From NCBI RefSeq assembly GCF_032191465.1, contig NZ_JAQOUE010000001.1:1550001-1614000 (forward strand): DNA of 64,000 nucleotides. Direction: 5' to 3'. The translations under genes and the position numbers were made by a program. The notes beneath the pieces are model-generated. The model did not search any database. It was not told where the DNA came from and saw only the letters and a list, made by a program, of their open reading frames with translations. Within the stretch, counting starts at the first letter, position 1. The number at the start of each line of letters is the position of its first letter. Of the stretch, positions 1-64,000 are shown in pieces. The DNA is from Candidatus Nitronereus thalassa. GTDB taxonomy: Bacteria; Nitrospirota; Nitrospiria; Nitrospirales; UBA8639.

Positions 1-1229
1 AACACCTCCATGATCGGATCTCGCTGAAAATCGGAAACGGGAATCCTCAGAAACCGTAACAAGGACTGGACATACGGAAACTCCGCAAGTGACCGCTGCA
101 TGGTACTATTGAAGGTAATTCCATGTTCCGCGAAGACACGAGGAAGAATATGTTCATATCCCGATAAGGTCCGTCCCACCACACCAATGTCTCGCAAAGG
201 AATTTGGCACTCCTCTGTGTAGCGTAAAATTTCTTTGGCCACGAACCGAATTTCATCTTCAGTTCCAGAGGTCTGAATGACCCGACACTCCGGCATGGAA
301 GATTCAGGAAATGATTTGCTTCCAAGAACTTCATCGTCAATTAACTGGCTGGGCGAGGACACCGAGTCATACGATGGCTGGAAACGGCCTGCATCATCCT
401 TTCCCTTATGGCCAAAGACTGTACGCAGCATTGTCCGCTCTGCCGATCCTGGAATATGTTGAACCCTTCCTCCACTCAAACCAAGAAGATGACGATCAAA
501 AAATTGTTGAGCAAAATGATAAGCGGGATGATGCAGATCGAGCGGAAACAACACTGATGTGGGAAAGGTCTGGGCAATCGCATGAAGAAGGTCCAACTGG
601 ACCTGCGTCAGATCATAAAATCCGTAATACCAGATATGCCCCTGTTGGGAAAGAAAGGGTGAAGTGGACACACTGGCCGTCGCCATCCCCGCCACATCAT
701 CACAATCAAAATTCCGACTCTGTTGTTGTTCCTGGCCAAACCCATCATACAGCTTCAACACAGTGGGACTGATTGGATCAACCTCGCTCCCACTTTGAAA
801 GAGGGCGTCCCGTGCCAAGACAGCATCAACGGCCCCATTTTTCAAATCTTTGATCGTGCTCCAGAGGGCAGCCCATCCTCCTGGCATATCCGATAATCTT
901 GCTAATTGCGGCAAAGCAGCACTTCGCCTTCGTAGAAGATAATGAATCCATTCGTGAAAAAAATTATTCGATCGAAAACCATTGGCAAACGTGTGACCCT
1001 GCTCTTCGACGACACGAAGGGAGAGTTGGAAAAATGTCAGGAGATGGACGTTGAATAGTGAGAGCTCTCGTTCTGCGCACAAAGCCCATTGCAGACGAAA
1101 CCTAACATATTCCGAAGGCACGACAATCGTCAGAGGAATGGTAGGAGCATGAGAACGAAAGGAGTGGAGGTGTTCAGCTAACGCGTCTTCAAGGTCGGAA
1201 TACAGCGGGCCTGTTACAACATGAAGCAT
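1..1229 (-). CDS. AddB-like PD-(D/E)XK nuclease/helicase-family protein, N-terminal part (runs off left edge)
   Basis: About 409 residues are visible before the frame leaves the window; no stop occurs in this frame down to base 1. The protein begins MLHVVTGPLYSDLEDALAEH and continues with a VVPSEYVRFRLQWAL segment and an LLTFFQLSLRVVEEQG segment, the pattern of the N-terminal helicase-like domain of AddB/RexB-type subunits (VPn..l...l, then Tf..la). A later GTEDEIRFVAKEILRY segment matches the region where this family resumes after its first domain. AddB-type proteins resect or repair double-strand breaks with an AddA helicase partner; the nuclease domain would lie at the C-terminus outside the window. 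No classical P-loop is seen in the visible part, as is common in AddB-like proteins. The ATG at 1229 has no strong ribosome binding site and follows the 61-aa gene by 56 bases, so it is probably read with it. Family assignment is by motif memory only. Confidence 0.7.
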   Translation of the reverse strand, partial: MLHVVTGPLYSDLEDALAEHLHSFRSHAPTIPLTIVVPSEYVRFRLQWALCAERELSLFNVHLLTFFQLSLRVVEEQGHTFANGFRSNNFFHEWIHYLLRRRSAALPQLARLSDMPGGWAALWSTIKDLKNGAVDAVLARDALFQSGSEVDPISPTVLKLYDGFGQEQQQSRNFDCDDVAGMATASVSTSPFLSQQGHIWYYGFYDLTQVQLDLLHAIAQTFPTSVLFPLDLHHPAYHFAQQFFDRHLLGLSGGRVQHIPGSAERTMLRTVFGHKGKDDAGRFQPSYDSVSSPSQLIDDEVLGSKSFPESSMPECRVIQTSGTEDEIRFVAKEILRYTEECQIPLRDIGVVGRTLSGYEHILPRVFAEHGITFNSTMQRSLAEFPYVQSLLRFLRIPVSDFQRDPIMEV

Positions 1230-1285
1230 CGGGGGATAGGCAGCCTATCTTCGCGTTGTCAAGGAGGTAATTTTGGGGAAGGAGT

Positions 1286-1471
1286 TTATCCAGTTTCGGG
1301 GCCAATCAATTCCCCATTGCAATCGGTACATCCCCACTCCGCATCGATAAATTTCATGGGTTCGCCACAAAAGGGACATTCGGGGGCGGGACCACTGGCC
1401 ATCGGTGGAAGAACGGGAAGTTCAATATCCAGCTCATCCTCATCCATGCCAAATGGGCGATCGTTGCTCAT
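1286..1471 (-). CDS. Small zinc-ribbon protein (61 aa)
   Basis: This 61-residue protein has an acidic, proline-rich first half (GMDEDELDIELPVLPP) and a second half with two cysteine pairs, CPFCGEPM and CTDCNGE, about 16 residues apart: a typical zinc ribbon. Such proteins bind one zinc and usually serve as protein- or nucleic-acid-contact modules; no specific function can be read from it. It sits 18 bases downstream of the thioredoxin-fold gene and 56 bases upstream of the AddB-like gene on the same strand, so the three probably form one transcript. There is no clear ribosome binding site before its ATG, which fits translational coupling to the gene before it. Confidence 0.7.
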   Translation of the reverse strand: MSNDRPFGMDEDELDIELPVLPPMASGPAPECPFCGEPMKFIDAEWGCTDCNGELIGPETG

Positions 1472-1489
1472 AAGAGTATGGAAGGGGAA

Positions 1490-1744
1490 CTACCCACTCC
1501 GCCCAGCCAGAGCTTTCTCGATACTTTGACGGGTCGGAACGCCCACAAAGGTCAATCGACCATTGATAATGGAGGCAGGGACGGCACGAACTGAATGGCG
1601 ATCGGCAAGTTCTTGTCCGTCAGGGGTACTGATATCAATCTCGCGATAACTGAAGCTGTGCTTCACACGCATTTGCTTCCAAAGACTTTTTGCCGATGGA
1701 CAAGCTGAACAGGTAGAAGACACGAGCAAGGTCACATTGGCCAT
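1490..1744 (-). CDS. Glutaredoxin/thioredoxin-fold protein (84 aa)
   Basis: An 84-residue protein with the compact glutaredoxin layout: strand VTLLVSSTCSACPSAKSLW at the N-terminus with a CSAC redox pair at residues 12-15, then FSYREIDI, then a VRAVPASIINGRLTFVG segment containing the cis-proline (VPAS) that faces the active site. The fold and CxxC motif point to a cytoplasmic thiol-disulfide oxidoreductase or electron carrier; the substrate is unknown. AAAGGAG lies a few bases upstream of the ATG. It heads a probable operon with the zinc-ribbon gene and the AddB-like gene, an unusual mix of redox and DNA-repair functions. It could also be called a mini-thioredoxin; the CPS residues after the first cysteine are not the classical CPYC. 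Confidence 0.85.
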   Translation of the reverse strand: MANVTLLVSSTCSACPSAKSLWKQMRVKHSFSYREIDISTPDGQELADRHSVRAVPASIINGRLTFVGVPTRQSIEKALAGRSG

Positions 1745-1851
1745 AGGAAAACTCTCCTTTAAGAACTAGAGAGCTAATGATAACACTGCAGGAAATGGAG
1801 CCGCAACCAGTGCTCCTAAGTGCGGGAGTACAGGGGAAAGAGGCCGGGATT

Positions 1852-2199
1852 CTATGCCAACACAGGCTTGGCCGACCGGAGAGCGTGTTCCTCGGAATCA
1901 AACACCGGGATAATTTTGGGAAGTTGGGTCATTTCTAGAATTCGCATCACGGTCCCACTAGGTTTGAGTATACAAAATTCAATATTTTTGACTTTAGCTT
2001 GTTCAAATCCCAACGCCAATAGCCCTAATCCGGCGCTATCCAGATAGGCCAATTCTTCAATATTCAGCACAATTTTCCTGGGATTTTTCTCGCGGGCCTT
2101 CGCCAACGCATCTTGGAAATCTTTTCTGACATCAAAGACTAATTTTCCGCTTAATGAAATAATGACCGTTTGACCAACCACACGTTCCGTCATTTTCAT
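1852..2199 (-). CDS. STAS-domain anti-sigma factor antagonist
   Basis: A single STAS domain of 115 residues, similar in length to SpoIIAA/RsbV. The motif LAYLDSAGLGLLAL at about residues 50-63 contains the DSAGLG element whose serine is phosphorylated by the partner anti-sigma kinase in known members. Proteins of this family bind and release serine-kinase anti-sigma factors in stress or sporulation-type partner-switching circuits. No RsbW-like kinase or PP2C phosphatase lies nearby, so partners must be encoded elsewhere. AGGAGACATCT precedes the ATG of MKMTER, which fixes the start. A second STAS protein at 15478-15834 lacks this serine. The gene stands alone, with a 208-base gap before the NarL-type regulator downstream. 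Confidence 0.9.
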   Translation of the reverse strand: MKMTERVVGQTVIISLSGKLVFDVRKDFQDALAKAREKNPRKIVLNIEELAYLDSAGLGLLALGFEQAKVKNIEFCILKPSGTVMRILEMTQLPKIIPVFDSEEHALRSAKPVLA

Positions 2200-2407
2200 A
2201 GATGTCTCCTATCTATTTTTCGGATTTATTCCCGCTCTTTGGAAATCCATGGTTAATAATTCGGCATTAATACGAATGAACTAAAGGCATTTGGTCGATT
2301 TTTTGAGCGGAAAGTGGGCCGAAGCCATGAAGAGAAAATAGGACCTCCATGGGAACCCTGGCTTAGGAGCTAGACAACGGGAGAGAAGCAAAGAAGCCTC
2401 ACTAGGC

Positions 2408-3082
2408 CTAGGGATGAGGCTCTAACTCAATGATCCCTTTGCGAATGGCGAGAATGGCGGCTTGCGTACGGTCGTAGACATGAAGTTTGTGGAAGATATT
2501 TCTGACGTGGTTCTTCACGGTTTTCTCACTCAGATCCAGAACATTGGCAATTTCCTTGTTGGTCTTACCATCGGCTACCAGACGAAGCACCGTAATCTCG
2601 CGCTCCGTCAGATCATGTTCGAGTAAGGACTTTCTCTTACCTTTCCCTTCAGATAACAGGGAAAACTCGGCCAAGATTTTACTGGCGACAGAGGGGTGAA
2701 TCAGGGATTCCCCCCTGGAAATGGCGCGAATCGCAGCCAGGATTTCCGTGGAATCGGAATCTTTCAATAGATACCCCGTGGCCCCGGCTCGCACTAAATC
2801 AAAAATATACTGCTGATCTTCATACATGGTGAGAGCAATAATGCCAATATGAGGCATTTCGCGTTTAATGATGCGCGTGGCTTCCACCCCGGTCATCCCC
2901 GGCATGCTCACATCCATAACAATGACATCAGGCAATAATTGCCTGGCTTTTTCCACGGCCTCGCCGCCATCCTTGGCTTCCCCGACAATTTCAATTTCTT
3001 CTTTGGTCTCCAATATGGCGGATAAGCCTTCCCGCACGACACGATGATCATCCGTGATTAATACCTTAATTTTCTTGGTCAT
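2408..3082 (-). CDS. NarL/FixJ-type response regulator
   Basis: 224 residues: an N-terminal receiver domain (KVLITDDHRVVREGL with the acidic pair, VIVMDVSMPGMTG with the phospho-acceptor aspartate, GIIALTMYED, GYLLKDS with the lysine) followed by a LuxR/GerE helix-turn-helix (LTEREITVLRLVADGKTNKE, then LSEKTVKNHV). It should bind DNA as a dimer when phosphorylated. I start at the ATG of MTKKIKV; an ATG four codons upstream (3094) is also possible. The start lies inside the 3' end of the kinase gene, overlapping it by 17 bases, so the two are translationally coupled and form a cognate pair. The regulon cannot be inferred from the sequence. Confidence 0.95.
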   Translation of the reverse strand: MTKKIKVLITDDHRVVREGLSAILETKEEIEIVGEAKDGGEAVEKARQLLPDVIVMDVSMPGMTGVEATRIIKREMPHIGIIALTMYEDQQYIFDLVRAGATGYLLKDSDSTEILAAIRAISRGESLIHPSVASKILAEFSLLSEGKGKRKSLLEHDLTEREITVLRLVADGKTNKEIANVLDLSEKTVKNHVRNIFHKLHVYDRTQAAILAIRKGIIELEPHP

Positions 3083-4238
3083 GCTGAAGCACATCCTTTC
3101 TTCCTAAAGGAATGCGCACCGTAATCGTAGTGCCTTTCCCTTTACTGGATTGCAACCGGGCTTCACCGCCGAGCAATTTAGCGCGCTCCTTCATGCCTCG
3201 AAGCCCAAAATGGTCCCACTTTTCCGGATCTCGGGATACGGCTTGCACATCAAACCCCACCCCATTGTCACGAATCGAGGCCGTGAGCATATCATGATTC
3301 ACTACGATGTGTACAAACGCTTGAGATGCCTTGGCATGTTTGGATGAATTCTGGAGAGCTTCCTGGACGATTCGAAAGAGGAATACTTTCGTTTTAGGAG
3401 GTAAAGACAAATCATCCCCCTGAAAATCAAACTCCACTTTTACGCGATGTTGCTCTTCAAACGATTTCAAGAAATTCGACAACGCTGAGAATAAATCAAG
3501 TTTTTCTTCTTGCCCGGGGCGTAAGTTAAACACCACCTGACGCGTTTCCTGAATTCCATGTTTCAATTGGGCTTTGGCTTCCCGCATCAAATCCGACGAC
3601 TTCGTGGGATTTTGAGCCACCAACTCCGCACAGAGTTCCATTTTAAAATTCACGCCGACCAACGTTTGCACCAAGCCATCATGAATTTCACAGGCAATTC
3701 GCGTTCGCTCTTCATGCACCGCTCGTTCCGCCTCTTCTTTCACAAAACGTTGAAATAAAGACTGATACCGAGTGAGAGTTTTTTCAATTTCCGTGGTGGC
3801 CCGAATACGGGCTTCTATGAGTTGCCACATAAATTTGGCACTGGCTCCTCCGATCACGGCCAAATTCGGCCTCCTCACCTTGAGTAACGCCAACTCCACC
3901 TTTGGGTTTCCGGTGACATCAATGATCAGATCCACGTCTTTGCGCTTGAGCAAATCCCGATAGTCCTTGATCACCGGCACTCCAAATTGTTGAGCTAATT
4001 TGGTCCCTGACGTCCGTGGTTTACTTTCGGCTAGACCCACGATGCGGGCCAATGGGTCTTGAGCAAAGATTTCCATGAGGGCTTTTCCGCCTTTCCCGCC
4101 ACCAATAATGGCAACGCGGGTAGGATGGCCCGACCTGGAACGCACACCTTTTGATTTTGAGGATGGTTGTGGAGAAAGAGATCGAGGAACGGCCTTCTTA
4201 CTCAAGGGACGTTTTGCCGTAATAGCTGAAGGAGGCAT
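3066..4238 (-). CDS. Histidine kinase (HisKA_3 type) with N-terminal Rossmann-like sensor domain
   Basis: 390 residues with no membrane segment. After a basic Ser/Pro-rich leader (1-40) comes a Rossmann-type nucleotide-binding domain: RVAIIGGGKGGKALMEIF at 41-58 with the GGGKGG turn, then IVGLAESKP and DVDLIIDVTGNPKVE, the pattern of oxidoreductase/homoserine-dehydrogenase-like NAD(P) domains. A helix leads to the NarX/DegS-type dimerisation box EIHDGLVQTLVGVNFKM with the phospho-histidine at about residue 186, and to an ATPase domain with SIRDNGVGFD and HFGLRGMKERAKLLGG. The protein is therefore a soluble kinase that may sense a dinucleotide or redox state; that function is inference. It overlaps the NarL-type regulator gene. 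It begins 61 bases downstream of nrdR on the same strand, so co-transcription is possible. Confidence 0.9.
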   Translation of the reverse strand: MPPSAITAKRPLSKKAVPRSLSPQPSSKSKGVRSRSGHPTRVAIIGGGKGGKALMEIFAQDPLARIVGLAESKPRTSGTKLAQQFGVPVIKDYRDLLKRKDVDLIIDVTGNPKVELALLKVRRPNLAVIGGASAKFMWQLIEARIRATTEIEKTLTRYQSLFQRFVKEEAERAVHEERTRIACEIHDGLVQTLVGVNFKMELCAELVAQNPTKSSDLMREAKAQLKHGIQETRQVVFNLRPGQEEKLDLFSALSNFLKSFEEQHRVKVEFDFQGDDLSLPPKTKVFLFRIVQEALQNSSKHAKASQAFVHIVVNHDMLTASIRDNGVGFDVQAVSRDPEKWDHFGLRGMKERAKLLGGEARLQSSKGKGTTITVRIPLGRKDVLQHDQEN

Positions 4239-4299
4239 GAGAGGCTACAATCGAGGGACGATGCGTTTAACCTTTCTGTTGTTAGACATAAAGTCTTGC

Positions 4300-4764
4300 T
4301 TACAACCCACCACGTTCTTGGGCCAAAGATTTAATCGTATCCATGAATTGATCAATGTCTTTAAACTCTTTATACACAGAGGCAAATCGAACATACGCCA
4401 CTTGATCAAGCTGGTGAAGTTCCCGCATCACCTCTTCACCCACCACGCGAGCCGGCACCTCGGATTCACCATATTCTTGAAGACGCTTTTCAATACGCTC
4501 GACGGCGGCTTCAAGGGCCGCGCTGCTTACCGGACGTTTTTCACAGGCTTTTTTGATTCCCGCCATGACTTTATTGCGATCGAAGGTTTCACGGCGATTA
4601 TCCTTTTTGACGAGCACCGGCAGGCTTTCTTCAATACGCTCATACGTGGTGAATCGACGCTTACACTCCAAGCATTCGCGCCTTCGGCGGATCACTTCGC
4701 CTTCACGAGCCGTTCGAGAATCAATAACTTTATCATCAATTCGATTGCAAAAGGGGCATCGCAC
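4300..4764 (-). CDS. nrdR: Transcriptional repressor NrdR
   Basis: 154 residues, the normal length of NrdR. The N-terminal zinc ribbon is intact ([17 protein letters not shown] and [16 protein letters not shown], four cysteines), followed by the ATP-cone domain ([20 protein letters not shown] to [11 protein letters not shown]). NrdR senses ATP/dATP and represses ribonucleotide reductase genes by binding NrdR boxes. No ribonucleotide reductase gene is in the window. It follows glyA by 190 bases on the same strand; that spacer holds no gene and I see no clear terminator, so it may be part of the rplI-glyA transcript. The start codon is the ATG giving MRCPFC, the canonical beginning of the family. 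Confidence 0.97.
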
Positions 4765-4954
4765 GTCTGAATAACCTCAGTGTAGAATCAAATGCATGAC
4801 TTGGCACATTTACTATGCCCCACGTCGAATAGCATCACCTGGCTCATTGAAAGTGGGAAAAACCAGACTCTTTTTATGTGGCTCCCTGCGCTTGCAGAGA
4901 GAAAAGTGGGTCGGGTTTTGGGCATGAATAAACAGGACTCAGATGACGATGCCG

Positions 4955-6220
4955 TCATTGTGAGGTTTGAAAGATTGGAAACCGGCTACAGAGGGCTTTC
5001 ACCTCTTTGGCGATTCGTCGATGCACACGACGCTTATCACTCTGCTGCAGAACCTCATCGATCCAGGCGACGATCTGTGACATTTCCCTGAGGCCCATGC
5101 CTCTGGTTGTCACCACTGGAGTGCCGATGCGGACTCCACTCGTAATGGCCGGAGGCCGCTCATCATTGGGCACAGCATTTTTGTTCAGAATAATACCCGC
5201 CGTCTCTAAGGCGGATTCGGCATCTTTGCCAGTCACACCTTTAGATGTCAGGTTCATGAGGAACAAATGGGTGTCCGTCCCGCCTGAAACAACGTGGTAC
5301 CCACGCTCCGTAAACCCGTTGGCTAAGGCCTTGGCATTATCCAAAATGTTCTGTTGATACACTTTGAACTCCGGGGCCAAGGCTTCTTGAAACGCGATCG
5401 CCTTGGCTGCAATCACATGCATCAACGGCCCACCTTGGAGACCAGGGAACACGATTTTGTCAACCGCCTTCGCATGTTCCTCCTTGCACATGACCATTCC
5501 AGCCCGAGGACCGCGCAAGGTTTTATGGGTGGTGGTGGTCACAAAATCGGCATAGGGCACAGGGCTTGGATGCAACCCCGTGGCCACCAAGCCGGAAATA
5601 TGGGCAATATCCACTAACAGATAGGCACCAACCGAATCAGCAATTTGCTTACAACGCGCAAAATCGATAATGCGAGAATAAGCACTCGCCCCTACCACTA
5701 ACATTCGTGGGCGACATTCCTCTGCTGCACGCTGGACGGCATCATAATCAATCAGTTCTGTTTCGGGATTCAGCCCATAGGAATAGGACTGAAAGAGCTT
5801 TCCTGAAAAATTGACTTTGCTGCCATGGGTAAGATGTCCGCCCTGGGAAAGAGCCATCCCCAAAATGGTATCCCCTGGCTTGAGAACCGAAAGATAGGCC
5901 GCCATGTTGGCAGTGGAACCGGAATGCGGTTGCACATTCACATGTTCACAGCCAAACAACTGTTTGGCACGCCCAATGGCAAGGTCTTCCACCGTATCCA
6001 CATGCTCACAGCCACCATAATATCGCCGTCCTGAATACCCTTCGGCATACTTATTGGTCATAAGCGACCCTTGCGCCGCAAGAACAGCCGGACTGGCATA
6101 ATTCTCCGACGCAATCAGCACGAGTTTATCACGCTGACGCTTCTCCTCTGCCCGAATGGCCGCAAACACTTCCGGATCGGTCGACTGAATCGCTTTTAAT
6201 GTACCAACAGCATGTCCCAT
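4955..6220 (-). CDS. glyA: Serine hydroxymethyltransferase
   Basis: 421 residues, full length for bacterial GlyA. The PLP-binding segment [17 protein letters not shown] carries the Schiff-base lysine; [33 protein letters not shown] and [15 protein letters not shown] are family signatures, and [14 protein letters not shown] lies near the C-terminus. The enzyme converts serine and tetrahydrofolate to glycine and 5,10-methylene-tetrahydrofolate in the cytosol. It lies 18 bases downstream of rplI and upstream of nrdR on the minus strand, so it is probably transcribed from the strong promoter before rplI. The start ([12 protein letters not shown]) keeps the expected short N-terminal arm. I see no irregularity. 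Confidence 0.98.
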
Positions 6221-6238
6221 GGTGAGATTGAGGTTTCC

Positions 6239-6781
6239 TTATGTTTGGGAGGATTCGGTGTCTGAATCTGGGGTTTCAGTCGATTCATTCTCTTCGGCTG
6301 ATTCTGAGTCTTCATTTTTGGCGGCAGCCTCATCACCGCCCTGTTTGACCAAGGTCACGGAAATTTGCGCCGAGATTTCCCGAAACAACTTAATCGCAAC
6401 CGCAGAAGTGCCCAATTCCTTCAAAGGCTGTCCCAGCTGAATTTTCCGCCGGTCGACCTCAAACCCATCAGCGAGTAACCGTTCCTCAATATCTTTCGAG
6501 GTGATGGACCCAAAGAGCTTACCGTCTTTCCCAGCTTTCACCTCAAAGGTCAGCGAGACTCCGCTCAATTTCTCCGCTTCCCCTTTCATTCCCTCTTCCA
6601 CTTGCTTGGCCTTATGCCCCGTCACCCGCTTGGCATGTTCCAAAGCTTTCACATTCCGGGGGTTGGCTTCCGCCGCTTTTTTTCGAGGCAATAAAAAGTT
6701 CCGAGCGTACCCGTCGGCCACATCAAGGATATCACCTACATAGCCTAAATTGTCGACATTTTCTTGAAGGATCACCTTCAT
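6239..6781 (-). CDS. rplI: 50S ribosomal protein L9 with acidic C-terminal tail
   Basis: The first ~150 residues are a normal L9: MKVILQENVDNLGYVGDILD, then DGYARNFLLPRKKA, the long connecting helix, and the C-terminal RNA-binding domain (GKLFGSITSKDIEERL, DRRKIQLGQPLKELG). L9 binds domain V of 23S rRNA and limits frameshifting. The usual length is about 148; here 180, because about 30 residues rich in Asp, Glu and Ser are added at the end (KNEDSESAEENESTETPDSD). It is not preceded by rpsF/rpsR as in many bacteria. GGGAGGAG lies before the ATG and a consensus-like promoter lies just upstream, so it probably heads an rplI-glyA(-nrdR) operon. Confidence 0.97.
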   Translation of the reverse strand: MKVILQENVDNLGYVGDILDVADGYARNFLLPRKKAAEANPRNVKALEHAKRVTGHKAKQVEEGMKGEAEKLSGVSLTFEVKAGKDGKLFGSITSKDIEERLLADGFEVDRRKIQLGQPLKELGTSAVAIKLFREISAQISVTLVKQGGDEAAAKNEDSESAEENESTETPDSDTESSQT

Positions 6782-6820
6782 CGTGCTTACTCCTCCCTTA
6801 GGTTCTTGACGAAAGAAAGG

Positions 6821-6849
6821 ATATTAAGGACCGCCAGGAGAAATGTCAA
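6821..6849 (-). promoter_or_regulatory. Sigma-70-type promoter for rplI
   Basis: On the minus strand TTGACA (6849-6844) and TAATAT (6826-6821) are separated by exactly 17 bases. The -10 hexamer lies about 40 bases upstream of the rplI ATG, leaving room for a short leader with the GGGAGGAG ribosome binding site. Near-consensus hexamers and position make this one of the clearest promoters in the window. Confidence 0.75.
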
Positions 6850-7012
6850 TTTTGGCAGTCGGCAAGCAGGATAAGATCAACTTGGAAAAATCTGAGAGGT
6901 AAGGGAAGACTAACCGTGACCATTCGGCCAGCTCGTTCTTCGAAGGTCCTATGGGAAAGGGTGTTTGTAAAGAATTTTAGTGTGTGGGCGAAATCCCGAG
7001 TAAAAATTAATG

Positions 7013-7033
7013 GTGGGCGATGCCCACCCCACA
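7013..7033 (-). repeat. REP-like palindrome
   Basis: The minus strand reads GTGGGGTGGGCATCGCCCACC: a short head followed by a 7-bp stem (GGTGGGC/GCCCACC) with a 3-base loop. Hairpins of this make with a GTAG/GTGG-like head are typical of extragenic palindromes spread by REP-associated transposases. Only one copy of this sequence is in the window, so the repeat nature is inferred. Confidence 0.4.
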
Positions 7034-7094
7034 ATATAAATAATAATTCCAATCTTCCTAGACACTCTAATTCACTGTTTACTACAATGCTTTT

Positions 7095-7598
7095 ATGCTA
7101 ACACCAAGGATCACAATCTCTTTTCTCCTCTGCATCTTGCCCCTTGTCATGTTGCTCGGAAACACTAGCCTCGCCGAGAATCTCCTCCATTCTTCCTATA
7201 AAGGAGCAGCGAAGGTTGATCCTGACACTCCGAATCTCACGTCGCTCAATGTCCGCATGAGTCATCAAGCTATTGAGGCTCCAGAAGGGTTAGTGAAAGA
7301 AAGCATGGATTTACCGGGAGTTCGCGCCGCGCGATCAATGATCGCGCCAACCCCCAAAGCCGCAATCCTCGAAGATGACAATCACCATCGCGTGGTGATT
7401 CTTTCGGCATCCGAGGAGGGACAGATTCATGCGCAAGTGCTAGAAGATCTCGACTTTTCTCAAAAAATTCCTTTCATTGCCGCCTGCGCCGACCAACGTG
7501 GCTGTGCTTTTAACCGCCAACCCGTCACCGGGGGGCTGGCCTGCGTGGCCATCTGTGTGCAACAAGCCCTTGACCCTGAGCACGAAGTGGCGCCATGA
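7095..7598 (+). CDS. Secreted protein of unknown function, overlaps the helicase-like gene
   Basis: 167 residues. The N-terminus has a typical signal peptide (basic start, hydrophobic core ISFLLCILPLVMLLGNTSLA, cleavage after SLA likely), so the mature protein should be exported. The mature part has no family I recognise. It contains several cysteines near the C-terminus (AACADQRGCAF and GGLACVAIC) that could form disulfides in the periplasm, and a central VVILSASEEGQIHAQVLEDL segment. Its TGA overlaps the ATG of the next gene (ATGA at 7595-7598), which implies coupled translation with a protein that appears cytoplasmic. No strong ribosome binding site precedes the ATG at 7095. Confidence 0.7.
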   Translation: MLTPRITISFLLCILPLVMLLGNTSLAENLLHSSYKGAAKVDPDTPNLTSLNVRMSHQAIEAPEGLVKESMDLPGVRAARSMIAPTPKAAILEDDNHHRVVILSASEEGQIHAQVLEDLDFSQKIPFIAACADQRGCAFNRQPVTGGLACVAICVQQALDPEHEVAP

Positions 7599-9100
7599 AA
7601 TTGCTTGATCTCCTTCAGCATTACGCCAAACAATTAACCGAGGAAAAAGAGGAGGCGATTGCCCAGGGTTTGGACGACCCCATCGAATCTCCTCTCGCGA
7701 ACAAGCTGGGGAAAGCGGGCAATTTACATCTTTATTCTCTTACGCTCCCTTCCCGAATGACCGTGCTGGAAGATATCCCTCTCACAATTGTTCCACCCGG
7801 TGATCTTGAACCCACAGAAGGCTATTCACTCCGTCACCTTGGTGGAGAAATTCTGATCCAAACCGTTGATTCCTTGGGGCAATCTCTCGACGACAACACC
7901 ATTGTGCCCGACACTTCGGGGTTTTTTTTGACGGCGACAAAACGACTAGAGGAGATGGCCGCGAAACCCGAGTCCTATTCGCTGGGCCCTGCCGAACGGT
8001 TGACCCCCTGGCTTGACCCTGAACAGGCCGGCGGTGATGGGTCCGCGCGAACCGGGGCTTCCACAGCAGTCCTGTCCACGGTTTGGAGTGATGACGCCTC
8101 TGCCCGGTGGAAGAAACTTGCCACGATAGCGGTGGATCTCATGCGCAAAAATAAACGCGTATTGCTGATTGCGCCAAGTCATCACATGGTGAGTGATTTA
8201 TTAGGATTTTTTGCAAAAACGTTTCGGGATGCCCCGCTGCCGTATAAAAGTTTGCTGAGTTGCTATGAAATCCCCGTGCTTTCTCATGGGTCGGGCATCT
8301 CCTTGCAAGAATTGGGATATGAATCCCAAATGCATTCCTTTTTCGCCGCATCCCGATCGCATAAAACGGCCCTGCAACAAAAGTATGATCGTTTTCGTGA
8401 ACTCACCCCCATCCTGGCCTATAAGGGTCAGAAACAACGCGACCTCAATGAGGTCAAATTACTGGAATGGCGATTACTCGCGGAAGTGAGTGGGTTTCAA
8501 GGTAAGATCAAAGACATCGACAAAATCTTAGCCGACTATGAAAAACTGCCAATTTGGAAACGACTCGGCATGCAAGCGATTGGGAAGAACATACAAACAC
8601 TTGCTGAATATCGAGTGATCTACACGGAAAAAATCGCGGGGCTGATGAAAGAAGTCGAGATTGCCCAAGCCCGCATTCGCGAACTCGTACCCGAAGCTGC
8701 CATCCCGAAAGAGATGAGGCCGGAATACGAAGAACTAAAGGATGATATTTCGCGCCTTGGCGGCACGAAAAAAATTCGCGAAATGCTCTCGGCAGGGGAA
8801 GGTACCAATCGACAAGCCTTTATTCAAAACAAAAAACTTGTGGCAGCCACCCCGGCGCGAATAGTATGCGATCCACTATTTAAACGAGTACGCTTTGACG
8901 TGCTGATTGCCGAAGACGCCCCTAATATTCCTGCACCACTCTTATTAGGTGCCGCAGGATTGATTCGGGAACAAATCATCATCGCCGGCAATACCCAAGA
9001 CCTCACGTCGACCCACGGAGCTTCAGCAATCAGTGGTCTCTGGCGACAATCGTGCCTTGAGCCCAATCCCGCACCGTCGAAGACGGCATCATCATCGTAA
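7595..9100 (+). CDS. Degenerate SF1 (UPF1/Dna2-like) helicase domain protein lacking a P-loop
   Basis: 501 residues. From about 175 the layout follows helicase domain 1 of DNA2/UPF1-type SF1 enzymes. KRVLLIAPSHHMVSDLL matches motif Ia. A long coiled-coil insertion follows (about 265-390). KLVAATPARIV and then FDVLIAEDAPNIPAPLLLG stand where the family has the DEAD/DEAS Walker B, and IIIAGNTQDL stands for the GDxxQL motif III. The P-loop region, where GPPGTGKT should be, reads VLSTVWSDDASARWKKLA and has no Walker A. The second RecA domain is absent. The frame is intact and not otherwise decayed, so it may be a kept, catalytically inactive scaffold rather than a pseudogene. The start is the ATG overlapping the secreted-protein stop. 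Function unknown; proximity to the ATPase genes is suggestive only. Confidence 0.65.
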   Translation: MKLLDLLQHYAKQLTEEKEEAIAQGLDDPIESPLANKLGKAGNLHLYSLTLPSRMTVLEDIPLTIVPPGDLEPTEGYSLRHLGGEILIQTVDSLGQSLDDNTIVPDTSGFFLTATKRLEEMAAKPESYSLGPAERLTPWLDPEQAGGDGSARTGASTAVLSTVWSDDASARWKKLATIAVDLMRKNKRVLLIAPSHHMVSDLLGFFAKTFRDAPLPYKSLLSCYEIPVLSHGSGISLQELGYESQMHSFFAASRSHKTALQQKYDRFRELTPILAYKGQKQRDLNEVKLLEWRLLAEVSGFQGKIKDIDKILADYEKLPIWKRLGMQAIGKNIQTLAEYRVIYTEKIAGLMKEVEIAQARIRELVPEAAIPKEMRPEYEELKDDISRLGGTKKIREMLSAGEGTNRQAFIQNKKLVAATPARIVCDPLFKRVRFDVLIAEDAPNIPAPLLLGAAGLIREQIIIAGNTQDLTSTHGASAISGLWRQSCLEPNPAPSKTASSS

Positions 9101-9278
9101 AGAGGATGATTCGTTAAGCATGATGGATGAAGCGTCATGCGAGAAGACTGCGTCTCTTTCTCTTTCCTCTCGGGTCACTCTCTTTACGCTTCACAACTCA
9201 AGGAAAAATTTCTTCATGACCTTCGGCATTCTAAGAGCAGGAGTTTTCAACTGCCTTCACACGATCAACGCATCTGCC

Positions 9279-9307
9279 TTGACGCTCTCCCCTGAAAAGC
9301 TGATAAT
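9279..9307 (+). promoter_or_regulatory. Promoter of tRNA-Leu
   Basis: TTGACG (9279-9284), a 17-base spacer and GATAAT (9302-9307) lie 15 bases before the first base of the tRNA, so transcription should start a few bases upstream of the mature 5' end. Spacing and hexamers fit a sigma-70-type promoter. Confidence 0.75.
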
Positions 9308-9322
9308 TCTAACTCTTCTTGT

Positions 9323-9408
9323 GCCGAAGTGGCGGAATGGCAGACGCGCTAGATTCAGGTTCTAGTGCCCTCACGGGTGTGCGGGTTCAACTCCCGCCTT
9401 CGGCACCA
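9323..9408 (+). tRNA. tRNA-Leu (anticodon CAG)
   Basis: An 86-base tRNA with all arms: acceptor GCCGAAG pairs with CTTCGGC; the D arm is GCGGAATGGCAGACGC; the anticodon stem-loop is CTAGA-TTCAGGT-TCTAG with CAG at 9356-9358; a long variable arm (GCCCTCACGGGTGT) marks it as class II; the T arm is GCGGG-TTCAACT-CCCGC. Discriminator A and CCA are encoded. It reads CUG leucine codons. A degenerate second copy lies at about 11489-11571. Confidence 0.97.
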
Positions 9409-9761
9409 CTTTTACTTCCCCTTCAAGTGGTCCCCACTGGTGCATTTCTTTTGTAGCTGCACGATCTCATCGTGCATTCTTCGAACCTTGTCATGGGTCG
9501 GGGAGGCCAAAAAAGAGTCGGCATAAGATGCCGAAGCTACACTTTTGTTGTCTGGCCAAAAGAGTCAGAACTCATGCGCGATTAAAAATGGAGTGTATGA
9601 ACAAAAAGAAAAATGGCTATACAGGGTTCGTGAAGGCAAATGCGCGAAGCGTGAGCTAGGAAAAGGGCAGGGACGTTCTTTCACGTTTGACGATTCGCCG
9701 ATTACGCCTCAAATTTTGCGTGAGGAAAGAAAAGCAGCAGGTACCCATATCACCAAGTCAG
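9409..9761. other. Spacer between tRNA-Leu and the ATPase remnant
   Basis: 353 bases without a convincing gene. The left half carries the pair of facing REP-like hairpins (9453-9540). The rest has no recognisable product; a 74-codon plus-strand frame here has no ribosome binding site or family resemblance. The equivalent spacer beside the intact ATPase gene is only about 190 bases, so part of the excess is the REP pair. Confidence 0.5.
9453..9540. repeat. Pair of facing REP-like hairpins with GTAG heads (BIME-like)
   Basis: On the plus strand GTAGC at 9453 leads into the hairpin TGCACGA-TCTCA-TCGTGCA (9458-9476). On the minus strand GTAGCT from 9540 leads into TCGGCAT-CTT-ATGCCGA (9534-9518). 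The two units face each other across about 40 bases. A 5' GTAG followed by an imperfect hairpin is the mark of REP sequences mobilised by REP-associated tyrosine transposases, and two inverted units form a BIME. No such transposase is in the window. Confidence 0.65.
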
Positions 9762-9974
9762 TTAGGTAAATGATTCAGAATTTGCCGTAATATGCGCGGC
9801 AAAAGGATTGGGGTCCTTTTCAGTAGGTGCAGGCGGGACTAAAGCCTCCGGCGTTTTGGCCATTTTCACTTCACCCGATGCAGAGGGTTCTGTTTCTTCT
9901 TCTGCTGAGTCTTCCAAGCTTTGATCTTCTAATTCTCTATGCTTAAACGAAGAGATCTGTTGGAGGTGTGCCAT
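9762..9974 (-). pseudogene. 3'-end remnant of a two-part ATPase gene
   Basis: The 70-codon frame ends with EEETEPSASGEVKMAKTPEA and PNPFAAHITANSES, which line up with the C-terminal tail of the intact ATPase at 11764-14397 (EEETEPSAPGDVERSNTPEV and PNPFAVHLSASSES). Similarity runs from the stop codon back to about 9970 (SSFKHRELEDQ against RSVKQAYEEDQ) and then ends next to the methyltransferase gene. Only the last ~65 of about 880 codons survive, with no domain, so this is a truncated copy. The frame is still open, but nothing suggests it is expressed. Confidence 0.8.
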
Positions 9975-9986
9975 GCCACATCAGAG

Positions 9987-10934
9987 TCAGCAGGACTTCC
10001 GACAGACTATCAGCCACGAGTCGAACAGGTTCAGAGGCATCATAATCCGGTCGAAGAATTTTGGGATTGGTGGTCGCAGCCAGGCCGGAACATACTGGAG
10101 AACCCTCGTGGCAAGATAGCTCACGGTAAAATACCAGGTCGGGCGAGATATGTGGATGATGTCCATACCCGCGCTTTTCATGGCAAGCCGAAGCGTTGAA
10201 CGATTGAAGTAGCCAATATGGGCCAGCCGATAATGCCACCATCGCCACCCCATGAGCCTCGCCGCCACCGAGCCGATGTCGGGAGTAGCGATGAGGCACA
10301 CTCCATCATCGGCCAACACGTTTCCAAGCGACTGGGTCACTTCGATCGGGTTCGGCACGTGCTCGATAACGTCCACCAGAGTCACCACATCAAATGGCCC
10401 CGTCACGTTGTCGTGAGGAAGAGCCCCGAGAGTGACCGGAAGACCACGCTGGCGCGCCTGCGCGTGTAAGGACCGAGACGGTTCCACTCCACAGGCGGTG
10501 AAGCCTGCTTTTTGCGCCTGCTCCACGAAGATTCCGCTACCTGCCCCCACGTCGAGCAGGCGGCCCCTCGGCTTGAACCTTTCGACGATCTTAAGCAAGG
10601 TGTTAGCCTGGATCGCACGTTCAGCGCGGGTCGCTTCGTACTCGTCATCCTCCATCTCCTCGTAGTACTGGAGAACGTTGACGAGATCCGAGCACTGCCG
10701 AAAGCCGCACTGGCCACACTGGAAGATGTCCGCTGTCAACCCATAGGTCGCGTCGGTGATCCGATAGTCGTGTCCCGACATGTTTTCGGGAATCGCTCCC
10801 CTCTTGACCAATGTCATCGAGGAAGATTTACAAACCCAGCACCACTGGGTCGAATTATCTAACGTCGTCAATCCTTGTGTGCTAGGGAATGAGGGCAAGA
10901 TGCGCTCCTGCACCAGCAGTCCTTCGTCCATCAT
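9987..10934 (-). CDS. Class I SAM-dependent methyltransferase with N-terminal zinc-binding segment
   Basis: 315 residues. An N-terminal segment has cysteine pairs (CWVCKSS and CGQCGFRQC) typical of the zinc-binding domain placed before Methyltransf_23-type enzymes. The catalytic core follows: RGRLLDVGAGSGIFVEQAQ is motif I for S-adenosylmethionine, FDVVTLVDVIEHVPNP is the post-I acidic and IEHV region, and LIATPDIGSVAARLMGW completes the fold. The C-terminus is hydrophobic (YLATRVLQYVPAWL). Such enzymes often methylate sugars or lipid-linked intermediates in polysaccharide gene clusters; the substrate here is unknown. The gene is alone, visibly more GC-rich than its neighbours, and sits between a truncated ATPase copy and a decayed tRNA, which suggests acquisition. 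The acceptor is inference. Confidence 0.9.
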   Translation of the reverse strand: MMDEGLLVQERILPSFPSTQGLTTLDNSTQWCWVCKSSSMTLVKRGAIPENMSGHDYRITDATYGLTADIFQCGQCGFRQCSDLVNVLQYYEEMEDDEYEATRAERAIQANTLLKIVERFKPRGRLLDVGAGSGIFVEQAQKAGFTACGVEPSRSLHAQARQRGLPVTLGALPHDNVTGPFDVVTLVDVIEHVPNPIEVTQSLGNVLADDGVCLIATPDIGSVAARLMGWRWWHYRLAHIGYFNRSTLRLAMKSAGMDIIHISRPTWYFTVSYLATRVLQYVPAWLRPPIPKFFDRIMMPLNLFDSWLIVCRKSC

Positions 10935-11488
10935 AGGCTGCCCTTCAATGCGACAAGCAACACGTTCGGTGCGAAGACCCTGAAGGGTACAAAGGGATTG
11001 GTTACGAGGCGCTTATTGGCAGAATTTAATAAAGCATACGAGTTAAGCCGGACAAGCTGTAGAGCACTATTCAACATAAAGTAAGTTCTTTCGTTGTCTT
11101 TCTTAATATTAAAAATTGCAGACCTAAAAAATATTCAGAATGTGAGATGGAGTCATAAATCTATTTTTCTCATCCATCGCTAATCAGATCGCTCAGTGTG
11201 TAGGAATTGAGTCGATGGAAAAATAGGGGACTCCTCACTCATAAAGTAGAATTATTAGTTTCCTGCAGATATGTCAGAGCTATGTATGCAGAATACGTGA
11301 AGGGTTAGGGGAAAGTGAATACGTCTTTTATCCAAGAGTTTTTTGACACAGTAAGTCGTGACATCCAAGATGCACGGTAATTGTCAAGCTTTTTGGCAAG
11401 TGGCTATTGTAAGAAGTAATGGATTCCCGGTGTTCGGTGTGACAAGCAACAAGCATCACTCCTGAGCTATCTATGCACCGTACAATAG
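10935..11488. other. AT-richer non-coding stretch upstream of the methyltransferase
   Basis: About 550 bases with no supported gene. The longest frames have no ribosome binding site and no recognisable product. Composition changes sharply from the GC-rich methyltransferase gene to AT-rich sequence near 11040. No insertion-sequence ends or clear inverted repeats were found by eye. Confidence 0.5.
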
Positions 11489-11571
11489 GAATCAAGGCGG
11501 GCAATGGTCGGATAGACATTCAGGTTCTAGTACCCTCAGGGTATGCGGGTTCAACCCCACCTTCGACGCCA
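11489..11571 (+). pseudogene. Degenerate tRNA-Leu copy
   Basis: The 3' part (ATTCAGGTTCTAGT from 11518, then CCCTCA, GCGGGTTCAAC and CCTTCG to 11571) matches the intact tRNA-Leu at 9323-9408 with scattered changes. The 5' part is recognisable only in pieces (GGCGGGCAATGG against GGCGGAATGG). The variable arm has lost a base, the T stem no longer pairs (GCGGG against CCACC), and no 5' acceptor strand complements the 3' end. It cannot fold into a working tRNA. It lies about 190 bases from the 3' end of the intact ATPase gene, mirroring the tRNA-to-remnant arrangement on the left. Confidence 0.75.
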
Positions 11572-11763
11572 CTTCACTCTCTCCCCTGCTCAATCAGACA
11601 TTGATCGATACTAAACCATTCTGGGCCTATCGAGATCGTGACAGGTTTCGTGAAACGTGAAGCGTCGTGCGTGGAACGTGGGGAAAAAGAGTTCGGCAGT
11701 TCTTCCGCACTGCACGCTTGGGGTCAGAAGGACACTCGCTAGATGGGTGTTTTAGCAGATCTG

Positions 11764-14397
11764 TTACGTTGTCGATTCAGAAGATGCTGAAAGATGCACC
11801 GCAAATGGGTTGGGCTTCTTCTCAATGGGTACAGGTTGGACTGAAACCTCTGGCGTGTTTGACCGTTCTACGTCACCCGGTGCAGAGGGTTCTGTTTCTT
11901 CTTCCACCGAATTGTTCAAAGTTTGATCTTCTTCATACGCTTGTTTGACTGAACGAATCTGGATATCCACATCTTCACAAGCCAGCAACCGTTTTAAATC
12001 CCACTCGGTCACCCAGCTCTTGACCCACTCACGCATGCGTTTGCCTTTGAAATGGGCGGGAGTCGATTCCTGAATCTGCATTGAGGCATGCCGATCATCA
12101 CCATAGACGGAATGATGAAGTTGTCGAATCTTATGATACGCTTCCTCCACCCGGACTTCAGTCAATTCTCGAAGAGGAGTAGTATCCCATTCGATAAATC
12201 GCACCCCTTGCTCAGCCTGCTTTTCAAGTTGAGCCGTGGTTCCGACTTTCCCCAACGCAGCGAGCACGCGAGCCCGATCTCCCTTGGATTCAAGAATTTC
12301 GGATTGAAAATCATCCGTCAATGCGACGACGGCGGCCAGCCCTGGAATCCCCACCTCTGGAGAGGCCCCTAGCATTCGCGATAACTCCGCATAGGCTTTG
12401 AGCCGTTGCACAAACGAATATCGCCCTATCAATTCAGCCTCATCCAGACACACGACCCATCCACGATACCCGGCCAGGCGCATCAGTCTGGCCGCGAAAC
12501 GAAACCGTTGGATCGCCAAATCCACCTCACGGATTCTTGCAAACGAGTAGTTTTGGAACACGCCACATTGCCGAAGGCAGGCCCGAATCTCATTCATGGC
12601 CAGTGGTTCACCACTCCAAAATCGCGTGACACGATGACACATTTCAGGTTCGGTGCTCATACGTTGAAATAAAAACATAGTCGCGGCAAATCGCTGATCC
12701 ATGCCATTGCGATAATCATGTACCCAATCAGATAATTCTTGATACCCCGGACTCCACACATCGAGTCGATTGGCTAGTTCCACCAATACTTGACCGGTTT
12801 GCCCTGGCATGACCGCGCTTTCCACGGCAGCCTGAAATACTTTCAATGGATGATATAACGGCGTTTCCTTACTGATGATGACGCGGCTACAAATACATTG
12901 TTGCTCTAGGGCAAGATGTTGCAAATAGGCCAGTACATGAGACTTCCCCGTGCCGAAGCCTCCCTCCACGATCATGCCTCGAGTCGATTGGCCCTCCGCC
13001 GCTTGCTGATCTACTGCCGTTAACATCCGCTCGAACCGACCTTCGACTTCCGGTTGATAACACCCCATGACTCGAATCACATCAAGGTTGGGCACCCCTG
13101 CTCGCAATCCTTCGATAACTCGACGATCCCGCAAAGATGCAGCCCCCTGGTGAAGAGGAGTTGCTCCAATCCCAATGCTATGGTGACGGACATTCGCCGG
13201 AGATGCGGACAGTCGCACCATGGGTGCGAGAGGGTTTTGTTGATATTTATCACGAACATCATCCCAAATGCGTAGCTTCAACGCTTCATAGCGATCCAGC
13301 CCTCGACGACGATCACTCAAAAACTCCTTTGGTGCCAATACCACAATCAAACATCCCGCATGGTCATCCACGCTATCGATGAATTGGCGCAAAGTGTCAT
13401 ACAGATCGAGTACGGCCGCCGAACTGTAATAAAATGTGGAATCGATTTCAGCGGGTTTCTTTGCAACCAAGTATCGCGACAAATCCAATGTCAACAGAAG
13501 CCCAGTCTTTTTCGCCCGCCGCAACCAATGCGTGAGGGACGTCAACATGTGTCGACCATTGTGACGAGAGATCTTTTGAAAGATTAACGCGTGCTTCACG
13601 CTGGAAATTAGTCGCAATTCCCCTCGCAACCATTCCTTGACCGATTGAGCGACATGGAGATCCGCGTCACTGGATTGTAATTGGGCCGTACACAGACTGA
13701 TCATGGCCATCCGGAATTCCTGGCAAAGATTCAAATCAGCTTCAATCGTACGCTCAATCCACGTTTGCATGTCTTTCCAGAGCAGGGCCTCTTTACGATC
13801 ATTGAGTTGGGCAAGTTTTGTCAGACTGAAATCTTCCCATTTATCAGGAACCTGATACCCTTTTTCACGAACGAGGTCGACCAAAAAATTATAGGCAAGT
13901 TCATCCCAATCTATTTGCTTCGCAACCTTGAAAAACAATCGATCCACCATATGCATCTTGGTAAACCGGGCGTCGACTCTGGCAAAGAGTAGGCCTTCCT
14001 CTTTTCCCAGAGCACTCAATCCAGACTGAAGCGCCGGACGGGTCTCTTGGCATGACCCAATCGCAAATTTGACCGAGCTTCCCCCATCCCGAATATATGA
14101 CCGCACGTATTCTTGCTTGAGAATTCGCAACCAATCCTCCACCAACATTTCATCCAATTCGGGTTCCGCTGGCTCTGAAGATTCAGCCAAGGCTGAAGGG
14201 GCAGTCGGTTTGGGCATAGAGACAGAAGGGGCAAAAAAGTCGCGCAAATCCGCGGGACGTCTTTGAGCTACTTCGACCACAGATTCGTCAGGAATTTCGG
14301 CTACAGCCTGAGGCGCTTCGCCCCTCGAGCCTTCCCCGGACCTTGCCGCCTGAATGCGGTTTAGCGCTTCCACAATCTCACTCATGCCAATGTTCAT
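11764..14397 (-). CDS. Two-part BREX-type (DUF2791/BrxD-like) ATPase, copy 1
   Basis: 877 residues from the ATG of MNIGMSEIVEALNRIQ (an ATG at 14385 and a GTG at 14472 are alternatives). Residues 1-80 form a linker rich in Ala, Pro and Glu that copy 2 lacks. Residues 90-380 resemble an ATPase domain without a P-loop: GGSSVKFAIG at 105-114 stands where Walker A should be, and LLLTLDLSRYLV is Walker B-like. Residues 430-720 form an intact ATPase: GGFGTGKS at 479-486, SKETPLYHPLKVFQA, VVCLDEAE at 648-655 and VVALTDDFQS at 690-699. The tail is acidic. Family memory places it with BREX-associated ATP-binding proteins, but no BREX methylase, PglZ or helicase is nearby. It matches copy 2 along the whole core and ends about 190 bases from a tRNA-Leu pseudogene. 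Confidence 0.85.
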   Translation of the reverse strand: MNIGMSEIVEALNRIQAARSGEGSRGEAPQAVAEIPDESVVEVAQRRPADLRDFFAPSVSMPKPTAPSALAESSEPAEPELDEMLVEDWLRILKQEYVRSYIRDGGSSVKFAIGSCQETRPALQSGLSALGKEEGLLFARVDARFTKMHMVDRLFFKVAKQIDWDELAYNFLVDLVREKGYQVPDKWEDFSLTKLAQLNDRKEALLWKDMQTWIERTIEADLNLCQEFRMAMISLCTAQLQSSDADLHVAQSVKEWLRGELRLISSVKHALIFQKISRHNGRHMLTSLTHWLRRAKKTGLLLTLDLSRYLVAKKPAEIDSTFYYSSAAVLDLYDTLRQFIDSVDDHAGCLIVVLAPKEFLSDRRRGLDRYEALKLRIWDDVRDKYQQNPLAPMVRLSASPANVRHHSIGIGATPLHQGAASLRDRRVIEGLRAGVPNLDVIRVMGCYQPEVEGRFERMLTAVDQQAAEGQSTRGMIVEGGFGTGKSHVLAYLQHLALEQQCICSRVIISKETPLYHPLKVFQAAVESAVMPGQTGQVLVELANRLDVWSPGYQELSDWVHDYRNGMDQRFAATMFLFQRMSTEPEMCHRVTRFWSGEPLAMNEIRACLRQCGVFQNYSFARIREVDLAIQRFRFAARLMRLAGYRGWVVCLDEAELIGRYSFVQRLKAYAELSRMLGASPEVGIPGLAAVVALTDDFQSEILESKGDRARVLAALGKVGTTAQLEKQAEQGVRFIEWDTTPLRELTEVRVEEAYHKIRQLHHSVYGDDRHASMQIQESTPAHFKGKRMREWVKSWVTEWDLKRLLACEDVDIQIRSVKQAYEEDQTLNNSVEEETEPSAPGDVERSNTPEVSVQPVPIEKKPNPFAVHLSASSESTT

Positions 14398-14723
14398 CCT
14401 TTCCAGGGATTCATAAGCCTCTGATTTGGAAAATAGATCATTTTTAAGTTCACGGTTTGGTGTCACAATCACCCATTACCAAGGGTTTTGCCAGGTTCAT
14501 AGGGCTTATGGAACTTTATCGGTTTTTCCTACCATTTCTTGATACTTTTTTCCCTTCCGCCTCCTAAAAACCTTAGTCACCAATGCCAAAATTTTTTCCC
14601 GTATGGGATGGTACCACCACCACAAGATCTGGTAGTGTGCATTCAGGACAACAAATTTACATCGCGATTGATGAAAGATTTCTCCTCAAGCCAATTCTTT
14701 CTCTTTGGAAGGGCCAAAAAATC
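14398..14723. other. Divergent intergenic region
   Basis: About 325 bases between the start of ATPase copy 1 (minus) and the secreted-protein gene (plus). Its left end could code if the GTG at 14472 is the ATPase start. I find no clear promoter, repeat or small gene. An open frame continues upstream of the ATG at 14724 but carries no signal peptide or known domain. Confidence 0.5.
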
Positions 14724-15293
14724 ATGGTGATATCCTGTTTTCCCATACTGAAAATCATTTCATTCCTCCTCCTGATCCAGGGTTGGACCACTGGGGCAGG
14801 AATCCCCCTTGCACAGGCCAAACCGATTGACGGTGTTGGCCAATTGAAATTTGGCATGAAGCCCAGTGCGGTCGAGGCCTTGGATGGCTGTTCCAGCGAA
14901 TACGAATGCCTCTATGACATTTTAGGGAAAAATCGCTATTTTACATTGAGTTATGGAAGATCAGGGCCCTCCAGCACCCCGGACGATTCTCATTCGCAAA
15001 ATGGTACGTTGACCCATATCGATATCGACATGGGAAGCCATACCAAAGAATGGTTTGGGGAATTGTACGAGGTTCTGGTTTCCCAATATCCCCTAAGTCA
15101 TATACCCACGGAGCAAGAGGACGACCATTTCCAAAGTGGAAAAGATCAGGAGTTAATTATTGGGTTCGCCGATGGATCCGTGTTGCTCAAAATTGTTCGT
15201 CGCAAATTCGGGAATACGATTCTTCGGGTCGTGTATCAGGACGAGGTAGCCGCCAAGGCCCAACGAAATCATTGGGAACAGAATCGCGAGTAA
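14724..15293 (+). CDS. Secreted protein of unknown function
   Basis: 189 residues from the ATG of MVISCFPILK, chosen because it opens directly into a signal peptide (hydrophobic IISFLLLIQGWTTGAGIPLA with AQA cleavage). The frame could extend to an ATG at 14583, but that would bury the signal. The mature protein begins with IDGVGQLKFGMKPSAVEAL and has a cysteine pair (GCSSEYEC) and a helix ending in ELYEVLVSQYP. The same plan is seen in the secreted protein at 32788-33315: an F-G-ikwG-like start and an L..QY helix before a beta-rich end. No named family is recognised. Likely periplasmic. Confidence 0.7.
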   Translation: MVISCFPILKIISFLLLIQGWTTGAGIPLAQAKPIDGVGQLKFGMKPSAVEALDGCSSEYECLYDILGKNRYFTLSYGRSGPSSTPDDSHSQNGTLTHIDIDMGSHTKEWFGELYEVLVSQYPLSHIPTEQEDDHFQSGKDQELIIGFADGSVLLKIVRRKFGNTILRVVYQDEVAAKAQRNHWEQNRE

Positions 15294-15477
15294 AAGGATC
15301 ACTCTTTTTCTTCTTTCTCCCCTTCCACTCATACTGTCCACTCCACCCTTCACCAGTGTGTCAAAAATTGCCTTGGTTTTTTCAATTCCTTTAGCATTTT
15401 CAAGAAATTCAAGCATATAGACTAAGCATGAATATTGCTTATTCTTCAGCTTAAGTACTAAGGCGAAGGGAACCCTC

Positions 15478-15834
15478 ATGAAGGTTATGGAACATACAAT
15501 TCAGGGCGCTATTCTATTGGAATTGCAGGGGGAGCTCGATTTTTCATCACGAAAGGAATTTATGGATGCCATTCAACAGACCTTTCATAGTAATCAGCCA
15601 CATATCATTGTTGATCTTCAAGGGATAACTTGCGCTGATGAAGCGGCCATGAGTTTGCTCGTAATCGCCCATCAAAAGCTTATCCAACAATGCCGACGCT
15701 TAAGTTTACTTCATCCCCCAAACCATTTGGCAAACAAACTTCACTCCATGAAATTTCCCCGTATCATTCCTATTTATCGTTCGCTCGAAGAAGCCTTAAA
15801 GCGACAAATTTTTTCTCTACCCCTATATCATTAA
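15478..15834 (+). CDS. STAS-domain protein lacking the phosphorylatable serine
   Basis: 118 residues with the STAS fold pattern: GAILLELQGELDFSSRKEFM, then HIIVDLQGITCADEAAMSLL, then a helix-strand C-terminus. In anti-sigma antagonists the second segment carries D-S-x-G with the regulatory serine; here it reads C-A-D-E-A, so phospho-switching in the usual way is unlikely. It may act as a constitutive antagonist or as a partner for another serine kinase. The start is the ATG of MKVMEH after GAAGGGAACCCTC. Neighbours give no clue: it is separated by about 185 bases from the secreted-protein gene and about 225 from the dehydrogenase. Confidence 0.8.
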   Translation: MKVMEHTIQGAILLELQGELDFSSRKEFMDAIQQTFHSNQPHIIVDLQGITCADEAAMSLLVIAHQKLIQQCRRLSLLHPPNHLANKLHSMKFPRIIPIYRSLEEALKRQIFSLPLYH

Positions 15835-16060
15835 CTCCCGCTCGCGAAAATTCCTGGGACTAGATCCGTTAATCCCTCGAAAACTGCGGTATACACTCCT
15901 CCTATTGTTACCCTCCAAACCACATTTGAACCAATCCTCTTCATACTTTCAAATAGTTGCAGGCAAGGAAGAATCGGGGTCATAATTTCTTAAGGACACC
16001 TCGATTACTAGTGTGTTCCTGATAATATTGATCACCACTCTTTACCAGAGGAGGTCTGCC

Positions 16061-17566
16061 ATGAGTGCCACTGTGACCGAAACTCCGCTCTTACCCTCCG
16101 TGCAAAAATTTCTCGCCACAGAAGGCAAACTGCTTATTGATGGAACCTGGATCCCAGCTCTTTCAGGGAAGACGTTTTCCACTTTCAACCCCGCCACAGG
16201 AGAACCCATGTGCCAAGTGGCTGAAGGACAAAAGGGCGATATCGATCTCGCCGTGAAGGCTGCTCGACGGGCTTTTGATAAAGGTCCGTGGCGAAAACTG
16301 ACCGCGTCAGAACGTGGAAAAATGATTTGGAAATTGGCTGACCTCATGGAAGCCCGACTAGAAGACTTTGCCCAATTGGAATCTTTGGATAATGGAAAAC
16401 CCGTGGCTGTGGCCCGAGTGGCTGATGTACCCCTAGCCATCGATTTGTTTCGGTATATGGCAGGATGGACCACTAAGATCGAAGGCAACACGATTCCGAT
16501 TTCCGTGCCCTATGCCCCTGGGGCTCAATTTCATGCTTACACACTTCGCGAACCCGTTGGCGTAGTCGGACAAATCATTCCCTGGAATTTTCCTCTCCTC
16601 ATGGCCGCGTGGAAATTAGGTCCAGCCCTTGCTGCCGGTTGTACCATTGTGCTGAAACCCGCTGAACAAACACCATTGTCGGCCCTGCTTCTTGGAGAAT
16701 TGTTTTGTGAAGCCGGATTTCCTCCAGGGGTCTTAAATATCGTGACAGGCTTTGGCGAAACAGCCGGAGCAGGCCTGGCTGCTCACCCTGATGTGGATAA
16801 AGTGGCATTCACAGGATCCACAGAAGTCGGGAAATTAATCGCCAAGGCCGCTACCGGCAATCTCAAAAAAGTCTCCCTCGAATTAGGCGGAAAATCTCCC
16901 AGTCTCGTATTGCCCGATGCCAACATCGAGAGCACCATTCCGGGTGTGGCCAATGCCATCTTTTTTAATCATGGACAATGTTGTTGCGCCGGGTCACGTC
17001 TGTATGTAGACAAATCTATTTTTGACAAAGTCGTCTCTGGGGTGGCGGAGCAAGCTAAGAAGATAAAAGTCGGTCCTGGCATGGACGCCCAAACCGACAT
17101 GGGCCCGCTGGTCTCCGATGAGCAACAACAACGAGTCTTAGGATATTTAGAGTCAGGGATGAACGAAGGCGCCAAAGCCATGGTGGGAGGCGGACGGGTT
17201 GGGACTAAAGGATATTTTATTGAACCGACCGTCCTTGTCAACACAAACCAAAAGATGAAAGTCATTCAGGAAGAAATTTTTGGTCCCGTAGTTTGCGCCG
17301 AACCGTTTACAGATTTGGAGGAGGTTGTCACGAAAGCGAATGACAGCATCTACGGATTGGCTTCAGCCATTTGGACCAAGGATATCGGCAAAGCCCACCG
17401 CATTGCCGCCCAGCTTCGCGCGGGAACCGTGTGGATCAACTGTCACAATATTTTCGATGCGGCACTGCCCTTCGGCGGCTACAAACAATCAGGATGGGGG
17501 AGGGAAATGGGCCACGAGGCCATCGATCTGTATACTGAGGTGAAGTCCGTCTGTGCGCTATTGTAA
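16061..17566 (+). CDS. NAD-type aldehyde dehydrogenase
   Basis: 501 residues, full length for the ALDH superfamily. The start at MSATVTETPLLP is fixed by GAGGAGGTCTGCC just before it. Signatures are the cofactor segment VVGQIIPWNFPLLMAAWKL, FTGSTEVGKLI, the active-site glutamate in LELGGKSPSLV, and the catalytic cysteine in FFNHGQCCCAGSRLYV; GYKQSGWGREMG is near the end. The GQCCCAGSR context and overall order fit ALDH2/betaine-aldehyde-type enzymes that oxidise aliphatic or aromatic aldehydes to acids. The physiological substrate cannot be read from neighbours, which are unrelated. The gene is single and followed by a gene in the opposite orientation. Confidence 0.96.
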   Translation: MSATVTETPLLPSVQKFLATEGKLLIDGTWIPALSGKTFSTFNPATGEPMCQVAEGQKGDIDLAVKAARRAFDKGPWRKLTASERGKMIWKLADLMEARLEDFAQLESLDNGKPVAVARVADVPLAIDLFRYMAGWTTKIEGNTIPISVPYAPGAQFHAYTLREPVGVVGQIIPWNFPLLMAAWKLGPALAAGCTIVLKPAEQTPLSALLLGELFCEAGFPPGVLNIVTGFGETAGAGLAAHPDVDKVAFTGSTEVGKLIAKAATGNLKKVSLELGGKSPSLVLPDANIESTIPGVANAIFFNHGQCCCAGSRLYVDKSIFDKVVSGVAEQAKKIKVGPGMDAQTDMGPLVSDEQQQRVLGYLESGMNEGAKAMVGGGRVGTKGYFIEPTVLVNTNQKMKVIQEEIFGPVVCAEPFTDLEEVVTKANDSIYGLASAIWTKDIGKAHRIAAQLRAGTVWINCHNIFDAALPFGGYKQSGWGREMGHEAIDLYTEVKSVCALL

Positions 17567-17629
17567 GTAAGAAAATGGGTTGAGTAAAAGAAGGCGCTAA
17601 AAAAATTCGTTTTCGGTTGATCGCCTGTT

Positions 17630-17977
17630 TTAGGCAACCTGACGATTTTCATCAGATTCAAGGAAGTAATATTCATTCGAAGCCTCGGCCTCACGGGCGC
17701 CTCGAATAACCTGCCTCCAGCATCGACGACATAGATCATGATCTTTCAAACTCACGGTCCTTCCAAGCTTTCCTGAATGTGGATTTCGTTTAGGAGACAC
17801 ATGAATTTTAACATCCGTGCCACATTGAGAACATTTGCATAGGCCTCCTGCATGACTTTTGAATTCCCTTACCCTCTTCGAATGAGAAAAGGACTCATCT
17901 TCCCAGAGTGAAAACATCAATCCATAATCTTCTGATTGGCAATCCATCATCGGATATGAAATAGCCAAACGGGCCAT
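17630..17977 (-). CDS. Small cysteine-rich protein (zinc-ribbon-like)
   Basis: 115 residues. A central LCKCSQCGTDVKIHV and a later LCRRCWRQVI give two cysteine pairs about 35 residues apart, joined by a basic, glycine-rich stretch (KRNPHSGKLGRTVSLKDHD). This is the pattern of a zinc ribbon, perhaps nucleic-acid binding. The ends are acidic. No family is recognised. It is convergent with the aldehyde dehydrogenase gene, 63 bases away. The stop overlaps a weak hairpin (GCCT-AAAAC-AGGC) followed by a T-run, a possible terminator. Confidence 0.7.
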   Translation of the reverse strand: MARLAISYPMMDCQSEDYGLMFSLWEDESFSHSKRVREFKSHAGGLCKCSQCGTDVKIHVSPKRNPHSGKLGRTVSLKDHDLCRRCWRQVIRGAREAEASNEYYFLESDENRQVA

Positions 17978-18384
17978 GGCAACCTCCGTGTCGTTCTGGG
18001 TGATGCATCAGGGGCACCAACCAATTCAGTATCAATACGTATTCACCAATGCATTCCTTAAATTATTCTCACAGAATGAGCAAAGGAGGTGCCAAAACTG
18101 ATATTTTAAGAATTTCCAGTCGCAACATATTGTAAAGTATGGAAGTTTTCGAATGTATATAACAATTTCCACACATGTCCATTGACCCCATGAGGGAAGT
18201 TAGGAAGTTTGGAATATGGGATTTTTTGACAGGCTGTCAGACGTGGGGACAGGCTTATTGAAAAAGATTCAACGGTTGGAAGGCATGAAGCTAAAACAAA
18301 AATCCTGCAGACATTCTTCGTTGCGCTTCAGAAACCTCAATGAAAAAAACCAGGTAATCAGAAAATTTTCGAGTCACAGGTAGG
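17978..18384. other. Intergenic region upstream of the zinc-ribbon gene
   Basis: About 407 bases with no supported gene. An AAAGGAGGTG at about 18083 looks like a ribosome binding site but no start codon or frame follows it. The region is AT-rich with several T-runs; no clear promoter or repeat can be assigned. Confidence 0.5.
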
Positions 18385-18834
18385 CTATCGCACTTTCGCA
18401 CCAGGCGCTGATTCATTGAGGATAAGCCAGTACAGACCAAGCTGCTGAACAGCCTGAGTAAATTCTACGAAATCCACGGGTTTTCGAACATAACTATTGG
18501 CCCCAAGTTTATAACTTTTCATCAAGTCCTGTTCCTCTTTGGACGAGGTCAAAATCACCACCGGCAAAAATCTCGTGCGATCGTCAGCCCGCAATCGTCG
18601 CAAAACTTCCAACCCATCGATTTTAGGAAGTTTTAAATCGAGAAGAATAAGCTGAGGCATCACACTTAAATCCCGTCCAGCATGAACCCCGGTACCAAAC
18701 AAATATTCCAAGGCTTGAACCCCGTCCCGCGCAATAACCACCTGGTTGAGAATATTATTTTTTCCTAATGCCCTCATGGTCAGTTCCTCATCATCCGGGT
18801 GATCTTCAACCAACAAAATGACTTTTTCACTCAT
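18385..18834 (-). CDS. CheY-like response regulator (Rcp1-type)
   Basis: 149 residues, a single receiver domain. ILLVEDHPDDEELTMRAL carries the acidic pocket, MPQLILLDLKLPKIDGLEVL the phospho-acceptor aspartate, PVVILTSSKEEQD the threonine/serine switch, and ANSYVRKPVDF the lysine. The HPDDEELTMRAL and LDLKLPKIDGLEVLRRLR patterns are typical of Rcp1-like regulators that work with bacteriophytochrome-type or similar kinases. There is no output domain, so it signals by protein contact. Its ATG overlaps the stop of the kinase gene upstream (ATGA), which marks them as a pair. Confidence 0.95.
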   Translation of the reverse strand: MSEKVILLVEDHPDDEELTMRALGKNNILNQVVIARDGVQALEYLFGTGVHAGRDLSVMPQLILLDLKLPKIDGLEVLRRLRADDRTRFLPVVILTSSKEEQDLMKSYKLGANSYVRKPVDFVEFTQAVQQLGLYWLILNESAPGAKVR

Positions 18835-20150
18835 ATCTTGCCTCCCTCATTTTCCAAGGTAAAGAAAAAGGTGGCCCCTTTTCCTACAGACGCCTCGGCC
18901 CAAATACGGCCCCCATGACGCTGAATAATTCTATGCACGGTCGCAAGGCCGATTCCGATACCCTGGAACTCACTGACGGCATGTAATCGCTGAAACGCCC
19001 CAAACAATTTATCCGCATACGTCATATCAAAGCCCACCCCATTGTCCCTGACAAAAAACACAGGCTGGGCATAGTGATACGTCATTCCCAGTTCAATGCG
19101 AGGGAACTCTTCATGACTCGTGAATTTCCATGCATTCCCCAATAAATTTTCCAAGATCACTCGGGTTAAGTCCGGGTCGGCCGTCGTACGAAGATTGTCC
19201 ACCACCACCACCTCCACCTGACGGTCCGGATCGGCTTTACTCAGGTCCATGGCAATCGAACGCCCGATCGCTGAGAGATCCACTGATTCAAAAGTTAATT
19301 CAGCACGAATGAGCCGAGCCAGATTCAGCATGGCATCAATGAGCTTCGCCATGCGCTGGCTTGCCTCACGTACCCGTCGTAAATACTGCTTGCCGGTCTC
19401 ATCAAGTTTGTCGTGATAGTCGTCCAAGACGGCCTGACTAAATCCATCGATTCCTCGCAATGGTGCCCGCAAATCGTGGGAAACTGAGTAGCTGAATGCT
19501 TCCAACTCTTTATTAGAAGCCTCCAATTGAGTCGTACGATCCAATAGATCCGCATTGAGCTTGCGCATATGCTCTTCGACTCGTTGACGCTCAGTAATTT
19601 CCCGAGTCAGGCCAGCATTGGCCTCTTCAAGCTTGGCAGTTCGTTCATGTACTCGATGTTCAAGATCCAAATGAGCCTGACGCAATTCTTCTTCGACTCT
19701 TAAACGCTCACCCATTTGACGCTGCAGCTCAAGATTGGCCTCCCTCAGGGCTGACGTACGTTCCATGACCCGCTGTTCCAACTCCATGGATGTGCGACGA
19801 AGCTTACTAATAACCAGGCCTAACCCACCTAACCAAATCACAATCAATAAGGCAGTCCATCCATACAGGTTGTACCAATCCTGAAATCGGACCCGTTGAA
19901 CGATATCGCTGGAATACAGGCCCTCGAGTTCATCCAACGCTTTTGAATACACCTGAACATCTGCCACAGCCATCGACTGAATCAAATCGCCCTGAAGCTG
20001 GGATACCTGCAGCAGCATGAGGGCCAAGCTCGAACAAAACACCACCGTGAGCACCAGCACCATGCGCTCATACAGCGGATCCATAAATCGAGTGAATGCA
20101 TGATTCATAACTTGACCGATTTCCAACACACGTTCACGGAGGGTTCCCAT
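18831..20150 (-). CDS. Membrane histidine kinase with coiled-coil linker
   Basis: 439 residues. Two membrane segments (about 30-48, LVLTVVFCSSLALMLLQV, and 97-114, WTALLIVIWLGGLGLVI) bracket a short external loop of about 45 residues. A long coiled coil follows with three related stretches (ELEQRVMERTSALREAN, DLEHRVHERTAKLEEAN, LLDRTTQLEASN). The phospho-histidine box is FSYSVSHDLRAPLRGIDGF; the ATPase domain has NLLGNAWKFT, VRDNGVGFDM and GIGIGLATVHRIIQRHGG. The small external loop suggests sensing in or near the membrane. It is coupled to the receiver gene downstream and begins 24 bases after the stop of ATPase copy 2 on the same strand. Confidence 0.95.
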   Translation of the reverse strand: MGTLRERVLEIGQVMNHAFTRFMDPLYERMVLVLTVVFCSSLALMLLQVSQLQGDLIQSMAVADVQVYSKALDELEGLYSSDIVQRVRFQDWYNLYGWTALLIVIWLGGLGLVISKLRRTSMELEQRVMERTSALREANLELQRQMGERLRVEEELRQAHLDLEHRVHERTAKLEEANAGLTREITERQRVEEHMRKLNADLLDRTTQLEASNKELEAFSYSVSHDLRAPLRGIDGFSQAVLDDYHDKLDETGKQYLRRVREASQRMAKLIDAMLNLARLIRAELTFESVDLSAIGRSIAMDLSKADPDRQVEVVVVDNLRTTADPDLTRVILENLLGNAWKFTSHEEFPRIELGMTYHYAQPVFFVRDNGVGFDMTYADKLFGAFQRLHAVSEFQGIGIGLATVHRIIQRHGGRIWAEASVGKGATFFFTLENEGGKI

Positions 20151-20174
20151 GTTCTCAAAGCCAGTGGCCGCAAT

Positions 20175-22508
20175 TTATCCGACCTGCGCCCCGACCAACT
20201 CCGTCGGGGACGCAACGTCCTCAGTACCAACACCAGCCTGATCCTCTTCGGCGGGAGTTTCGAATTCAGCATCTTCCATATAACTGGGTCGCAGGGGCGT
20301 CACTTCGAGATCAACCGTTTCTTCAGGAGCCAATCGCTTGAGATCCCATTCCGTGATCCATCCTTTCACATATTCCCGCATGCGAGTGCTGGACAACCGC
20401 TCAACAGAGGGAATCGTTGGCGGAGCCCAATGATAAGCAGAGGCATGAATCGTCCGAACTTTTTCTTGGGTTTCTTCAATCATTCGATCGTAGGGACCGA
20501 CCAAACGGGCCCGTTCACTTTCAATCAACCGCATTCCAGCCTCTGCTTGATCGGCCAACAGCACATCGGTTTCCGATCGTCCTTCTCGTAGTTTGTTTGG
20601 AATTTTTTCCCGGTCGCCCTTGTCTTCCAAAATCGCACTTTGAAAATCATCCGTCAGCGCAATGACTGACGCGAGACCTGATTTATATCCAAGATCCGCA
20701 TAGCTCGATGCATCCAATCCACCCATCCATCGCGCGAGCTCGGCATAGGACTTTGCTCGTTGCTTGAGAGAGTAACGCCCAATAATTTCTGCCTCGTCAA
20801 TGAGTAAAATCCATCCTGAATATCCCGAAGCCACCATCAATCGGGAGGCGAATTTAAATCGTTGCAAGGCCAAATCCGTTTGAGAAATTTTTTCAAATGT
20901 GTAGGGATTCGACGCACTACAGGCCTGGAGATACCGCTTGAGTTCGACGACACCAATTGGGTCTCCGGACCAGAAGCGGACAAGACGGTGGCTCAATTCT
21001 CGATCATTGGCCATTCGTTCATACAAGAATAATGTGGCGGCAAATCGGCTATCCAACTCGCCACTGGGTCCATGCACCCACTCATAGAAGTCTGCGTATT
21101 GGGGACCCTGAAAATTCAGCTCTCCTGCAACTTCAGCCAATGTCCCACCGCGCTTCCCAGGGATCAAGATCGTTTCAATTGAGGCACGGTAGATTTTGAC
21201 CAGGCTGTACAACGGGGTTTCTTTACTAATCACAATACGGCTACAGGCAAAATTCTTCTCCAATGCCAACTCTTGAAGATATTCCAAGGTATGAGATTTT
21301 CCAGTCCCGAATCCCCCATCCAACAAGATACCTTTCGTTGTCGTACCTTCGGTCACGCTTCGCTGGGCGTTCTCAAGCATGCGCCGGAATTGTCCTTCAA
21401 TTTCAGGTTGAGCGCACCCCAACACTTGGACGGCATCTCGATTGGGCACTCCGGCCCGTAAGGCTTCGATCGCCCGGCGATGCAACATCTCCTCCCCATT
21501 AGCGACCGGCGTTCCTTGGGTAAACCCGCTCGCGGCAACCCCGGGAGATGCCGAGTCCTTTGAAATCCTGACCAAGGGTGCAAAGGGGTTTTGCCGACGC
21601 TTATCTCGGACATCGTCCCAAATCCGAAGCTTGAGTGCCTCATAACGATTGAGTCCGCGCCGCTCATCTTTCACAAACTCCTCTGGGGCAATCACCACAA
21701 TCAAGCAACCTTCGAGTTCATCCGTTCCATCAACAAATTGACGCAAAACTTCATAGGCGTCCATGGCCGCCGCTGCCGTATAACTCAAGGCTGCATCAGG
21801 TTCTTTTGACCGTTTCACTACCATATACTGACTAATATCTAACGTAAGGATTAACCCACCTTTGCCCACCAATCTCACCCAGTAGACCAGCGAGGCCAGC
21901 ATATCCCTGGCATTGTGTCGCGCGACTTTTTGGAAAATCAGTGCATCTTTGAGTGCGGAAATCAAACGCAGTTCCCCACAAAGCCATTCTTTCACGGCAT
22001 TCGCCAAAAACGGGTTTGGGTCACCACTATCAAGTTGGGCCAGACACAGACGGACCATAGCCATTCGAAATTCTTGGCACATGCCCGAATCACGATAAAT
22101 GGCTTTTTCTAACCAACTCCGGAGCTCACGCCGAAGTAGCATTTCTTCACGATCATTGAGCTCAGCAATGGCTTGAAGGCTAAACGCTGCACGATCATCT
22201 GGCACCTGATATCCGTTTTCAACTAACAGCCGGGATAGGAATAAATGCGCTAATCCATCCCAATCAATTTGTTTCGCAATTTTATGAAATAAACGATCCA
22301 CCATATGAATCTTGGTATATTGCGCATCGGCCTTAGCAAATACGTAGGCATCGTTTTTCGCCATTTTGCTGAATAGCTGCGGCAAGGCACGACGAACCTC
22401 TTCCTCGGCGCTCACGACAAATTTTACCGCAGATCCTCCCTGGCGGAGATAACTTTGGAAATACTCTTTCCTCATGACCTCCAACCAATCCAGAGATGAC
22501 ATGTTCAT
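20175..22508 (-). CDS. Two-part BREX-type (DUF2791/BrxD-like) ATPase, copy 2
   Basis: 777 residues from the ATG of MNMSSLDWLEVMRKEY, chosen because AGAGAGGAT lies before it and the homologous core begins there; the open frame reaches 22820 with unlikely sequence. Residues 10-290 form an ATPase-like domain with GGSAVKFVVS (24-33) in place of Walker A, a Walker B-like LILTLDISQYMV (219-230) and IVVIAPEEF. Residues 360-640 form an intact domain: GGFGTGKS (398-405), SKETPLYSLVKIYRA, ILLIDEAE (567-574) and VIALTDDFQS (615-624). A helical part and an acidic tail follow. It is collinear with copy 1 apart from that copy's N-terminal linker. The coiled-coil gene lies upstream and the kinase gene 24 bases downstream, all minus strand. 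Role unknown; a DNA- or stress-related motor is a guess. Confidence 0.85.
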   Translation of the reverse strand: MNMSSLDWLEVMRKEYFQSYLRQGGSAVKFVVSAEEEVRRALPQLFSKMAKNDAYVFAKADAQYTKIHMVDRLFHKIAKQIDWDGLAHLFLSRLLVENGYQVPDDRAAFSLQAIAELNDREEMLLRRELRSWLEKAIYRDSGMCQEFRMAMVRLCLAQLDSGDPNPFLANAVKEWLCGELRLISALKDALIFQKVARHNARDMLASLVYWVRLVGKGGLILTLDISQYMVVKRSKEPDAALSYTAAAAMDAYEVLRQFVDGTDELEGCLIVVIAPEEFVKDERRGLNRYEALKLRIWDDVRDKRRQNPFAPLVRISKDSASPGVAASGFTQGTPVANGEEMLHRRAIEALRAGVPNRDAVQVLGCAQPEIEGQFRRMLENAQRSVTEGTTTKGILLDGGFGTGKSHTLEYLQELALEKNFACSRIVISKETPLYSLVKIYRASIETILIPGKRGGTLAEVAGELNFQGPQYADFYEWVHGPSGELDSRFAATLFLYERMANDRELSHRLVRFWSGDPIGVVELKRYLQACSASNPYTFEKISQTDLALQRFKFASRLMVASGYSGWILLIDEAEIIGRYSLKQRAKSYAELARWMGGLDASSYADLGYKSGLASVIALTDDFQSAILEDKGDREKIPNKLREGRSETDVLLADQAEAGMRLIESERARLVGPYDRMIEETQEKVRTIHASAYHWAPPTIPSVERLSSTRMREYVKGWITEWDLKRLAPEETVDLEVTPLRPSYMEDAEFETPAEEDQAGVGTEDVASPTELVGAQVG

Positions 22509-22946
22509 GACGATCCTCTCTTTCCCTTGAAATACGTCCACATGATGTAGGCCAATGCAATCATTAGTTTGCCCCCTTGCGGTATCAGTTGGATCGAGAC
22601 TCGTTGGGAGGAGAAAAAATCGAAGAGCCCACAAGTGGGCACAGAGGGGCAATGCTATCGAATAGTCGAACGTTGCAACCAGACCAACCCTGAAAGGAAA
22701 TTTAAGGTTCCCCTTCTCCTCAGGTCTCTTGGCTTTGCGTCCTGCCCTCTCAGGCAGTTTGCCCTTTCGCCTCCTACCTCTATTACTATTACTATCGGAA
22801 GCATCAAAATTTCCTTGCACAGAAAGACGAGGTGAGAGGGAACAACAAAAACGAACATCATGTTGGCAGGATGTTTAGTCACCATACGCAACCGTATGGG
22901 TCAGAAATCAACTGGTCTGGTCAGGATGGCTGAGAAAGAAGGATGG
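22509..22946. other. Spacer between the coiled-coil gene and ATPase copy 2
   Basis: 438 bases without a convincing gene. It contains a perfect short palindrome (GCCCACAAGTGGGC near 22628) and a simple-sequence patch (CTATTACTATTACTAT near 22785). The open frame upstream of the ATPase ATG covers part of it but has no domain, and other short frames look spurious. The length argues that the ATPase gene may have its own promoter. Confidence 0.5.
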
Positions 22947-23750
22947 TTACGCTGCAGACGTAAAGGAGGTGCCGTAATACGTCCGCAGTCGGCCCCCTTG
23001 CGCAATGACACTCAAGACTTTGGTGGCGTCTTTGATGCCAGTACTGGCATGGAAATGAAGCAGGTGACCCTTTTTTGTTTGATTCACTCCACTTTTATCG
23101 AGAAAGTAGAGATCTCGTGCAAATTCTTGTCGAGTATATTCAAACGTTGGGCGTGGCAACATGGTGAGCAATTCATAAATTTCCATTAACGGAATGACGA
23201 TGCCTGTTCCGAGCAGATGCTTTCCACGAATCCCGACGGCGATAGAATAGGCAGAATACAAGATGGCCAAAAATTCGTGAGGTTTAAATCGATACGGCCT
23301 GGTTTGCAAATCCTTTAAGCGTTTCACCAGTAAGGATGGGCGCAATCGAGTTTCTCGAACGCGGTCAATCGTCACAGCCATCTCTTTAGGGTGAACTCGA
23401 ACCAACGCCGGATAGGCAAACAACGTTCCCTCATGTTCAATCAAATCCACGCCCATTTGTTCGGCCATGGATAACAAGTCCTGCTGGAAGCCTAATCCGC
23501 CCAAATAATCCTCTTCATCAAAATTCCAACTCTGGGTCGTTGAGGCCAGTTCCTGTTGTAATTGCGCGGTGAACTGATTGGCTTCATTGAGAGCATGGCG
23601 AAGCTTTTGGAAGTCACCAACACTGGCCGCCGTCCGAATTTTTTTCACCGCAGTCGCCGCCTCAGCAACGGTTCTCACCAGTAGATCTGAATCTTTTTCG
23701 ATTTTGGCCAAGGTTTGTTCGAGATTTGTTCGCACTTGTTGTTCAATCAT
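22947..23750 (-). CDS. Coiled-coil protein of unknown function, possible partner of ATPase copy 2
   Basis: 267 residues from the ATG of MIEQQVRTNLEQTL. Residues 1-75 are strongly helical with heptad-like spacing (IEKDSDLLVRTVAEAATAVKKI, LRHALNEANQFTAQLQQEL), predicted coiled coil. The rest looks like a compact alpha/beta domain: LGFQQDLLSMAEQMGVDLIE, then LFAYPALVRVHPKEMAVTID, RLRPSLLVKRLKDLQ and FKPHEFLAILYSAYSIAV. No family I can name. It has no membrane segment, so it is cytoplasmic. Same-strand position upstream of the large ATPase suggests a functional pair; the 438-base spacer weakens this. ATPase copy 1 has no such neighbour. Confidence 0.75.
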   Translation of the reverse strand: MIEQQVRTNLEQTLAKIEKDSDLLVRTVAEAATAVKKIRTAASVGDFQKLRHALNEANQFTAQLQQELASTTQSWNFDEEDYLGGLGFQQDLLSMAEQMGVDLIEHEGTLFAYPALVRVHPKEMAVTIDRVRETRLRPSLLVKRLKDLQTRPYRFKPHEFLAILYSAYSIAVGIRGKHLLGTGIVIPLMEIYELLTMLPRPTFEYTRQEFARDLYFLDKSGVNQTKKGHLLHFHASTGIKDATKVLSVIAQGGRLRTYYGTSFTSAA

Positions 23751-23819
23751 CACGCGGTTTCCAAAAAGGCCATGGAGACTGAGGCCCCATATAGGGATTA
23801 GACTTCTTTCTCGGCTACC

Positions 23820-23847
23820 TTGACGTTTCCTAAAGACACGCTAGGAT
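23820..23847 (+). promoter_or_regulatory. Possible promoter for the short-chain dehydrogenase gene
   Basis: TTGACG (23820-23825), a 16-base spacer and TAGGAT (23842-23847) lie about 100 bases upstream of the ATG at 23945. The -10 hexamer is imperfect, so this is tentative. Confidence 0.4.
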
Positions 23848-23944
23848 GTAAGAGAGAGGTTTCTGGACATTAGTCCGACTTTCTTTTCATCTTTGCTCTG
23901 CCCCCCCAGGCCACTGCTCATGGGCAGGGAATAGTGCACCCGAG

Positions 23945-24736
23945 ATGACGAATTCGAAACGTCCCTTTGCTATTATTACAGGTGCCTCAAGAGGCATCGG
24001 CGCGGAATATGCCCGAGGATTGGCTCGCCAAAACCACGACCTCCTTATAGTGGCACGAGATAAAGCACGCTTGCGAGAACTTTCCCAAGAATTGGAAACC
24101 GCCCATACTATTCATGCCCATATGTGCGTCTTGGATTTAGCCCAACCCAATTCAGCCCATCAATTGTTTGTAAGGGCCCGGGAATATCGACAAACACCAG
24201 ACCTGCTGATTAATAACGCAGGTTTTGGACTATACGGGGAATTCGTCTCCCACCCCTTACCCAAAATCCAACAAATGCTCCATCTCCACATTCAATCGGT
24301 CGTAGAAAGCATTCGTTTGTTTTTGCCGGGAATGATGGAGCAAGCCTCGGGTACAATTATTAATGTCGCATCGATTGCTGGCATGCTCCCGATTCCCTAC
24401 TTCGCAGAATATGCCGCCACGAAAGCCTTTCTCATTTCCTTTTCTGAAGCACTGGCGGAAGAGGTCAAATCCAGCGGAGTCACCATTCAGGCTTGCTGCC
24501 CCGGTCAAACAGAAACGGACTTTCATGCTTCCGCAGGATTTCGACCTTCAAGTCCTATCCCCATACAAACAGCATCACAAGTCGTTCAAGCTTCTTTGGC
24601 TGCCATCGATAAAAAACAAACCGTTGTGACCGTAGGATGGCCAGGCAAGCTTTCCTCTTTTCTGGCCACATGGGTGCCAAGGACAATTCTCACGAAGCAA
24701 ACCGCCCGACGCACTCGACCACCTTCAATGACATAA
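23945..24736 (+). CDS. Short-chain dehydrogenase/reductase
   Basis: 263 residues of the classical SDR fold. The nucleotide-binding motif is AIITGASRGIGAEYARGLA (TGxxxGIG), with the ARDKARL segment after beta-2 suggesting NADP preference. DLLINNAGFG is the NNAG motif, and the catalytic serine and Tyr-Lys pair lie in INVASIAGMLPIPYFAEYAATKAF (YAATK), split here by a short linker. ACCPGQTETDFH is the PG motif. The substrate is unknown; this DltE-like subgroup is broad. The C-terminal ~40 residues (GWPGKLSSFLATWVPRTIL) are hydrophobic, as in SDRs that sit at the membrane. It is followed 35 bases later by the glycine-rich lipoprotein gene. Confidence 0.93.
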   Translation: MTNSKRPFAIITGASRGIGAEYARGLARQNHDLLIVARDKARLRELSQELETAHTIHAHMCVLDLAQPNSAHQLFVRAREYRQTPDLLINNAGFGLYGEFVSHPLPKIQQMLHLHIQSVVESIRLFLPGMMEQASGTIINVASIAGMLPIPYFAEYAATKAFLISFSEALAEEVKSSGVTIQACCPGQTETDFHASAGFRPSSPIPIQTASQVVQASLAAIDKKQTVVTVGWPGKLSSFLATWVPRTILTKQTARRTRPPSMT

Positions 24737-24771
24737 GGTGCCCTAACCGAGTCCCGAAGGAGTAAAAGGCT

Positions 24772-25209
24772 ATGTTATCGACCTTCACGAAGAGCACATT
24801 CAGACAAAAGTTATTGATCGCCTTATTGGCGTTACTCCTTTGGGGTTGCGCAGGGCCACAGCCTGTCCTTTACCCCAATGCTCACTATGAGGGCGTTGGA
24901 CAAGAACAGGCCGAACGGGATATTGCTGAATGTCGAGAACTAGCGGATGCGCATACGTCCTCCCCGAACCAAGGCCAAGAAATCGCCCAAGGCACTGCGG
25001 TTGGGGCCGGAGTCGGAGCCACGTCCGGCGCAGTTATTGGGGCCATTCAAGGATCGGCAGGAAAGGGCGCGGCTGTGGGCGCCGCGGCTGGCGCCACCGG
25101 CGGATTTCTAAGGTCTATGTTGCGAGGATCTGGCCCAAGCCAGACCTACAAGAATTTTGTGAACACCTGCCTCAAAGAACGAGGGTATAAGCCAATTGGG
25201 TGGGAATAG
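24772..25209 (+). CDS. Glycine-zipper lipoprotein
   Basis: 145 residues. The N-terminus has a lipoprotein signal: basic start, LLIALLALLLWGCAGP with the lipobox cysteine. The middle (AVGAGVGATSGAVIGAIQG and AAVGAAAGATGGFL) is an extended glycine zipper of the kind that packs helices in membranes, found in outer-membrane lipoproteins and slime-type proteins. Two further cysteines occur in the mature part (DIAECREL and VNTCLKERGY). It should be anchored in the envelope; a structural role is the usual guess. It follows the SDR gene on the same strand; GAAGGAG precedes the ATG. Confidence 0.85.
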   Translation: MLSTFTKSTFRQKLLIALLALLLWGCAGPQPVLYPNAHYEGVGQEQAERDIAECRELADAHTSSPNQGQEIAQGTAVGAGVGATSGAVIGAIQGSAGKGAAVGAAAGATGGFLRSMLRGSGPSQTYKNFVNTCLKERGYKPIGWE

Positions 25210-25258
25210 ACGAAGACGGCCTTTTTGGTTCTCGCCAGTAACGGCCCTTCACGACTCA

Positions 25259-26110
25259 CTAATTTTCGCGTTCCGTGCGGCGTAAACTCCGCATCAGTGC
25301 CTTGTCATTGAGGGCCATCTCACTCAGCGCATCCATGATGTGCAAACCTTGAGCTTCCATCAACTCTTTGGCTTTGGCGTATTGCTTGGCATTAAACCGC
25401 GCCACGGTGGGTTGGTTGTTAATCACTTGGCACGCTAACACTCCATCTTCGATTTCGAGTGTGCCCCCTTGATCAATCAACTCTTGCGCCTGGGAAATGG
25501 TGATGCCATGCAACGTGGCAAACTCTTGGATGCCACCAGTCTCCACCATGGACCCATCGGGCATCGTGCATTTGCGTTTAAAGTAGGGTGACCAATCTTT
25601 TCGGAAATCGATATATTTAATATCGCCACCCTTGGCCACAGACCTATCAAGTTTCGAATAATCAAGCCCAAGATTTTTTTGTTTAAGCCGGTCTTGTAAT
25701 TCCTCAGGAAGCCCTCGAAAAAATATCCGTTCCGCCGCATCCGTCAGCGGAATATCGGAATACCGACTAAGTTGTTCCGCCTCCGCGGTTTGGGCTAAAT
25801 CTAGAATCCAGGTGGATTTAGGAGTTTCTCCTGTCGAATCTATCCTGCACACAAACATTCCCCGAGTTACCACGCCACCTGTTTGTGGGTAAGAATAGAT
25901 CCCACCTTCGGCCAATAAGGTCTGCATTTCCTCAATAGGGATTTCGTAACTTGCCCCAAGAATTTTGGCATGATGCTGAATATCTTCCTCTCGGGTCATG
26001 GCACAAACCATCACATTCCCGGGCGGGTCGAAATCCGTGTAATTCTCCAGAATGTTATACAGCTCAGGTTCCTTCTCCGGTTTTAATGGCCGCTTTTTGA
26101 GCTTAAACAT
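25259..26110 (-). CDS. Hypothetical protein (283 aa)
   Basis: A soluble protein with no recognised family. It is charged and well ordered along its length: an N-terminal lysine-rich arm (KLKKRPLKPEKEPEL), a central region with aromatic motifs (IYSYPQTGGVVTRGMFVCRI, DFRKDWSPYFKRKC), and a C-terminal helical part (FNAKQYAKAKELMEAQGLHI). EFATLHGITISQAQELIDQGG looks like a helix-turn-helix-sized module, but no DNA-binding claim can be made. The reading frame is clearly coding and the ATG follows an upstream gap of about 110 bases. It is convergent with the lipoprotein gene and divergent from pyrE. Confidence 0.75.
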   Translation of the reverse strand: MFKLKKRPLKPEKEPELYNILENYTDFDPPGNVMVCAMTREEDIQHHAKILGASYEIPIEEMQTLLAEGGIYSYPQTGGVVTRGMFVCRIDSTGETPKSTWILDLAQTAEAEQLSRYSDIPLTDAAERIFFRGLPEELQDRLKQKNLGLDYSKLDRSVAKGGDIKYIDFRKDWSPYFKRKCTMPDGSMVETGGIQEFATLHGITISQAQELIDQGGTLEIEDGVLACQVINNQPTVARFNAKQYAKAKELMEAQGLHIMDALSEMALNDKALMRSLRRTEREN

Positions 26111-26221
26111 CTTTTCATTACTCCCTACTCACATGACTTAAAGAAAATCAGACCACCGTTGCCATTATTTATCTTTGAATGATAGAACAGACACCGGCCT
26201 TTTTGAGGAGTATCCTTTCCC

Positions 26222-26788
26222 ATGTACAAAGCACAACTCGCGGCATTATTTTGGAAGTACGAAGCCTTTAAATGGGACTCACATGATGGCTTCCTCTTGG
26301 CCTCAGGAAAAAAGAGTCCCTTTTACGTCGACTGCCGCGCGTTGCTTGCTCACCCAGATGCCCGATGGCTAGTAGCCAACTTGGCCTGTGCCTCCATCCA
26401 ACAACTCCCTTTCGAAGCCATTGGCGGTTTGGAAATTGGGGCCATCCCACTGGCCACAGCTATATCCGATTATGCCTTCGCGACTCAACCTTCACGAACC
26501 TACCGCACCTTTGTTGTTCGAAAACAAGCAAAAGATCATGGGTTAGGAAAACGGATTGAGGGAGCAGCCAATGCAAACGATCGCGTGCTCGTAGTGGATG
26601 ACGTACTGACAAGCGGGGGCTCTATTCTTCAAGCCCTTCGGGCCGTAGAGGAAGCAAACCTCCACGCCTCCCATGCTCTCGTCCTTGTGGACCGCCAAGA
26701 ACAAGACGGCAAAAACAAAGTCGAAGCGGCAGGGGTCTCCTTGATTAGCTTGTTAAATTTGGAAGATTTAAAAGCAGCCAAACCTTAA
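26222..26788 (+). CDS. pyrE: Orotate phosphoribosyltransferase
   Basis: 188 residues, typical for PyrE. GGLEIGAIPLATAIS, the flexible loop with FVVRKQAKDHGLGKRIEG, and the PRPP-binding motif RVLVVDDVLTSGGSILQAL are all present. The enzyme joins orotate to PRPP to make orotidine 5'-phosphate in pyrimidine synthesis. The LASGKKSPFYVDCRALLAHP segment is the substrate loop of the family. No other pyrimidine gene is nearby. The start is the ATG of MYKAQLAALF; an ATG upstream in another frame is ignored. Nothing irregular. Confidence 0.95.
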   Translation: MYKAQLAALFWKYEAFKWDSHDGFLLASGKKSPFYVDCRALLAHPDARWLVANLACASIQQLPFEAIGGLEIGAIPLATAISDYAFATQPSRTYRTFVVRKQAKDHGLGKRIEGAANANDRVLVVDDVLTSGGSILQALRAVEEANLHASHALVLVDRQEQDGKNKVEAAGVSLISLLNLEDLKAAKP

Positions 26789-26812
26789 TGACATCCTCAC
26801 TCTCTGCTTAGA

Positions 26813-27136
26813 TCAAGAATTTTCACACTGAAATCGAACTCCCCACCAGTTTTCAACAATGATATCTGATCCTCCTACTCCTTCTACCACGCGTTGACGA
26901 CCCTTCGTTGGTCCTTCCTTTACAATATCAAATGGCCCCCGGCAAAATTCCCGAATGGATTCAAAGGCTTCCCCTCGTTTGGGAGTCAGCATTTGACCAT
27001 CCGTCCCTTTATAGAGATACATCATCACACCACGCCCCTTACCTTCAGGGACCATCTGTAACCCACCACCGCATCCAGCTAAAAGGGCAAATCCGCAGAA
27101 AAGACCAACTCTTGACCAGAGGGAAAGGCTGGGCAT
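26813..27136 (-). CDS. Small lipoprotein of unknown function
   Basis: 107 residues from the ATG of MPSLSLWSRVG; an ATG 11 codons upstream is possible. The signal peptide ends in LFCGFALLAGCGGGLQ with lipobox LAGC, so the mature protein is lipid-anchored from that cysteine. The short mature part is beta-like (GVMMYLYKGTDGQML, RVVEGVGGSDIIVENWWGVRFQC) with a terminal cysteine pair that could bridge (EFCRGPF and FQCENS). No family recognised. Convergent with pyrE, which ends 24 bases away. Confidence 0.75.
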   Translation of the reverse strand: MPSLSLWSRVGLFCGFALLAGCGGGLQMVPEGKGRGVMMYLYKGTDGQMLTPKRGEAFESIREFCRGPFDIVKEGPTKGRQRVVEGVGGSDIIVENWWGVRFQCENS

Positions 27137-27222
27137 ACGATATCTTACAAGGGATGTCTTTTCATGCATCGAGGTTTCTCAAAAAAAACGGGTTATTCCG
27201 TTTCAACATTAAGGAGACCGCT

Positions 27223-27657
27223 ATGAGGAACTTAAAAGTATATTTCCCGTTGTTGGGTTTTTGCAGTCTATTCATGATCGCCATCGGGTCCCCTGCTGTG
27301 GCCGCGGAAGATTTTTATGTGCTGAGCGTCCATGAATTAAACGGGGGATTAAACAAGGCACCCAGTCTCGCACAAAAAGGATTCACCCTTATCGATGTCC
27401 GTGCTCCGGAAGAACATAGCACAGGATTTATTCCCGGGACCGACCTGAATATTGATTTTCGCGAAATTGGTGCTCGTCACCGGGAGATAGGCGCACGATT
27501 GGACGACCATATTGTAGTCTACTGCCAATCTGGACACCGCAGTAACATTGCCGCTGAAACCTTAGCCAGTCTTGGGTATACCCACGTCTATAACGTAGCC
27601 GGCAGCATGAATGCTTGGGCCGAGGCTGGATATCCCATTCAGACAGTCAACCGATAA
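27223..27657 (+). CDS. Periplasmic rhodanese-like protein
   Basis: 144 residues from the ATG of MRNLKVYFP, fixed by AAGGAGACCGCT before it and a signal peptide (LLGFCSLFMIAIGSPAVAAE). The mature part is one rhodanese domain: FTLIDVRAPEEHSTGFIPG, then IVVYCQSGHRSNIAAETLASLG with the catalytic cysteine in CQSGHRS, then NVAGSMNAWAEAGYP. Members transfer sulfane sulfur; single-domain exported forms often work in sulfur or cyanide detoxification or metal-related chemistry. Specific substrate unknown. An AT-rich hairpin at 27759-27782 follows and may act as terminator. Confidence 0.93.
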   Translation: MRNLKVYFPLLGFCSLFMIAIGSPAVAAEDFYVLSVHELNGGLNKAPSLAQKGFTLIDVRAPEEHSTGFIPGTDLNIDFREIGARHREIGARLDDHIVVYCQSGHRSNIAAETLASLGYTHVYNVAGSMNAWAEAGYPIQTVNR

Positions 27658-27758
27658 ACTATGTAAAATTTCTTTTTATACATTTCTACAAATTCTATAA
27701 ACACCAAATACGAAAGCCGAATTTCCAAACAACGCCCAAATAAAAAATGCGAAATTTT

Positions 27759-27782
27759 CAATTTTGGAAATTTCATTTTTCG
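27759..27782 (+). terminator. Possible hairpin terminator after the rhodanese gene
   Basis: GAAATTTTCAA and TTGGAAATTTC form an 11-bp stem with one G-T pair around a 2-base loop, followed by ATTTTT. The stem is AT-rich and the T-run short, so termination efficiency is uncertain. It lies about 100 bases past the stop. Confidence 0.35.
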
Positions 27783-27821
27783 GATTTCGATATTTGCGTT
27801 TTGAACTTGGGATTTTGTTTC

Positions 27822-28673
27822 TCAATCAACAACAGAGGTTGAGGGACCCTCCTCTACGATCTCAGAAAAAATGATATCAAACTGTTCGTGAATCTCTCGA
27901 AATGCATCAAGAAGTTGTGGATCGAAATGCGAAGGCCGGGTTCGATGATCTCCGTGCAGCATAATGTCACAGACCTTGGCATGGGAAAATGCTGGCTTAT
28001 ATGGCCTTTGACTTCGCAACGCATCATAGGTATCCACCAACATGACCATGCGGCCGCCAAGGGGAATTTCAGTTTTTTGTAAACCCTGCGGATAACCCGT
28101 CCCGTCCCAGCGCTCATGATGCGTCAATGCGATCTCGCGCGCGGTCTCTAATAGTTGCGACGGGGAACCGGTTAACAGATTGGCGCCAAATACCGGGTGC
28201 TGTTTCACGATATCCCATTCTTGTTCATCCAACGGACCCCGTTTCTGCATAATCATATCCGGAATACTCACTTTGCCCACATCATGCATGGGTGCGGCAT
28301 CGAATATTAGTTGAGCCTCATCTTCACTAAGCCCAATACTGAGCCCAAGGGTTTTGGCATAATGACTTAATCGTTGAATATGCGTGCCCGTTTCTTCGTC
28401 TTTATATCGTGAAGCCAGTGTAAGCCTGACTACCGTATCTGCATAGGCTTTTTCCAATTCCATAGTTTTCTGTCGCTCAGCATGGTAGGCAGCTTTTAGA
28501 TCTTGGGCATAGGCTTGCATTTGTTTATTGACGGCCTCCAGCTTTTTCGCTTTCTTTTTCTCACGAACTAGCAACTCCTTGAGATCCTTGGCGTAAATAG
28601 CGAGCTGTGATTTGGCCGCGCGAAGTTGTTTGTTCAAATCATGATCGGGGACTGAAGGAGGAGAAAGTTTCAT
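27822..28673 (-). CDS. HD-GYP domain phosphodiesterase
   Basis: 283 residues. Residues 1-90 form a coiled coil (ELLVREKKKAKKLEAVNKQM, AYHAERQKTMELEKAYAD). The HD-GYP domain follows, with the metal-binding AAPMHDVGKVSIPDMIM and the GYP signature THHERWDGTGYPQGL. Such domains hydrolyse cyclic-di-GMP (or related cyclic dinucleotides) to linear products. No sensor domain is fused, but the single-receiver protein encoded immediately upstream (28680-29066) sits 6 bases away on the same strand and probably controls it, a split form of the common REC-HD-GYP architecture. Cytoplasmic. Confidence 0.95.
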   Translation of the reverse strand: MKLSPPSVPDHDLNKQLRAAKSQLAIYAKDLKELLVREKKKAKKLEAVNKQMQAYAQDLKAAYHAERQKTMELEKAYADTVVRLTLASRYKDEETGTHIQRLSHYAKTLGLSIGLSEDEAQLIFDAAPMHDVGKVSIPDMIMQKRGPLDEQEWDIVKQHPVFGANLLTGSPSQLLETAREIALTHHERWDGTGYPQGLQKTEIPLGGRMVMLVDTYDALRSQRPYKPAFSHAKVCDIMLHGDHRTRPSHFDPQLLDAFREIHEQFDIIFSEIVEEGPSTSVVD

Positions 28674-28679
28674 AGATGG

Positions 28680-29066
28680 TTACCCCGCAAATCTGGCTGA
28701 GGATTCCCCCATCAGCTGTTGCACCAAATCCAATAATTGCAACGGACTGAAGGGCTTTACCAAATACGCGCATACTCCAGCTTCCTGTCCTTGATCCTGG
28801 TCATCAGTTTGATCTTTGGCGGTCAGCATAATAATTGGAATGTATGAGAGTTGGGGGTGAGCTTGCATGGCCCTGGCGACTTCGATGCCATTCTTCTTGG
28901 GCATCATCCAATCCAGGATTACGACATCAGGATGTTCTGTCTGAATAAGCTGAAGGGCAGATTCGCCATCCGAGGCTTCCACCAACCGATAAGCGGGATC
29001 TTCTAAGGTCATGAGAAGAAGGGCACGGAGATCTTCTTCATCATCAGCGATAAGAATGGTTTTCAT
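28680..29066 (-). CDS. Single-domain response regulator
   Basis: 128 residues from the ATG of MKTILIADDEEDL (the frame continues 8 codons upstream). One receiver domain: ILIADDEEDLRALL with the acidic pair, VVILDWMMPKKNGIEVA with the phospho-acceptor aspartate, IIMLTAKDQTDD with the threonine switch, and AYLVKPFSPLQLLD with the lysine. No output domain. It lies 6 bases upstream of the HD-GYP gene and about 60 bases downstream of trmI on the same strand, so it may serve as its regulatory subunit. The cognate kinase is not adjacent. Confidence 0.93.
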   Translation of the reverse strand: MKTILIADDEEDLRALLLMTLEDPAYRLVEASDGESALQLIQTEHPDVVILDWMMPKKNGIEVARAMQAHPQLSYIPIIMLTAKDQTDDQDQGQEAGVCAYLVKPFSPLQLLDLVQQLMGESSARFAG

Positions 29067-29128
29067 ATACCTTGATGGCATGACCACCACAGATATGCAT
29101 TAATCTTTTATCGTCTCTGCCGTGGTGC

Positions 29129-30010
29129 TTACCCGCCATCCCAGTCAGGTGCAGTATCGCCATTCTCCTGAATTGAAGGGTCCGTCATCTCGCTCGACAG
29201 GGACTGGACCTCCATGACCTGTTCCACGCGTCGAGCAACCGTAATAAATCCTGAATGCGCAATCATGCGAAGATCTGGCCGCACACTACGACCTTGAATA
29301 TTCCAATTGCGCGTAAATGACTCAAAGGTTTCGATCATACCAAAGGCTCGTGTGTGATTGAGGGCATCAACCGTTTGCGTGATTTGCGGCACCGTCGGAA
29401 CAAAACTCAAATAAATCCCACCTAACCGAAGGGCCTTCGCTGCATGAGGCACCACATGCCAGGGTTCTGGAAGATCAAGCACTACACGGTCATACAAGGT
29501 TTCGCCATCCCCTGTCTGACAATCAATCCCTTCATGCGCATCACGTTGGAGAAGTTGAAAATTGGGCACCGGACCAAGAAACCGCTCAATATTTCGCATG
29601 GCGGTTCTTGCAAAATCATCGCGTCGTTCATAGCTGGTGACAGACCCGCGTTCACCAACGGCCTGCAACAAAGCAATGGTGAGGGCTCCCGACCCAACGC
29701 CGGCCTCGAATACTCTTGCGCCGGGATAAATATCTGCCCACATTGTGATTAACGCCAGGTCTTTCGGATACAGGACCTGAGCGCCTCGTGGCATTTTGAG
29801 AGTATATTCGGCGACTGTCGGGGAAAGAGCCAGCATCTTTTTTCCCCGAGACAGAGTAACAATCGAGCCATCAGATTTCCCAATCAGCTCATCATGGGAA
29901 ATCGTGTCACCACTAAACTGAAAAGTTTCTCCTGCCTTAAGAGTTAAGGCATATTGACGTCCCTTTTTGTCAACAAGGTGAACTCGCTGGCCTGATTCGA
30001 ATATCTTCAT
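29129..30010 (-). CDS. trmI: tRNA (adenine-N1)-methyltransferase TrmI
   Basis: 293 residues. The N-terminal barrel-like domain (VHLVDKKGRQYALTLKAGET, DGSIVTLSRGKKML) precedes the SAM-binding core VFEAGVGSGALTIALLQAVG, the SYERRDDFARTAMRNI segment, and VVLDLPEPWHVVPHAAK, the catalytic motif region of TrmI. The family methylates N1 of A58 in the T-loop of tRNAs. The C-terminus extends about 30 residues beyond the core with acidic sequence (MTDPSIQENGDTAPDWDGG), a common variation. Transcribed toward the receiver and HD-GYP genes. Confidence 0.95.
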   Translation of the reverse strand: MKIFESGQRVHLVDKKGRQYALTLKAGETFQFSGDTISHDELIGKSDGSIVTLSRGKKMLALSPTVAEYTLKMPRGAQVLYPKDLALITMWADIYPGARVFEAGVGSGALTIALLQAVGERGSVTSYERRDDFARTAMRNIERFLGPVPNFQLLQRDAHEGIDCQTGDGETLYDRVVLDLPEPWHVVPHAAKALRLGGIYLSFVPTVPQITQTVDALNHTRAFGMIETFESFTRNWNIQGRSVRPDLRMIAHSGFITVARRVEQVMEVQSLSSEMTDPSIQENGDTAPDWDGG

Positions 30011-30098
30011 AAGAGGCCATTTTAGGTACCAATTTCATAGGTTGCAAGGAACCTGGTTTAAGCCAATTTGTTGAGATATTTTTCAAGGGGAAGATTTC

Positions 30099-30127
30099 TT
30101 GACACCCCTCGGGGAGCGACGTAAGAT
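30099..30127 (+). promoter_or_regulatory. Promoter with palindromic spacer upstream of the potassium regulator
   Basis: TTGACA (30099-30104), a 17-base spacer and TAAGAT (30122-30127). The spacer begins with CCCCTCGGGG, a near-perfect palindrome that could be an operator. It lies about 170 bases upstream of the ATG, so a long leader would result. Confidence 0.5.
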
Positions 30128-30298
30128 CATTTGTCTAGGAGGTTTTTCTCATCTCAATTAAATTTTTACCATTCCCTTTTTTCTAAATCCACCATGCCTG
30201 AAGAAAGAAAGACTACCCTGGTTTTTGGAATCGCCTTGAAGCCCCTGCAAAGTTAACATCCACAACCTGAATTTCCTGGGTTACCACGAAGGATTGTT

Positions 30299-30988
30299 AT
30301 GAAGCGTTTGTTTGCAGTTATTGGTTTGGGTCGGTTTGGTTTTCATGTCGCAGAATCCCTTCTTCAGAAAGGGTGCGAGGTTTTGGCCATTGATACGGAG
30401 GAATCTAAAATCCAGGCCATCAGCGATATCGCCACATTTGCAGTTCAATGTGACGCCACAGATGAACGTGCACTGAAGGCGGTGAGCACCCAGAATGTCG
30501 ACGTGGCAATTGTTAGTATTGGGGAAAATATTGAAGCCAGTATTCTCATCGTTCAAGCCTTGGCTGAAATGGGCGTGAAATCCATCATTGCCAAGGCCGT
30601 CACCAACACCCATGGGAAAATCCTCAGTAACCTCGGGGTTTCGGAAGTGATCTACCCCGAACGCGATGCGGCAAATCGACTAGCCCACCGCTTGATTTCG
30701 CCTAAGGTATTGGAATACCTCGAGCTGGCTCCGGGTTATAGCATTGAGGAAATTGCGGTTCCCGACCGTTTCGCGGGCTTAAGCATCCAAGAATCAAAAA
30801 TCCGTGAACTGCACAATCTCAATGTGATTGGCATTAAGAAACAAGTGAAGCGGATGGTAAAAGGCCGGCTTATGAAGGAAGAATCTTTTAATTTCACCCC
30901 AGCGTCCACTGATCTCATCGAAAAAGGGGATGTGCTGGTAATGATTGGAAAAGAAAACGATTTGGATCGTTTCAGCGACGCTGAATAA
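30299..30988 (+). CDS. RCK-domain potassium uptake regulator (TrkA/KtrA-like)
   Basis: 229 residues, one RCK unit. The N-terminal Rossmann fold starts LFAVIGLGRFGFHVAESLLQ (GxGxxG) with the acidic residue of VLAIDTEESK binding NAD-type ligand, then DVAIVSIGENIEASILI and VSEVIYPERDAANRLA. A C-terminal TrkA-C domain follows (GLSIQESKIRELHNLNVIGI, KGDVLVMIGKENDLDRF). Such proteins gate Trk/Ktr potassium channels at the membrane in response to nucleotides. No membrane subunit (KtrB/TrkH) is adjacent. Length fits KtrA rather than double-domain TrkA. Strong ribosome binding site absent (ACGAAGGATTGTT). Confidence 0.93.
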   Translation: MKRLFAVIGLGRFGFHVAESLLQKGCEVLAIDTEESKIQAISDIATFAVQCDATDERALKAVSTQNVDVAIVSIGENIEASILIVQALAEMGVKSIIAKAVTNTHGKILSNLGVSEVIYPERDAANRLAHRLISPKVLEYLELAPGYSIEEIAVPDRFAGLSIQESKIRELHNLNVIGIKKQVKRMVKGRLMKEESFNFTPASTDLIEKGDVLVMIGKENDLDRFSDAE

Positions 30989-31187
30989 GCTGGTTTCCCA
31001 CACATTTTCTCTTCTATCCTTTCCTCCCTAATCCAGGGCCTTCCTTGGAAATCCCTGTAGGCTTTTGTTGATAACCCCCTTCAGTTCAATTCATCTCGCC
31101 CTTGGCCCCCTTCATTAAGTAAAAAATCATATAAATATATCTATTTTATTTAAAGTTAAGTTGATAAGGGACATCGGGCCAACCTTT

Positions 31188-31196
31188 TGCTATAAT
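31188..31196 (+). promoter_or_regulatory. Extended -10 promoter for the 110-aa gene
   Basis: TGCTATAAT at 31188-31196 is an extended -10 element (TGnTATAAT). No good -35 lies 17 bases before it, as expected for this class. The start codon at 31225 is about 30 bases downstream with GAAAGGAACGG before it. Confidence 0.65.
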
Positions 31197-31224
31197 CCGA
31201 CCGCTTTCATGAAAGGAACGGCTT

Positions 31225-31557
31225 ATGACTTTGCCTGGAATCCAAATCTTGCTCATGGAATTTCGGCAAGAACTAGAATTGTTTTACAAGCACCTGCAAC
31301 TCGCTCCCCCTTATGACAGCGTCGAAAAGGCCCTAATATGCCTCTCCCGCAGGCTTAGCAACCAATCGACCGATGAACAAGATCAAATGGCTCATGACCA
31401 AACATTCAAATGGAAACTTTTTCAGGAAGCCGTTGTCGAATCGGGACTCCATAAAAAACATCGAGGGATTATTGTGGGATTACTTCGTTCGCAAGGCCCA
31501 GATTTCATTCCTGAAACCCAACGATACCTGCAAGAACCATTTTTGGCACAAAAATAG
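31225..31557 (+). CDS. Hypothetical helical protein (110 aa)
   Basis: A short soluble protein, mostly helical by composition (ELELFYKHLQLAPPYDSVEK, CLSRRLSNQSTDEQDQMAHD, HRGIIVGLLRSQGPDFIPE). GAAAGGA precedes the ATG and a clear extended -10 promoter lies upstream, so it is a real gene. No family is recognised and neighbours (RCK regulator before, lpxC after) give no link. Cytoplasmic. Confidence 0.65.
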   Translation: MTLPGIQILLMEFRQELELFYKHLQLAPPYDSVEKALICLSRRLSNQSTDEQDQMAHDQTFKWKLFQEAVVESGLHKKHRGIIVGLLRSQGPDFIPETQRYLQEPFLAQK

Positions 31558-31744
31558 ACTAATCTTCATCACCTTAAAATGTATTATTTTTGCAACACTT
31601 CTATTGATTTTTCACATCATCTAAATCAACTATCAATATCAATTATTCACAATTTCAATACGTTATGAAATATTATTTGATTTTTATTATGGCCCATGTT
31701 TTGCATTTCACTTTAGGGATTTAGAAATTTCGATTAGAGGAGAA

Positions 31745-32689
31745 ATGCACGTGCAGAGAACATTGAGGCAGCCAACAGCACTAGAAGGAATCGGACTGCA
31801 TTCTGGAAAACCGTCCAAGGTAACTCTGTCACCAGCCCCGGTAGACTCAGGGATTGTATTTCGACGGAAAACGAATGGGCACCTTGAGTCATGTCAAGCC
31901 TCAATCCGAAATCTTCGCCCTATGGAATTGTGCACCACTATTGGATCTAACGGATTTCAAATTCAAACGACCGAGCACGTCTTGTCAGCTCTTTGGGGCA
32001 TGCAAATTGACAATGCCTATATTGATATTAATTCGGAAGAAGTACCGGCCATGGATGGCAGTGCCTCCCCCTTTGTAGAAATGATTCACACCGCAGGGAT
32101 CGTTTCTCAGGAACGTCCGAGGTCCTTCCTAAAAATCATTAAACCCCTTCATATTGGGGATCATCGTCGTGGAGTCTCAGTCCTCCCCTCAGTCACTCCT
32201 AAAATTACCTATTCGATTGATTACAACCACGCACTTATCCAACAACAAACCTATGAATACGAATGGTCGCCGGCAAGCTTTCAAGATAGAATTGCCGAGG
32301 CCAGAACATTTGCCTTTTCCCATGAAGTCGAAGCGTTATGGGCCCGAGGACTTGGTCAAGGTGGATCGTTGGATAATACCATCGTATTTTCAGAATCTGG
32401 CATTCTCAATGACCAGGGTCTGAGGTTTCCTGATGAATGTGTTCGGCACAAGGTTCTCGATCTCATTGGGGACTTGGCCTTATTAGGACTTCCAATCATA
32501 GGACATATTATCGCTGATCGATCTGGACACTTTTTGCACAATCAACTCATCCAAATGATTCTTGATAATTCCGATGCTTGGATTTTGGTTGGTTCCCATC
32601 ATCCAGGATGGGATAACAGTTCCGATGGGTACTCGAATGAAAATGACATGGCCCATTCGGTTTCACTTTCCGCTAATTCCGCTGCCTAG
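31745..32689 (+). CDS. lpxC: UDP-3-O-acyl-N-acetylglucosamine deacetylase
   Basis: 314 residues, normal for LpxC. The start follows GAGGAGAA. Zinc and catalytic residues are in TTEHVLSALWGMQIDN (His), then DECVRHKVLDLIGDLALLG (His and Asp), with EVPAMDGSASPF and GGSLDNTIVF also diagnostic; GHIIADRSGHFLHNQLIQ has the catalytic histidine near the end. The enzyme performs the first committed step of lipid A synthesis, deacetylating UDP-3-O-acyl-GlcNAc. It marks the organism as a diderm making lipopolysaccharide. No other lipid A genes are adjacent. Confidence 0.97.
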   Translation: MHVQRTLRQPTALEGIGLHSGKPSKVTLSPAPVDSGIVFRRKTNGHLESCQASIRNLRPMELCTTIGSNGFQIQTTEHVLSALWGMQIDNAYIDINSEEVPAMDGSASPFVEMIHTAGIVSQERPRSFLKIIKPLHIGDHRRGVSVLPSVTPKITYSIDYNHALIQQQTYEYEWSPASFQDRIAEARTFAFSHEVEALWARGLGQGGSLDNTIVFSESGILNDQGLRFPDECVRHKVLDLIGDLALLGLPIIGHIIADRSGHFLHNQLIQMILDNSDAWILVGSHHPGWDNSSDGYSNENDMAHSVSLSANSAA

Positions 32690-32787
32690 CCAGCCAATCG
32701 TTCCCTTCTCTACTTTCCCAAGAATCTCCTCTTTCCCACCCATAATTGCGTTCGGTTCCGCCACATGTTAGGGTCGGCCTCACCCTT

Positions 32788-33315
32788 ATGAATAACCGAG
32801 ACCTCTCCATTTTCATTGGCCTGGCTGCTCTGAGTTTCCTCCTCCTTTTCACGGATCCTTCCCAAGCCATTAGTCCCATGACTCACGACCCTCAGGGGTT
32901 TAAAGGAATTAAATGGGGAACGGCACTTCATACCCTCAATCATCTAACCTTGGTAGACCCGGACGATCGAATCCAGGAGTATCAATTCAAAGAAGATTCG
33001 CTACAATTTGCCGACACCAAAGTTGAAACACTTCGACTTCTCACCATTGACGGAAAATTTGCTCGAGTCATGATTCGTTACCATGGCGAAAACACTCACC
33101 AGACCATTATTAAATATCTTTCTGCTCAATACGGGAAAATACAACGCCAACGTGGATCAATGGTACGGGGATTAAATCAGGAAAATACTTGGCGGGGGAA
33201 CGACACCGAAATAAATCTCAACTACCGAGGACATGGAGAACAAGGATTTATTTTGATTCAAAGCCGAATTCTTGCCCCAAAATTTATGGAAATGGTCTCC
33301 GAACATTCGCATTGA
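32788..33315 (+). CDS. Secreted protein of unknown function
   Basis: 175 residues from the ATG of MNNRDLSIFIGLAAL, which opens into a signal peptide (IFIGLAALSFLLLFTDPSQA, cleavage after SQA). The mature protein begins with FKGIKWGTALHTLNHL and has a beta-rich body (VETLRLLTIDGKFARVMIRY) followed by the helix TIIKYLSAQYGKIQRQRG and a final strand (GFILIQSRI). The start FkGikWG and the helix ending in QYG are shared in plan with the secreted protein at 14724-15293. No named family. It follows lpxC after about 100 bases. Confidence 0.75.
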   Translation: MNNRDLSIFIGLAALSFLLLFTDPSQAISPMTHDPQGFKGIKWGTALHTLNHLTLVDPDDRIQEYQFKEDSLQFADTKVETLRLLTIDGKFARVMIRYHGENTHQTIIKYLSAQYGKIQRQRGSMVRGLNQENTWRGNDTEINLNYRGHGEQGFILIQSRILAPKFMEMVSEHSH

Positions 33316-33351
33316 CCAGCCAAACAAATAGTGAGGTTTGAGTACACCCGC

Positions 33352-34992
33352 TTACCCTTCAATTTCCTCTCGCGCCTCTAACACTTTTTTTACAATCACC
33401 TCGATAATCTCCTCATCGACAAACGGCGAGAGAATAAACGACTTCAAGGCCACAATCGGTTCACCATAATCAGTATGTCGATAACAATCGGTTAATGAGA
33501 GCACCGCCCCTCGGCCAGCCATCGCCTCCTCATGAACATAGTGAAACACCTGCCGATTATATTCGTTATGGGCGAGAAGCTGCTCCCGATGCAAACTCTC
33601 GTGTAGTTCCTTTTCCTTGATCCGAAATGTATCCACACCTGGAGGATAGGCCCGAAATACTGTCACCGTTCCAAAATTATCGCGGTTCAGGACGGTCGTA
33701 CAGGCATGGCCCTCTAGATGCTCCCGCAGGAGCTGTGTCATTTCCACAATATGCCCAATAATGACCTGCAACCCTTGCTTGCCAAATAACTTCATATTGG
33801 CCAAAGCCGCTAAAATTCCTGTACCGGGTCGAGATGTTTCTATCGTAAACATTCCGGGCCGATGACTCCCGAATTGATACAAATACGGCATTTGCTCCTG
33901 GGGTCTTTGCAATAATTTAATATCTTCTCCATGGCGAAATAGGACTAGGCTGGAAATATACGGAACAAAACCAGGTTTATGAAAATCGATTCCAATACTG
34001 TCCGCAAGATTCACATGCTGAATATGGTGACGCACCCCTGCTAAGGCTCGAATCGTCCGTGGACGAAACCCCATAGGATTTGCCTCAAAATCATAATCAT
34101 TAAATACAGACCACGCCCACCCAATCACGGCATCGGCATGGACATGAGGCCGATAAGAAAGTTGAAACTCTTCCACGAGTTCATCACGTAGAGCAATAAT
34201 CCCCGCAATATCATCTAATCCAAAGGCATCAGTCGTCCCTAACGTCGCAATTATCGCGGCAATGCGTTTCCCACTGCGGAGCGCCGAGCGCGCCTGTTCA
34301 CCAAGCACACCGACATCCATGGCATTGCGGGTATCCGTGGGAATCGTGATTAAACGTTTGGATCCCAAACCCAGCCATCCGGCGATATTGTAACGGCAAT
34401 AGTGACTCGCATCACTGGCGAAAATTACCGCCTCTTCGCGCACACCATGTTCCATCGTGCCGGGAAGAGCTTTTTCCAATCCCGTTTTGACACCATACAA
34501 GGTGGTACCTGTCCCGCCAAACGTAAAAAACCCCCTAGCGCTGTTAGGGTCATAACCCAACAAGTGCGCGGTCATAGCCACCATCTCCACCTCAGCCAGG
34601 GACAACCGGTGACTATATTCATCCCATGACAAATTAGGATTATAAAGGGACGCGAGAAGCACACCGATGAGGGAGGAAATGGTCGGAGGCGGCACAACGT
34701 TCTGTTGCGTTTGGGGATGCCCGGGAATCGTTAGCCCAGCACAATAAGAAACCAAATCACTCGTCACGGCTTCGATAGTCATTCCTTGTTCCGGGACAAC
34801 AGATTGACGCGCGAGGTCATAGTCCAACGGTTTTCGCTCGCCCAAAATCGGTCGTTGGCTTTTTAGTGCATCCACTTCATCCATCGCTCGCATGACACTA
34901 TGGACAAGGTAGGAATCATGGACGCGATCCGAAATGGGTTGAGGAAACGCCAGGCGAATGTTCTCTAAAATATTGCGGTAGGGTATAGCCAT
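33352..34992 (-). CDS. Group II PLP-dependent decarboxylase
   Basis: 546 residues. The PLP lysine is in SIGIDFHKPGFVPYISSL. Upstream, RPHVHADAVIGWAWSVF carries the histidine-aspartate pair of the fold, and FTFGGTGTTLYGVKTGLEKA the phosphate-binding loop. This is the glutamate/tyrosine/aromatic-amino-acid decarboxylase superfamily, which makes amines from amino acids. The sequence is longer than GadB (about 466) and closest in plan to diaminobutyrate or aspartate-type members; the substrate cannot be told. The divergent oxygenase-like gene lies 268 bases away and may belong to the same pathway. Confidence 0.93.
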   Translation of the reverse strand: MAIPYRNILENIRLAFPQPISDRVHDSYLVHSVMRAMDEVDALKSQRPILGERKPLDYDLARQSVVPEQGMTIEAVTSDLVSYCAGLTIPGHPQTQQNVVPPPTISSLIGVLLASLYNPNLSWDEYSHRLSLAEVEMVAMTAHLLGYDPNSARGFFTFGGTGTTLYGVKTGLEKALPGTMEHGVREEAVIFASDASHYCRYNIAGWLGLGSKRLITIPTDTRNAMDVGVLGEQARSALRSGKRIAAIIATLGTTDAFGLDDIAGIIALRDELVEEFQLSYRPHVHADAVIGWAWSVFNDYDFEANPMGFRPRTIRALAGVRHHIQHVNLADSIGIDFHKPGFVPYISSLVLFRHGEDIKLLQRPQEQMPYLYQFGSHRPGMFTIETSRPGTGILAALANMKLFGKQGLQVIIGHIVEMTQLLREHLEGHACTTVLNRDNFGTVTVFRAYPPGVDTFRIKEKELHESLHREQLLAHNEYNRQVFHYVHEEAMAGRGAVLSLTDCYRHTDYGEPIVALKSFILSPFVDEEIIEVIVKKVLEAREEIEG

Positions 34993-35260
34993 GAAATTCT
35001 TCCTCCTTCAACGGTGAAAGAATCGACACGGGGGCAGGAAAAACGTACTTTCCCGATTATTTTAGCACACCTAAAGATTGTGGCTATGGAAAATCAGGAA
35101 CATGTAAGAAGCCCAACTCTTCCTAAAGAGACACTCAAGATCCATCGCCTCGAGTCACCTTCCAGCTTTCAGACCCCCCTACCGGTATAAACCCGAATTG
35201 ACTGGACATTCCCATTAAGTGCACCATGCCTTTTTAGTCAAACTACTCAGGGAACTAGTC

Positions 35261-36025
35261 ATGAACATGCCTTCCAATCCCCTTATCATCAACCCTCATT
35301 GCCAGGTCAACATCGAATACTTAGGGCAGGGACGCCACAAAATCGTCATTGCAGATGACTTTTACCAACATCCCGAAAAAGTGCTACAATTGGCCCTGGA
35401 ATTGCCATATACCGATAGGTTTGAGATCGTCGGTAATTTTCCTGGTGTTCGAGCCTCAATCAACCTCGAGATTCAGCCCATCTTTCAAAAAATCAGCGAA
35501 CTCTGGGGTATCCCCCTTTATCAATTTTTTGATCCCCAACCCGTGGTCTTCCAGGGGATCACCAACAAAAATTATCTCCTTAACATTGGGCAACGACAGC
35601 CTCACATCGACCAAGACATTACCGCCATGGTGTATTTAAACCCGGAGGAGTCTTGTGTTGGAGGGACTGGGCTCTATAGACACCGGCCTACAGGCCTGGA
35701 ACGAGTGCCTATCACACCAGACCAAGAAATCCGGAACCTTGCCGATAGATTAGAACTTAGTGATGAATTTTTGACCAGTGCGGAAGGCTATGAAAACTTT
35801 CAGAACAGTATGATATTCAACCCACTCTTCGCGAATCGCGACAACACCTATATCAACGAAGGGAACGAATACTGGGAATTACTGAAACTCATTAAAATGA
35901 AAACAAACCGACTGATCATTTTCGACGGGAGATGCTTTCATTCCCAATACATCTTTCCCGAACAATATACTGAAGCCTTTCGGGTTAACCAGATCATCTA
36001 TTTGAGTCAAAAGCCAAAAAGCTGA
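35261..36025 (+). CDS. DUF6445-like protein, probable Fe(II)/2-oxoglutarate oxygenase fold
   Basis: 254 residues from the ATG of MNMPSNPLIINP with CAGGGA before it. HKIVIADDFYQHPEKVLQLA opens the domain. RQPHIDQDITAMVYL gives an HxD pair and CFHSQYIF a distal histidine with FRVNQIIYL after it, the geometry of the metal triad and 2-oxoglutarate arginine in Fe(II) oxygenases. In between, ANRDNTYINEGNEYW is a family-like insert. The DUF6445 label is from memory. Substrate unknown. It is divergent from the PLP decarboxylase, which suggests a small amine or amino-acid tailoring route; this is inference. Confidence 0.7.
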   Translation: MNMPSNPLIINPHCQVNIEYLGQGRHKIVIADDFYQHPEKVLQLALELPYTDRFEIVGNFPGVRASINLEIQPIFQKISELWGIPLYQFFDPQPVVFQGITNKNYLLNIGQRQPHIDQDITAMVYLNPEESCVGGTGLYRHRPTGLERVPITPDQEIRNLADRLELSDEFLTSAEGYENFQNSMIFNPLFANRDNTYINEGNEYWELLKLIKMKTNRLIIFDGRCFHSQYIFPEQYTEAFRVNQIIYLSQKPKS

Positions 36026-36325
36026 GAAGAGGCCTACGCACGCCTGAATCTCTTTTTCCTGCCCGTCAAGACTTACGATTATCCCCAACGGATTCACAAT
36101 CGCTCACAGGGCATGCTTGGAGTCAAGTATCAAAAATCGTTCGCCCCGTTCATCCCAAAGGCCTAGAATGGCTTAAGAATCTTAAAACCCTGTATTGACA
36201 AGGTATTTTGGACGTACCAATAGCATTTCCATTGTGTCAAAAGGAAAAACTCTAGTAAAGACGAAAATACGCCCACAAAACTTAGCAATTAAGAAAGGAA
36301 GCAGGTTATCCACAAGTACAGACCT

Positions 36326-37672
36326 TTACTTCTCCTCAGATTCCTCTTCTTGAAGATAGGTCTGGCCCTGATAGCGCTGGGCTATCCAAACAAACAGCAT
36401 AGAAGCCCCAAGCATCACTCCAGCGAAAAACCAATAATAGGAGGCCCCTTCAAGCATGGAACTCCCATCCTCATTTTGGATAAAAAAATTCACTAATGAC
36501 GTAAAGGCATTCCCAAGAGATACAGACAAGAGGAATAACGCCATGACGATAGACTTCATTGCTCGTGGGGCCTGTGTATAGGAAAACTCCAAACACGTAA
36601 TCGACACCATCACTTCAGCAGAAGTCATGACTACAAAAGCCAGCAGTTGCCATACGATATTCGGTCGAAGGCCTTCCGCAATTTGCATTTCAATTTGTGC
36701 CGACAGAACAAACGCCACGACTGTGATAAAAAACCCTATGGCAATTTTTCGTAACGGCGTGAGGGGATAAAATCTTTCCACCCAAGGGTATACCGCATAG
36801 GAAAATATCGGGATCAATATCATAATGAGAAAAGGATTGACCACCTGAATCTGGGAAGGCAACCATTCAATACCTAGCCAGAATAAGTCCATGTGCTTAG
36901 CTTGCAATACCCATGCGGAGCCCGTTTGGTCATAGAGTGACCAAAAGAACGCCGAAAAAATAAAAATGGGAATTAGCCGCCAGATGGCGTGGAGATTCTC
37001 TGAAGTCCTCAACTCACTAAGAAATTCCTTCCCCTTTGGCGGAATGTGTGCATACTCCCACCGTCCAATCCAAAACACCCAGGTGGCCAACAACATCAAT
37101 AGCCCGGGTACCCCAAAAGCCATATGAGGCCCGACGTGGTACAAGAGCCAAGGCGTCAACAAAGTCGAGATACCCGCCCCAAGGTTAATGGAAAAATAAA
37201 ACCAATAAAATGCCTTCGAGAGTAAATGTCGATTGGCAAAACCAAACTGATCACCAAGATTGGCAGAGACGCAAGGCTTAATGCCCCCAGAACCGATGGC
37301 AATCAGGGTTAACCCCACTGCCAGACCGAGTCGGGTTTGATCCACAGCCAAGGCCAGGTGGCCAATACAATAGACAATTGACAGCACAACAATAGTTCGA
37401 AATTTTCCCCAATAAACATCCGCAACCAACGATCCCAGGATCGGGAAAAAATATACGGCTGAGGCAAAGAGATGAAAATACTTTCTTGCTTCGGCTTCTC
37501 CCATTACATCAATGCTACCATCATGGTTCAGTAAGTACTCGGTCATAAACACGACCAAAATGGCCCGCATGCCATAATAACTAAAACGCTCTGCGGCCTC
37601 ATTCATTACCAAAAAAGGAATAGCCGATGGCATCCGGTCAGTTGGCAGGGGAGTTGTTCGGTAAGATGTCAT
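36326..37672 (-). CDS. POT-family proton-coupled transporter
   Basis: 448 residues with about a dozen hydrophobic segments. The PTR2 signature NEAAERFSYYGMRAILVVFM in the first membrane helix contains ExxER and the YYGMR motif used for proton coupling and peptide binding. ALGS/GGIKPCVSANLGDQFG and FYWFYFSINLGAG are the second PTR2 signature. Substrates of the family are di- and tripeptides, sometimes nitrate or other solutes. Length is slightly below the usual 480-500. The gene is alone; 300 bases separate it from the oxygenase-like gene. Inner membrane. Confidence 0.93.
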   Translation of the reverse strand: MTSYRTTPLPTDRMPSAIPFLVMNEAAERFSYYGMRAILVVFMTEYLLNHDGSIDVMGEAEARKYFHLFASAVYFFPILGSLVADVYWGKFRTIVVLSIVYCIGHLALAVDQTRLGLAVGLTLIAIGSGGIKPCVSANLGDQFGFANRHLLSKAFYWFYFSINLGAGISTLLTPWLLYHVGPHMAFGVPGLLMLLATWVFWIGRWEYAHIPPKGKEFLSELRTSENLHAIWRLIPIFIFSAFFWSLYDQTGSAWVLQAKHMDLFWLGIEWLPSQIQVVNPFLIMILIPIFSYAVYPWVERFYPLTPLRKIAIGFFITVVAFVLSAQIEMQIAEGLRPNIVWQLLAFVVMTSAEVMVSITCLEFSYTQAPRAMKSIVMALFLLSVSLGNAFTSLVNFFIQNEDGSSMLEGASYYWFFAGVMLGASMLFVWIAQRYQGQTYLQEEESEEK

Positions 37673-37829
37673 TTTCAGGATTAGAAAAATTAGAAAAAAT
37701 AGCTGGTAAAGTTGATGCCCCTAGGACTTAGACCACTCTCAACCCAAATCAGTGTATAGCACAGAGAGTAGGGCTTGAGAAGGTAGAATACTATTGAACA
37801 AGTTGGGTGGAGGTAAATTGAGAGAGGAC

Positions 37830-40800
37830 TTAGGATGAGCCAACAGATTGTGCGGCCAATCGTTTTTCAAGGGCCCGGCAGGCCCGACTACATTCTTTTT
37901 GAAACACAGTAATGAGTTTATCAATACCCTCAAGAGTGCCAGTTTCGCCTAATTTTTCTAATTCCATAGCACTGGCAGCTAAGGCCCGCGCTCCGATATT
38001 AAAACTACTTCCTCTCACGGCATGAGCCGCCTTGCGAAGAGCCATGAGATCTCGATCTTGAATGGCAGACTCAATAGCTGCCACATGTTTGGGTTGGTCT
38101 GTCAAAAACTGTTGAATGACCGATTGGAGAAAATCTGGCTGCTCGGCATCACCAAGGGACTCGAGTTCCTTGAGAACCTGTTCATCGAGACACCCTCCCC
38201 AAGACTCCTCCTGGCCAGTGAGAAAATTTCCTGCAGGAGTCTTGGGAAGCCACCGAAGTACAACCTCTTCGAGAGTCGCTGGCTTCACAGGTTTCGCAAT
38301 ATAGTCATCCATACCTTGTTCCAAACATTTCTCGCGGTCGCCTTTCATCGCATTTGCGGTCATGGCAATGATAGGAATATGAGTCAAATGCGGAAAGTCC
38401 GCCATTTCCCTTCCCCCTGGATTGTCCATATTCGCCTCACGCCTTCGAATGGCTTGCGTCGCTTCAAATCCATCCATTTCAGGCATCTGACAATCCATGA
38501 GAATCATATGATACTGTCCCTGCTCCCAAGCGTTCACTGCTTCAAGGCCATTTTTCACGACATCCGGGCGAAAGCCCAGGCGTTCCAGCATTCGCACCGC
38601 AACTTTTTGGTTCACTAGATTATCTTCTGCTAATAAAATATGGACCGCTTCTCTTCGTTGGACTTCCTTGACTGTATGTTGAGTGACCAGCTTTGCGGCA
38701 TCGGTCTTTCCTTCGGCCCCCATCAACATCATTAAACTGTTAAACAGCACCACCTGGCGAATTGGCTTGGTTAAATAGGCTGCAATGCCCACTTGTTTGG
38801 CTTTCTCCGCATCTCCCCGTCGCCCCAAGGAGGTGAGCATGACCAGTTTCACCGAGGATAAAACAGGATCCCGTTGAATAGATTGGGCTAACGCAAGCCC
38901 ATCCATGTGTGGCATCTGCATATCCAGCAGAGCAAGATCAAACTTGTTCCCATCTTCCGCGGCCTGCCGAAGAACCTGCAGGGCTGATGGCCCATCCAGC
39001 ACACTCACACTCTGCATGTCCCAGGCTTTGACATAATATTCCAAAATTTTCTGGTTGGTGACGTTATCATCGACAATTAAGACGCGCAGACCTTTTAAAT
39101 TCCCTCGTCCCCCGTCATTGGTCGGATCACCCACATGAGCTACTGGTTCCAAACATACTGTAAACCAAAATGTCGTGCCCTTCCCTGCCTCGCTCGTAAA
39201 TCCGATTTGTCCGCCCATTAACTCCACTAATTGCTTACAAATCGCCAACCCTAATCCTGTTCCACCATACTTTCGGGTCGTTGAGCTATCGGCCTGGGTG
39301 AACGATTGAAATAATCGGGCTTGGTGTTCCATTGGAATACCAATTCCTGTATCAGCCACCTCCACTCGAAGTACGATTCCTCTTTGGCTATCGTGGACCT
39401 TATTGACACGAACCACCACTTCACCTTCTTCCGTAAACTTCACGGCATTCCCCACTAAATTAATCAACACTTGGCGAAGCCGCCCAGGATCTCCCTTCAA
39501 TTCGTGTGGTATATCCGAATGCAAAAGGCAGGCAAGTTCAATGCCTTTGGCTTCTGCTTTCTCTGCTAGCAATTCCACCACTTCTTCCACGGCAACTCGA
39601 AGATCAAAATCAATAATTTCCAAATCAAGCTTGCCCGCTTCAATCTTGGAAAAATCTAGGATGTCATTAAGAATAGTGAGCAACGCTTCCGCAGAATTTC
39701 TCACCGTTTCAGCAAATTCCCGTTGTTCGGTGGACAAGGGAGTGTCAAGCAGCAATCCGGTCATGCCAATCACGCCATTCATCGGCGTGCGGATTTCATG
39801 GCTCATGTTAGCCAGAAACTCCGATTTGGTCCTGGCGGCCGCTTCCGAAGCTTCTTTGGCTCGCACCAATTCCTCTTGGACCTCTTTACGTTCGATGACG
39901 CGGCCCAATTGCACGCCCACGGATACCATCGAATCCAAAAGCCGATCATCAACTTCATTATGTTTATCTGAGAAAAACTCCATCACCGCCACCACATCCA
40001 CTCCTACGACAATGGGCGATGCAAAACTTGATACGAAACCCACAGATTGGGCAAGGGATGAGCGAGTCGAGATCAAGTCTTTGCCCACATCATGCGTTAC
40101 GATGGCTTGACGACTTTGATGAACCTGGCCGGGAAGGCATTCTCCCGAAGCCAGCGAGAGCCTGTCCGTTGCCGAACGAAACTCCCCATACCGAGTAGGA
40201 TGATCCAGGAACCAAATATTCGTAGAAGTCAGCCGGTATTCTTCCCTGTTATACAACCACACATGCCCCACCGGCCATCCCAACAAGGAACATACCCAAT
40301 TCAAGCTCGACTCCAACGCCAACTCCACGGTAGGGGCCTCGTTGGCTGCAGAGGCCACGCCTTGATGAAGCTGGACAAGCATCGTCTCTTGCAATAGGGC
40401 TCGTTCCGATTGGCGACGTTCACGGATATCCCTGAGGAAGGCGCTGAAGCAATGAGTATCCCCCATTCGTAGCGGACAGAGGGACATCTCCACTGGAAAC
40501 TCTGTGCCTTCGCGGTTCATGGCCAAGGCCTCCGCTCGCCTGTTCAGTAACGTTCCGTCTCCAGCATCTAAAAAACGTTGGATGCCACGGCCATAACTCT
40601 CGCGATATTGGGAGCCCAAGACGACCTCCGTGAACACTTGCCCTTTCACCTCGTGCTCCTTCCATCCAAACAACCGTTCGGCTTGGGGATTCCAATGGGT
40701 AATCAGCCCATTGTCATCAAAGGTGACAATGGCGTCTAGGGCTTGTTCAATAATGAGGAGGGCCTGAAGACCTGCAAAGTTCTGTGACTCGCCAGATACC

Positions 40801-40844
40801 GAAGCAGCCTCGTGGGAAATTTTGTTCGGAAATGAATCAGTCAT
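37830..40844 (-). CDS. Hybrid sensor kinase PAS-GAF-HisKA-HATPase-REC-REC-Hpt
   Basis: 1004 residues from the ATG of MTDSFPNK; a GTG 9 codons upstream is an alternative. Order: PAS (about 30-145, [20 protein letters not shown]), GAF-like (155-325), HisKA ([20 protein letters not shown]), HATPase ([39 protein letters not shown]), receiver 1 ([16 protein letters not shown] with [13 protein letters not shown]), receiver 2 ([16 protein letters not shown] with [12 protein letters not shown]), and a C-terminal Hpt ([20 protein letters not shown]). No membrane segment, so it senses in the cytosol. This BarA/EvgS-like layout feeds a phosphorelay; the final regulator is not adjacent. Confidence 0.95.
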
Positions 40845-41020
40845 AAAGACAGAATCCAGACAAACCCTCACGGGATAATGAGAAATATCCGGTGAGGGTG
40901 ATAAGGACCATTGCAGCCTTTAATTAAGAAATGAGAGTCGCTTCGTAGAACTCATGACAACCCACCTGTGGACACACGAATGCAGTGAGAATCGAAAATG
41001 CCATGCAAACTGTCTTGGAA

Positions 41021-41209
41021 CTAAATTTTATTGGAAGTCAGCCCACCCTGATGGAGCCATTCCTTCACTTCGTCCTGGACCAAACGAAAGTGTTTCCCCA
41101 CTTTATGAGCTGGCAATCCCCCATCATGAATGAGTTTATAGACCGATGACTTAGGGATTTTTAAAAAATTGGCCACGTCGGAAATAGTCAAGATTCCGTC
41201 GTTTAACAT
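41021..41209 (-). CDS. Excisionase-family helix-turn-helix protein
   Basis: 62 residues, start fixed by AGGAGGCTCCC before the ATG of MLNDGILTISDVANFLKIPK. The whole protein is one winged-helix/MerR-like HTH of the excisionase type: LTISDVANFLKIPKSSVYKL, then HKVGKHFRLVQDEVKEWL. Such proteins bind DNA as recombination directionality factors or as small regulators. No integrase, phage gene or att site is visible around it; it sits about 175 bases upstream of the hybrid kinase on the same strand, so a regulatory role is as likely as an excision one. Confidence 0.85.
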   Translation of the reverse strand: MLNDGILTISDVANFLKIPKSSVYKLIHDGGLPAHKVGKHFRLVQDEVKEWLHQGGLTSNKI

Positions 41210-41545
41210 GGGAGCCTCCTTATCCTTACGGGATATTGGAGAAGGTCCTGATTGAGGAGCCGTGGGTTTTCTGAATGTCCCGTGAGCCATCCAGAATAGA
41301 GTGCCAAGAATCGGCGCCAGCGACCATTCTTGCTGTGCAAAAAAAAAGCACAAAGCAAGACCTTCACCAATTTTGTGAATGGCCTTCCCTCATGCCATCA
41401 ACCAACAGGCCATGTATCCTGCGTGCTTGGCTGGAAGCCCTGTCATGCGCCTCAACTCGCGGCCCGAAGCCATTCATTAGGCACATCGTTAATTTATCGT
41501 CGGATTTACCGCCTGTTAACTCTTTTCGGTCTTAGCCTGGTAGAC
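41210..41545. other. Intergenic region upstream of the excisionase-like gene
   Basis: 336 bases between the HTH gene and the response-regulator gene. Open frames here are short and lack ribosome binding sites. No promoter, repeat or RNA was found by eye. Confidence 0.5.
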
Positions 41546-42322
41546 TTAAGCCTTTTTCGTCAGGGTTGAATGATTTTCTAAGACCGATTCCACTTGTCGT
41601 CGTAAATCTCCTAACAACTTCGACTTAAAGGCATCTTTGGTCTTCGTTAATACTTGAATGGTTTGATACATCACTTCTCTATAACGCTGGCAATGAGGAC
41701 AAATCCCCTGGACGTTGAAATCAGTGTGTTCCCTATCATCACCCTGTTTGATGAAATCAATAGTAGTTTTGAGCCCTGTAGATACAGAAGCCAAATACCC
41801 AACGGCATGATCCAAATATTTGCTGATCGCCAACGGGCGGAAATCCTCACGAGGACTTGTGCCTCTCGTTGTCTCCACATTCTCAATAGCTTCGAGGGTG
41901 CCAATCAGAGCCGTCATCTCCTCTTTGGTTTTTCGAACCCTCCGAACGAATTGCCCTTTTTTTACAGCCGAGTCGATTAACCCCAATAACTCATCAAAAT
42001 TAATAGGCTTTTGAAGGTAATCAAAGACTGCCATCCGAAAGGAATGCACCGCCGTGTCCACGGAAGGATAGCCCGTAATCACAATAATGGGCAATCCCAG
42101 GTATTTATCATGGACTGCATTCAGGAATTCCAATTGTCCATTTCCCGGCATATTGATATCACTGATTACCAAGTCATATTCGTTCTGTTGCAATAATGCC
42201 CTGGCTTCATTGGCATCCATCGCGCAATCACATTCATACCCTTGATCTCGCAATAAATCCGCGGTGGAATGCAAAAACGTCTTTTCATCATCAGCCAGTA
42301 AAATTTTGGCCGAACTAGCCAT
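41546..42322 (-). CDS. Response regulator with C-terminal CxxC domain
   Basis: 258 residues. Residues 1-120 are a receiver (AKILLADDEKTFLHSTADLL, DLVISDINMPGNGQLEFL, LPIIVITGYPSVDTAV, FDYLQKPINFDELLGLID). The rest is not a known DNA-binding output: a helical linker is followed by a small region with FNVQGICPHCQRYREVMYQ, holding a CxxC pair, and a coiled-coil-like end (KSKLLGDLRRQVESVLENH). It overlaps the 3' end of the kinase gene upstream by 8 bases, so the pair is co-translated. The output may be a protein-contact or redox/metal module; unknown. Confidence 0.88.
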   Translation of the reverse strand: MASSAKILLADDEKTFLHSTADLLRDQGYECDCAMDANEARALLQQNEYDLVISDINMPGNGQLEFLNAVHDKYLGLPIIVITGYPSVDTAVHSFRMAVFDYLQKPINFDELLGLIDSAVKKGQFVRRVRKTKEEMTALIGTLEAIENVETTRGTSPREDFRPLAISKYLDHAVGYLASVSTGLKTTIDFIKQGDDREHTDFNVQGICPHCQRYREVMYQTIQVLTKTKDAFKSKLLGDLRRQVESVLENHSTLTKKA

Positions 42323-44009
42323 GGCCTTCCCCCTTCATCACAATTGCTGGTTCGCAAGATTCGCGTATGGCTTCAATCGTATACGGCAAATGGATAATGA
42401 ATGTGGTCCCTACGGTCGGAACCGTTTGCACATCAATTCGCCCACCTAACGATTCAATCAGACTGCGTGAGACCGATAACCCCAGCCCCATGCCACCCTG
42501 ACCCGCTCCAGACTTGGTTGTAAAAAATGGTTCAAAGATATGGGGCAGAACGTCATTTGCAATACCCCCTGCCTGATCAGTGACCACTAACCGAATGCCC
42601 TGATCATCCGTCTCGGCCGTAAGGCAAATGTTCTGATGGCCGGAACTTGCCTGAATCGCATTGTGCACAAGATTACAGAGGACTTGGGTAATATCCCGAA
42701 CGGGCAATCGCACCAACGGCATAGACTGGGGAGCCACAATCTCTAAATGAGAATTGGAATCTTTTAACGCCGGTCCAATCATTAACGAGACATCGTGTAA
42801 TATTTCATGGAGATTCACCGCACGGAGGACAGCCGGATCCGGTTGATAGAGTTGGTACATTCGCTTTGTTATGCCTGAGATACGATCAATCTCATTTTCA
42901 ATTAAGCCCACGTACCTTGCTCTTGGATGAGTATCAGGGATGCTTCCCTTCACAAGACGGAATGCATTTTTGATCCCCGCCAACGGATTATTTATTTCAT
43001 GAGCCACACCGGCCGCCACCTGCGCTAAGGCGGCTAATTTCTCTACTTCCATCCGGCGCTGTTCTAGTTCTCGAATCCTGGCAGCTCTTCGGTCAACTTC
43101 CTCTTCGAGTTTTTCCGTATACCGCATAACTTCTTGCTCCAAAAGCCGCCGATCAGAAATATCGCTAAAGGTCACGACTGCCCCCACGATGGCTCCATCC
43201 TCCACGATGGGCATTCTGAGATATTCCACGGGAAAGCGCGTGCCATCTTTTTTCTGAAACCAGTCCTCTCTCACGAATTGCCGAGCACCCCCATGAATGG
43301 GCGACGAAGAAAAACACCCTTGTCCCAAAGCGTCATTCCCTTTTGGGCAACAACCACCAAAATTGGCATGCATGGATCTCCCTACCAATTCCTCAATTTC
43401 CCAGCCCAACATTTTTGCGGCTGCCGGGTTGGCAAATAATGTATTCCCATCATGATCCAGTCCAACAATTCCATTTCCCGCCGATTGAAGAATAAGTTCA
43501 TGTAACCGACCCAGACGATCGAATGCCGTTTCAGCCATTCGTCGTGCCCTCAAATCCTGATTCGCCCTCAACTGCGATTCTTTTTGGAGTTTGATCTGAC
43601 GGTGCCAATCCGAAACATCTTCAATGCTCATCAAGGCAAGACTACACCCAAATTCCTCGGATGGAACCGCTGTGAAATGCGCACGGTAGTGCCGTTCGTC
43701 ACGCAGCCCTCCGACAAACATCGAAAACGGATCATCTTGTTCGGACGAAAGACTCGAAGCTTCTCCCCTTTGAAAAACTAGTTGCAAAGACCGTTCATAG
43801 TCCGAATTCGCCAGCCAAGGTAACTGCGCAAAAAGAGACTTTCCTAGTATTTGAGTCCGGTGAATCTGACTCCACTCTTCGAGGCGCCGATTCCAAAAGA
43901 CTACAGTCCAGTCCGATTTCAGCAGGCATACCCCTAGAGGAAGACAATCTAAAAACGCTTCCTCCCGCAAGCCATTCGTCAATTGAACTGTTGGAACGAA
44001 ATACTCCAT
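42315..44009 (-). CDS. Histidine kinase with two PAS domains
   Basis: 564 residues from the ATG of MEYFVPTVQ (a GTG 6 codons upstream is possible). No membrane segment. PAS 1 at about 20-115 (FLDCLPLGVCLLKSDWTVV), PAS 2 at about 165-285 (GIVGLDHDGNTLFANPAAAK, with GRSMHANFGGCCPKGND), then a short coiled coil (YTEKLEEEVDRRAARIRELE), the histidine box ALAQVAAGVAHEINNPLAGI, and an ATPase domain with GMGLGLSVSRSLIESLGG. The cysteine-rich HANFGGCCPK in PAS 2 could bind a cofactor, but that is a guess. It is coupled to the response regulator downstream. Confidence 0.94.
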   Translation of the reverse strand: MEYFVPTVQLTNGLREEAFLDCLPLGVCLLKSDWTVVFWNRRLEEWSQIHRTQILGKSLFAQLPWLANSDYERSLQLVFQRGEASSLSSEQDDPFSMFVGGLRDERHYRAHFTAVPSEEFGCSLALMSIEDVSDWHRQIKLQKESQLRANQDLRARRMAETAFDRLGRLHELILQSAGNGIVGLDHDGNTLFANPAAAKMLGWEIEELVGRSMHANFGGCCPKGNDALGQGCFSSSPIHGGARQFVREDWFQKKDGTRFPVEYLRMPIVEDGAIVGAVVTFSDISDRRLLEQEVMRYTEKLEEEVDRRAARIRELEQRRMEVEKLAALAQVAAGVAHEINNPLAGIKNAFRLVKGSIPDTHPRARYVGLIENEIDRISGITKRMYQLYQPDPAVLRAVNLHEILHDVSLMIGPALKDSNSHLEIVAPQSMPLVRLPVRDITQVLCNLVHNAIQASSGHQNICLTAETDDQGIRLVVTDQAGGIANDVLPHIFEPFFTTKSGAGQGGMGLGLSVSRSLIESLGGRIDVQTVPTVGTTFIIHLPYTIEAIRESCEPAIVMKGEGHG

Positions 44010-44316
44010 ATTCCCTATTTTCCCCACCAGGGCATACTAGTGGTTCACCCCCATTCTTTAGTTTTTCTTTTACTTACTATAATATTACTATCGGTTGTTT
44101 CTTCCAAAACTTAAATCCGAAAATAAGCCACCCTCCTCCTTGCCACTTTTCACAGTGACAACCTTTTAAAGCCATCCAGGGTTTTCAAACCGGTAGCCTC
44201 TGACAATGGGCTTGGGGCAAGAAGGGCCTACATTTCTTTTAGAAGCCTTCTTCCGACCGTGGGTCTTCCTGAACCTTTGAACCTCCGGCCTCCTATCGGT
44301 ATGGTGGCAGCCAACT

Positions 44317-46269
44317 ATGCTTTATTGGCCGACCGCTATATTTTGGTTTATTAGCTTCTGGACGCTTGCCATACATTCCTCTTGCAATGTACTGGCATCG
44401 GAGAAAGAACCTATCGAAGTCCTTGACCCTATCGTGATTACTGCCACAGCGAGCCCCACTACCCTCTCTCAAGTCCCTGCGTCGGTGACAATCATCACCA
44501 GAGAAAAGATCGTACAGCAACAGGCCAACCGACTTAGCAGTATCTTGCAACAAGTTCCCGGAATTATTGTGGATGAAATGGGAGGACGAGGAGGTCTCAG
44601 TTCAGTGTACCTCAGGGGAGGAGACCCTAATTTCACCCTTATCATGATTGATGGCATTCCCCTCAACGATCCCAGTAATCAACGAGGCGGTTCAGTAAAT
44701 CTTTCCATCCTCACACCCGAGCGTATTGAACGCATTGAAATTGTTCGAGGTCCTGCCTCAATCGTCTACGGGTCCGATGCCATGGCGGGAGCCATTAATA
44801 TCATTACCAGAAAAGGGCAGAGCCATTCCAACTACCAAGCCACGGTCGAAGGTGGCCAATTTGGATATGGACGGAGCACCATTCTCGCTCAAGGGTCAGC
44901 CAAGGATGTTCTGTACAGCGGCTCGGTAGCTTTTACTCGTAACGATGAACAGGTTGAAGGCGATCGTTTTCAGAACATTAACACAGGGGGTAATCTAGCT
45001 TGGACATATGATTCGTCAGTGAATGTCCAGATGACAGGCCAATTCACTCAATCCGACATTCGGGCGTTCCCTGAAGGTAGTGGGGGATCGCGGCTCTCTA
45101 TTTTAAGAGCCACGGAACAACGACTGACGAAGGAATTTCTTGTTGGGATCACCCTGACCCACCAGTTGTCCCAGACCTGGAAACAACAGTTCTCAAGCAA
45201 TCTGTTTTATCGACAAGAGGATGTCAATAATCCAGGTGTCCTGGATACCGCCCGTACGTTTCGCAACCCTCCAACCATGTTTACAACCGATTTTTCTCGA
45301 TACCGATTTCTCTGGACCTTGACTCAGGCATTCGCTGAAAATTGGAAACTATCCGGCGGCTTCCAACTCATTTATGAAGACGGACAACGAACCGGCACTC
45401 AACAACTTACCGCCCTAGGTTTACCGACGGATCAACGCAACGATTTTGCCAAAACGCGCACCACCCCCGCGGGATTTCTCGAAAGTGTCTGGAAGCCATT
45501 TTCCCATACCACTGTAACCTCCGGTCTTCGTATTGATGACCCCCAAGAGTTTTCTCCTGAAGTCACTCCTCGCGTAGCCATGAGCATTCAATTACTCCCG
45601 GAAACCTTTGTTCGGAGCAGTTATAGTGAAGGATTTAAACTCCCCAGCTTCAATGCGCTAGGTGATCCTCTTATTGGAAACCCGTCATTAGCACCGGAAA
45701 AGAGCCAAGGATGGGACATCAATGTGCACCAGGAGTTGTTTAACAAAAAGATCCAGCTTGATCTGACTTATTTTCACAATCGCTTTTCGAATGTAATCGA
45801 CCTTGATCCCATACTTGCAAAGCAAAATGTCTTTTCTCTCGTGAATTTGAGCACGGTGATCACCAATGGGGTTGAATTTGAACTCACCACCCTGCCCTAT
45901 CCCTGGCTCGAGGTCCAAGCCTTTTTCACTTATCTGAATACCGACATTCTTGGACTCACTGATTCTTTACGAAACCGACCAAACACCTTTGGTGGATTCA
46001 TTCTGAATATTCGCCCAAATTCTCGCCTCCATATTCGGAGTGAGCTAAAAGCCGTAGGAAAACGATTCGACATCCAAATCCCTACCACCGAGACCACTGT
46101 TCCCAGCTATTATCGCGTGGATCTCACTGCCACATTGAGAGTCAATGACTCTTGGAAAATTTTCGTTGCAGGGGAAAACCTGACCAATGTGCAATACGAG
46201 GAATTTTTAGGATTCGAAGCACCGGGGGTATGGGGTCGATTTGGATTGGAATGTCAGGTGGGGGACTAA
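44317..46269 (+). CDS. TonB-dependent outer-membrane receptor
   Basis: 650 residues. Signal peptide (FWFISFWTLAIHSSCNVLA), then a TonB-box-like EPIEVLDPIVITATASP, the plug domain (PASVTIITREKIVQQQANRL, VYLRGGDPNFTLIMIDGIPL, VYGSDAMAGAINIITRKG) and a 22-strand barrel ending in GRFGLECQVGD. It resembles BtuB/CirA-like receptors; the ligand (cobalamin, siderophore or other) cannot be told. The last residue is aspartate rather than the usual aromatic residue needed for outer-membrane insertion, with F just before, which is odd. Upstream 289 bases contain no recognisable cobalamin or thiamine riboswitch. No transport genes are adjacent. Confidence 0.94.
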   Translation: MLYWPTAIFWFISFWTLAIHSSCNVLASEKEPIEVLDPIVITATASPTTLSQVPASVTIITREKIVQQQANRLSSILQQVPGIIVDEMGGRGGLSSVYLRGGDPNFTLIMIDGIPLNDPSNQRGGSVNLSILTPERIERIEIVRGPASIVYGSDAMAGAINIITRKGQSHSNYQATVEGGQFGYGRSTILAQGSAKDVLYSGSVAFTRNDEQVEGDRFQNINTGGNLAWTYDSSVNVQMTGQFTQSDIRAFPEGSGGSRLSILRATEQRLTKEFLVGITLTHQLSQTWKQQFSSNLFYRQEDVNNPGVLDTARTFRNPPTMFTTDFSRYRFLWTLTQAFAENWKLSGGFQLIYEDGQRTGTQQLTALGLPTDQRNDFAKTRTTPAGFLESVWKPFSHTTVTSGLRIDDPQEFSPEVTPRVAMSIQLLPETFVRSSYSEGFKLPSFNALGDPLIGNPSLAPEKSQGWDINVHQELFNKKIQLDLTYFHNRFSNVIDLDPILAKQNVFSLVNLSTVITNGVEFELTTLPYPWLEVQAFFTYLNTDILGLTDSLRNRPNTFGGFILNIRPNSRLHIRSELKAVGKRFDIQIPTTETTVPSYYRVDLTATLRVNDSWKIFVAGENLTNVQYEEFLGFEAPGVWGRFGLECQVGD

Positions 46270-46311
46270 CTTGATTGATTACGGTCGAGCAGTGGTCTAG
46301 TCTACATTTTT

Positions 46312-47472
46312 CTAAACTCCTACAAGTTCGGGCTGAGGATCTCCTGCGGCGCAGAGCTGATTGCGGCCGCTTTGCTTGGCTCGATAGAGCGCTTGATCTG
46401 CCCGCTCGATCCAATTGGCTGGAGTACCTCCCATAAGATATTCCGCCAGTCCAATAGAAACCGTGACCGACAACTGCAAGTCTTCATGTTCAAATAAAGT
46501 TTGTCTCACCGTGGCTAATAATCGTTCCCCAAGCACCCGCGCCGCCTCGAGACCAACACCCTGGATCACCACCGCAAATTCCTCACCGCCATACCTTGCG
46601 ACAAAATCCGTCTTCCGGGGAAACGTTAATACTGTCCGTTTCGCGACTTCACAGATGACGGAATCCCCGGCCCGATGGCCATAGGAATCATTGACCCGTT
46701 TGAAATGGTCAATATCGATCATCATCAGGCAAGCTGGAGAATCCGAGAGAATACTCAAGGCACTCACTTGTTCAAGATGCTGATCCAGTGCCGCACGATT
46801 GTATAACTGCGTAAGACCATCCAAAGTCATTTGCTGACGTGTTTGACCCAGTTCGGCTTCCACTTGCTTGAGCTTTTCTCCAAGTTTTTCAACTCGAAGC
46901 CGTGCCTGCTGACTCCGATCCTCCACGAGCTTACTGAGGTCCTCCGCAGCAGCCAACACCTCACGCTTAATATCTTCTGGACTTCGGCTTGCGACCGCGT
47001 TTCTGAGGCGACCAATGTGCGCCTGCATATGTCCATCCACCCCCTGCTCTTGAATAAACGCCTGACTCACGGTACTCGTAAATGTCCAAATCACATCGCG
47101 CAGGGCATGAAACCCTTTGACGACATAATTCTTTTCATTTTGCCGATGACGATTTACAAACTGATTCAGGCCACCCCAATTTCGTCGGCCATCCGGATAT
47201 TCCTCCCGCGCATCAGGATCGTCGGAAGTCGTTGTTCCTAACAACACATGACGTGCCCAGCGCTCAAAGTCCTTTTCAAAAGTTTCCGCATCGCCATTGT
47301 CGAGATCAAACGTATGCCGTCCCCAGGTCCGAAGAATTTTGGCGACAGCCTCAATCGCGGAATCTTGACTCTTCGACAAAGAGGCATCCGATCCGCCTTT
47401 TTCCCTTCCAGAGGAAACAGGGGAACGCTCAGATTCCGGTGAGTCATTTTGGCCCGACCACATTTTAAACAT
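46312..47472 (-). CDS. GGDEF diguanylate cyclase
   Basis: 386 residues. The C-terminal ~165 residues are a GGDEF domain with active-site YGGEEFAVVIQG, DIDHFKRVNDSYGHRAGD and TVSIGLAEYL. Residues 1-190 form a helical region without a recognised sensor (CDNGDAETFEKDFERWARHV-type start, then KNYVVKGFHALRDVIWTF), joined by a coiled coil (RLRVEKLGEKLKQVEAELGQ). It makes cyclic-di-GMP from GTP, opposing the HD-GYP enzyme at 27822. The inhibitory RxxD site is not obvious. Convergent with the TonB-receptor gene, 42 bases apart. Confidence 0.95.
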   Translation of the reverse strand: MFKMWSGQNDSPESERSPVSSGREKGGSDASLSKSQDSAIEAVAKILRTWGRHTFDLDNGDAETFEKDFERWARHVLLGTTTSDDPDAREEYPDGRRNWGGLNQFVNRHRQNEKNYVVKGFHALRDVIWTFTSTVSQAFIQEQGVDGHMQAHIGRLRNAVASRSPEDIKREVLAAAEDLSKLVEDRSQQARLRVEKLGEKLKQVEAELGQTRQQMTLDGLTQLYNRAALDQHLEQVSALSILSDSPACLMMIDIDHFKRVNDSYGHRAGDSVICEVAKRTVLTFPRKTDFVARYGGEEFAVVIQGVGLEAARVLGERLLATVRQTLFEHEDLQLSVTVSIGLAEYLMGGTPANWIERADQALYRAKQSGRNQLCAAGDPQPELVGV

Positions 47473-47687
47473 CAGGACATTCCCTCATGACGTATGCCCC
47501 TTAAAAAGACTTTCTCTCAATTTCTGATATTTTCTGCCCATTACCTGATTATGTTATCGGCAGTGCATGAGATTTCTTAATTGATGGAGTGGGGGAAAAG
47601 AAACAGAAGAATAGTCTCTCAGGAATCCAAGCATTCTTTCCTGGTTTCATTTAGTTTTTAGGAAAATTAAAGGAACAAGGCGTGGGG

Positions 47688-48449
47688 TTAATGATCCCAT
47701 TCCACTTGACGGAGATTGAGTTGTCCATCAGAGCACGGATGGGTTCGATGGTGGACGACTTGTATATCCAAAGCATTTGAAACGAGGTAAACCCGCTCAC
47801 CGACTTTTGGACTTTTTCCCTGGCTAATACAGTGGACGGACAAATCTAATAACCGATCAATAGCCGCACTACTTGATAGCCCGCGTGGAAGAAACACTTC
47901 AAATTCTTCCAGTCCAAATTTTGCCAGCCCGCGGGTGTGTAACCATTGACGTCCATCAAGCATATGCTCTTCCTCCTTGATACAGACATGGTCCCCAATG
48001 TGGAAATCATTGAGGGAGCAATCGCTCCAGTCGGAAGGATTGAAATGCCTTCCTGCAATCACATCGTAGGCTGTTCCGTCAGTAAGCAACGTTAAGCCTC
48101 TGGCCAGTCTTGAGAGAAAAAGCACGACATCCTGCTTCATACTTCCTACTGGTGAAGTAGACACGACTTCCACGACTTGGGCATGCTCCCAGCCCACTTG
48201 ATCCTGCCATCGCGAAACTTCCTCGTCAGAACGGACCAGGGTGATCTTCGCTTGCCAGTCCACATGACGAGCTTCTATGGCATCATGGGAATCGGAATCC
48301 AGAAAACGTATATGAAGCGGACCTCCGTACTGTTGATCAAACCAGCCTGCAAAGAATCCTGGGGGCGGATACTCATCTCCTGAAAATCCTACAACAAAGC
48401 TTGGGCGTCTCCTAGGAGACGTCTTGGATTTGCGTTTAATTTTTTTCAC
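47688..48449 (-). CDS. Hypothetical protein (253 aa)
   Basis: Soluble, no recognised family. It starts with a basic arm (KKIKRKSKTSPRRRPS) and continues with SFVVGFSGDEYPPPGFFAGW, an alternation of strands and helices (VEVVSTSPVGSMKQDVVLFL, GLTLLTDGTAYDVIAGRHF). A GTG at 48449 is used; no ATG is available and the ATG just upstream runs into a stop. A histidine-rich end (VVHHRTHPCSD) could bind a metal. Function unknown. Confidence 0.65.
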   Translation of the reverse strand: MKKIKRKSKTSPRRRPSFVVGFSGDEYPPPGFFAGWFDQQYGGPLHIRFLDSDSHDAIEARHVDWQAKITLVRSDEEVSRWQDQVGWEHAQVVEVVSTSPVGSMKQDVVLFLSRLARGLTLLTDGTAYDVIAGRHFNPSDWSDCSLNDFHIGDHVCIKEEEHMLDGRQWLHTRGLAKFGLEEFEVFLPRGLSSSAAIDRLLDLSVHCISQGKSPKVGERVYLVSNALDIQVVHHRTHPCSDGQLNLRQVEWDH

Positions 48450-48588
48450 TCAACCATTTTCTTTCTCTGAGTACGATGCCCAAAGCGAGTAGCGGAGATT
48501 TTAGAAATTTTTAGGGGGCAATACTCTAAGCACAGAAGATTTGAGAGGAAAAAGGCAGACATTTCCTTGCAATAATGATTTGAAGAAT

Positions 48589-49050
48589 TCACCACTTGGT
48601 CTGTGGGGGGGGCCAGTCAATTTCGGCCTGGCATCCGCAGTAGTAACAGGCAATGCGGTACCGAGCACGGCGCCGAGGATTCGGCAAGGACGTAAAAACA
48701 ATGGGTGCGGAATCGTGCGGACAAATGGGTTGAAGATGAAGCAAGTGCTCATCGATTATAGCTTCAAGTTCCGCCTCTTCCCAGGACTTCCCGATTTCTT
48801 CAAATCCTCGTAAGTGGTCTTCCCACCCACAAAGAAGGCAATGCACCTGAAAGGTCTTTACTCGGTCGTGAGGATGAGAGACCTCCACGCATTCCACCTG
48901 CCCAGCACACGAGGAAGTTCCACAAGCTATGGGTTCATGTTGCAAAGCCTTGATAAATGATTCAGGAGCACCCACCTTGGACCTCCGCAACTGAACTAAA
49001 TCCCAGATCGTCTCGCTAAAGGAAGGCTGAGTAAAACAAGGGTCTCTCAC
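48589..49050 (-). CDS. Cysteine-rich zinc-ribbon-like protein
   Basis: 153 residues from a GTG start. Three cysteine groups are visible: CGTSSCAGQVEC, VHCLLCGW and IACYYCGCQ. These give two or three CxxC knuckles, a likely zinc-binding protein of unknown role. The central EEIGKSWEEAELEAIIDEHL is acidic and helical. No family recognised. An alternative start cannot be excluded because no ribosome binding site stands out. Confidence 0.6.
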   Translation of the reverse strand: MRDPCFTQPSFSETIWDLVQLRRSKVGAPESFIKALQHEPIACGTSSCAGQVECVEVSHPHDRVKTFQVHCLLCGWEDHLRGFEEIGKSWEEAELEAIIDEHLLHLQPICPHDSAPIVFTSLPNPRRRARYRIACYYCGCQAEIDWPPPQTKW

Positions 49051-49165
49051 TCACGCTTCCAAATTCTGGATGTAGCCTATCAGATTTAGGCTAATCGTGG
49101 AAGGAACCTCCCCTAACGACCAGCATCAATCTAGGGTCAAAAAGGAAATTCACAAAAGGGTCAGC

Positions 49166-49357
49166 CTAGTTTCGTGAGACATCAAACTCTGCAGCGCCTT
49201 GTTGCTTGCGCCGAGCCATGGCCAAACGCAGCCCTTCATAAATTTTCAGGGCACCTTCAGACCAGCTTGGATCAAAGGCAGATCCGCGAAATGCGGCTTC
49301 GGCTGCTTTTTTTTCGTCATAGGTCAAGGGTCGTGTTGATCGTGATGTTGTGTTCAT
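49166..49357 (-). CDS. Small hypothetical protein (63 aa)
   Basis: The start is well supported by AAGGAGGGCAATGCC before the ATG of MNTTSRSTRPLTYDEKKAAE. The protein is basic and helical (KKAAEAAFRGSAFDPSWSEG, ALKIYEGLRLAMARRKQQGA). No family is known to me. A longer frame runs upstream to 49507 but is unlikely given the strong internal start. Confidence 0.65.
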   Translation of the reverse strand: MNTTSRSTRPLTYDEKKAAEAAFRGSAFDPSWSEGALKIYEGLRLAMARRKQQGAAEFDVSRN

Positions 49358-50145
49358 GGCATTGCCCTCCTTATGAGATGTGTAGGCCAGTGGCCGAAGA
49401 TAATCGTTTCCAAGCGGGAAACACATTCCAACGCATGAGGGATCATTGAGCAAAGCTCGTGCCGTGAACCTACTGAAAAAACAACCCGCGGCAACTCGAA
49501 GAAACAAGATTCAGATGAGATGATTGTCCAAATTTGGCACAACCCGTTTGATCAATATTCCACTGACCCTATTGGCCTATTGGAAAATAGTCCGACGGAG
49601 TTTGTGATGAATGGAGGGCAGGAAAGGAATAATAGAAACCTTTCAACACGTTAGAGCTTATTTATTAACTGTAAAATTTCATGACGCCCAAATTGGGGGC
49701 AAACCTAACTTCCCAGAACCTATTCAGGATTTCTAGTAAATGTTAAGCACAAACCCTGTACAAAACAATCTGCTCGACAATGTTAAATCCCGCGACATCC
49801 CACGAATGGGGGATAAATTTTCAACACGATGAGCCTGTCACTCTCCTTTCAAAATTCACCCATAGACACATGAAAATTTGTTCATAGAAAAAAGCCTCGC
49901 GCCGCGGATATCGGCATTGAGGGAAAAGACGAGTTATTAAGATAACCAGACCATCCGTTTAAAAAAGTATTCTTTTCAAATCCTACGCAATTCCCTTTAG
50001 ATTTTTTCTAAAACCACCGACAAAACTTGGAGAAAAGTTAGAATTAACTCCCAATCGAAACCAAAAAAAGAGAATGGTGAGAGTCCAGAGGGTTTATAAA
50101 TTTTTTTGCGAATAAATATAGACCCATCCGTTGGAAAAAACGATA
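49358..50145. other. Long intergenic region upstream of the DUF898 gene
   Basis: 788 bases without a supported gene. It is AT-rich toward its right end, with several T-runs. A 61-codon minus-strand frame at 49997-50182 overlaps the DUF898 gene and looks spurious. No tRNA, repeat or clear promoter was found by eye; the length leaves room for an undetected small RNA or regulatory leader. Confidence 0.5.
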
Positions 50146-52488
50146 ATGAGTATGAAAAAAGAAGATCAGGACGCCCCATCATCCTCCAATCTTGAATCTA
50201 CAAATCAAGCAGGAGAAGACCAACCTGCTTCAGCCGGAATCTCGCTCGACGATGAATGGGCCGCAGCTTTGGCGGAACAAGAACAAGGCGACCCCACGCC
50301 GGCAGCCCCCGATCCTCAAACCACGACCACAACGGAAACGCCCGCGCCCGAACCTTCACTCGACGATGAATGGGCCGCAGCCCTGGCGGAACAAGAACAA
50401 GGCGACCCCACGCCGGCAGCCTCCGATTCTCAAGCCACGGCCACACCCGAAACGCCCGCGCCCGAACCCTCGCTCGATGATGAATGGGCGGCGGCCCTGG
50501 CCGAACAAGAGCAAGGCGACCCCACGCCGGCAGCCTCCGATCCTCAAGCCACGACCACACCCGAAACGCCCGCGCCCGAACCCTCGCTCGATGATGAATG
50601 GGCGGCGGCCCTGGCCGAACAAGAGCAAGGCGACCCCACGCCGGCAGCCTCCGATTCTCAAGCCACGACCACAAAGGAAACAGCCGCACCCGAACCTTCA
50701 CTGGAAGATGAATGGGCCGCGGCCCTGGCGGAACAAGGGCAACCAGATTCTCTTCCCGCACAAGAAGAACCTACTAAAGCAGAGAATTCACCCCAAATTC
50801 AGGATGAAGTCTCTGCCTCGCCCTTGGGAGATCCCGCAGATTCTTCTTCTACCGAGGATGAAGATTTAGAAAATGATTGGGCTGAGGTTCTTGAGGAACA
50901 AACTCAGAAAAGTCAGGAGAAGGAAACGCCACCCCCAGCACAAGATGCTGTTGCGGAGGATTCCGACCAAGTCGTCATGAATTGGCCTGGATCAGGTTCG
51001 GCCCAACCTTCACCACAACCCGCTTCCAGTGAGTGGAAACCCAAAACACTCTCAGCCAAACCTGAAAGTGCTACGGCAACTGAATTACCATCACCGGAAG
51101 AAATGCTCGCAGCCGTGGAAGCCTCCTCCAAAACCCCTGAGCCCTCAACCCCCCAAAAAGAAGAACAACTCGTTGCGACTGAACCTCCATCAGAATTGTC
51201 ATTAGCCGCCGCCGCTGCACAAACATCTATTGATGCAGCCATATTAGGCGCGGATGAAATTACGGCAATTCTGCAAACCAACCCAACAAAAGAGCTGGCA
51301 GACCAGGCAGGATCAGAAACACCAACCGTCGCCAACGCCCCAAACGCCAAAGAGGTGGATCCCGCTCCACCCAATCCAACCCCACCACCTCCAGACTTAG
51401 AACCTCAAAGCACTGGAGAAGCGCCTGATCGATTTCGACGTCCTTTCTTTACGGGTAATGGCAGCACACTCTTTGGCATGTTCACCATTAATACGTTGCT
51501 CACGCTCCTGACCTTTGGCGTGTATTCATTTTGGGGTCGTACGAAAATTCGGCGATATCTTCACAGTCAAACGAAGTTTGCCGGAGCACGACTTGCCTTC
51601 CATGGAACCGGGGAAGAACTCTTTAGAGGATGGATGAAGGCGGTTTTGGTTTTCGGGATTCCCTACGCGGCACTCAACGTGGTCAGTACACTCCAAACCG
51701 AGGCAACGTTTCAGTGGGGAGTCAATATCATCGCAGGTCTATTGATTTTTTGCTTTATTCCCATTGCGATTGTGGGATCGCACCGCTACCGTATGACCAG
51801 GACTTCTTGGCGTGGCATATACTTTTCCTTCCGCCACTCGGCCAAAGATTTCTTTAGGCTCTACCTTAAAGGCACCTTCCTCTCGGTTTTCACATTGGGT
51901 ATCTATTACCCAGTGTTTGAGAATGCCAAACGAACCTTTTTAGTTTCAGGGACACAATTTGGCAGTCGCACGTTTGATTTTGATGGAAATGCCAAGACCC
52001 TAGGATCAATCTATTTCAAGGCCTTTCGAATTCTAGTGTTAACTTTAGTGACTGCAGAAGTTGTCCTATTGGCTACCTCATTTCTTACCGGTCGGACCCA
52101 CCCAGATCAGATGATAGACATTGTCTTTTGGGCCACGGTGGGTATGGTCTCCATGGTCGTACCGTTTATCATTGGATTGTGGTTTTGGTTTCAAGCGACC
52201 AAGCAACGTTATATGTGGAGTCATACTACCTTTGGTGGCGCCCGTTTTCGAGCGACCATGAAGGGAAAAGATGTCTTCGAACTGAAAGTGACGAATTTGC
52301 TCCTACTACTCTTTTCCCTAGGACTGGCTTGGCCTTGGGTCCAAACGCGAAACTTACAATTTTTGTATTATCATGTTGGACTCCAAGGTCCCTTGAATCT
52401 TCAGAATATCGTTCAAGAAGCCGGTACGGCGTCACCCATGGGAGAAGAACTCGCCGGATTCTTTGACACGGGATTTGATCTCGGATAA
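50146..52488 (+). CDS. DUF898 (YjgN-like) membrane protein with N-terminal tandem repeats
   Basis: 780 residues from the ATG of MSMKKEDQDAPSS. Residues 30-220 hold four exact-length 38-residue repeats (DDEWAAALAEQEQGDPTPAA followed by a Ser/Thr/Pro-rich half) and a fifth partial unit (LEDEWAAALAEQGQ), then a divergent unit (LENDWAEVLEEQTQ) and more acidic, disordered sequence to about 430. The C-terminal half is a DUF898 membrane domain with eight or so hydrophobic segments and GVYSFWGRTKIRRYLHSQTK near its start. The DUF898 half resembles a transporter-like integral protein of unknown role; the repeat half should be cytosolic and unstructured. It is followed by the M48 protease gene. Confidence 0.88.
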   Translation: MSMKKEDQDAPSSSNLESTNQAGEDQPASAGISLDDEWAAALAEQEQGDPTPAAPDPQTTTTTETPAPEPSLDDEWAAALAEQEQGDPTPAASDSQATATPETPAPEPSLDDEWAAALAEQEQGDPTPAASDPQATTTPETPAPEPSLDDEWAAALAEQEQGDPTPAASDSQATTTKETAAPEPSLEDEWAAALAEQGQPDSLPAQEEPTKAENSPQIQDEVSASPLGDPADSSSTEDEDLENDWAEVLEEQTQKSQEKETPPPAQDAVAEDSDQVVMNWPGSGSAQPSPQPASSEWKPKTLSAKPESATATELPSPEEMLAAVEASSKTPEPSTPQKEEQLVATEPPSELSLAAAAAQTSIDAAILGADEITAILQTNPTKELADQAGSETPTVANAPNAKEVDPAPPNPTPPPPDLEPQSTGEAPDRFRRPFFTGNGSTLFGMFTINTLLTLLTFGVYSFWGRTKIRRYLHSQTKFAGARLAFHGTGEELFRGWMKAVLVFGIPYAALNVVSTLQTEATFQWGVNIIAGLLIFCFIPIAIVGSHRYRMTRTSWRGIYFSFRHSAKDFFRLYLKGTFLSVFTLGIYYPVFENAKRTFLVSGTQFGSRTFDFDGNAKTLGSIYFKAFRILVLTLVTAEVVLLATSFLTGRTHPDQMIDIVFWATVGMVSMVVPFIIGLWFWFQATKQRYMWSHTTFGGARFRATMKGKDVFELKVTNLLLLLFSLGLAWPWVQTRNLQFLYYHVGLQGPLNLQNIVQEAGTASPMGEELAGFFDTGFDLG
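50242..50697 (+). repeat. 114-bp in-frame tandem repeat (4 units)
   Basis: Unit starts fall at 50242, 50356, 50470 and 50584, exactly 114 bases (38 codons) apart, with a fifth partial unit beginning at 50698. Each unit encodes DDEWAAALAEQEQGDPTPAA plus a Pro/Thr-rich half. Copies differ by a few substitutions; units 3 and 4 are almost identical. Long open frames on the opposite strand here are by-products of the repeat. Confidence 0.95.
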
Positions 52489-52569
52489 CCATTCTCCCCC
52501 TTTTCAGATAGCCCTCCACGGGTTACAAGGCAACCCTGTTTGCCGAAACTACCAGCTCCAGGTTCACTC

Positions 52570-53730
52570 ATGTCGAAAACCTCAACTTGGCACGGGCAAT
52601 ATTTTGATGGTCACAGTCCCATGGCCCATCCAGTGTCGATTGACATCACGGCCACAGGGCTCACAATTCAGGGAATTTCCAGTCAGGCCATTCTGTGGCC
52701 GTATAAAGATCTTCAGCAAACTCAAGGCGGCTATCAAGGGGAGGAAGTTCGGTTGGAACGACGAGGTTCCTACCATGAGCTCCTGGTCTTGGACAATGCA
52801 GAATTTTTAACTGCCCTCCATTTTCTCGCGCCCGGTAAGGTCAGTCATTTACATAACCCTAATACACGCAGCCGCCGCATTTGGCTCACCGCAGCCGCAG
52901 GGATCCTCGCCATTCCACTCATTTGGTTGGTATATGCCAAGGGAGTCCCGGCTTTGGCAGGGCCTTTGACCAACCTCATTCCATACTCTTGGGAACAACA
53001 ACTCGGAGGAGCCCTCGTCGAAGAAATTGCCCCGGTAGATGAACGATGTTCCGACCCACGCCTCGTCGAAAAAACCAATGCCCTGGTCCACGCATTAGTA
53101 TCGACCGTAGGCTCCGTGCCTTACACATTTCGCACTGTCATCGTGGACAAACCGATTCTCAATGCGCTGGCGCTTCCAGGTGGATATATCATTATCTTTC
53201 GAGGATTGCTTGAAAACACGGAGACCCCAGAAGAACTCACCGGCGTGTTGGCCCACGAAATCCAACATGTTCTCCAGCGGCACGGCATGCGTCTTCTCGT
53301 ACAAAATATGACGCTGGGGTTATTAATCGGCGCATTAACGGGAGACGTCAGCGGCATCATGGCTTTTGTCTTCGAAGGCGCTCACGTGCTGCAATCATTA
53401 TCCTATAGTCGAGGCGCGGAGGAAGAAGCCGATCGCAAAGGGATGGCCTTGCTTCTTGCGGCAGGAATCAACCCAGAAGGTATGCTTAGCTTTTTCGAAT
53501 ATTTACGAGAACAACGTGGGGGGGGGTACCAGGACTCTCTATGGCGCTATCTTTCAACACATCCCCCGGCAGGCGACCGAGTTGCCAAACTTCAAGCGCA
53601 AGTCCACAAGGCCAACCAGCCCGTCCATAGCCTGTTTCCATTGGACGATTGGCAACAGATCACCAATCTTTGTCATGAACGGGAGATCACCAACCCCAGG
53701 AAAAAAGTTGGTCGGGGAAAACGACACTAA
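52570..53730 (+). CDS. M48-family membrane metalloprotease
   Basis: 386 residues from the ATG of MSKTSTWHGQYFDGHS (an upstream TTG at 52540 is also possible). Residues 1-85 are a small beta domain (STWHGQYFDGHSPMAHPVS) seen before some M48 proteases, followed by a membrane segment (IWLTAAAGILAIPLIWLVYA). The protease has the zinc motif GVLAHEIQHVLQRHGMRL (HEIQH) and the second glutamate in SYSRGAEEEADRKGMALL. M48 enzymes of this type resemble BepA/HtpX in envelope quality control. It lies 81 bases after the DUF898 gene, a pairing seen in other bacteria by memory. Its stop overlaps the stop of the convergent Sel1-repeat gene by 4 bases. Confidence 0.92.
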   Translation: MSKTSTWHGQYFDGHSPMAHPVSIDITATGLTIQGISSQAILWPYKDLQQTQGGYQGEEVRLERRGSYHELLVLDNAEFLTALHFLAPGKVSHLHNPNTRSRRIWLTAAAGILAIPLIWLVYAKGVPALAGPLTNLIPYSWEQQLGGALVEEIAPVDERCSDPRLVEKTNALVHALVSTVGSVPYTFRTVIVDKPILNALALPGGYIIIFRGLLENTETPEELTGVLAHEIQHVLQRHGMRLLVQNMTLGLLIGALTGDVSGIMAFVFEGAHVLQSLSYSRGAEEEADRKGMALLLAAGINPEGMLSFFEYLREQRGGGYQDSLWRYLSTHPPAGDRVAKLQAQVHKANQPVHSLFPLDDWQQITNLCHEREITNPRKKVGRGKRH

Positions 53731-55115
53731 GTCTGAAAGGAAATCACGGGATATACAACTAACAGGTACACCGCGCGTTTAAACCCAAAATCATAGCCAT
53801 TGATTGCGGATAACAGGTACCATCCAATCGCCTTCGAGTACTCCTGCTTTTCTTCATAGATCAGACCGATTCCATAATACGCCCATTCATCTCCTCCCCT
53901 TGCCGCTCGCCGCAACCATTCGTGGGCCTTATCAAAATCCTTCTCCACGCCATGCCCTTGCATATGCAAATAGCCAAGACGAGACTGGGAATAGCTGTTG
54001 GCGAGCGCCGCACCGCGTTCATACCACATCCGAGCTTGAGCATAGTCTTTCTCGATCCCAACCCCGTGTTCGTAGAAATGTCCAAGATTCGCCATTGCCT
54101 CACCTTCGCCATTTTCCGCGGCGGCTTCATACCATTTCTTGGCTTCTTGGAAATTTTCCTCCCGGCCATTTCCATATTGATAAAACTCACCGAGTTTCAA
54201 TTGTGCAAGAGCATAGCCTTGTTCGGCCGCCTTCTGATACCAAGTGAAACTTTCCTGAAGGTCAACCGGTCGCCCATCACCATTTTCAAACATCTGCCCC
54301 ATCAAATATTCCGCCTCAGCATACCGCAGATCTGCGGCCCGGCGTGCCCAAGTATATTCCCCTTCGAAATCTCCTTGATCGCCAAGCGCCAGGGCCAAAT
54401 TGAATTGACCAATGGGTGATCCCTGTTCTGCGGCGCGACGATACCACACAATCTCCGCTTTAGCATTTTGCCGTACCCCATCCCCACGCCCAAACATCAG
54501 ACCCAACATACTTTGAGCTACGGAATAACCTTGCACCGCTGACTTTTCATACCAGTTATGTGCTTTTTGAAAATCTCTATTGGCGGAACTCAAGTTGTAA
54601 TAGATCCAGGCAAGACCGGCTTGGGCATGCCCATCCCCTGATTCTGCTTCGGTCTCAAGGTCATCCAATATCTGGGCAAACACCTGGATGCCCTTGCCTT
54701 GATCAGCCGGCACTCCCAGACCTTTATAAAAAGCCATGCCCATCAAAAATTGACCAAAGACATCCCCTTGCTGTGCTGAAGCCAAAGCGTAGGCCAAACT
54801 TTTCTGTAGGTGGGTTCCGGTTCCCAACCCATTGCTCAACATATCCGCGAGGATGGCTTGAGCGCGGGGATGATCATACTCCGCAGCTTTCGACAACCAC
54901 ACAAACGCTTCCTCATAATGCTGGGAAACATCTTGCGCCCAATAATAGCCGAGACCTTTGGCAAAAAATTCTTTGGCGAGTTCATTTTTTCCCGATTCCC
55001 CCCATCCAAGTGTAGGGCTCACCAAGAACCCTCCAACAATGAGTAAAAAAATACTCAAATATTTCCTTGCCTGAATTGGGATGGCGACTGTTAGGTTAAA
55101 CATGGATTTGATCAT
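53727..55115 (-). CDS. Sel1-repeat (TPR-like) exported protein
   Basis: 462 residues from the ATG of MIKSMFNLTVAIP (ATG at 55103 is an alternative). A signal peptide or anchor follows (YLSIFLLIVGGFLVSPTLGW). The rest is about ten Sel1 repeats of roughly 36 residues with the A..G...LG..Y..G.G pattern (for example NLGHFYEHGVGIEKDYAQAR, LGLMFGRGDGVRQNAKAEIV, MGQMFENGDGRPVDLQESFT). Sel1 solenoids bind other proteins, often in envelope or secretion-related complexes. Predicted periplasmic. It is convergent with the M48 gene and lies just downstream of the RDD gene. Confidence 0.93.
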   Translation of the reverse strand: MIKSMFNLTVAIPIQARKYLSIFLLIVGGFLVSPTLGWGESGKNELAKEFFAKGLGYYWAQDVSQHYEEAFVWLSKAAEYDHPRAQAILADMLSNGLGTGTHLQKSLAYALASAQQGDVFGQFLMGMAFYKGLGVPADQGKGIQVFAQILDDLETEAESGDGHAQAGLAWIYYNLSSANRDFQKAHNWYEKSAVQGYSVAQSMLGLMFGRGDGVRQNAKAEIVWYRRAAEQGSPIGQFNLALALGDQGDFEGEYTWARRAADLRYAEAEYLMGQMFENGDGRPVDLQESFTWYQKAAEQGYALAQLKLGEFYQYGNGREENFQEAKKWYEAAAENGEGEAMANLGHFYEHGVGIEKDYAQARMWYERGAALANSYSQSRLGYLHMQGHGVEKDFDKAHEWLRRAARGGDEWAYYGIGLIYEEKQEYSKAIGWYLLSAINGYDFGFKRAVYLLVVYPVISFQT

Positions 55116-55185
55116 CAATACATCAAGTGAAAAAGTTTTCAATCTGAGGTAAGCACCAAGGGCGATATGGTCAGGGAAAAACTCC

Positions 55186-55794
55186 TCAAGGTACACCAAC
55201 AACTATCTTCTCCTTGTGGGGTTCACCTAACGAGGGATATAACTGAGACGATGACGTGGCATATTCGAATTGTCCAGGGATCGGGGCCCTGACTTTTGAT
55301 TCTTCTTGGGGTTGCCGAATTTTTTTGGTATAGACCACCACCGTCCCAGCCAACTTATCGTGCCAGCCTTGTTTTCTGGGATCAAAGGCGGCATGGATAA
55401 ATCCCCAACAAAGAGGGATCGAGGAAACAAAATACCCAATGTATCGTTTTACCAATTGCCGCTGCGTCGGTTGTCCGCCAGTGGTGGAATCCACCAGACG
55501 TGCACCAATGGCCATTTTTCCTGGAGTCGCCGAACAATAAATCCAAAACATCACAACCGCGGCAGCCGGAAACATCCAGGAAAGAAGTAAATCCACGGAG
55601 CCTTCCACTAACGCCCAAGACTCCAAATATCCCCAACCATATACCACAAGGAGCAATGGGTACGTCACGATGGTGAGCAATACCGTATCCAATAAGGAAG
55701 CCATAAACCTCGCCCAAAATCCCACATACGCTCCCTTTAGTTCAGGGGGTTCAATGGGCGGCCAGGCCTTCGTATATTCACGTTTTGTTCTCAT
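55186..55794 (-). CDS. RDD-family membrane protein
   Basis: 202 residues. KGAYVGFWARFMASLLDTVLL carries the arginine-aspartate start of the RDD domain, followed by hydrophobic segments (IVTYPLLLVVYGWGYL, FPAAAVVMFWIYC) and ATPGKMAIGARLVDSTTGGQPT, the second RDD signature (PGK..gl...V). The soluble end is charged. RDD proteins are inner-membrane proteins of unsettled role, some linked to ion exchange. It lies directly upstream of the Sel1-repeat gene on the same strand, probably one transcript. Confidence 0.93.
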   Translation of the reverse strand: MRTKREYTKAWPPIEPPELKGAYVGFWARFMASLLDTVLLTIVTYPLLLVVYGWGYLESWALVEGSVDLLLSWMFPAAAVVMFWIYCSATPGKMAIGARLVDSTTGGQPTQRQLVKRYIGYFVSSIPLCWGFIHAAFDPRKQGWHDKLAGTVVVYTKKIRQPQEESKVRAPIPGQFEYATSSSQLYPSLGEPHKEKIVVGVP

Positions 55795-55930
55795 CTCCGG
55801 GGCATCTCGCTCACAAATATTTTTAAAAAATTTTCAGGACACATGAAAAAAACTAGTCCTATTCATCATGTCGGATTAATGAACCTAACCCTTGAATAAT
55901 CAAGCCAAACGAATTCTGACCAACACCAAA

Positions 55931-55961
55931 AAACAAAAAACCCCTGCCAAGGGCAGAGGCT
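55931..55961 (-). terminator. Rho-independent terminator after the 89-aa gene
   Basis: On the minus strand GCCTCTGCCC-TTGG-CAGGGG is followed by TTTTTTGTTTTTT, a GC-rich stem with a long T-run. It lies about 35 bases past the stop at 55994, so it should end that transcript. Confidence 0.85.
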
Positions 55962-55993
55962 TCAAAGACAGGTCACAAAAAACTGGGCTAAGG

Positions 55994-56263
55994 TTATTTC
56001 TTAAAAAAACTGATGTGGTCCTTATACTCTTGCACCGCAGCCTTTAATGCGGCCTTGCCCCGTGGGATATTGGCTTCCAAGGTATCTTCAATGTCTTCGC
56101 TATCAATGACCACATCATACTTTTCCTGTACATTCGTCATGACTAACCCTTTTTCCACCCGCCGAGGCATATAGATCTCCGTCCATACCTCTTTTTCCAC
56201 CAAACACACATCACAAAATCGATCATATAACATTTCCAAACGCTCAGGATCTGTTTCTTTCAT
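55994..56263 (-). CDS. Hypothetical protein (89 aa)
   Basis: An acidic, helical protein (TDPERLEMLYDRFCDVCLVE, SEDIEDTLEANIPRGKAALKA) with one CxxC pair (FCDVC). No family recognised. It has its own terminator just downstream, which supports a separate transcript. The ATG of MKETDPER follows AAGGAG after GTTTTGGAGC. Cytoplasmic. Confidence 0.65.
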   Translation of the reverse strand: MKETDPERLEMLYDRFCDVCLVEKEVWTEIYMPRRVEKGLVMTNVQEKYDVVIDSEDIEDTLEANIPRGKAALKAAVQEYKDHISFFKK

Positions 56264-56408
56264 GCTCCAAAACTCCTTCTATGGGTGACGCTCTTATTCT
56301 CTCAGACAGCTGCGAGACTAGATAAGATATGCCACTGCCGTCAATGGGACAAGGTTCACTATCGTCATTATTCCCATGGTCAAAACCTGCAAGTGGAACT
56401 CAAGTATC

Positions 56409-57986
56409 TTACCCCTTTTCACGCCCATACCCCCCTCCCCCAGGGGTCTCAATTCGCAAACGATCACCCGCACAAACATCCAACTGAATCTTCCCCGGCA
56501 AAACCCTCTCCTCCCCATTACGAATCAAAACATTCCGACCAGTCATTCCAGGAATTCCCCCAGCCAGTCCGTAAGGTTTCGTCTGCCTGCGATCGGAAAG
56601 AATCGTGACTTGAGCCTCATGAAGAAATTCGATTTCTCGAGTCACACCTTCTCCCCCACGGTAAACTCCATCCCCACCGGTTCCTTCACGTATGCCATAG
56701 TGGATGATGCGAAAGGGATAGGCATATTCCAACGCCTCAACCGGTGTATTGAGCGTATTGGTCATATGAGAATGCACCCCACTCGCTCCGTGATGGTGAT
56801 GACCAGCCCCCATGCCTCCGCCCAGCGTTTCATAATAAGCAAAGGTTCGTTGGCGTTCTGGGTCCCATCCCCCGATGGTCACATTGTTCATGGTCCCCTG
56901 ACTGGCTGCCGGAACGCGATCGGGACAGGCCTGCGCCAGTGCACCAATGAGCACATCGACAATCCGTTGTGCGGTTTCGACATTGCCTGCGGCCACGGCC
57001 GCTGGACGTATGGCCTTGATGACCGAACCTTCGGGAGCCAGTACGGTCACCGGTGCCATGCACCCACTATTTCCTGGAATATCCAATCCCAATAAACAAC
57101 GAAGGACATAGGCGGTTGCGGACACCGTAATCGCATACACGGCATTCACGCTCCCTTTGCATTGTGGAGCAGACCCCTCAAAATCAACCACCATTTCTTC
57201 GCCCTGAATTGTGATGGCAACAGCAATCTTAATAGGGTCGGAGTCGATCCCATCATTATCCAGATAGTCCTCATAGCGATACGTTCCATCAGGCAATGTG
57301 ACAATTAATTTTCTGGTCATTCGTTCACTGTACGTAAGGAGACCTTCCATGTGCATTGAGACAACCTCTTGGCCGTACCGTTCGACAAGGGATTGAAGCC
57401 GTTCGATCCCCGTGCGATTGGCAGCTAATTGCGCGTGCAAATCTCCAGCACGCTCAATTGGAGTGCGTACATTCGCCAAAAAGAAGTCCCACAAGCCTTG
57501 ATTACGTTGTCCCGCTGAAACAAGTTTGACCGCCGGAATGATGATCCCTTCCTGATAGAGTTCTCGAGACAACGGCATAGACCCTGGCGACATGCCGCCA
57601 ACATCGGAATGATGCGCACGATTCGCAACAAATCCAAGCAGAACCTCCTGCCCATCGGAAACAGAAAACACCGGCGACACCAGCGTGATATCCGGCAAAT
57701 GGGTCCCACCTTCATACGGATCATTAACAATGGCGACATCCCCTGAGGCAAACGTCAATCGCTTTAAGCAGGCCTGAACTGATAAGGGCATGGCCCCCAG
57801 ATGCACAGGAATATGCTCAGCCTGGGCAATGAGGACCCCCTGGGCGTTAAACACGGCACAGGAGTAATCACAACGTTCTTTGATATTGGGAGAAAAAGCC
57901 GATCGTTTGAGCCGAACTCCCATTTCCTCAGCCACGGAGGCAAAGAGATGCTTAAACACCTCGAGTTGGATGGCATCGTTGCTCAT
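56409..57986 (-). CDS. Hydantoinase B/oxoprolinase family protein
   Basis: 525 residues of the HyuB-type family: AIQLEVFKHLFASVAEEMGV, RCDYSCAVFNAQGVLIAQAE, HIPVHLGAMPLSVQA, then NDPYEGGTHLPDITLVSPVF and RAHHSDVGGMSPGSM with metal-type histidines. It pairs with the HyuA-like gene upstream, overlapping by ATGA at 57983-57986. Together such proteins form ATP-dependent hydrolases for cyclic amides (hydantoins, 5-oxoproline) or carboxylases for acetone or acetophenone. Which one applies cannot be told; no biotin or third subunit is nearby. C-terminal AGGIPGMTGRNVLIRNGEER is typical. Confidence 0.94.
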   Translation of the reverse strand: MSNDAIQLEVFKHLFASVAEEMGVRLKRSAFSPNIKERCDYSCAVFNAQGVLIAQAEHIPVHLGAMPLSVQACLKRLTFASGDVAIVNDPYEGGTHLPDITLVSPVFSVSDGQEVLLGFVANRAHHSDVGGMSPGSMPLSRELYQEGIIIPAVKLVSAGQRNQGLWDFFLANVRTPIERAGDLHAQLAANRTGIERLQSLVERYGQEVVSMHMEGLLTYSERMTRKLIVTLPDGTYRYEDYLDNDGIDSDPIKIAVAITIQGEEMVVDFEGSAPQCKGSVNAVYAITVSATAYVLRCLLGLDIPGNSGCMAPVTVLAPEGSVIKAIRPAAVAAGNVETAQRIVDVLIGALAQACPDRVPAASQGTMNNVTIGGWDPERQRTFAYYETLGGGMGAGHHHHGASGVHSHMTNTLNTPVEALEYAYPFRIIHYGIREGTGGDGVYRGGEGVTREIEFLHEAQVTILSDRRQTKPYGLAGGIPGMTGRNVLIRNGEERVLPGKIQLDVCAGDRLRIETPGGGGYGREKG

Positions 57987-60016
57987 GATGCTCCTGGTCC
58001 TATTTCAATGTGGACATTGCCATATTCATCTATTCGTGCCTGGTCTTTCATGCCCACCATGAGGGTCGTGTCATCTTGAATGAGCAAGGCTGGCCCTTTG
58101 ATTTCATGGCCCGGCTGCAACTGCGCCCTGGCAAAATGCGGCGCAGTGACCGGCCCATCGGACAAGATAAATCGATGGGATCCAATGATCGCCTGAGAGG
58201 CATCTGAAGTTAGCACAAGGGGAAGGCGGGAAGGCGTAGGCGACTTGGTTCGACTGATTCCACGCACGCGCAGATTCACGATTTCTATGGCGGCATGATC
58301 TTGATGATATCCATAGCGTTGCTGGTGCAATGCTTCAAAGCTGGCGCAGTAGGAGGCTGAAAAGGGAACGGTCAATTCAAACGACTGCCCCAAATACCGA
58401 ACATCCAGCTCACAGTTTATCTCTATATCCTCAGGTTTGACATGCTGAGACTTCAGGTCAGCCTCACATTTCTGAATCATTGGCGAAAATGATTTGTGCA
58501 ATTCCTCATGAGACGGTTCATCGTCTCTCATTATAGTTTGAACGGCATCCACCCGCACATGGGCCGTCAGCATGCCATACGCGGATAACGTTGAGGCCGA
58601 AGGAGGGACCAGCACTCGACGAATTCCTATGCCTCTAGCCAAGTCACAGGCATGTACCCCACCAGCACCGCCGAACGAGACCAACACATAGTCTCTAGGA
58701 TCATGCCCGCGTTCCATGGAGATGACGCGAATGGCTCGTTCCATCTGAGTATTCACCACCTGCACGATGCCCAAAGCCGCAACTTCCAACTCAGAACATC
58801 CGGCAATGGGGTTTATCGCCAGGCCTACCGTCAATCCTTTCATCGCATTGATTGAAGCTTGAACATCAAGCGGTAACTCGCCACCCAACAACCCTGTGGG
58901 TGGCAATCGACCTAATAGCAGATTAGCGTCAGTCACTGTTGGAATCTGTCCTCTTCGCCCATAACATGCTGGACCGGGATCTGCTCCTGCACTTTCAGGT
59001 CCCACACGAAGCGCACCCCCCTCATCAATTCGCGCCAAGGATCCACCGCCGGCTCCGACGGTATGAATATCAATCACGGGAACCCGAATGGGAAATCCCC
59101 CAACTTCCGTTTCCGATGTAGTTTCCAAATCTCCATCCACGAGAGATACATCCGTAGAGGTGCCGCCCATATCAAAGGTGATCAATTTGTCATGTCCAGC
59201 CAATTTGGCCACATGCAGGGCTCCTACAACACCACCGGCCGGACCGGAAAGAATCGAGCGTACACCTTGTTCACGGGCTTGGGCAGCCTGAATCCGCCCG
59301 CCATTGGATTGCATAATGTGAAACGAATGGACACTCAATTTGTCCTCAAGCTCGCCGAGGTACTGATCCAGCACCGGAGAAACATAGGCATTAACGACCG
59401 TAGTCGAGGCCCGTTCGTATTCGCGAAACTCCGGAAGCAATTCGTGCGAGGGCGTCACAAAAAATCCGGCTCGCCGAAGCCGTTCAGCGACTTGTTGCTC
59501 ATGAATAGGATGCGCAAAAGAAAACAGACAACTGACGGCAACAGATTGGATATGGTTGACGTTGAGAAACTCTACAAGGGGAGGAATTTCGGTTTCATTG
59601 AGTGGAATGAGAACGTGGCCTTGATGGTCCACTCGCTCTGAAATTTCAAAACACTGCTCCGAAGGAACGAGTGGTTCTACCCCTCCACTGAACCAATCAT
59701 ATAAGGCTCGCCGATTTTGACGTCCCAAACGAAGCATATCTCGAAATCCCTTGGTCGTCACAAAGGCCGTCCTTGCGCCCTTTCGTTCGAGTAACGCGTT
59801 GGTCGCCACGGTGGATCCATGGATAATCGTCAGTGGCAACTCACTGGTAATTCGTGCTAAGCCTTGCAACACCGAAGTTGCGGGATTCGAAGGAGTCGAA
59901 AGAATTTTAAAGGTGGCGACCTGGTCCACGGTTTGGTCGAACACCACAAAATCCGTAAATGTTCCGCCGATGTCGATACCGATATATAATCGCTGTGGGT
60001 GATTGCCTGCAGGCAT
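57983..60016 (-). CDS. Hydantoinase A/oxoprolinase family protein
   Basis: 677 residues of the HyuA type. The actin-like ATPase motifs are RLYIGIDIGGTFTDFVVFD at the N-terminus and LITFDMGGTSTDVSLVDGD in the middle, with SGPAGGVVGALHVA between them. The C-terminus has the DVRYLGQSFELTVPF region of the family. It drives ATP-dependent opening of cyclic amides or a related carboxylation with HyuB. The start ATG (MPAGNHPQ) is followed closely by the HyuB gene downstream, with a 4-base stop-start overlap. The pair stands alone, so the physiological substrate is open. Cytoplasmic. Confidence 0.94.
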   Translation of the reverse strand: MPAGNHPQRLYIGIDIGGTFTDFVVFDQTVDQVATFKILSTPSNPATSVLQGLARITSELPLTIIHGSTVATNALLERKGARTAFVTTKGFRDMLRLGRQNRRALYDWFSGGVEPLVPSEQCFEISERVDHQGHVLIPLNETEIPPLVEFLNVNHIQSVAVSCLFSFAHPIHEQQVAERLRRAGFFVTPSHELLPEFREYERASTTVVNAYVSPVLDQYLGELEDKLSVHSFHIMQSNGGRIQAAQAREQGVRSILSGPAGGVVGALHVAKLAGHDKLITFDMGGTSTDVSLVDGDLETTSETEVGGFPIRVPVIDIHTVGAGGGSLARIDEGGALRVGPESAGADPGPACYGRRGQIPTVTDANLLLGRLPPTGLLGGELPLDVQASINAMKGLTVGLAINPIAGCSELEVAALGIVQVVNTQMERAIRVISMERGHDPRDYVLVSFGGAGGVHACDLARGIGIRRVLVPPSASTLSAYGMLTAHVRVDAVQTIMRDDEPSHEELHKSFSPMIQKCEADLKSQHVKPEDIEINCELDVRYLGQSFELTVPFSASYCASFEALHQQRYGYHQDHAAIEIVNLRVRGISRTKSPTPSRLPLVLTSDASQAIIGSHRFILSDGPVTAPHFARAQLQPGHEIKGPALLIQDDTTLMVGMKDQARIDEYGNVHIEIGPGAS

Positions 60017-60131
60017 GATTCGTTCTTCCTAACGAAATTCGCAGACAAGAGCAAGAAGGGACGGACTCGCAGGCACTTTAGTTTTGAACAAATTTACAGG
60101 AAGTTCAGGTGTGGAGTCGAGGGGAAAATGG

Positions 60132-61637
60132 CTAACCCTTTACCTCTCCACTAAGGGAAACGATGCGAGGGCCACCAGGCGCATTGTCCCAAATGGTCAA
60201 TTGGGCATGATGGGGGCGAGATTCAGATCCGGCAAAACGAATATGCAGGGAACACAGATTTCCCGTGGCTAAGGTCATTCCCGAACATGCGCCATCTTGG
60301 ATGGAGAACGATTGAGAATCCGGGCCTTCGAGTACCACATCATAAATCTTTAAGGCACCTAACCCCACATTGGAAACGGTAAGTAGTTTTTCGGATTCAT
60401 CAGAGGATAGCACAGTACTCGCAAATTGCACGGCATCCGTACTCAGATTGATCGAAGGAATCATCGCCTTCCCACTGAGGAGCACAGACACATCATCGGA
60501 ATCACCATTGGTGGTCACGACATCGGGCAGACCATCGCCATTGAAATCTTCCACGCCCACCGAAGTGGGGGTTGCCCCAACGGCAAAATGGCCGGCTGAC
60601 TGAAAAGAACCATCCCCTCTTCCCAAAAATATGGATGCGCTATTGGATGCGCGATTCGAGGCGATTAAATCCCAGTTCCCGTCGGCATTGAGATCATGAA
60701 AGGCGAGGGACATGGGACTAAATCCAACATCCAAATTTGCCGGCTTTGTGTATTTCCCTGGGGCTTCCTGTAGGAGTACTTTCAAACTGTCGGTAAACAA
60801 GCTCGCGGCTATCAGATCGAGATGCCCATCAGCGTCAAGATCTACCTGCGTCACAGCACTCAGGGTAAACCCTACTTCAATATCTTGACTGCGGACGAAA
60901 TCTCCCTGGCCTTGGTTTTTCAAGACCGACACCATACCATTTGGTGTGCGCCAACTCGGTTGGCTCCAAGTCACCGTTAATTCAGGAAGACCATCGCCAT
61001 CTAGATCAGCAATCGACACGCCGGTTGGAAACAATCCATGCTGATCTTGGACTTCATACTGTTTCGCCGCACTCAATCGCCCCTGCCCATCGTTCAACAT
61101 CACGGATAGACTATACGGTGGATAATTCCCAAATCGGCCACTATTTGTGGCCACCACATCAGCATCGCCATCACCATCGACATCCCCAACACTCACAAAG
61201 GTGGGACCTTTGCCTGAGGGATAAAACACAGGTGGCTCGAAAAATCCATTGCCTTTTCCAAACAACACCAGAATTCCATCAGACCCAGTCTCAGCAACGA
61301 TCAAATCTAATTTTCCATCTTGATTGAACTCACCTGAGGTGAGAAACATGGGACTCCGACCCACACCAAAGGAAATGCCTGAGCGAAACGTGCCATTGCC
61401 ATTGCCAAACAACATGGTGACATCATCCGACCCACTATTGACCGTGGCGATATCCTGCCACCCATCGGTATTAAAATCTCCGACAGTCAAGGCCTCTGGA
61501 TTCTTGCCAACATCTGCCGGCAATACGGGAGTCAATACCAGGTTTTGTGCACCCGCCGGCCCTGAAACCAAAAGAGCGACACTGACCCACAACGTCAATC
61601 TCAATCTTTGTCGGAGTTGGTCCAAACTGTGTTTCAT
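60132..61637 (-). CDS. FG-GAP/VCBS repeat protein with ASH-type C-terminal domain
   Basis: 501 residues. Signal peptide (LTLWVSVALLVSGPAGAQNL). Then about seven FG-GAP repeats with calcium-type loops: DFNTDGWQDIATVNS, DVDGDGDADVVATNS, DLDGDGLPELTVTWS, DLDADGHLDLIAASL, DLNADGNWDLIASNR and DFNGDGLPDVVTTNG, forming a beta-propeller. The last ~105 residues (INLSTDAVQFASTVLSSDES) resemble an ASPM-SPD-2-Hydin-type beta-sandwich. Exported proteins of this kind bind calcium and stick to partners or polysaccharides; the target is unknown. The 89-aa gene lies 10 bases upstream on the same strand. Confidence 0.93.
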   Translation of the reverse strand: MKHSLDQLRQRLRLTLWVSVALLVSGPAGAQNLVLTPVLPADVGKNPEALTVGDFNTDGWQDIATVNSGSDDVTMLFGNGNGTFRSGISFGVGRSPMFLTSGEFNQDGKLDLIVAETGSDGILVLFGKGNGFFEPPVFYPSGKGPTFVSVGDVDGDGDADVVATNSGRFGNYPPYSLSVMLNDGQGRLSAAKQYEVQDQHGLFPTGVSIADLDGDGLPELTVTWSQPSWRTPNGMVSVLKNQGQGDFVRSQDIEVGFTLSAVTQVDLDADGHLDLIAASLFTDSLKVLLQEAPGKYTKPANLDVGFSPMSLAFHDLNADGNWDLIASNRASNSASIFLGRGDGSFQSAGHFAVGATPTSVGVEDFNGDGLPDVVTTNGDSDDVSVLLSGKAMIPSINLSTDAVQFASTVLSSDESEKLLTVSNVGLGALKIYDVVLEGPDSQSFSIQDGACSGMTLATGNLCSLHIRFAGSESRPHHAQLTIWDNAPGGPRIVSLSGEVKG

Positions 61638-61647
61638 TCAATTTCCT

Positions 61648-61917
61648 CTAACTTCCGTTGAGTGTCTGATCATCTCCAAACACCTTCGTCATGGCGATTT
61701 CTACTTCATCCAGGGCCGACATTCCCCGGTTTCGAATATGGGCCGACCAAGAGGGAGCATTTCGCAAGGCATTGAACACGGCCTTGATGATTTCTGGCTT
61801 AATACGGGTTTCCCAATCATTTTCCCAAGCATGGGCATCTTCTTCCCCATTATACTCCTCAGGGAATTGGGCTTCTAATTGGAACCGAAGATTGAACGTT
61901 TTTTCTTCTTGGTACAT
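61648..61917 (-). CDS. Hypothetical protein (89 aa)
   Basis: Start fixed by GGAAAGG before the ATG of MYQEEKTFNLRFQLE. The protein is acidic in the middle (EYNGEEDAHAWENDWETRIK) with a helical end (PEIIKAVFNALRNAPSWSAH, LDEVEIAMTKVF). No family recognised. It lies 10 bases upstream of the FG-GAP gene and is probably co-transcribed with it. Cytoplasmic by the absence of a signal. Confidence 0.65.
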   Translation of the reverse strand: MYQEEKTFNLRFQLEAQFPEEYNGEEDAHAWENDWETRIKPEIIKAVFNALRNAPSWSAHIRNRGMSALDEVEIAMTKVFGDDQTLNGS

Positions 61918-61966
61918 AGGGAACCTTTCCGTAAATTTTTGTTCACGTCCCACTCACGAACATATA

Positions 61967-61996
61967 TTGTCAGATGAAGACGTACTTTTTTATAAT
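61967..61996 (+). promoter_or_regulatory. Promoter for the FmdB-family gene
   Basis: TTGTCA (61967-61972), an 18-base spacer and a perfect TATAAT (61991-61996) lie about 50 bases before the ATG at 62048, with AAAGGAG between. It should drive the short zinc-ribbon gene. Confidence 0.7.
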
Positions 61997-62047
61997 GGGG
62001 CACGCTGATTAAGAAAGAATTCTGCTACTTAAAGGAGCACATCCACC

Positions 62048-62275
62048 ATGCCACTATACGAATACATTTGTAAGGAATGTTCGCATCATTTTGAACTGAT
62101 TGTCCATGGGTCTACGATTCCCGCCTGTCCACAATGCCAAACACAAAACCTCGACAAACAACTCTCGGCGTTTGCCGTCAGTGGGGGGGATGGAAATTTT
62201 GGGTTTGAGGGAGATCCAGGAGGCTGTGGAACCTGTGGCGACCCCAGAGGACCTGGAGCCTGCTCAATGGATTAG
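62048..62275 (+). CDS. FmdB-family zinc-ribbon protein
   Basis: 75 residues. The FmdB zinc ribbon is intact: MPLYEYICKECSHHFELIV then PACPQCQTQNLDKQL, giving two CxxC pairs. A glycine- and cysteine-rich tail follows (GGCGTCGDPRGPGAC) that could bind more metal. FmdB proteins were named from a formamidase operon and are otherwise regulators or accessory proteins of unclear role. A TATAAT promoter lies upstream. It is convergent with the mlaA-like gene. Confidence 0.93.
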   Translation: MPLYEYICKECSHHFELIVHGSTIPACPQCQTQNLDKQLSAFAVSGGDGNFGFEGDPGGCGTCGDPRGPGACSMD

Positions 62276-62300
62276 GAGAATACAGGATACCTAGTAATGG

Positions 62301-62370
62301 GTCAGTAGCGAAGGCAGGGACCTTTTCCTAAAAATGGTCAAAGGCTTTGCCTGGAGTAGCCCCTACTGAC
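62301..62370. repeat. Large inverted repeat overlapping the mlaA stop codon
   Basis: GTCAGTAG (62301-62308) pairs with CTACTGAC (62363-62370), with inner pairings AGGCA/TGCCT and GACC/GGTC. The right arm contains the stop codon of the mlaA-like gene. It lies between two convergent genes and may be a bidirectional terminator or attenuating hairpin, though no long T-run follows. Confidence 0.6.
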
Positions 62371-63358
62371 TAATATCTTTAGCGCGACGCTGAAAATATC
62401 CTGACCGTACAGCACCATACAAATCAACTGTTGACTCTTCAACCCCTTCAAACGTTTCGAGATTGAGAGACCGCTCATTTACGGTATCTTCCACGTTTAA
62501 CCCAAGGTTTGGGAAAAACGGAATAAAGTAATTGAGGGGGTTTACTGCGATATCTCCGGCATAACCTACCGCATCACGAACCGTTAATGGCGGCAAAAAC
62601 GGAAGTACCAGAAAGGGACCGGAGTTCATACCATATATCGCCAACGTTTGCCCTGTATCCTCGCTCGGAGGCGCCTCCGTATCAAAGACATATTTCGCGA
62701 CATCAAACAGACCGGCGACCCCGATGGTCGAGTTAATCAAAAACCGTTTTGTTTCAATACCCGCACGGCCATACTTCCCTTGAAACAGGCTGTTTAAAAA
62801 TCTCGTCATATAGCCCATGTTGTGAAAGGCATTTGCCATGGACCCCTGAACGTCCGGGGGCACGATGGCATTATATCCCCGAGCGACCGGCTTGAGGAAA
62901 TAACGATCTACATCATAGTTGAATTGAAAAACATTGGCATTGAAGGATTCCCAGGGATCATGCACCACTATTTGAGGCCCCTCATCAAAGGGGTCCCTGT
63001 AGGTTTCAACGGAAGAACCTTCCACCACCGTCTCTGCCATTACCGGAATTCCTTCGTCTCCAACATATGGGGTGTCAGTCGAGGAGCTTGAAGGAGAGGG
63101 TTTTTCTTGGCTTGTCACTGAGGGGGAACTAGAATCCATGACTTCATTGTCCGTCCCAAAATATTGCAGGTTCGAATCGAGACTGGGGCTGGGAGGCAAC
63201 GGAGGCTGCCCAATTGGAAAGGTCCCTGCAGTTCCGATCTGCGCACTCACGTTGGCCACAGGCAACCAACCCTGAATCGAAAAGAACACCCCGATGACAA
63301 GAAAGGTCCTCATCGAGAAAGACAGGGATCTCCAAAATTTCTGGTGAAACGTGGCCAT
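62363..63358 (-). CDS. MlaA-like protein without an evident lipobox
   Basis: 331 residues from the ATG of MATFHQKFWRSL, fixed by GGGAGGAATTC before it. An N-terminal hydrophobic signal (FLVIGVFFSIQGWLPVANVSA) ends in a signal-peptidase-I-type site with no lipobox cysteine, unlike classical MlaA lipoprotein. About 90 residues rich in Pro and Ser follow (GQPPLPPSPSLDSNLQYFGT), then the MlaA/VacJ domain (DPWESFNANVFQFNYDVDRY, GRAGIETKRFLINSTIGVAG, PPSEDTGQTLAIYGM). MlaA removes misplaced phospholipids from the outer-membrane outer leaflet with the Mla transport system; no other Mla gene is nearby. The missing lipid anchor is unusual. Confidence 0.88.
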   Translation of the reverse strand: MATFHQKFWRSLSFSMRTFLVIGVFFSIQGWLPVANVSAQIGTAGTFPIGQPPLPPSPSLDSNLQYFGTDNEVMDSSSPSVTSQEKPSPSSSSTDTPYVGDEGIPVMAETVVEGSSVETYRDPFDEGPQIVVHDPWESFNANVFQFNYDVDRYFLKPVARGYNAIVPPDVQGSMANAFHNMGYMTRFLNSLFQGKYGRAGIETKRFLINSTIGVAGLFDVAKYVFDTEAPPSEDTGQTLAIYGMNSGPFLVLPFLPPLTVRDAVGYAGDIAVNPLNYFIPFFPNLGLNVEDTVNERSLNLETFEGVEESTVDLYGAVRSGYFQRRAKDISQ

Positions 63359-63499
63359 GAATTCCTCCCTCATTCCATACAACCAGTTGGGCAAATTCGA
63401 GTGCTAGAAGGCAAAAACGCCGAAAACCGGACGAACTTTACCAAAAACAGATAGGTCTGGCTACTGTAGATGTTTCAGGAAGGTAATAGCAAAAACGGG

Positions 63500-63709
63500 C
63501 TACTCTGAGCTACCGAGCATATCATCTACCAAGGGCCGATTGAGATCTTCACACCCGATACAAATCGTATCAAAGAGAGCCTCGTGGTCGGCAACATAAT
63601 TCTTTTCATCAACTAAGTTTTCCTCGTGAACTTCTTGATAGCAGGTCTCACACAATATCATGAGGCCTCGCATCACAGAAACAGTTTTCCGGCTTTGACT
63701 TCCCGCCAT
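63500..63709 (-). CDS. Small zinc-ribbon protein (69 aa)
   Basis: MILCETCYQEVHEENL and DTICIGCEDLNRPL give two CxxC pairs about 26 residues apart, a zinc ribbon. The linker is acidic (DEKNYVADHEALF). AGAGGTGACTT precedes the ATG of MAGSQSRKT. Upstream, at 63731-63751, ATACGTA is repeated and could be an operator. No family recognised. It may be a small DNA- or protein-binding regulator. Confidence 0.65.
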   Translation of the reverse strand: MAGSQSRKTVSVMRGLMILCETCYQEVHEENLVDEKNYVADHEALFDTICIGCEDLNRPLVDDMLGSSE

Positions 63710-63730
63710 AAGTCACCTCTCATTTTCAAT

Positions 63731-63751
63731 ATACGTAAGTTTAGATACGTA
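63731..63751. promoter_or_regulatory. Direct repeat ATACGTA, candidate operator
   Basis: ATACGTA occurs at 63731-63737 and 63745-63751, 14 bases apart; its core TACGTA is self-complementary. It lies about 20-40 bases before the start of the zinc-ribbon gene at 63709, where a regulator could block transcription or translation. No protein is assigned. Confidence 0.35.
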
Positions 63752-63821
63752 AATATGAAAAAACCTGTCGATCTCATGAAACATGTCTCCCCGATACGTT
63801 TTTCTCGTCCCGCATTACGTT

Positions 63822-64000
63822 TTACGACCACCCCCGTTGTTGGGCCAGTAAAAAATCCTCGGTTTCGAGGTCAATACCACAATCTGGACATTCATAGGGC
63901 TGGTCGGGGGGAGGAATCGATAATTCCGTATTCTGGATACGTCCCTGGCAAACATGGTAATAATGTCCTCCAGAATGCTCGGAATCCAGTGGATCATTTT
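63822..64000 (-). CDS. Partial zinc-ribbon protein (runs off right edge)
   Basis: The last ~58 codons of a frame entering from the right edge. EHSGGHYYHVCQGR is followed by PPPDQPYECPDCGIDLETED with a CPDCG pair, then LLAQQRGWS and a stop. The histidines and cysteines fit a zinc-binding domain. The start lies outside the window. A different minus-strand frame over the same bases is a shadow. Product unknown. Confidence 0.6.
   Translation of the reverse strand, partial: NDPLDSEHSGGHYYHVCQGRIQNTELSIPPPDQPYECPDCGIDLETEDFLLAQQRGWS

What the first reader, a model, noticed from the sequence alone, without database searches (positions are those of the whole stretch)
20175..23750. Two-part BREX-type ATPase with a coiled-coil partner: candidate undescribed system
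The ATPase (20175-22508) has a degenerate N-terminal ATPase-like half (GGSAVKFVVS instead of Walker A) and an intact C-terminal half (GGFGTGKS, ILLIDEAE). Family memory places it with BREX DUF2791/BrxD proteins, but no PglZ, BrxB, methylase or helicase of BREX is present. A cytoplasmic coiled-coil protein of no known family lies upstream and a histidine kinase/receiver pair 24 bases downstream, all on one strand. This could be a signal-controlled ATPase machine outside BREX.
Basis: partly seen in the sequence, partly recalled or inferred. Interest (0 to 1): 0.75.

Follow-up and report, generated by a model that had tools for sequence, protein, structure and literature searches.

The report
Helicase-less BrxD-type ATPase module, Nitrospirota
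A bacterium of the phylum Nitrospirota carries a two-part ATPase, one half dead and one half active, with a dedicated partner protein; together they match, gene for gene and in order, the first three genes of a plasmid-borne module that sits beside a BREX anti-phage system in one of its two known hosts, but without that module's helicase, so this looks like an unnamed offshoot of known defence machinery.

Summary
The ATPase (20175-22508, -) is a PF10923 BrxC/BrxD-type protein with a pseudo-ATPase N-half and an intact C-half. The partner (22947-23753, -) belongs to no known family, and a histidine kinase and receiver follow 24 nt downstream.

It is not BREX: the genome has no PglZ, and the NCBIfam BrxD cut-off is missed (92.6 against 350 bits).

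The real unit is partner + pseudo-ATPase + ATPase. In relatives (genus g4, class of f21) these are three separate, tightly packed genes; in most of family f1 the last two are fused. In g4 the trio is a patchy 3.3-kb cassette at a site that lacks it in sister genomes, without kinase or receiver. Profile comparison shows gene-by-gene, collinear correspondence (weak for the partner) to the first three genes of an unnamed four-gene module on Desulfomonile and Aulosira plasmids. Its fourth gene is a BrxHI/SngC-like helicase, and in Aulosira it lies beside BREX-2 genes.

Best reading: a helicase-less, defence-derived AAA+ module, stably kept and duplicated in this family. The kinase link is real in this genus but local. 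Anti-phage function is inferred, not shown.

The parts
22947..23753 (-). Partner protein (268 aa): N-terminal helical hairpin, small beta domain, C-terminal wHTH-like region; no known family
   Evidence: No Pfam/NCBIfam/PADLOC family; conserved upstream of the ATPase; AF2 pLDDT 87.5; no PDB or viral fold match at E<=0.001. wHTH assignment is inferred from helix/strand order.
20175..22508 (-). BrxD-type AAA+ ATPase (777 aa), fusion of a pseudo-ATPase N-half and an active C-half
   Evidence: PF10923 E=2.8e-32; halves are separate genes in G013, G021, G025 and G090; AF2 pLDDT 84.8
21511..22508 (-). N-half, pseudo-ATPase: degenerate P-loop at 22410-22439 and Walker B-like strand without Glu at 21831-21854
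   Evidence: Motif table of 32 sequences; matches ATPase 1 of the four-gene module, E=3.9e-14, and not ATPase 2
20175..21497 (-). C-half, intact AAA+ ATPase: Walker A at 21291-21317 and Walker B at 20772-20810
   Evidence: Motifs intact in all 32; matches ATPase 2 of the four-gene module, E=4.1e-18
18831..20150 (-). Sensor histidine kinase, 24 nt after the ATPase; lacks the Tll0287-like CxxCH sensor domain present in relatives
   Evidence: HisKA and HATPase_c; relatives carry PF11845; orthology and co-loss
18385..18834 (-). Stand-alone receiver domain, overlaps the kinase gene by 4 nt
   Evidence: PF00072 E=4.4e-21; dN/dS about 0.014-0.023
11764..14472 (-). Paralogous BrxD-type ATPase (902 aa) with a ~100-aa N-terminal extension; no partner gene beside it
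   Evidence: 49% identity over 765 aa; separate, well supported clade

Best explanation
This is a compact ATPase module descended from BrxD-type AAA+ defence ATPases. Ancestrally it had three genes: the partner, a pseudo-ATPase and an active ATPase. In this Nitrospirota family the last two are fused. Proposed mechanism: the C-half binds and hydrolyses ATP, and the dead N-half acts as a built-in second AAA+ subunit, as inactive subunits do in ORC-like rings. The partner, with a wHTH-like region and a helical hairpin, recruits the machine to DNA or to a DNA-bound complex. The machine then remodels or marks that target, and any helicase or effector acts in trans. The lineage shares descent with a four-gene, helicase-bearing defence-type module, lacks its helicase, spread as a small cassette in some lineages, and was fixed and duplicated in family f1. 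In this genus it is encoded close to a histidine kinase and receiver that probably tune it. Shown: gene content, motifs, homology, collinearity, cassette behaviour, purifying selection. Inferred: DNA binding, complex formation, anti-invader role, control by the kinase.
For: PF10923 on both halves. Conserved pseudo/active division of labour in 32 of 32. Profile comparison: N-half to module ATPase 1 score 104.8 (15.1 to ATPase 2, 75.9 to BrxD); C-half to ATPase 2 134.2 (122.7 to ATPase 1, 124.2 to BrxD). Partner to module gene 1: E=0.0063, 0 of 100 column shuffles reach it, and E=0.003 with a second alignment. Same gene order, with a BrxHI/SngC-like helicase as fourth gene and BREX-2-like genes next door in Aulosira. 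Trio as an insertion in g4: 3.3 kb between helicase and downstream gene in G013; the same site holds a ClC channel gene in G004 and that plus a 10-kb ORF in G010, and lacks the trio in G016. The partner is found only where the ATPase is: 17 of 396 phylum genomes, in families f1 and f21. Purifying selection.
Against: No helicase, nuclease, methylase or other effector is linked to it in this genome. In f1 it is syntenic, vertically inherited and multi-copy, unlike most defence systems, which come and go. No close relative in plasmids, phages or viral contigs. The partner's match to module gene 1 is weak when taken alone. Only two plasmid examples of the four-gene module were found. No fold match was significant.
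Confidence: 0.5

Rival explanations
1. Domesticated regulator: the module has left defence and serves a housekeeping role, such as chromosome-associated or stress signalling, under the control of the kinase and receiver. The receiver docks on the ATPase or its partner.
For: Conserved synteny and 2-3 copies in most of f1. Kinase and receiver under strong purifying selection and the kinase 9-24 nt from the ATPase in g1/g7. Kinase absent in g5 strains that lack the locus. A receiver gene also stands near the paralogous locus in other genera. Relatives' kinases carry a Tll0287-like CxxCH sensor domain.
Against: The trio stands alone in g4 and f21. The kinase gap is 363-718 nt in most genera. Co-loss can be one block deletion. 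The paralogue in the window has no kinase beside it.
Confidence: 0.3
2. Partial BREX type 2 or Shango system whose other genes lie elsewhere in the genome.
For: BrxD and SngB PADLOC models match.
Against: No PglZ in the genome. Only these two PF10923 genes. BrxD cut-off missed. The module is the same, without BREX genes, in two families of the phylum.
Confidence: 0.05
3. The order-wide Ski2-like helicase encoded elsewhere in the genome acts as the missing helicase in trans.
For: Directly divergent from the trio in G013 and G021; present in this genome.
Against: It is a core gene of the whole order, present also in genomes without the ATPase and absent from the f21 genomes tested. The adjacency in g4 is an insertion site.
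Confidence: 0.1

Closest known systems
BREX type 2 BrxD (NCBIfam NF033438) with helicase BrxHI
   Same: ORC/Cdc6-like AAA+ ATPase of PF10923; in BREX-2 BrxD forms a tight dyad with BrxHI (PMC12839542)
   Different: Two ATPase-like halves with one dead, a dedicated partner protein, no helicase, no PglZ; BrxD equivalog cut-off missed
Shango (SngA TerB-like, SngB ATPase, SngC helicase; PMC10250203)
   Same: SngB model matches at E=2.9e-12
   Different: No TerB-like protein and no helicase; a fused pair of ATPase-like halves
Unnamed four-gene module on the Desulfomonile tiedjei plasmid NC_018026 and the Aulosira laxa plasmid AP018310
   Same: Collinear homologues of partner, pseudo-ATPase and ATPase
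   Different: There the first ATPase has an intact P-loop, and a fourth gene encodes a BrxHI/SngC-like helicase; in Nitrospirota no helicase is linked and the ATPases are mostly fused

Membership tests
PF10923 BrxC/BrxD ATPase family | Curated Pfam cut-off met | tested here: met
   112.6 against 22.2 bits; each half separately over the cut-off
BREX BrxD (equivalog) | NCBIfam NF033438 cut-off of 350 bits | tested here: not met
   92.6 bits
BREX system | PglZ present | tested here: not met
   No PF08665 match in the whole genome
BREX type 2 | BrxHI helicase next to BrxD | tested here: not met
   No helicase gene beside the ATPase in the window or in f1 locus A; the adjacent Ski2 helicase in g4 is an order-wide core gene
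Shango | TerB-like SngA and helicase SngC in the same operon | tested here: not met
   No TerB family match for the partner and no helicase in the operon
Four-gene module (Desulfomonile/Aulosira) | Gene 1 homologue upstream of two BrxD-like ATPases in the same order | tested here: met
   gene 1 similarity is weak but above shuffles
Four-gene module (Desulfomonile/Aulosira) | BrxHI/SngC-like helicase as fourth gene | tested here: not met
   Absent after the ATPase in f1, G082 and G114 loci; the G090 contig ends two small genes downstream of the ATPase, so it is open there
Anti-phage defence system | Lowers phage infection | not testable with these tools
   Needs an experiment

The most novel reading that the evidence does not exclude
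An undescribed helicase-less surveillance system made of a DNA-binding partner, a pseudo-ATPase and a BrxD-type ATPase, which arose from a mobile defence module and was brought under two-component control and duplicated in one Nitrospirota family.
Probability: 0.3. Interest if true: 0.7.

Novelty: new variant of a known kind. Interest (0 to 1): 0.5.

Why it matters
The role of BrxD in BREX is unknown; a helicase-loading role has been proposed (PMC12839542). A natural BrxD-type ATPase that keeps a partner and a dead twin but has no linked helicase separates the ATPase function from the helicase, and offers a small system (two or three genes) in which to study what these ATPases do. It would also be an example of a mobile conflict module settling into a stable, multi-copy place in a bacterial family.

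Tried and rejected
Close relatives in viral contigs, phages and plasmids: none. Ski2 helicase as a module member: rejected, since it is order-wide and independent of the module. Fold searches for both proteins gave nothing at E<=0.001; the ATPase's best hits are generic AAA+ and ORC/DnaA/TnsC/RdrA at E of about 0.01-0.2. A centre outside the phylum for the genome search was not accepted, so other phyla were sampled only through plasmids, phages, viral contigs and one genome-contig scan. The first dN/dS for the partner was out of register and was redone. Promoter and terminator scans were at chance level.

Full report
What is there. On the minus strand the window carries a 268-aa partner gene (22947-23753), a 777-aa ATPase (20175-22508), a histidine kinase (18831-20150) and a stand-alone receiver (18385-18834). 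The ATPase is a PF10923 BrxC/BrxD protein (E=2.8e-32), and both halves pass the Pfam cut-off on their own. It falls far below the NCBIfam BrxD equivalog cut-off (92.6 against 350 bits). The partner matches nothing in Pfam, NCBIfam or PADLOC. These two are the only PF10923 genes in the 4.01-Mb genome, and there is no PglZ.

Conservation. Twenty-four of 59 relatives searched (the window's own genome counted) carry the ATPase, mostly with 2-3 copies in family f1. Named hits in genome contigs are nearly all Nitrospirota MAGs; one is labelled Nitrospinota. I called and clustered genes in 25 fetched loci plus the window. Locus A reads partner, one or two tandem ATPases, kinase, receiver. Locus C has a longer ATPase (about 840-900 aa) followed in several genera by a membrane protein and a receiver. 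A maximum-likelihood tree puts the C copies, including the window's second copy, in their own clade (100/98), splits the tandem copies of g5/g6/g9 into two clades, and unites all fused proteins (99/99) with the split pair of G090 outside and those of g4 further out; the root is a midpoint. In all 32 sequences the N-half lacks a P-loop lysine-serine/threonine and the Walker B glutamate, and the C-half keeps both. So the N-half was a pseudo-ATPase before the fusion.

The unit. In genus g4 (G013, G021, G025) and in the class of f21 (G090) the same three parts are three separate, tightly spaced genes: partner, N-half, C-half. A phylum-wide profile search with the partner finds it in 17 of 396 genomes, all in f1 or f21, and all of them also carry the ATPase. 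In g4 the trio is a cassette. In G013 a 3.3-kb stretch with the trio lies between a Ski2-like helicase and a downstream ATPase gene; at the same place G004 has a ClC channel gene, G010 has that plus a 10-kb adhesin-like ORF, and G016 has no trio. The helicase itself is a core gene of the order, present also in genomes without the ATPase.

The kinase and receiver. The kinase is 24 nt (window, G001) and 9 nt (G007) from the ATPase, but 363-718 nt away in g5, g6, g8 and g9, with an opposite-strand RNA-binding-protein gene between in L043 and L047. They are absent next to the split trios. In g5 the strains without locus A (G011, G014, G017) lack the orthologous kinase, and in G011 the place beside the conserved small gene c12 holds an unrelated gene and an IS element instead. 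Relatives' kinases have a Tll0287-like domain with a CxxCH motif; the window kinase is shorter (439 against about 570-630 aa) and has lost it. Control of the ATPase by this pair is therefore plausible here but not part of the core unit.

Relation to known machinery. The C-half of G090 led to plasmid hits; in Desulfomonile tiedjei (NC_018026) two BrxD-like ATPase genes lie between a 279-aa hypothetical gene and a helicase that matches BrxHI (E=4e-87) and SngC (E=8e-74). The same four genes lie on an Aulosira laxa plasmid directly after what reads as a BREX-2 cluster (phosphatase, ATPase, helicase). Profile comparison gives a collinear correspondence. The N-half matches ATPase 1 (score 104.8, E=3.9e-14), less well BrxD (75.9), and ATPase 2 not at all (15.1). 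The C-half matches ATPase 2 best (134.2), though BrxD (124.2) and ATPase 1 (122.7) are close. The partner matches gene 1 weakly (E=0.0063; 0 of 100 column shuffles reach the score; E=0.003 with a second alignment), over its middle and C-terminal part (about 127 columns). I take the three matches in the same order as good evidence of common descent, with the helicase lost, or never acquired, on the Nitrospirota side.

Structure. AlphaFold2 gives confident models for the partner (pLDDT 87.5: long helical hairpin, small beta domain, three helices followed by strands that could be a winged helix) and the ATPase (84.8). Foldseek finds no significant match for the partner in PDB or BFVD and only generic AAA+ similarity for the ATPase, with ORC, DnaA, TnsC and RdrA among the weak hits.

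How it probably works. From the anatomy, I propose a pseudo-ATPase/ATPase AAA+ machine recruited by a DNA-binding partner, acting without a dedicated helicase. Purifying selection is strong on ATPase, partner, kinase and receiver (dN/dS about 0.04, 0.07, 0.04 and 0.02; dS is above 1, so these are rough). Whether the target is invader DNA, as expected from its relatives, or a host process to which it has been turned in f1, these data do not decide. Patchy cassettes in g4 favour the first; stable synteny and duplication in f1 allow the second.

Verdict. Real and correctly read in the main; not BREX and not Shango; a new variant of the BrxD-type ATPase modules, with an uncharacterised partner family.

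Noticed in passing
window 11764-14472 (-) and locus-C relatives L044, L048, L050, L051, L053, L054, L060, L062, L064: The paralogue has a conserved N-terminal peptide (MSxLIxALNRLQ type) and a ~100-aa linker before the ATPase, absent from the locus-A copies; it looks like a docking peptide.
   Followed up: partly
window 9762-9974 (-): A 70-aa ORF that repeats the C-terminal tail of the 11764-14472 paralogue: probably a remnant of a partial duplication.
   Followed up: partly
window 7595-9100 (+): 501-aa protein with no Pfam or NCBIfam family, conserved in G011 near the same neighbourhood (60% identity); by eye it has degenerate SF1-helicase-like motifs.
   Followed up: no
L109 7871-10817; L055 4944-8176; L113 1839-4782: The order-wide Ski2-like helicase is encoded as two genes in swapped order: the gene for the C-terminal half (Helicase_C, DSHCT) lies upstream of the gene for the N-terminal DEAD half, in this genome and in g4.
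   Followed up: partly
window 18831-20150 (-) against L063 5588-7330: Loss of a Tll0287-like CxxCH sensor domain from the kinase in the window's genus and G007.
   Followed up: partly
L111 5055-14600 (-): In G010 a 3181-aa repetitive Calx-beta/adhesin-like ORF with an autotransporter-like end occupies the site where G013 carries the trio.
   Followed up: no
L040 6538-7341: The partner gene of the sister species G001 carries one in-frame TAA; intact copies exist in the window and in L033.
   Followed up: partly
window 25259-26110 (-): 283-aa protein conserved in the whole family at the same place in most loci, no Pfam or NCBIfam match.
   Followed up: no
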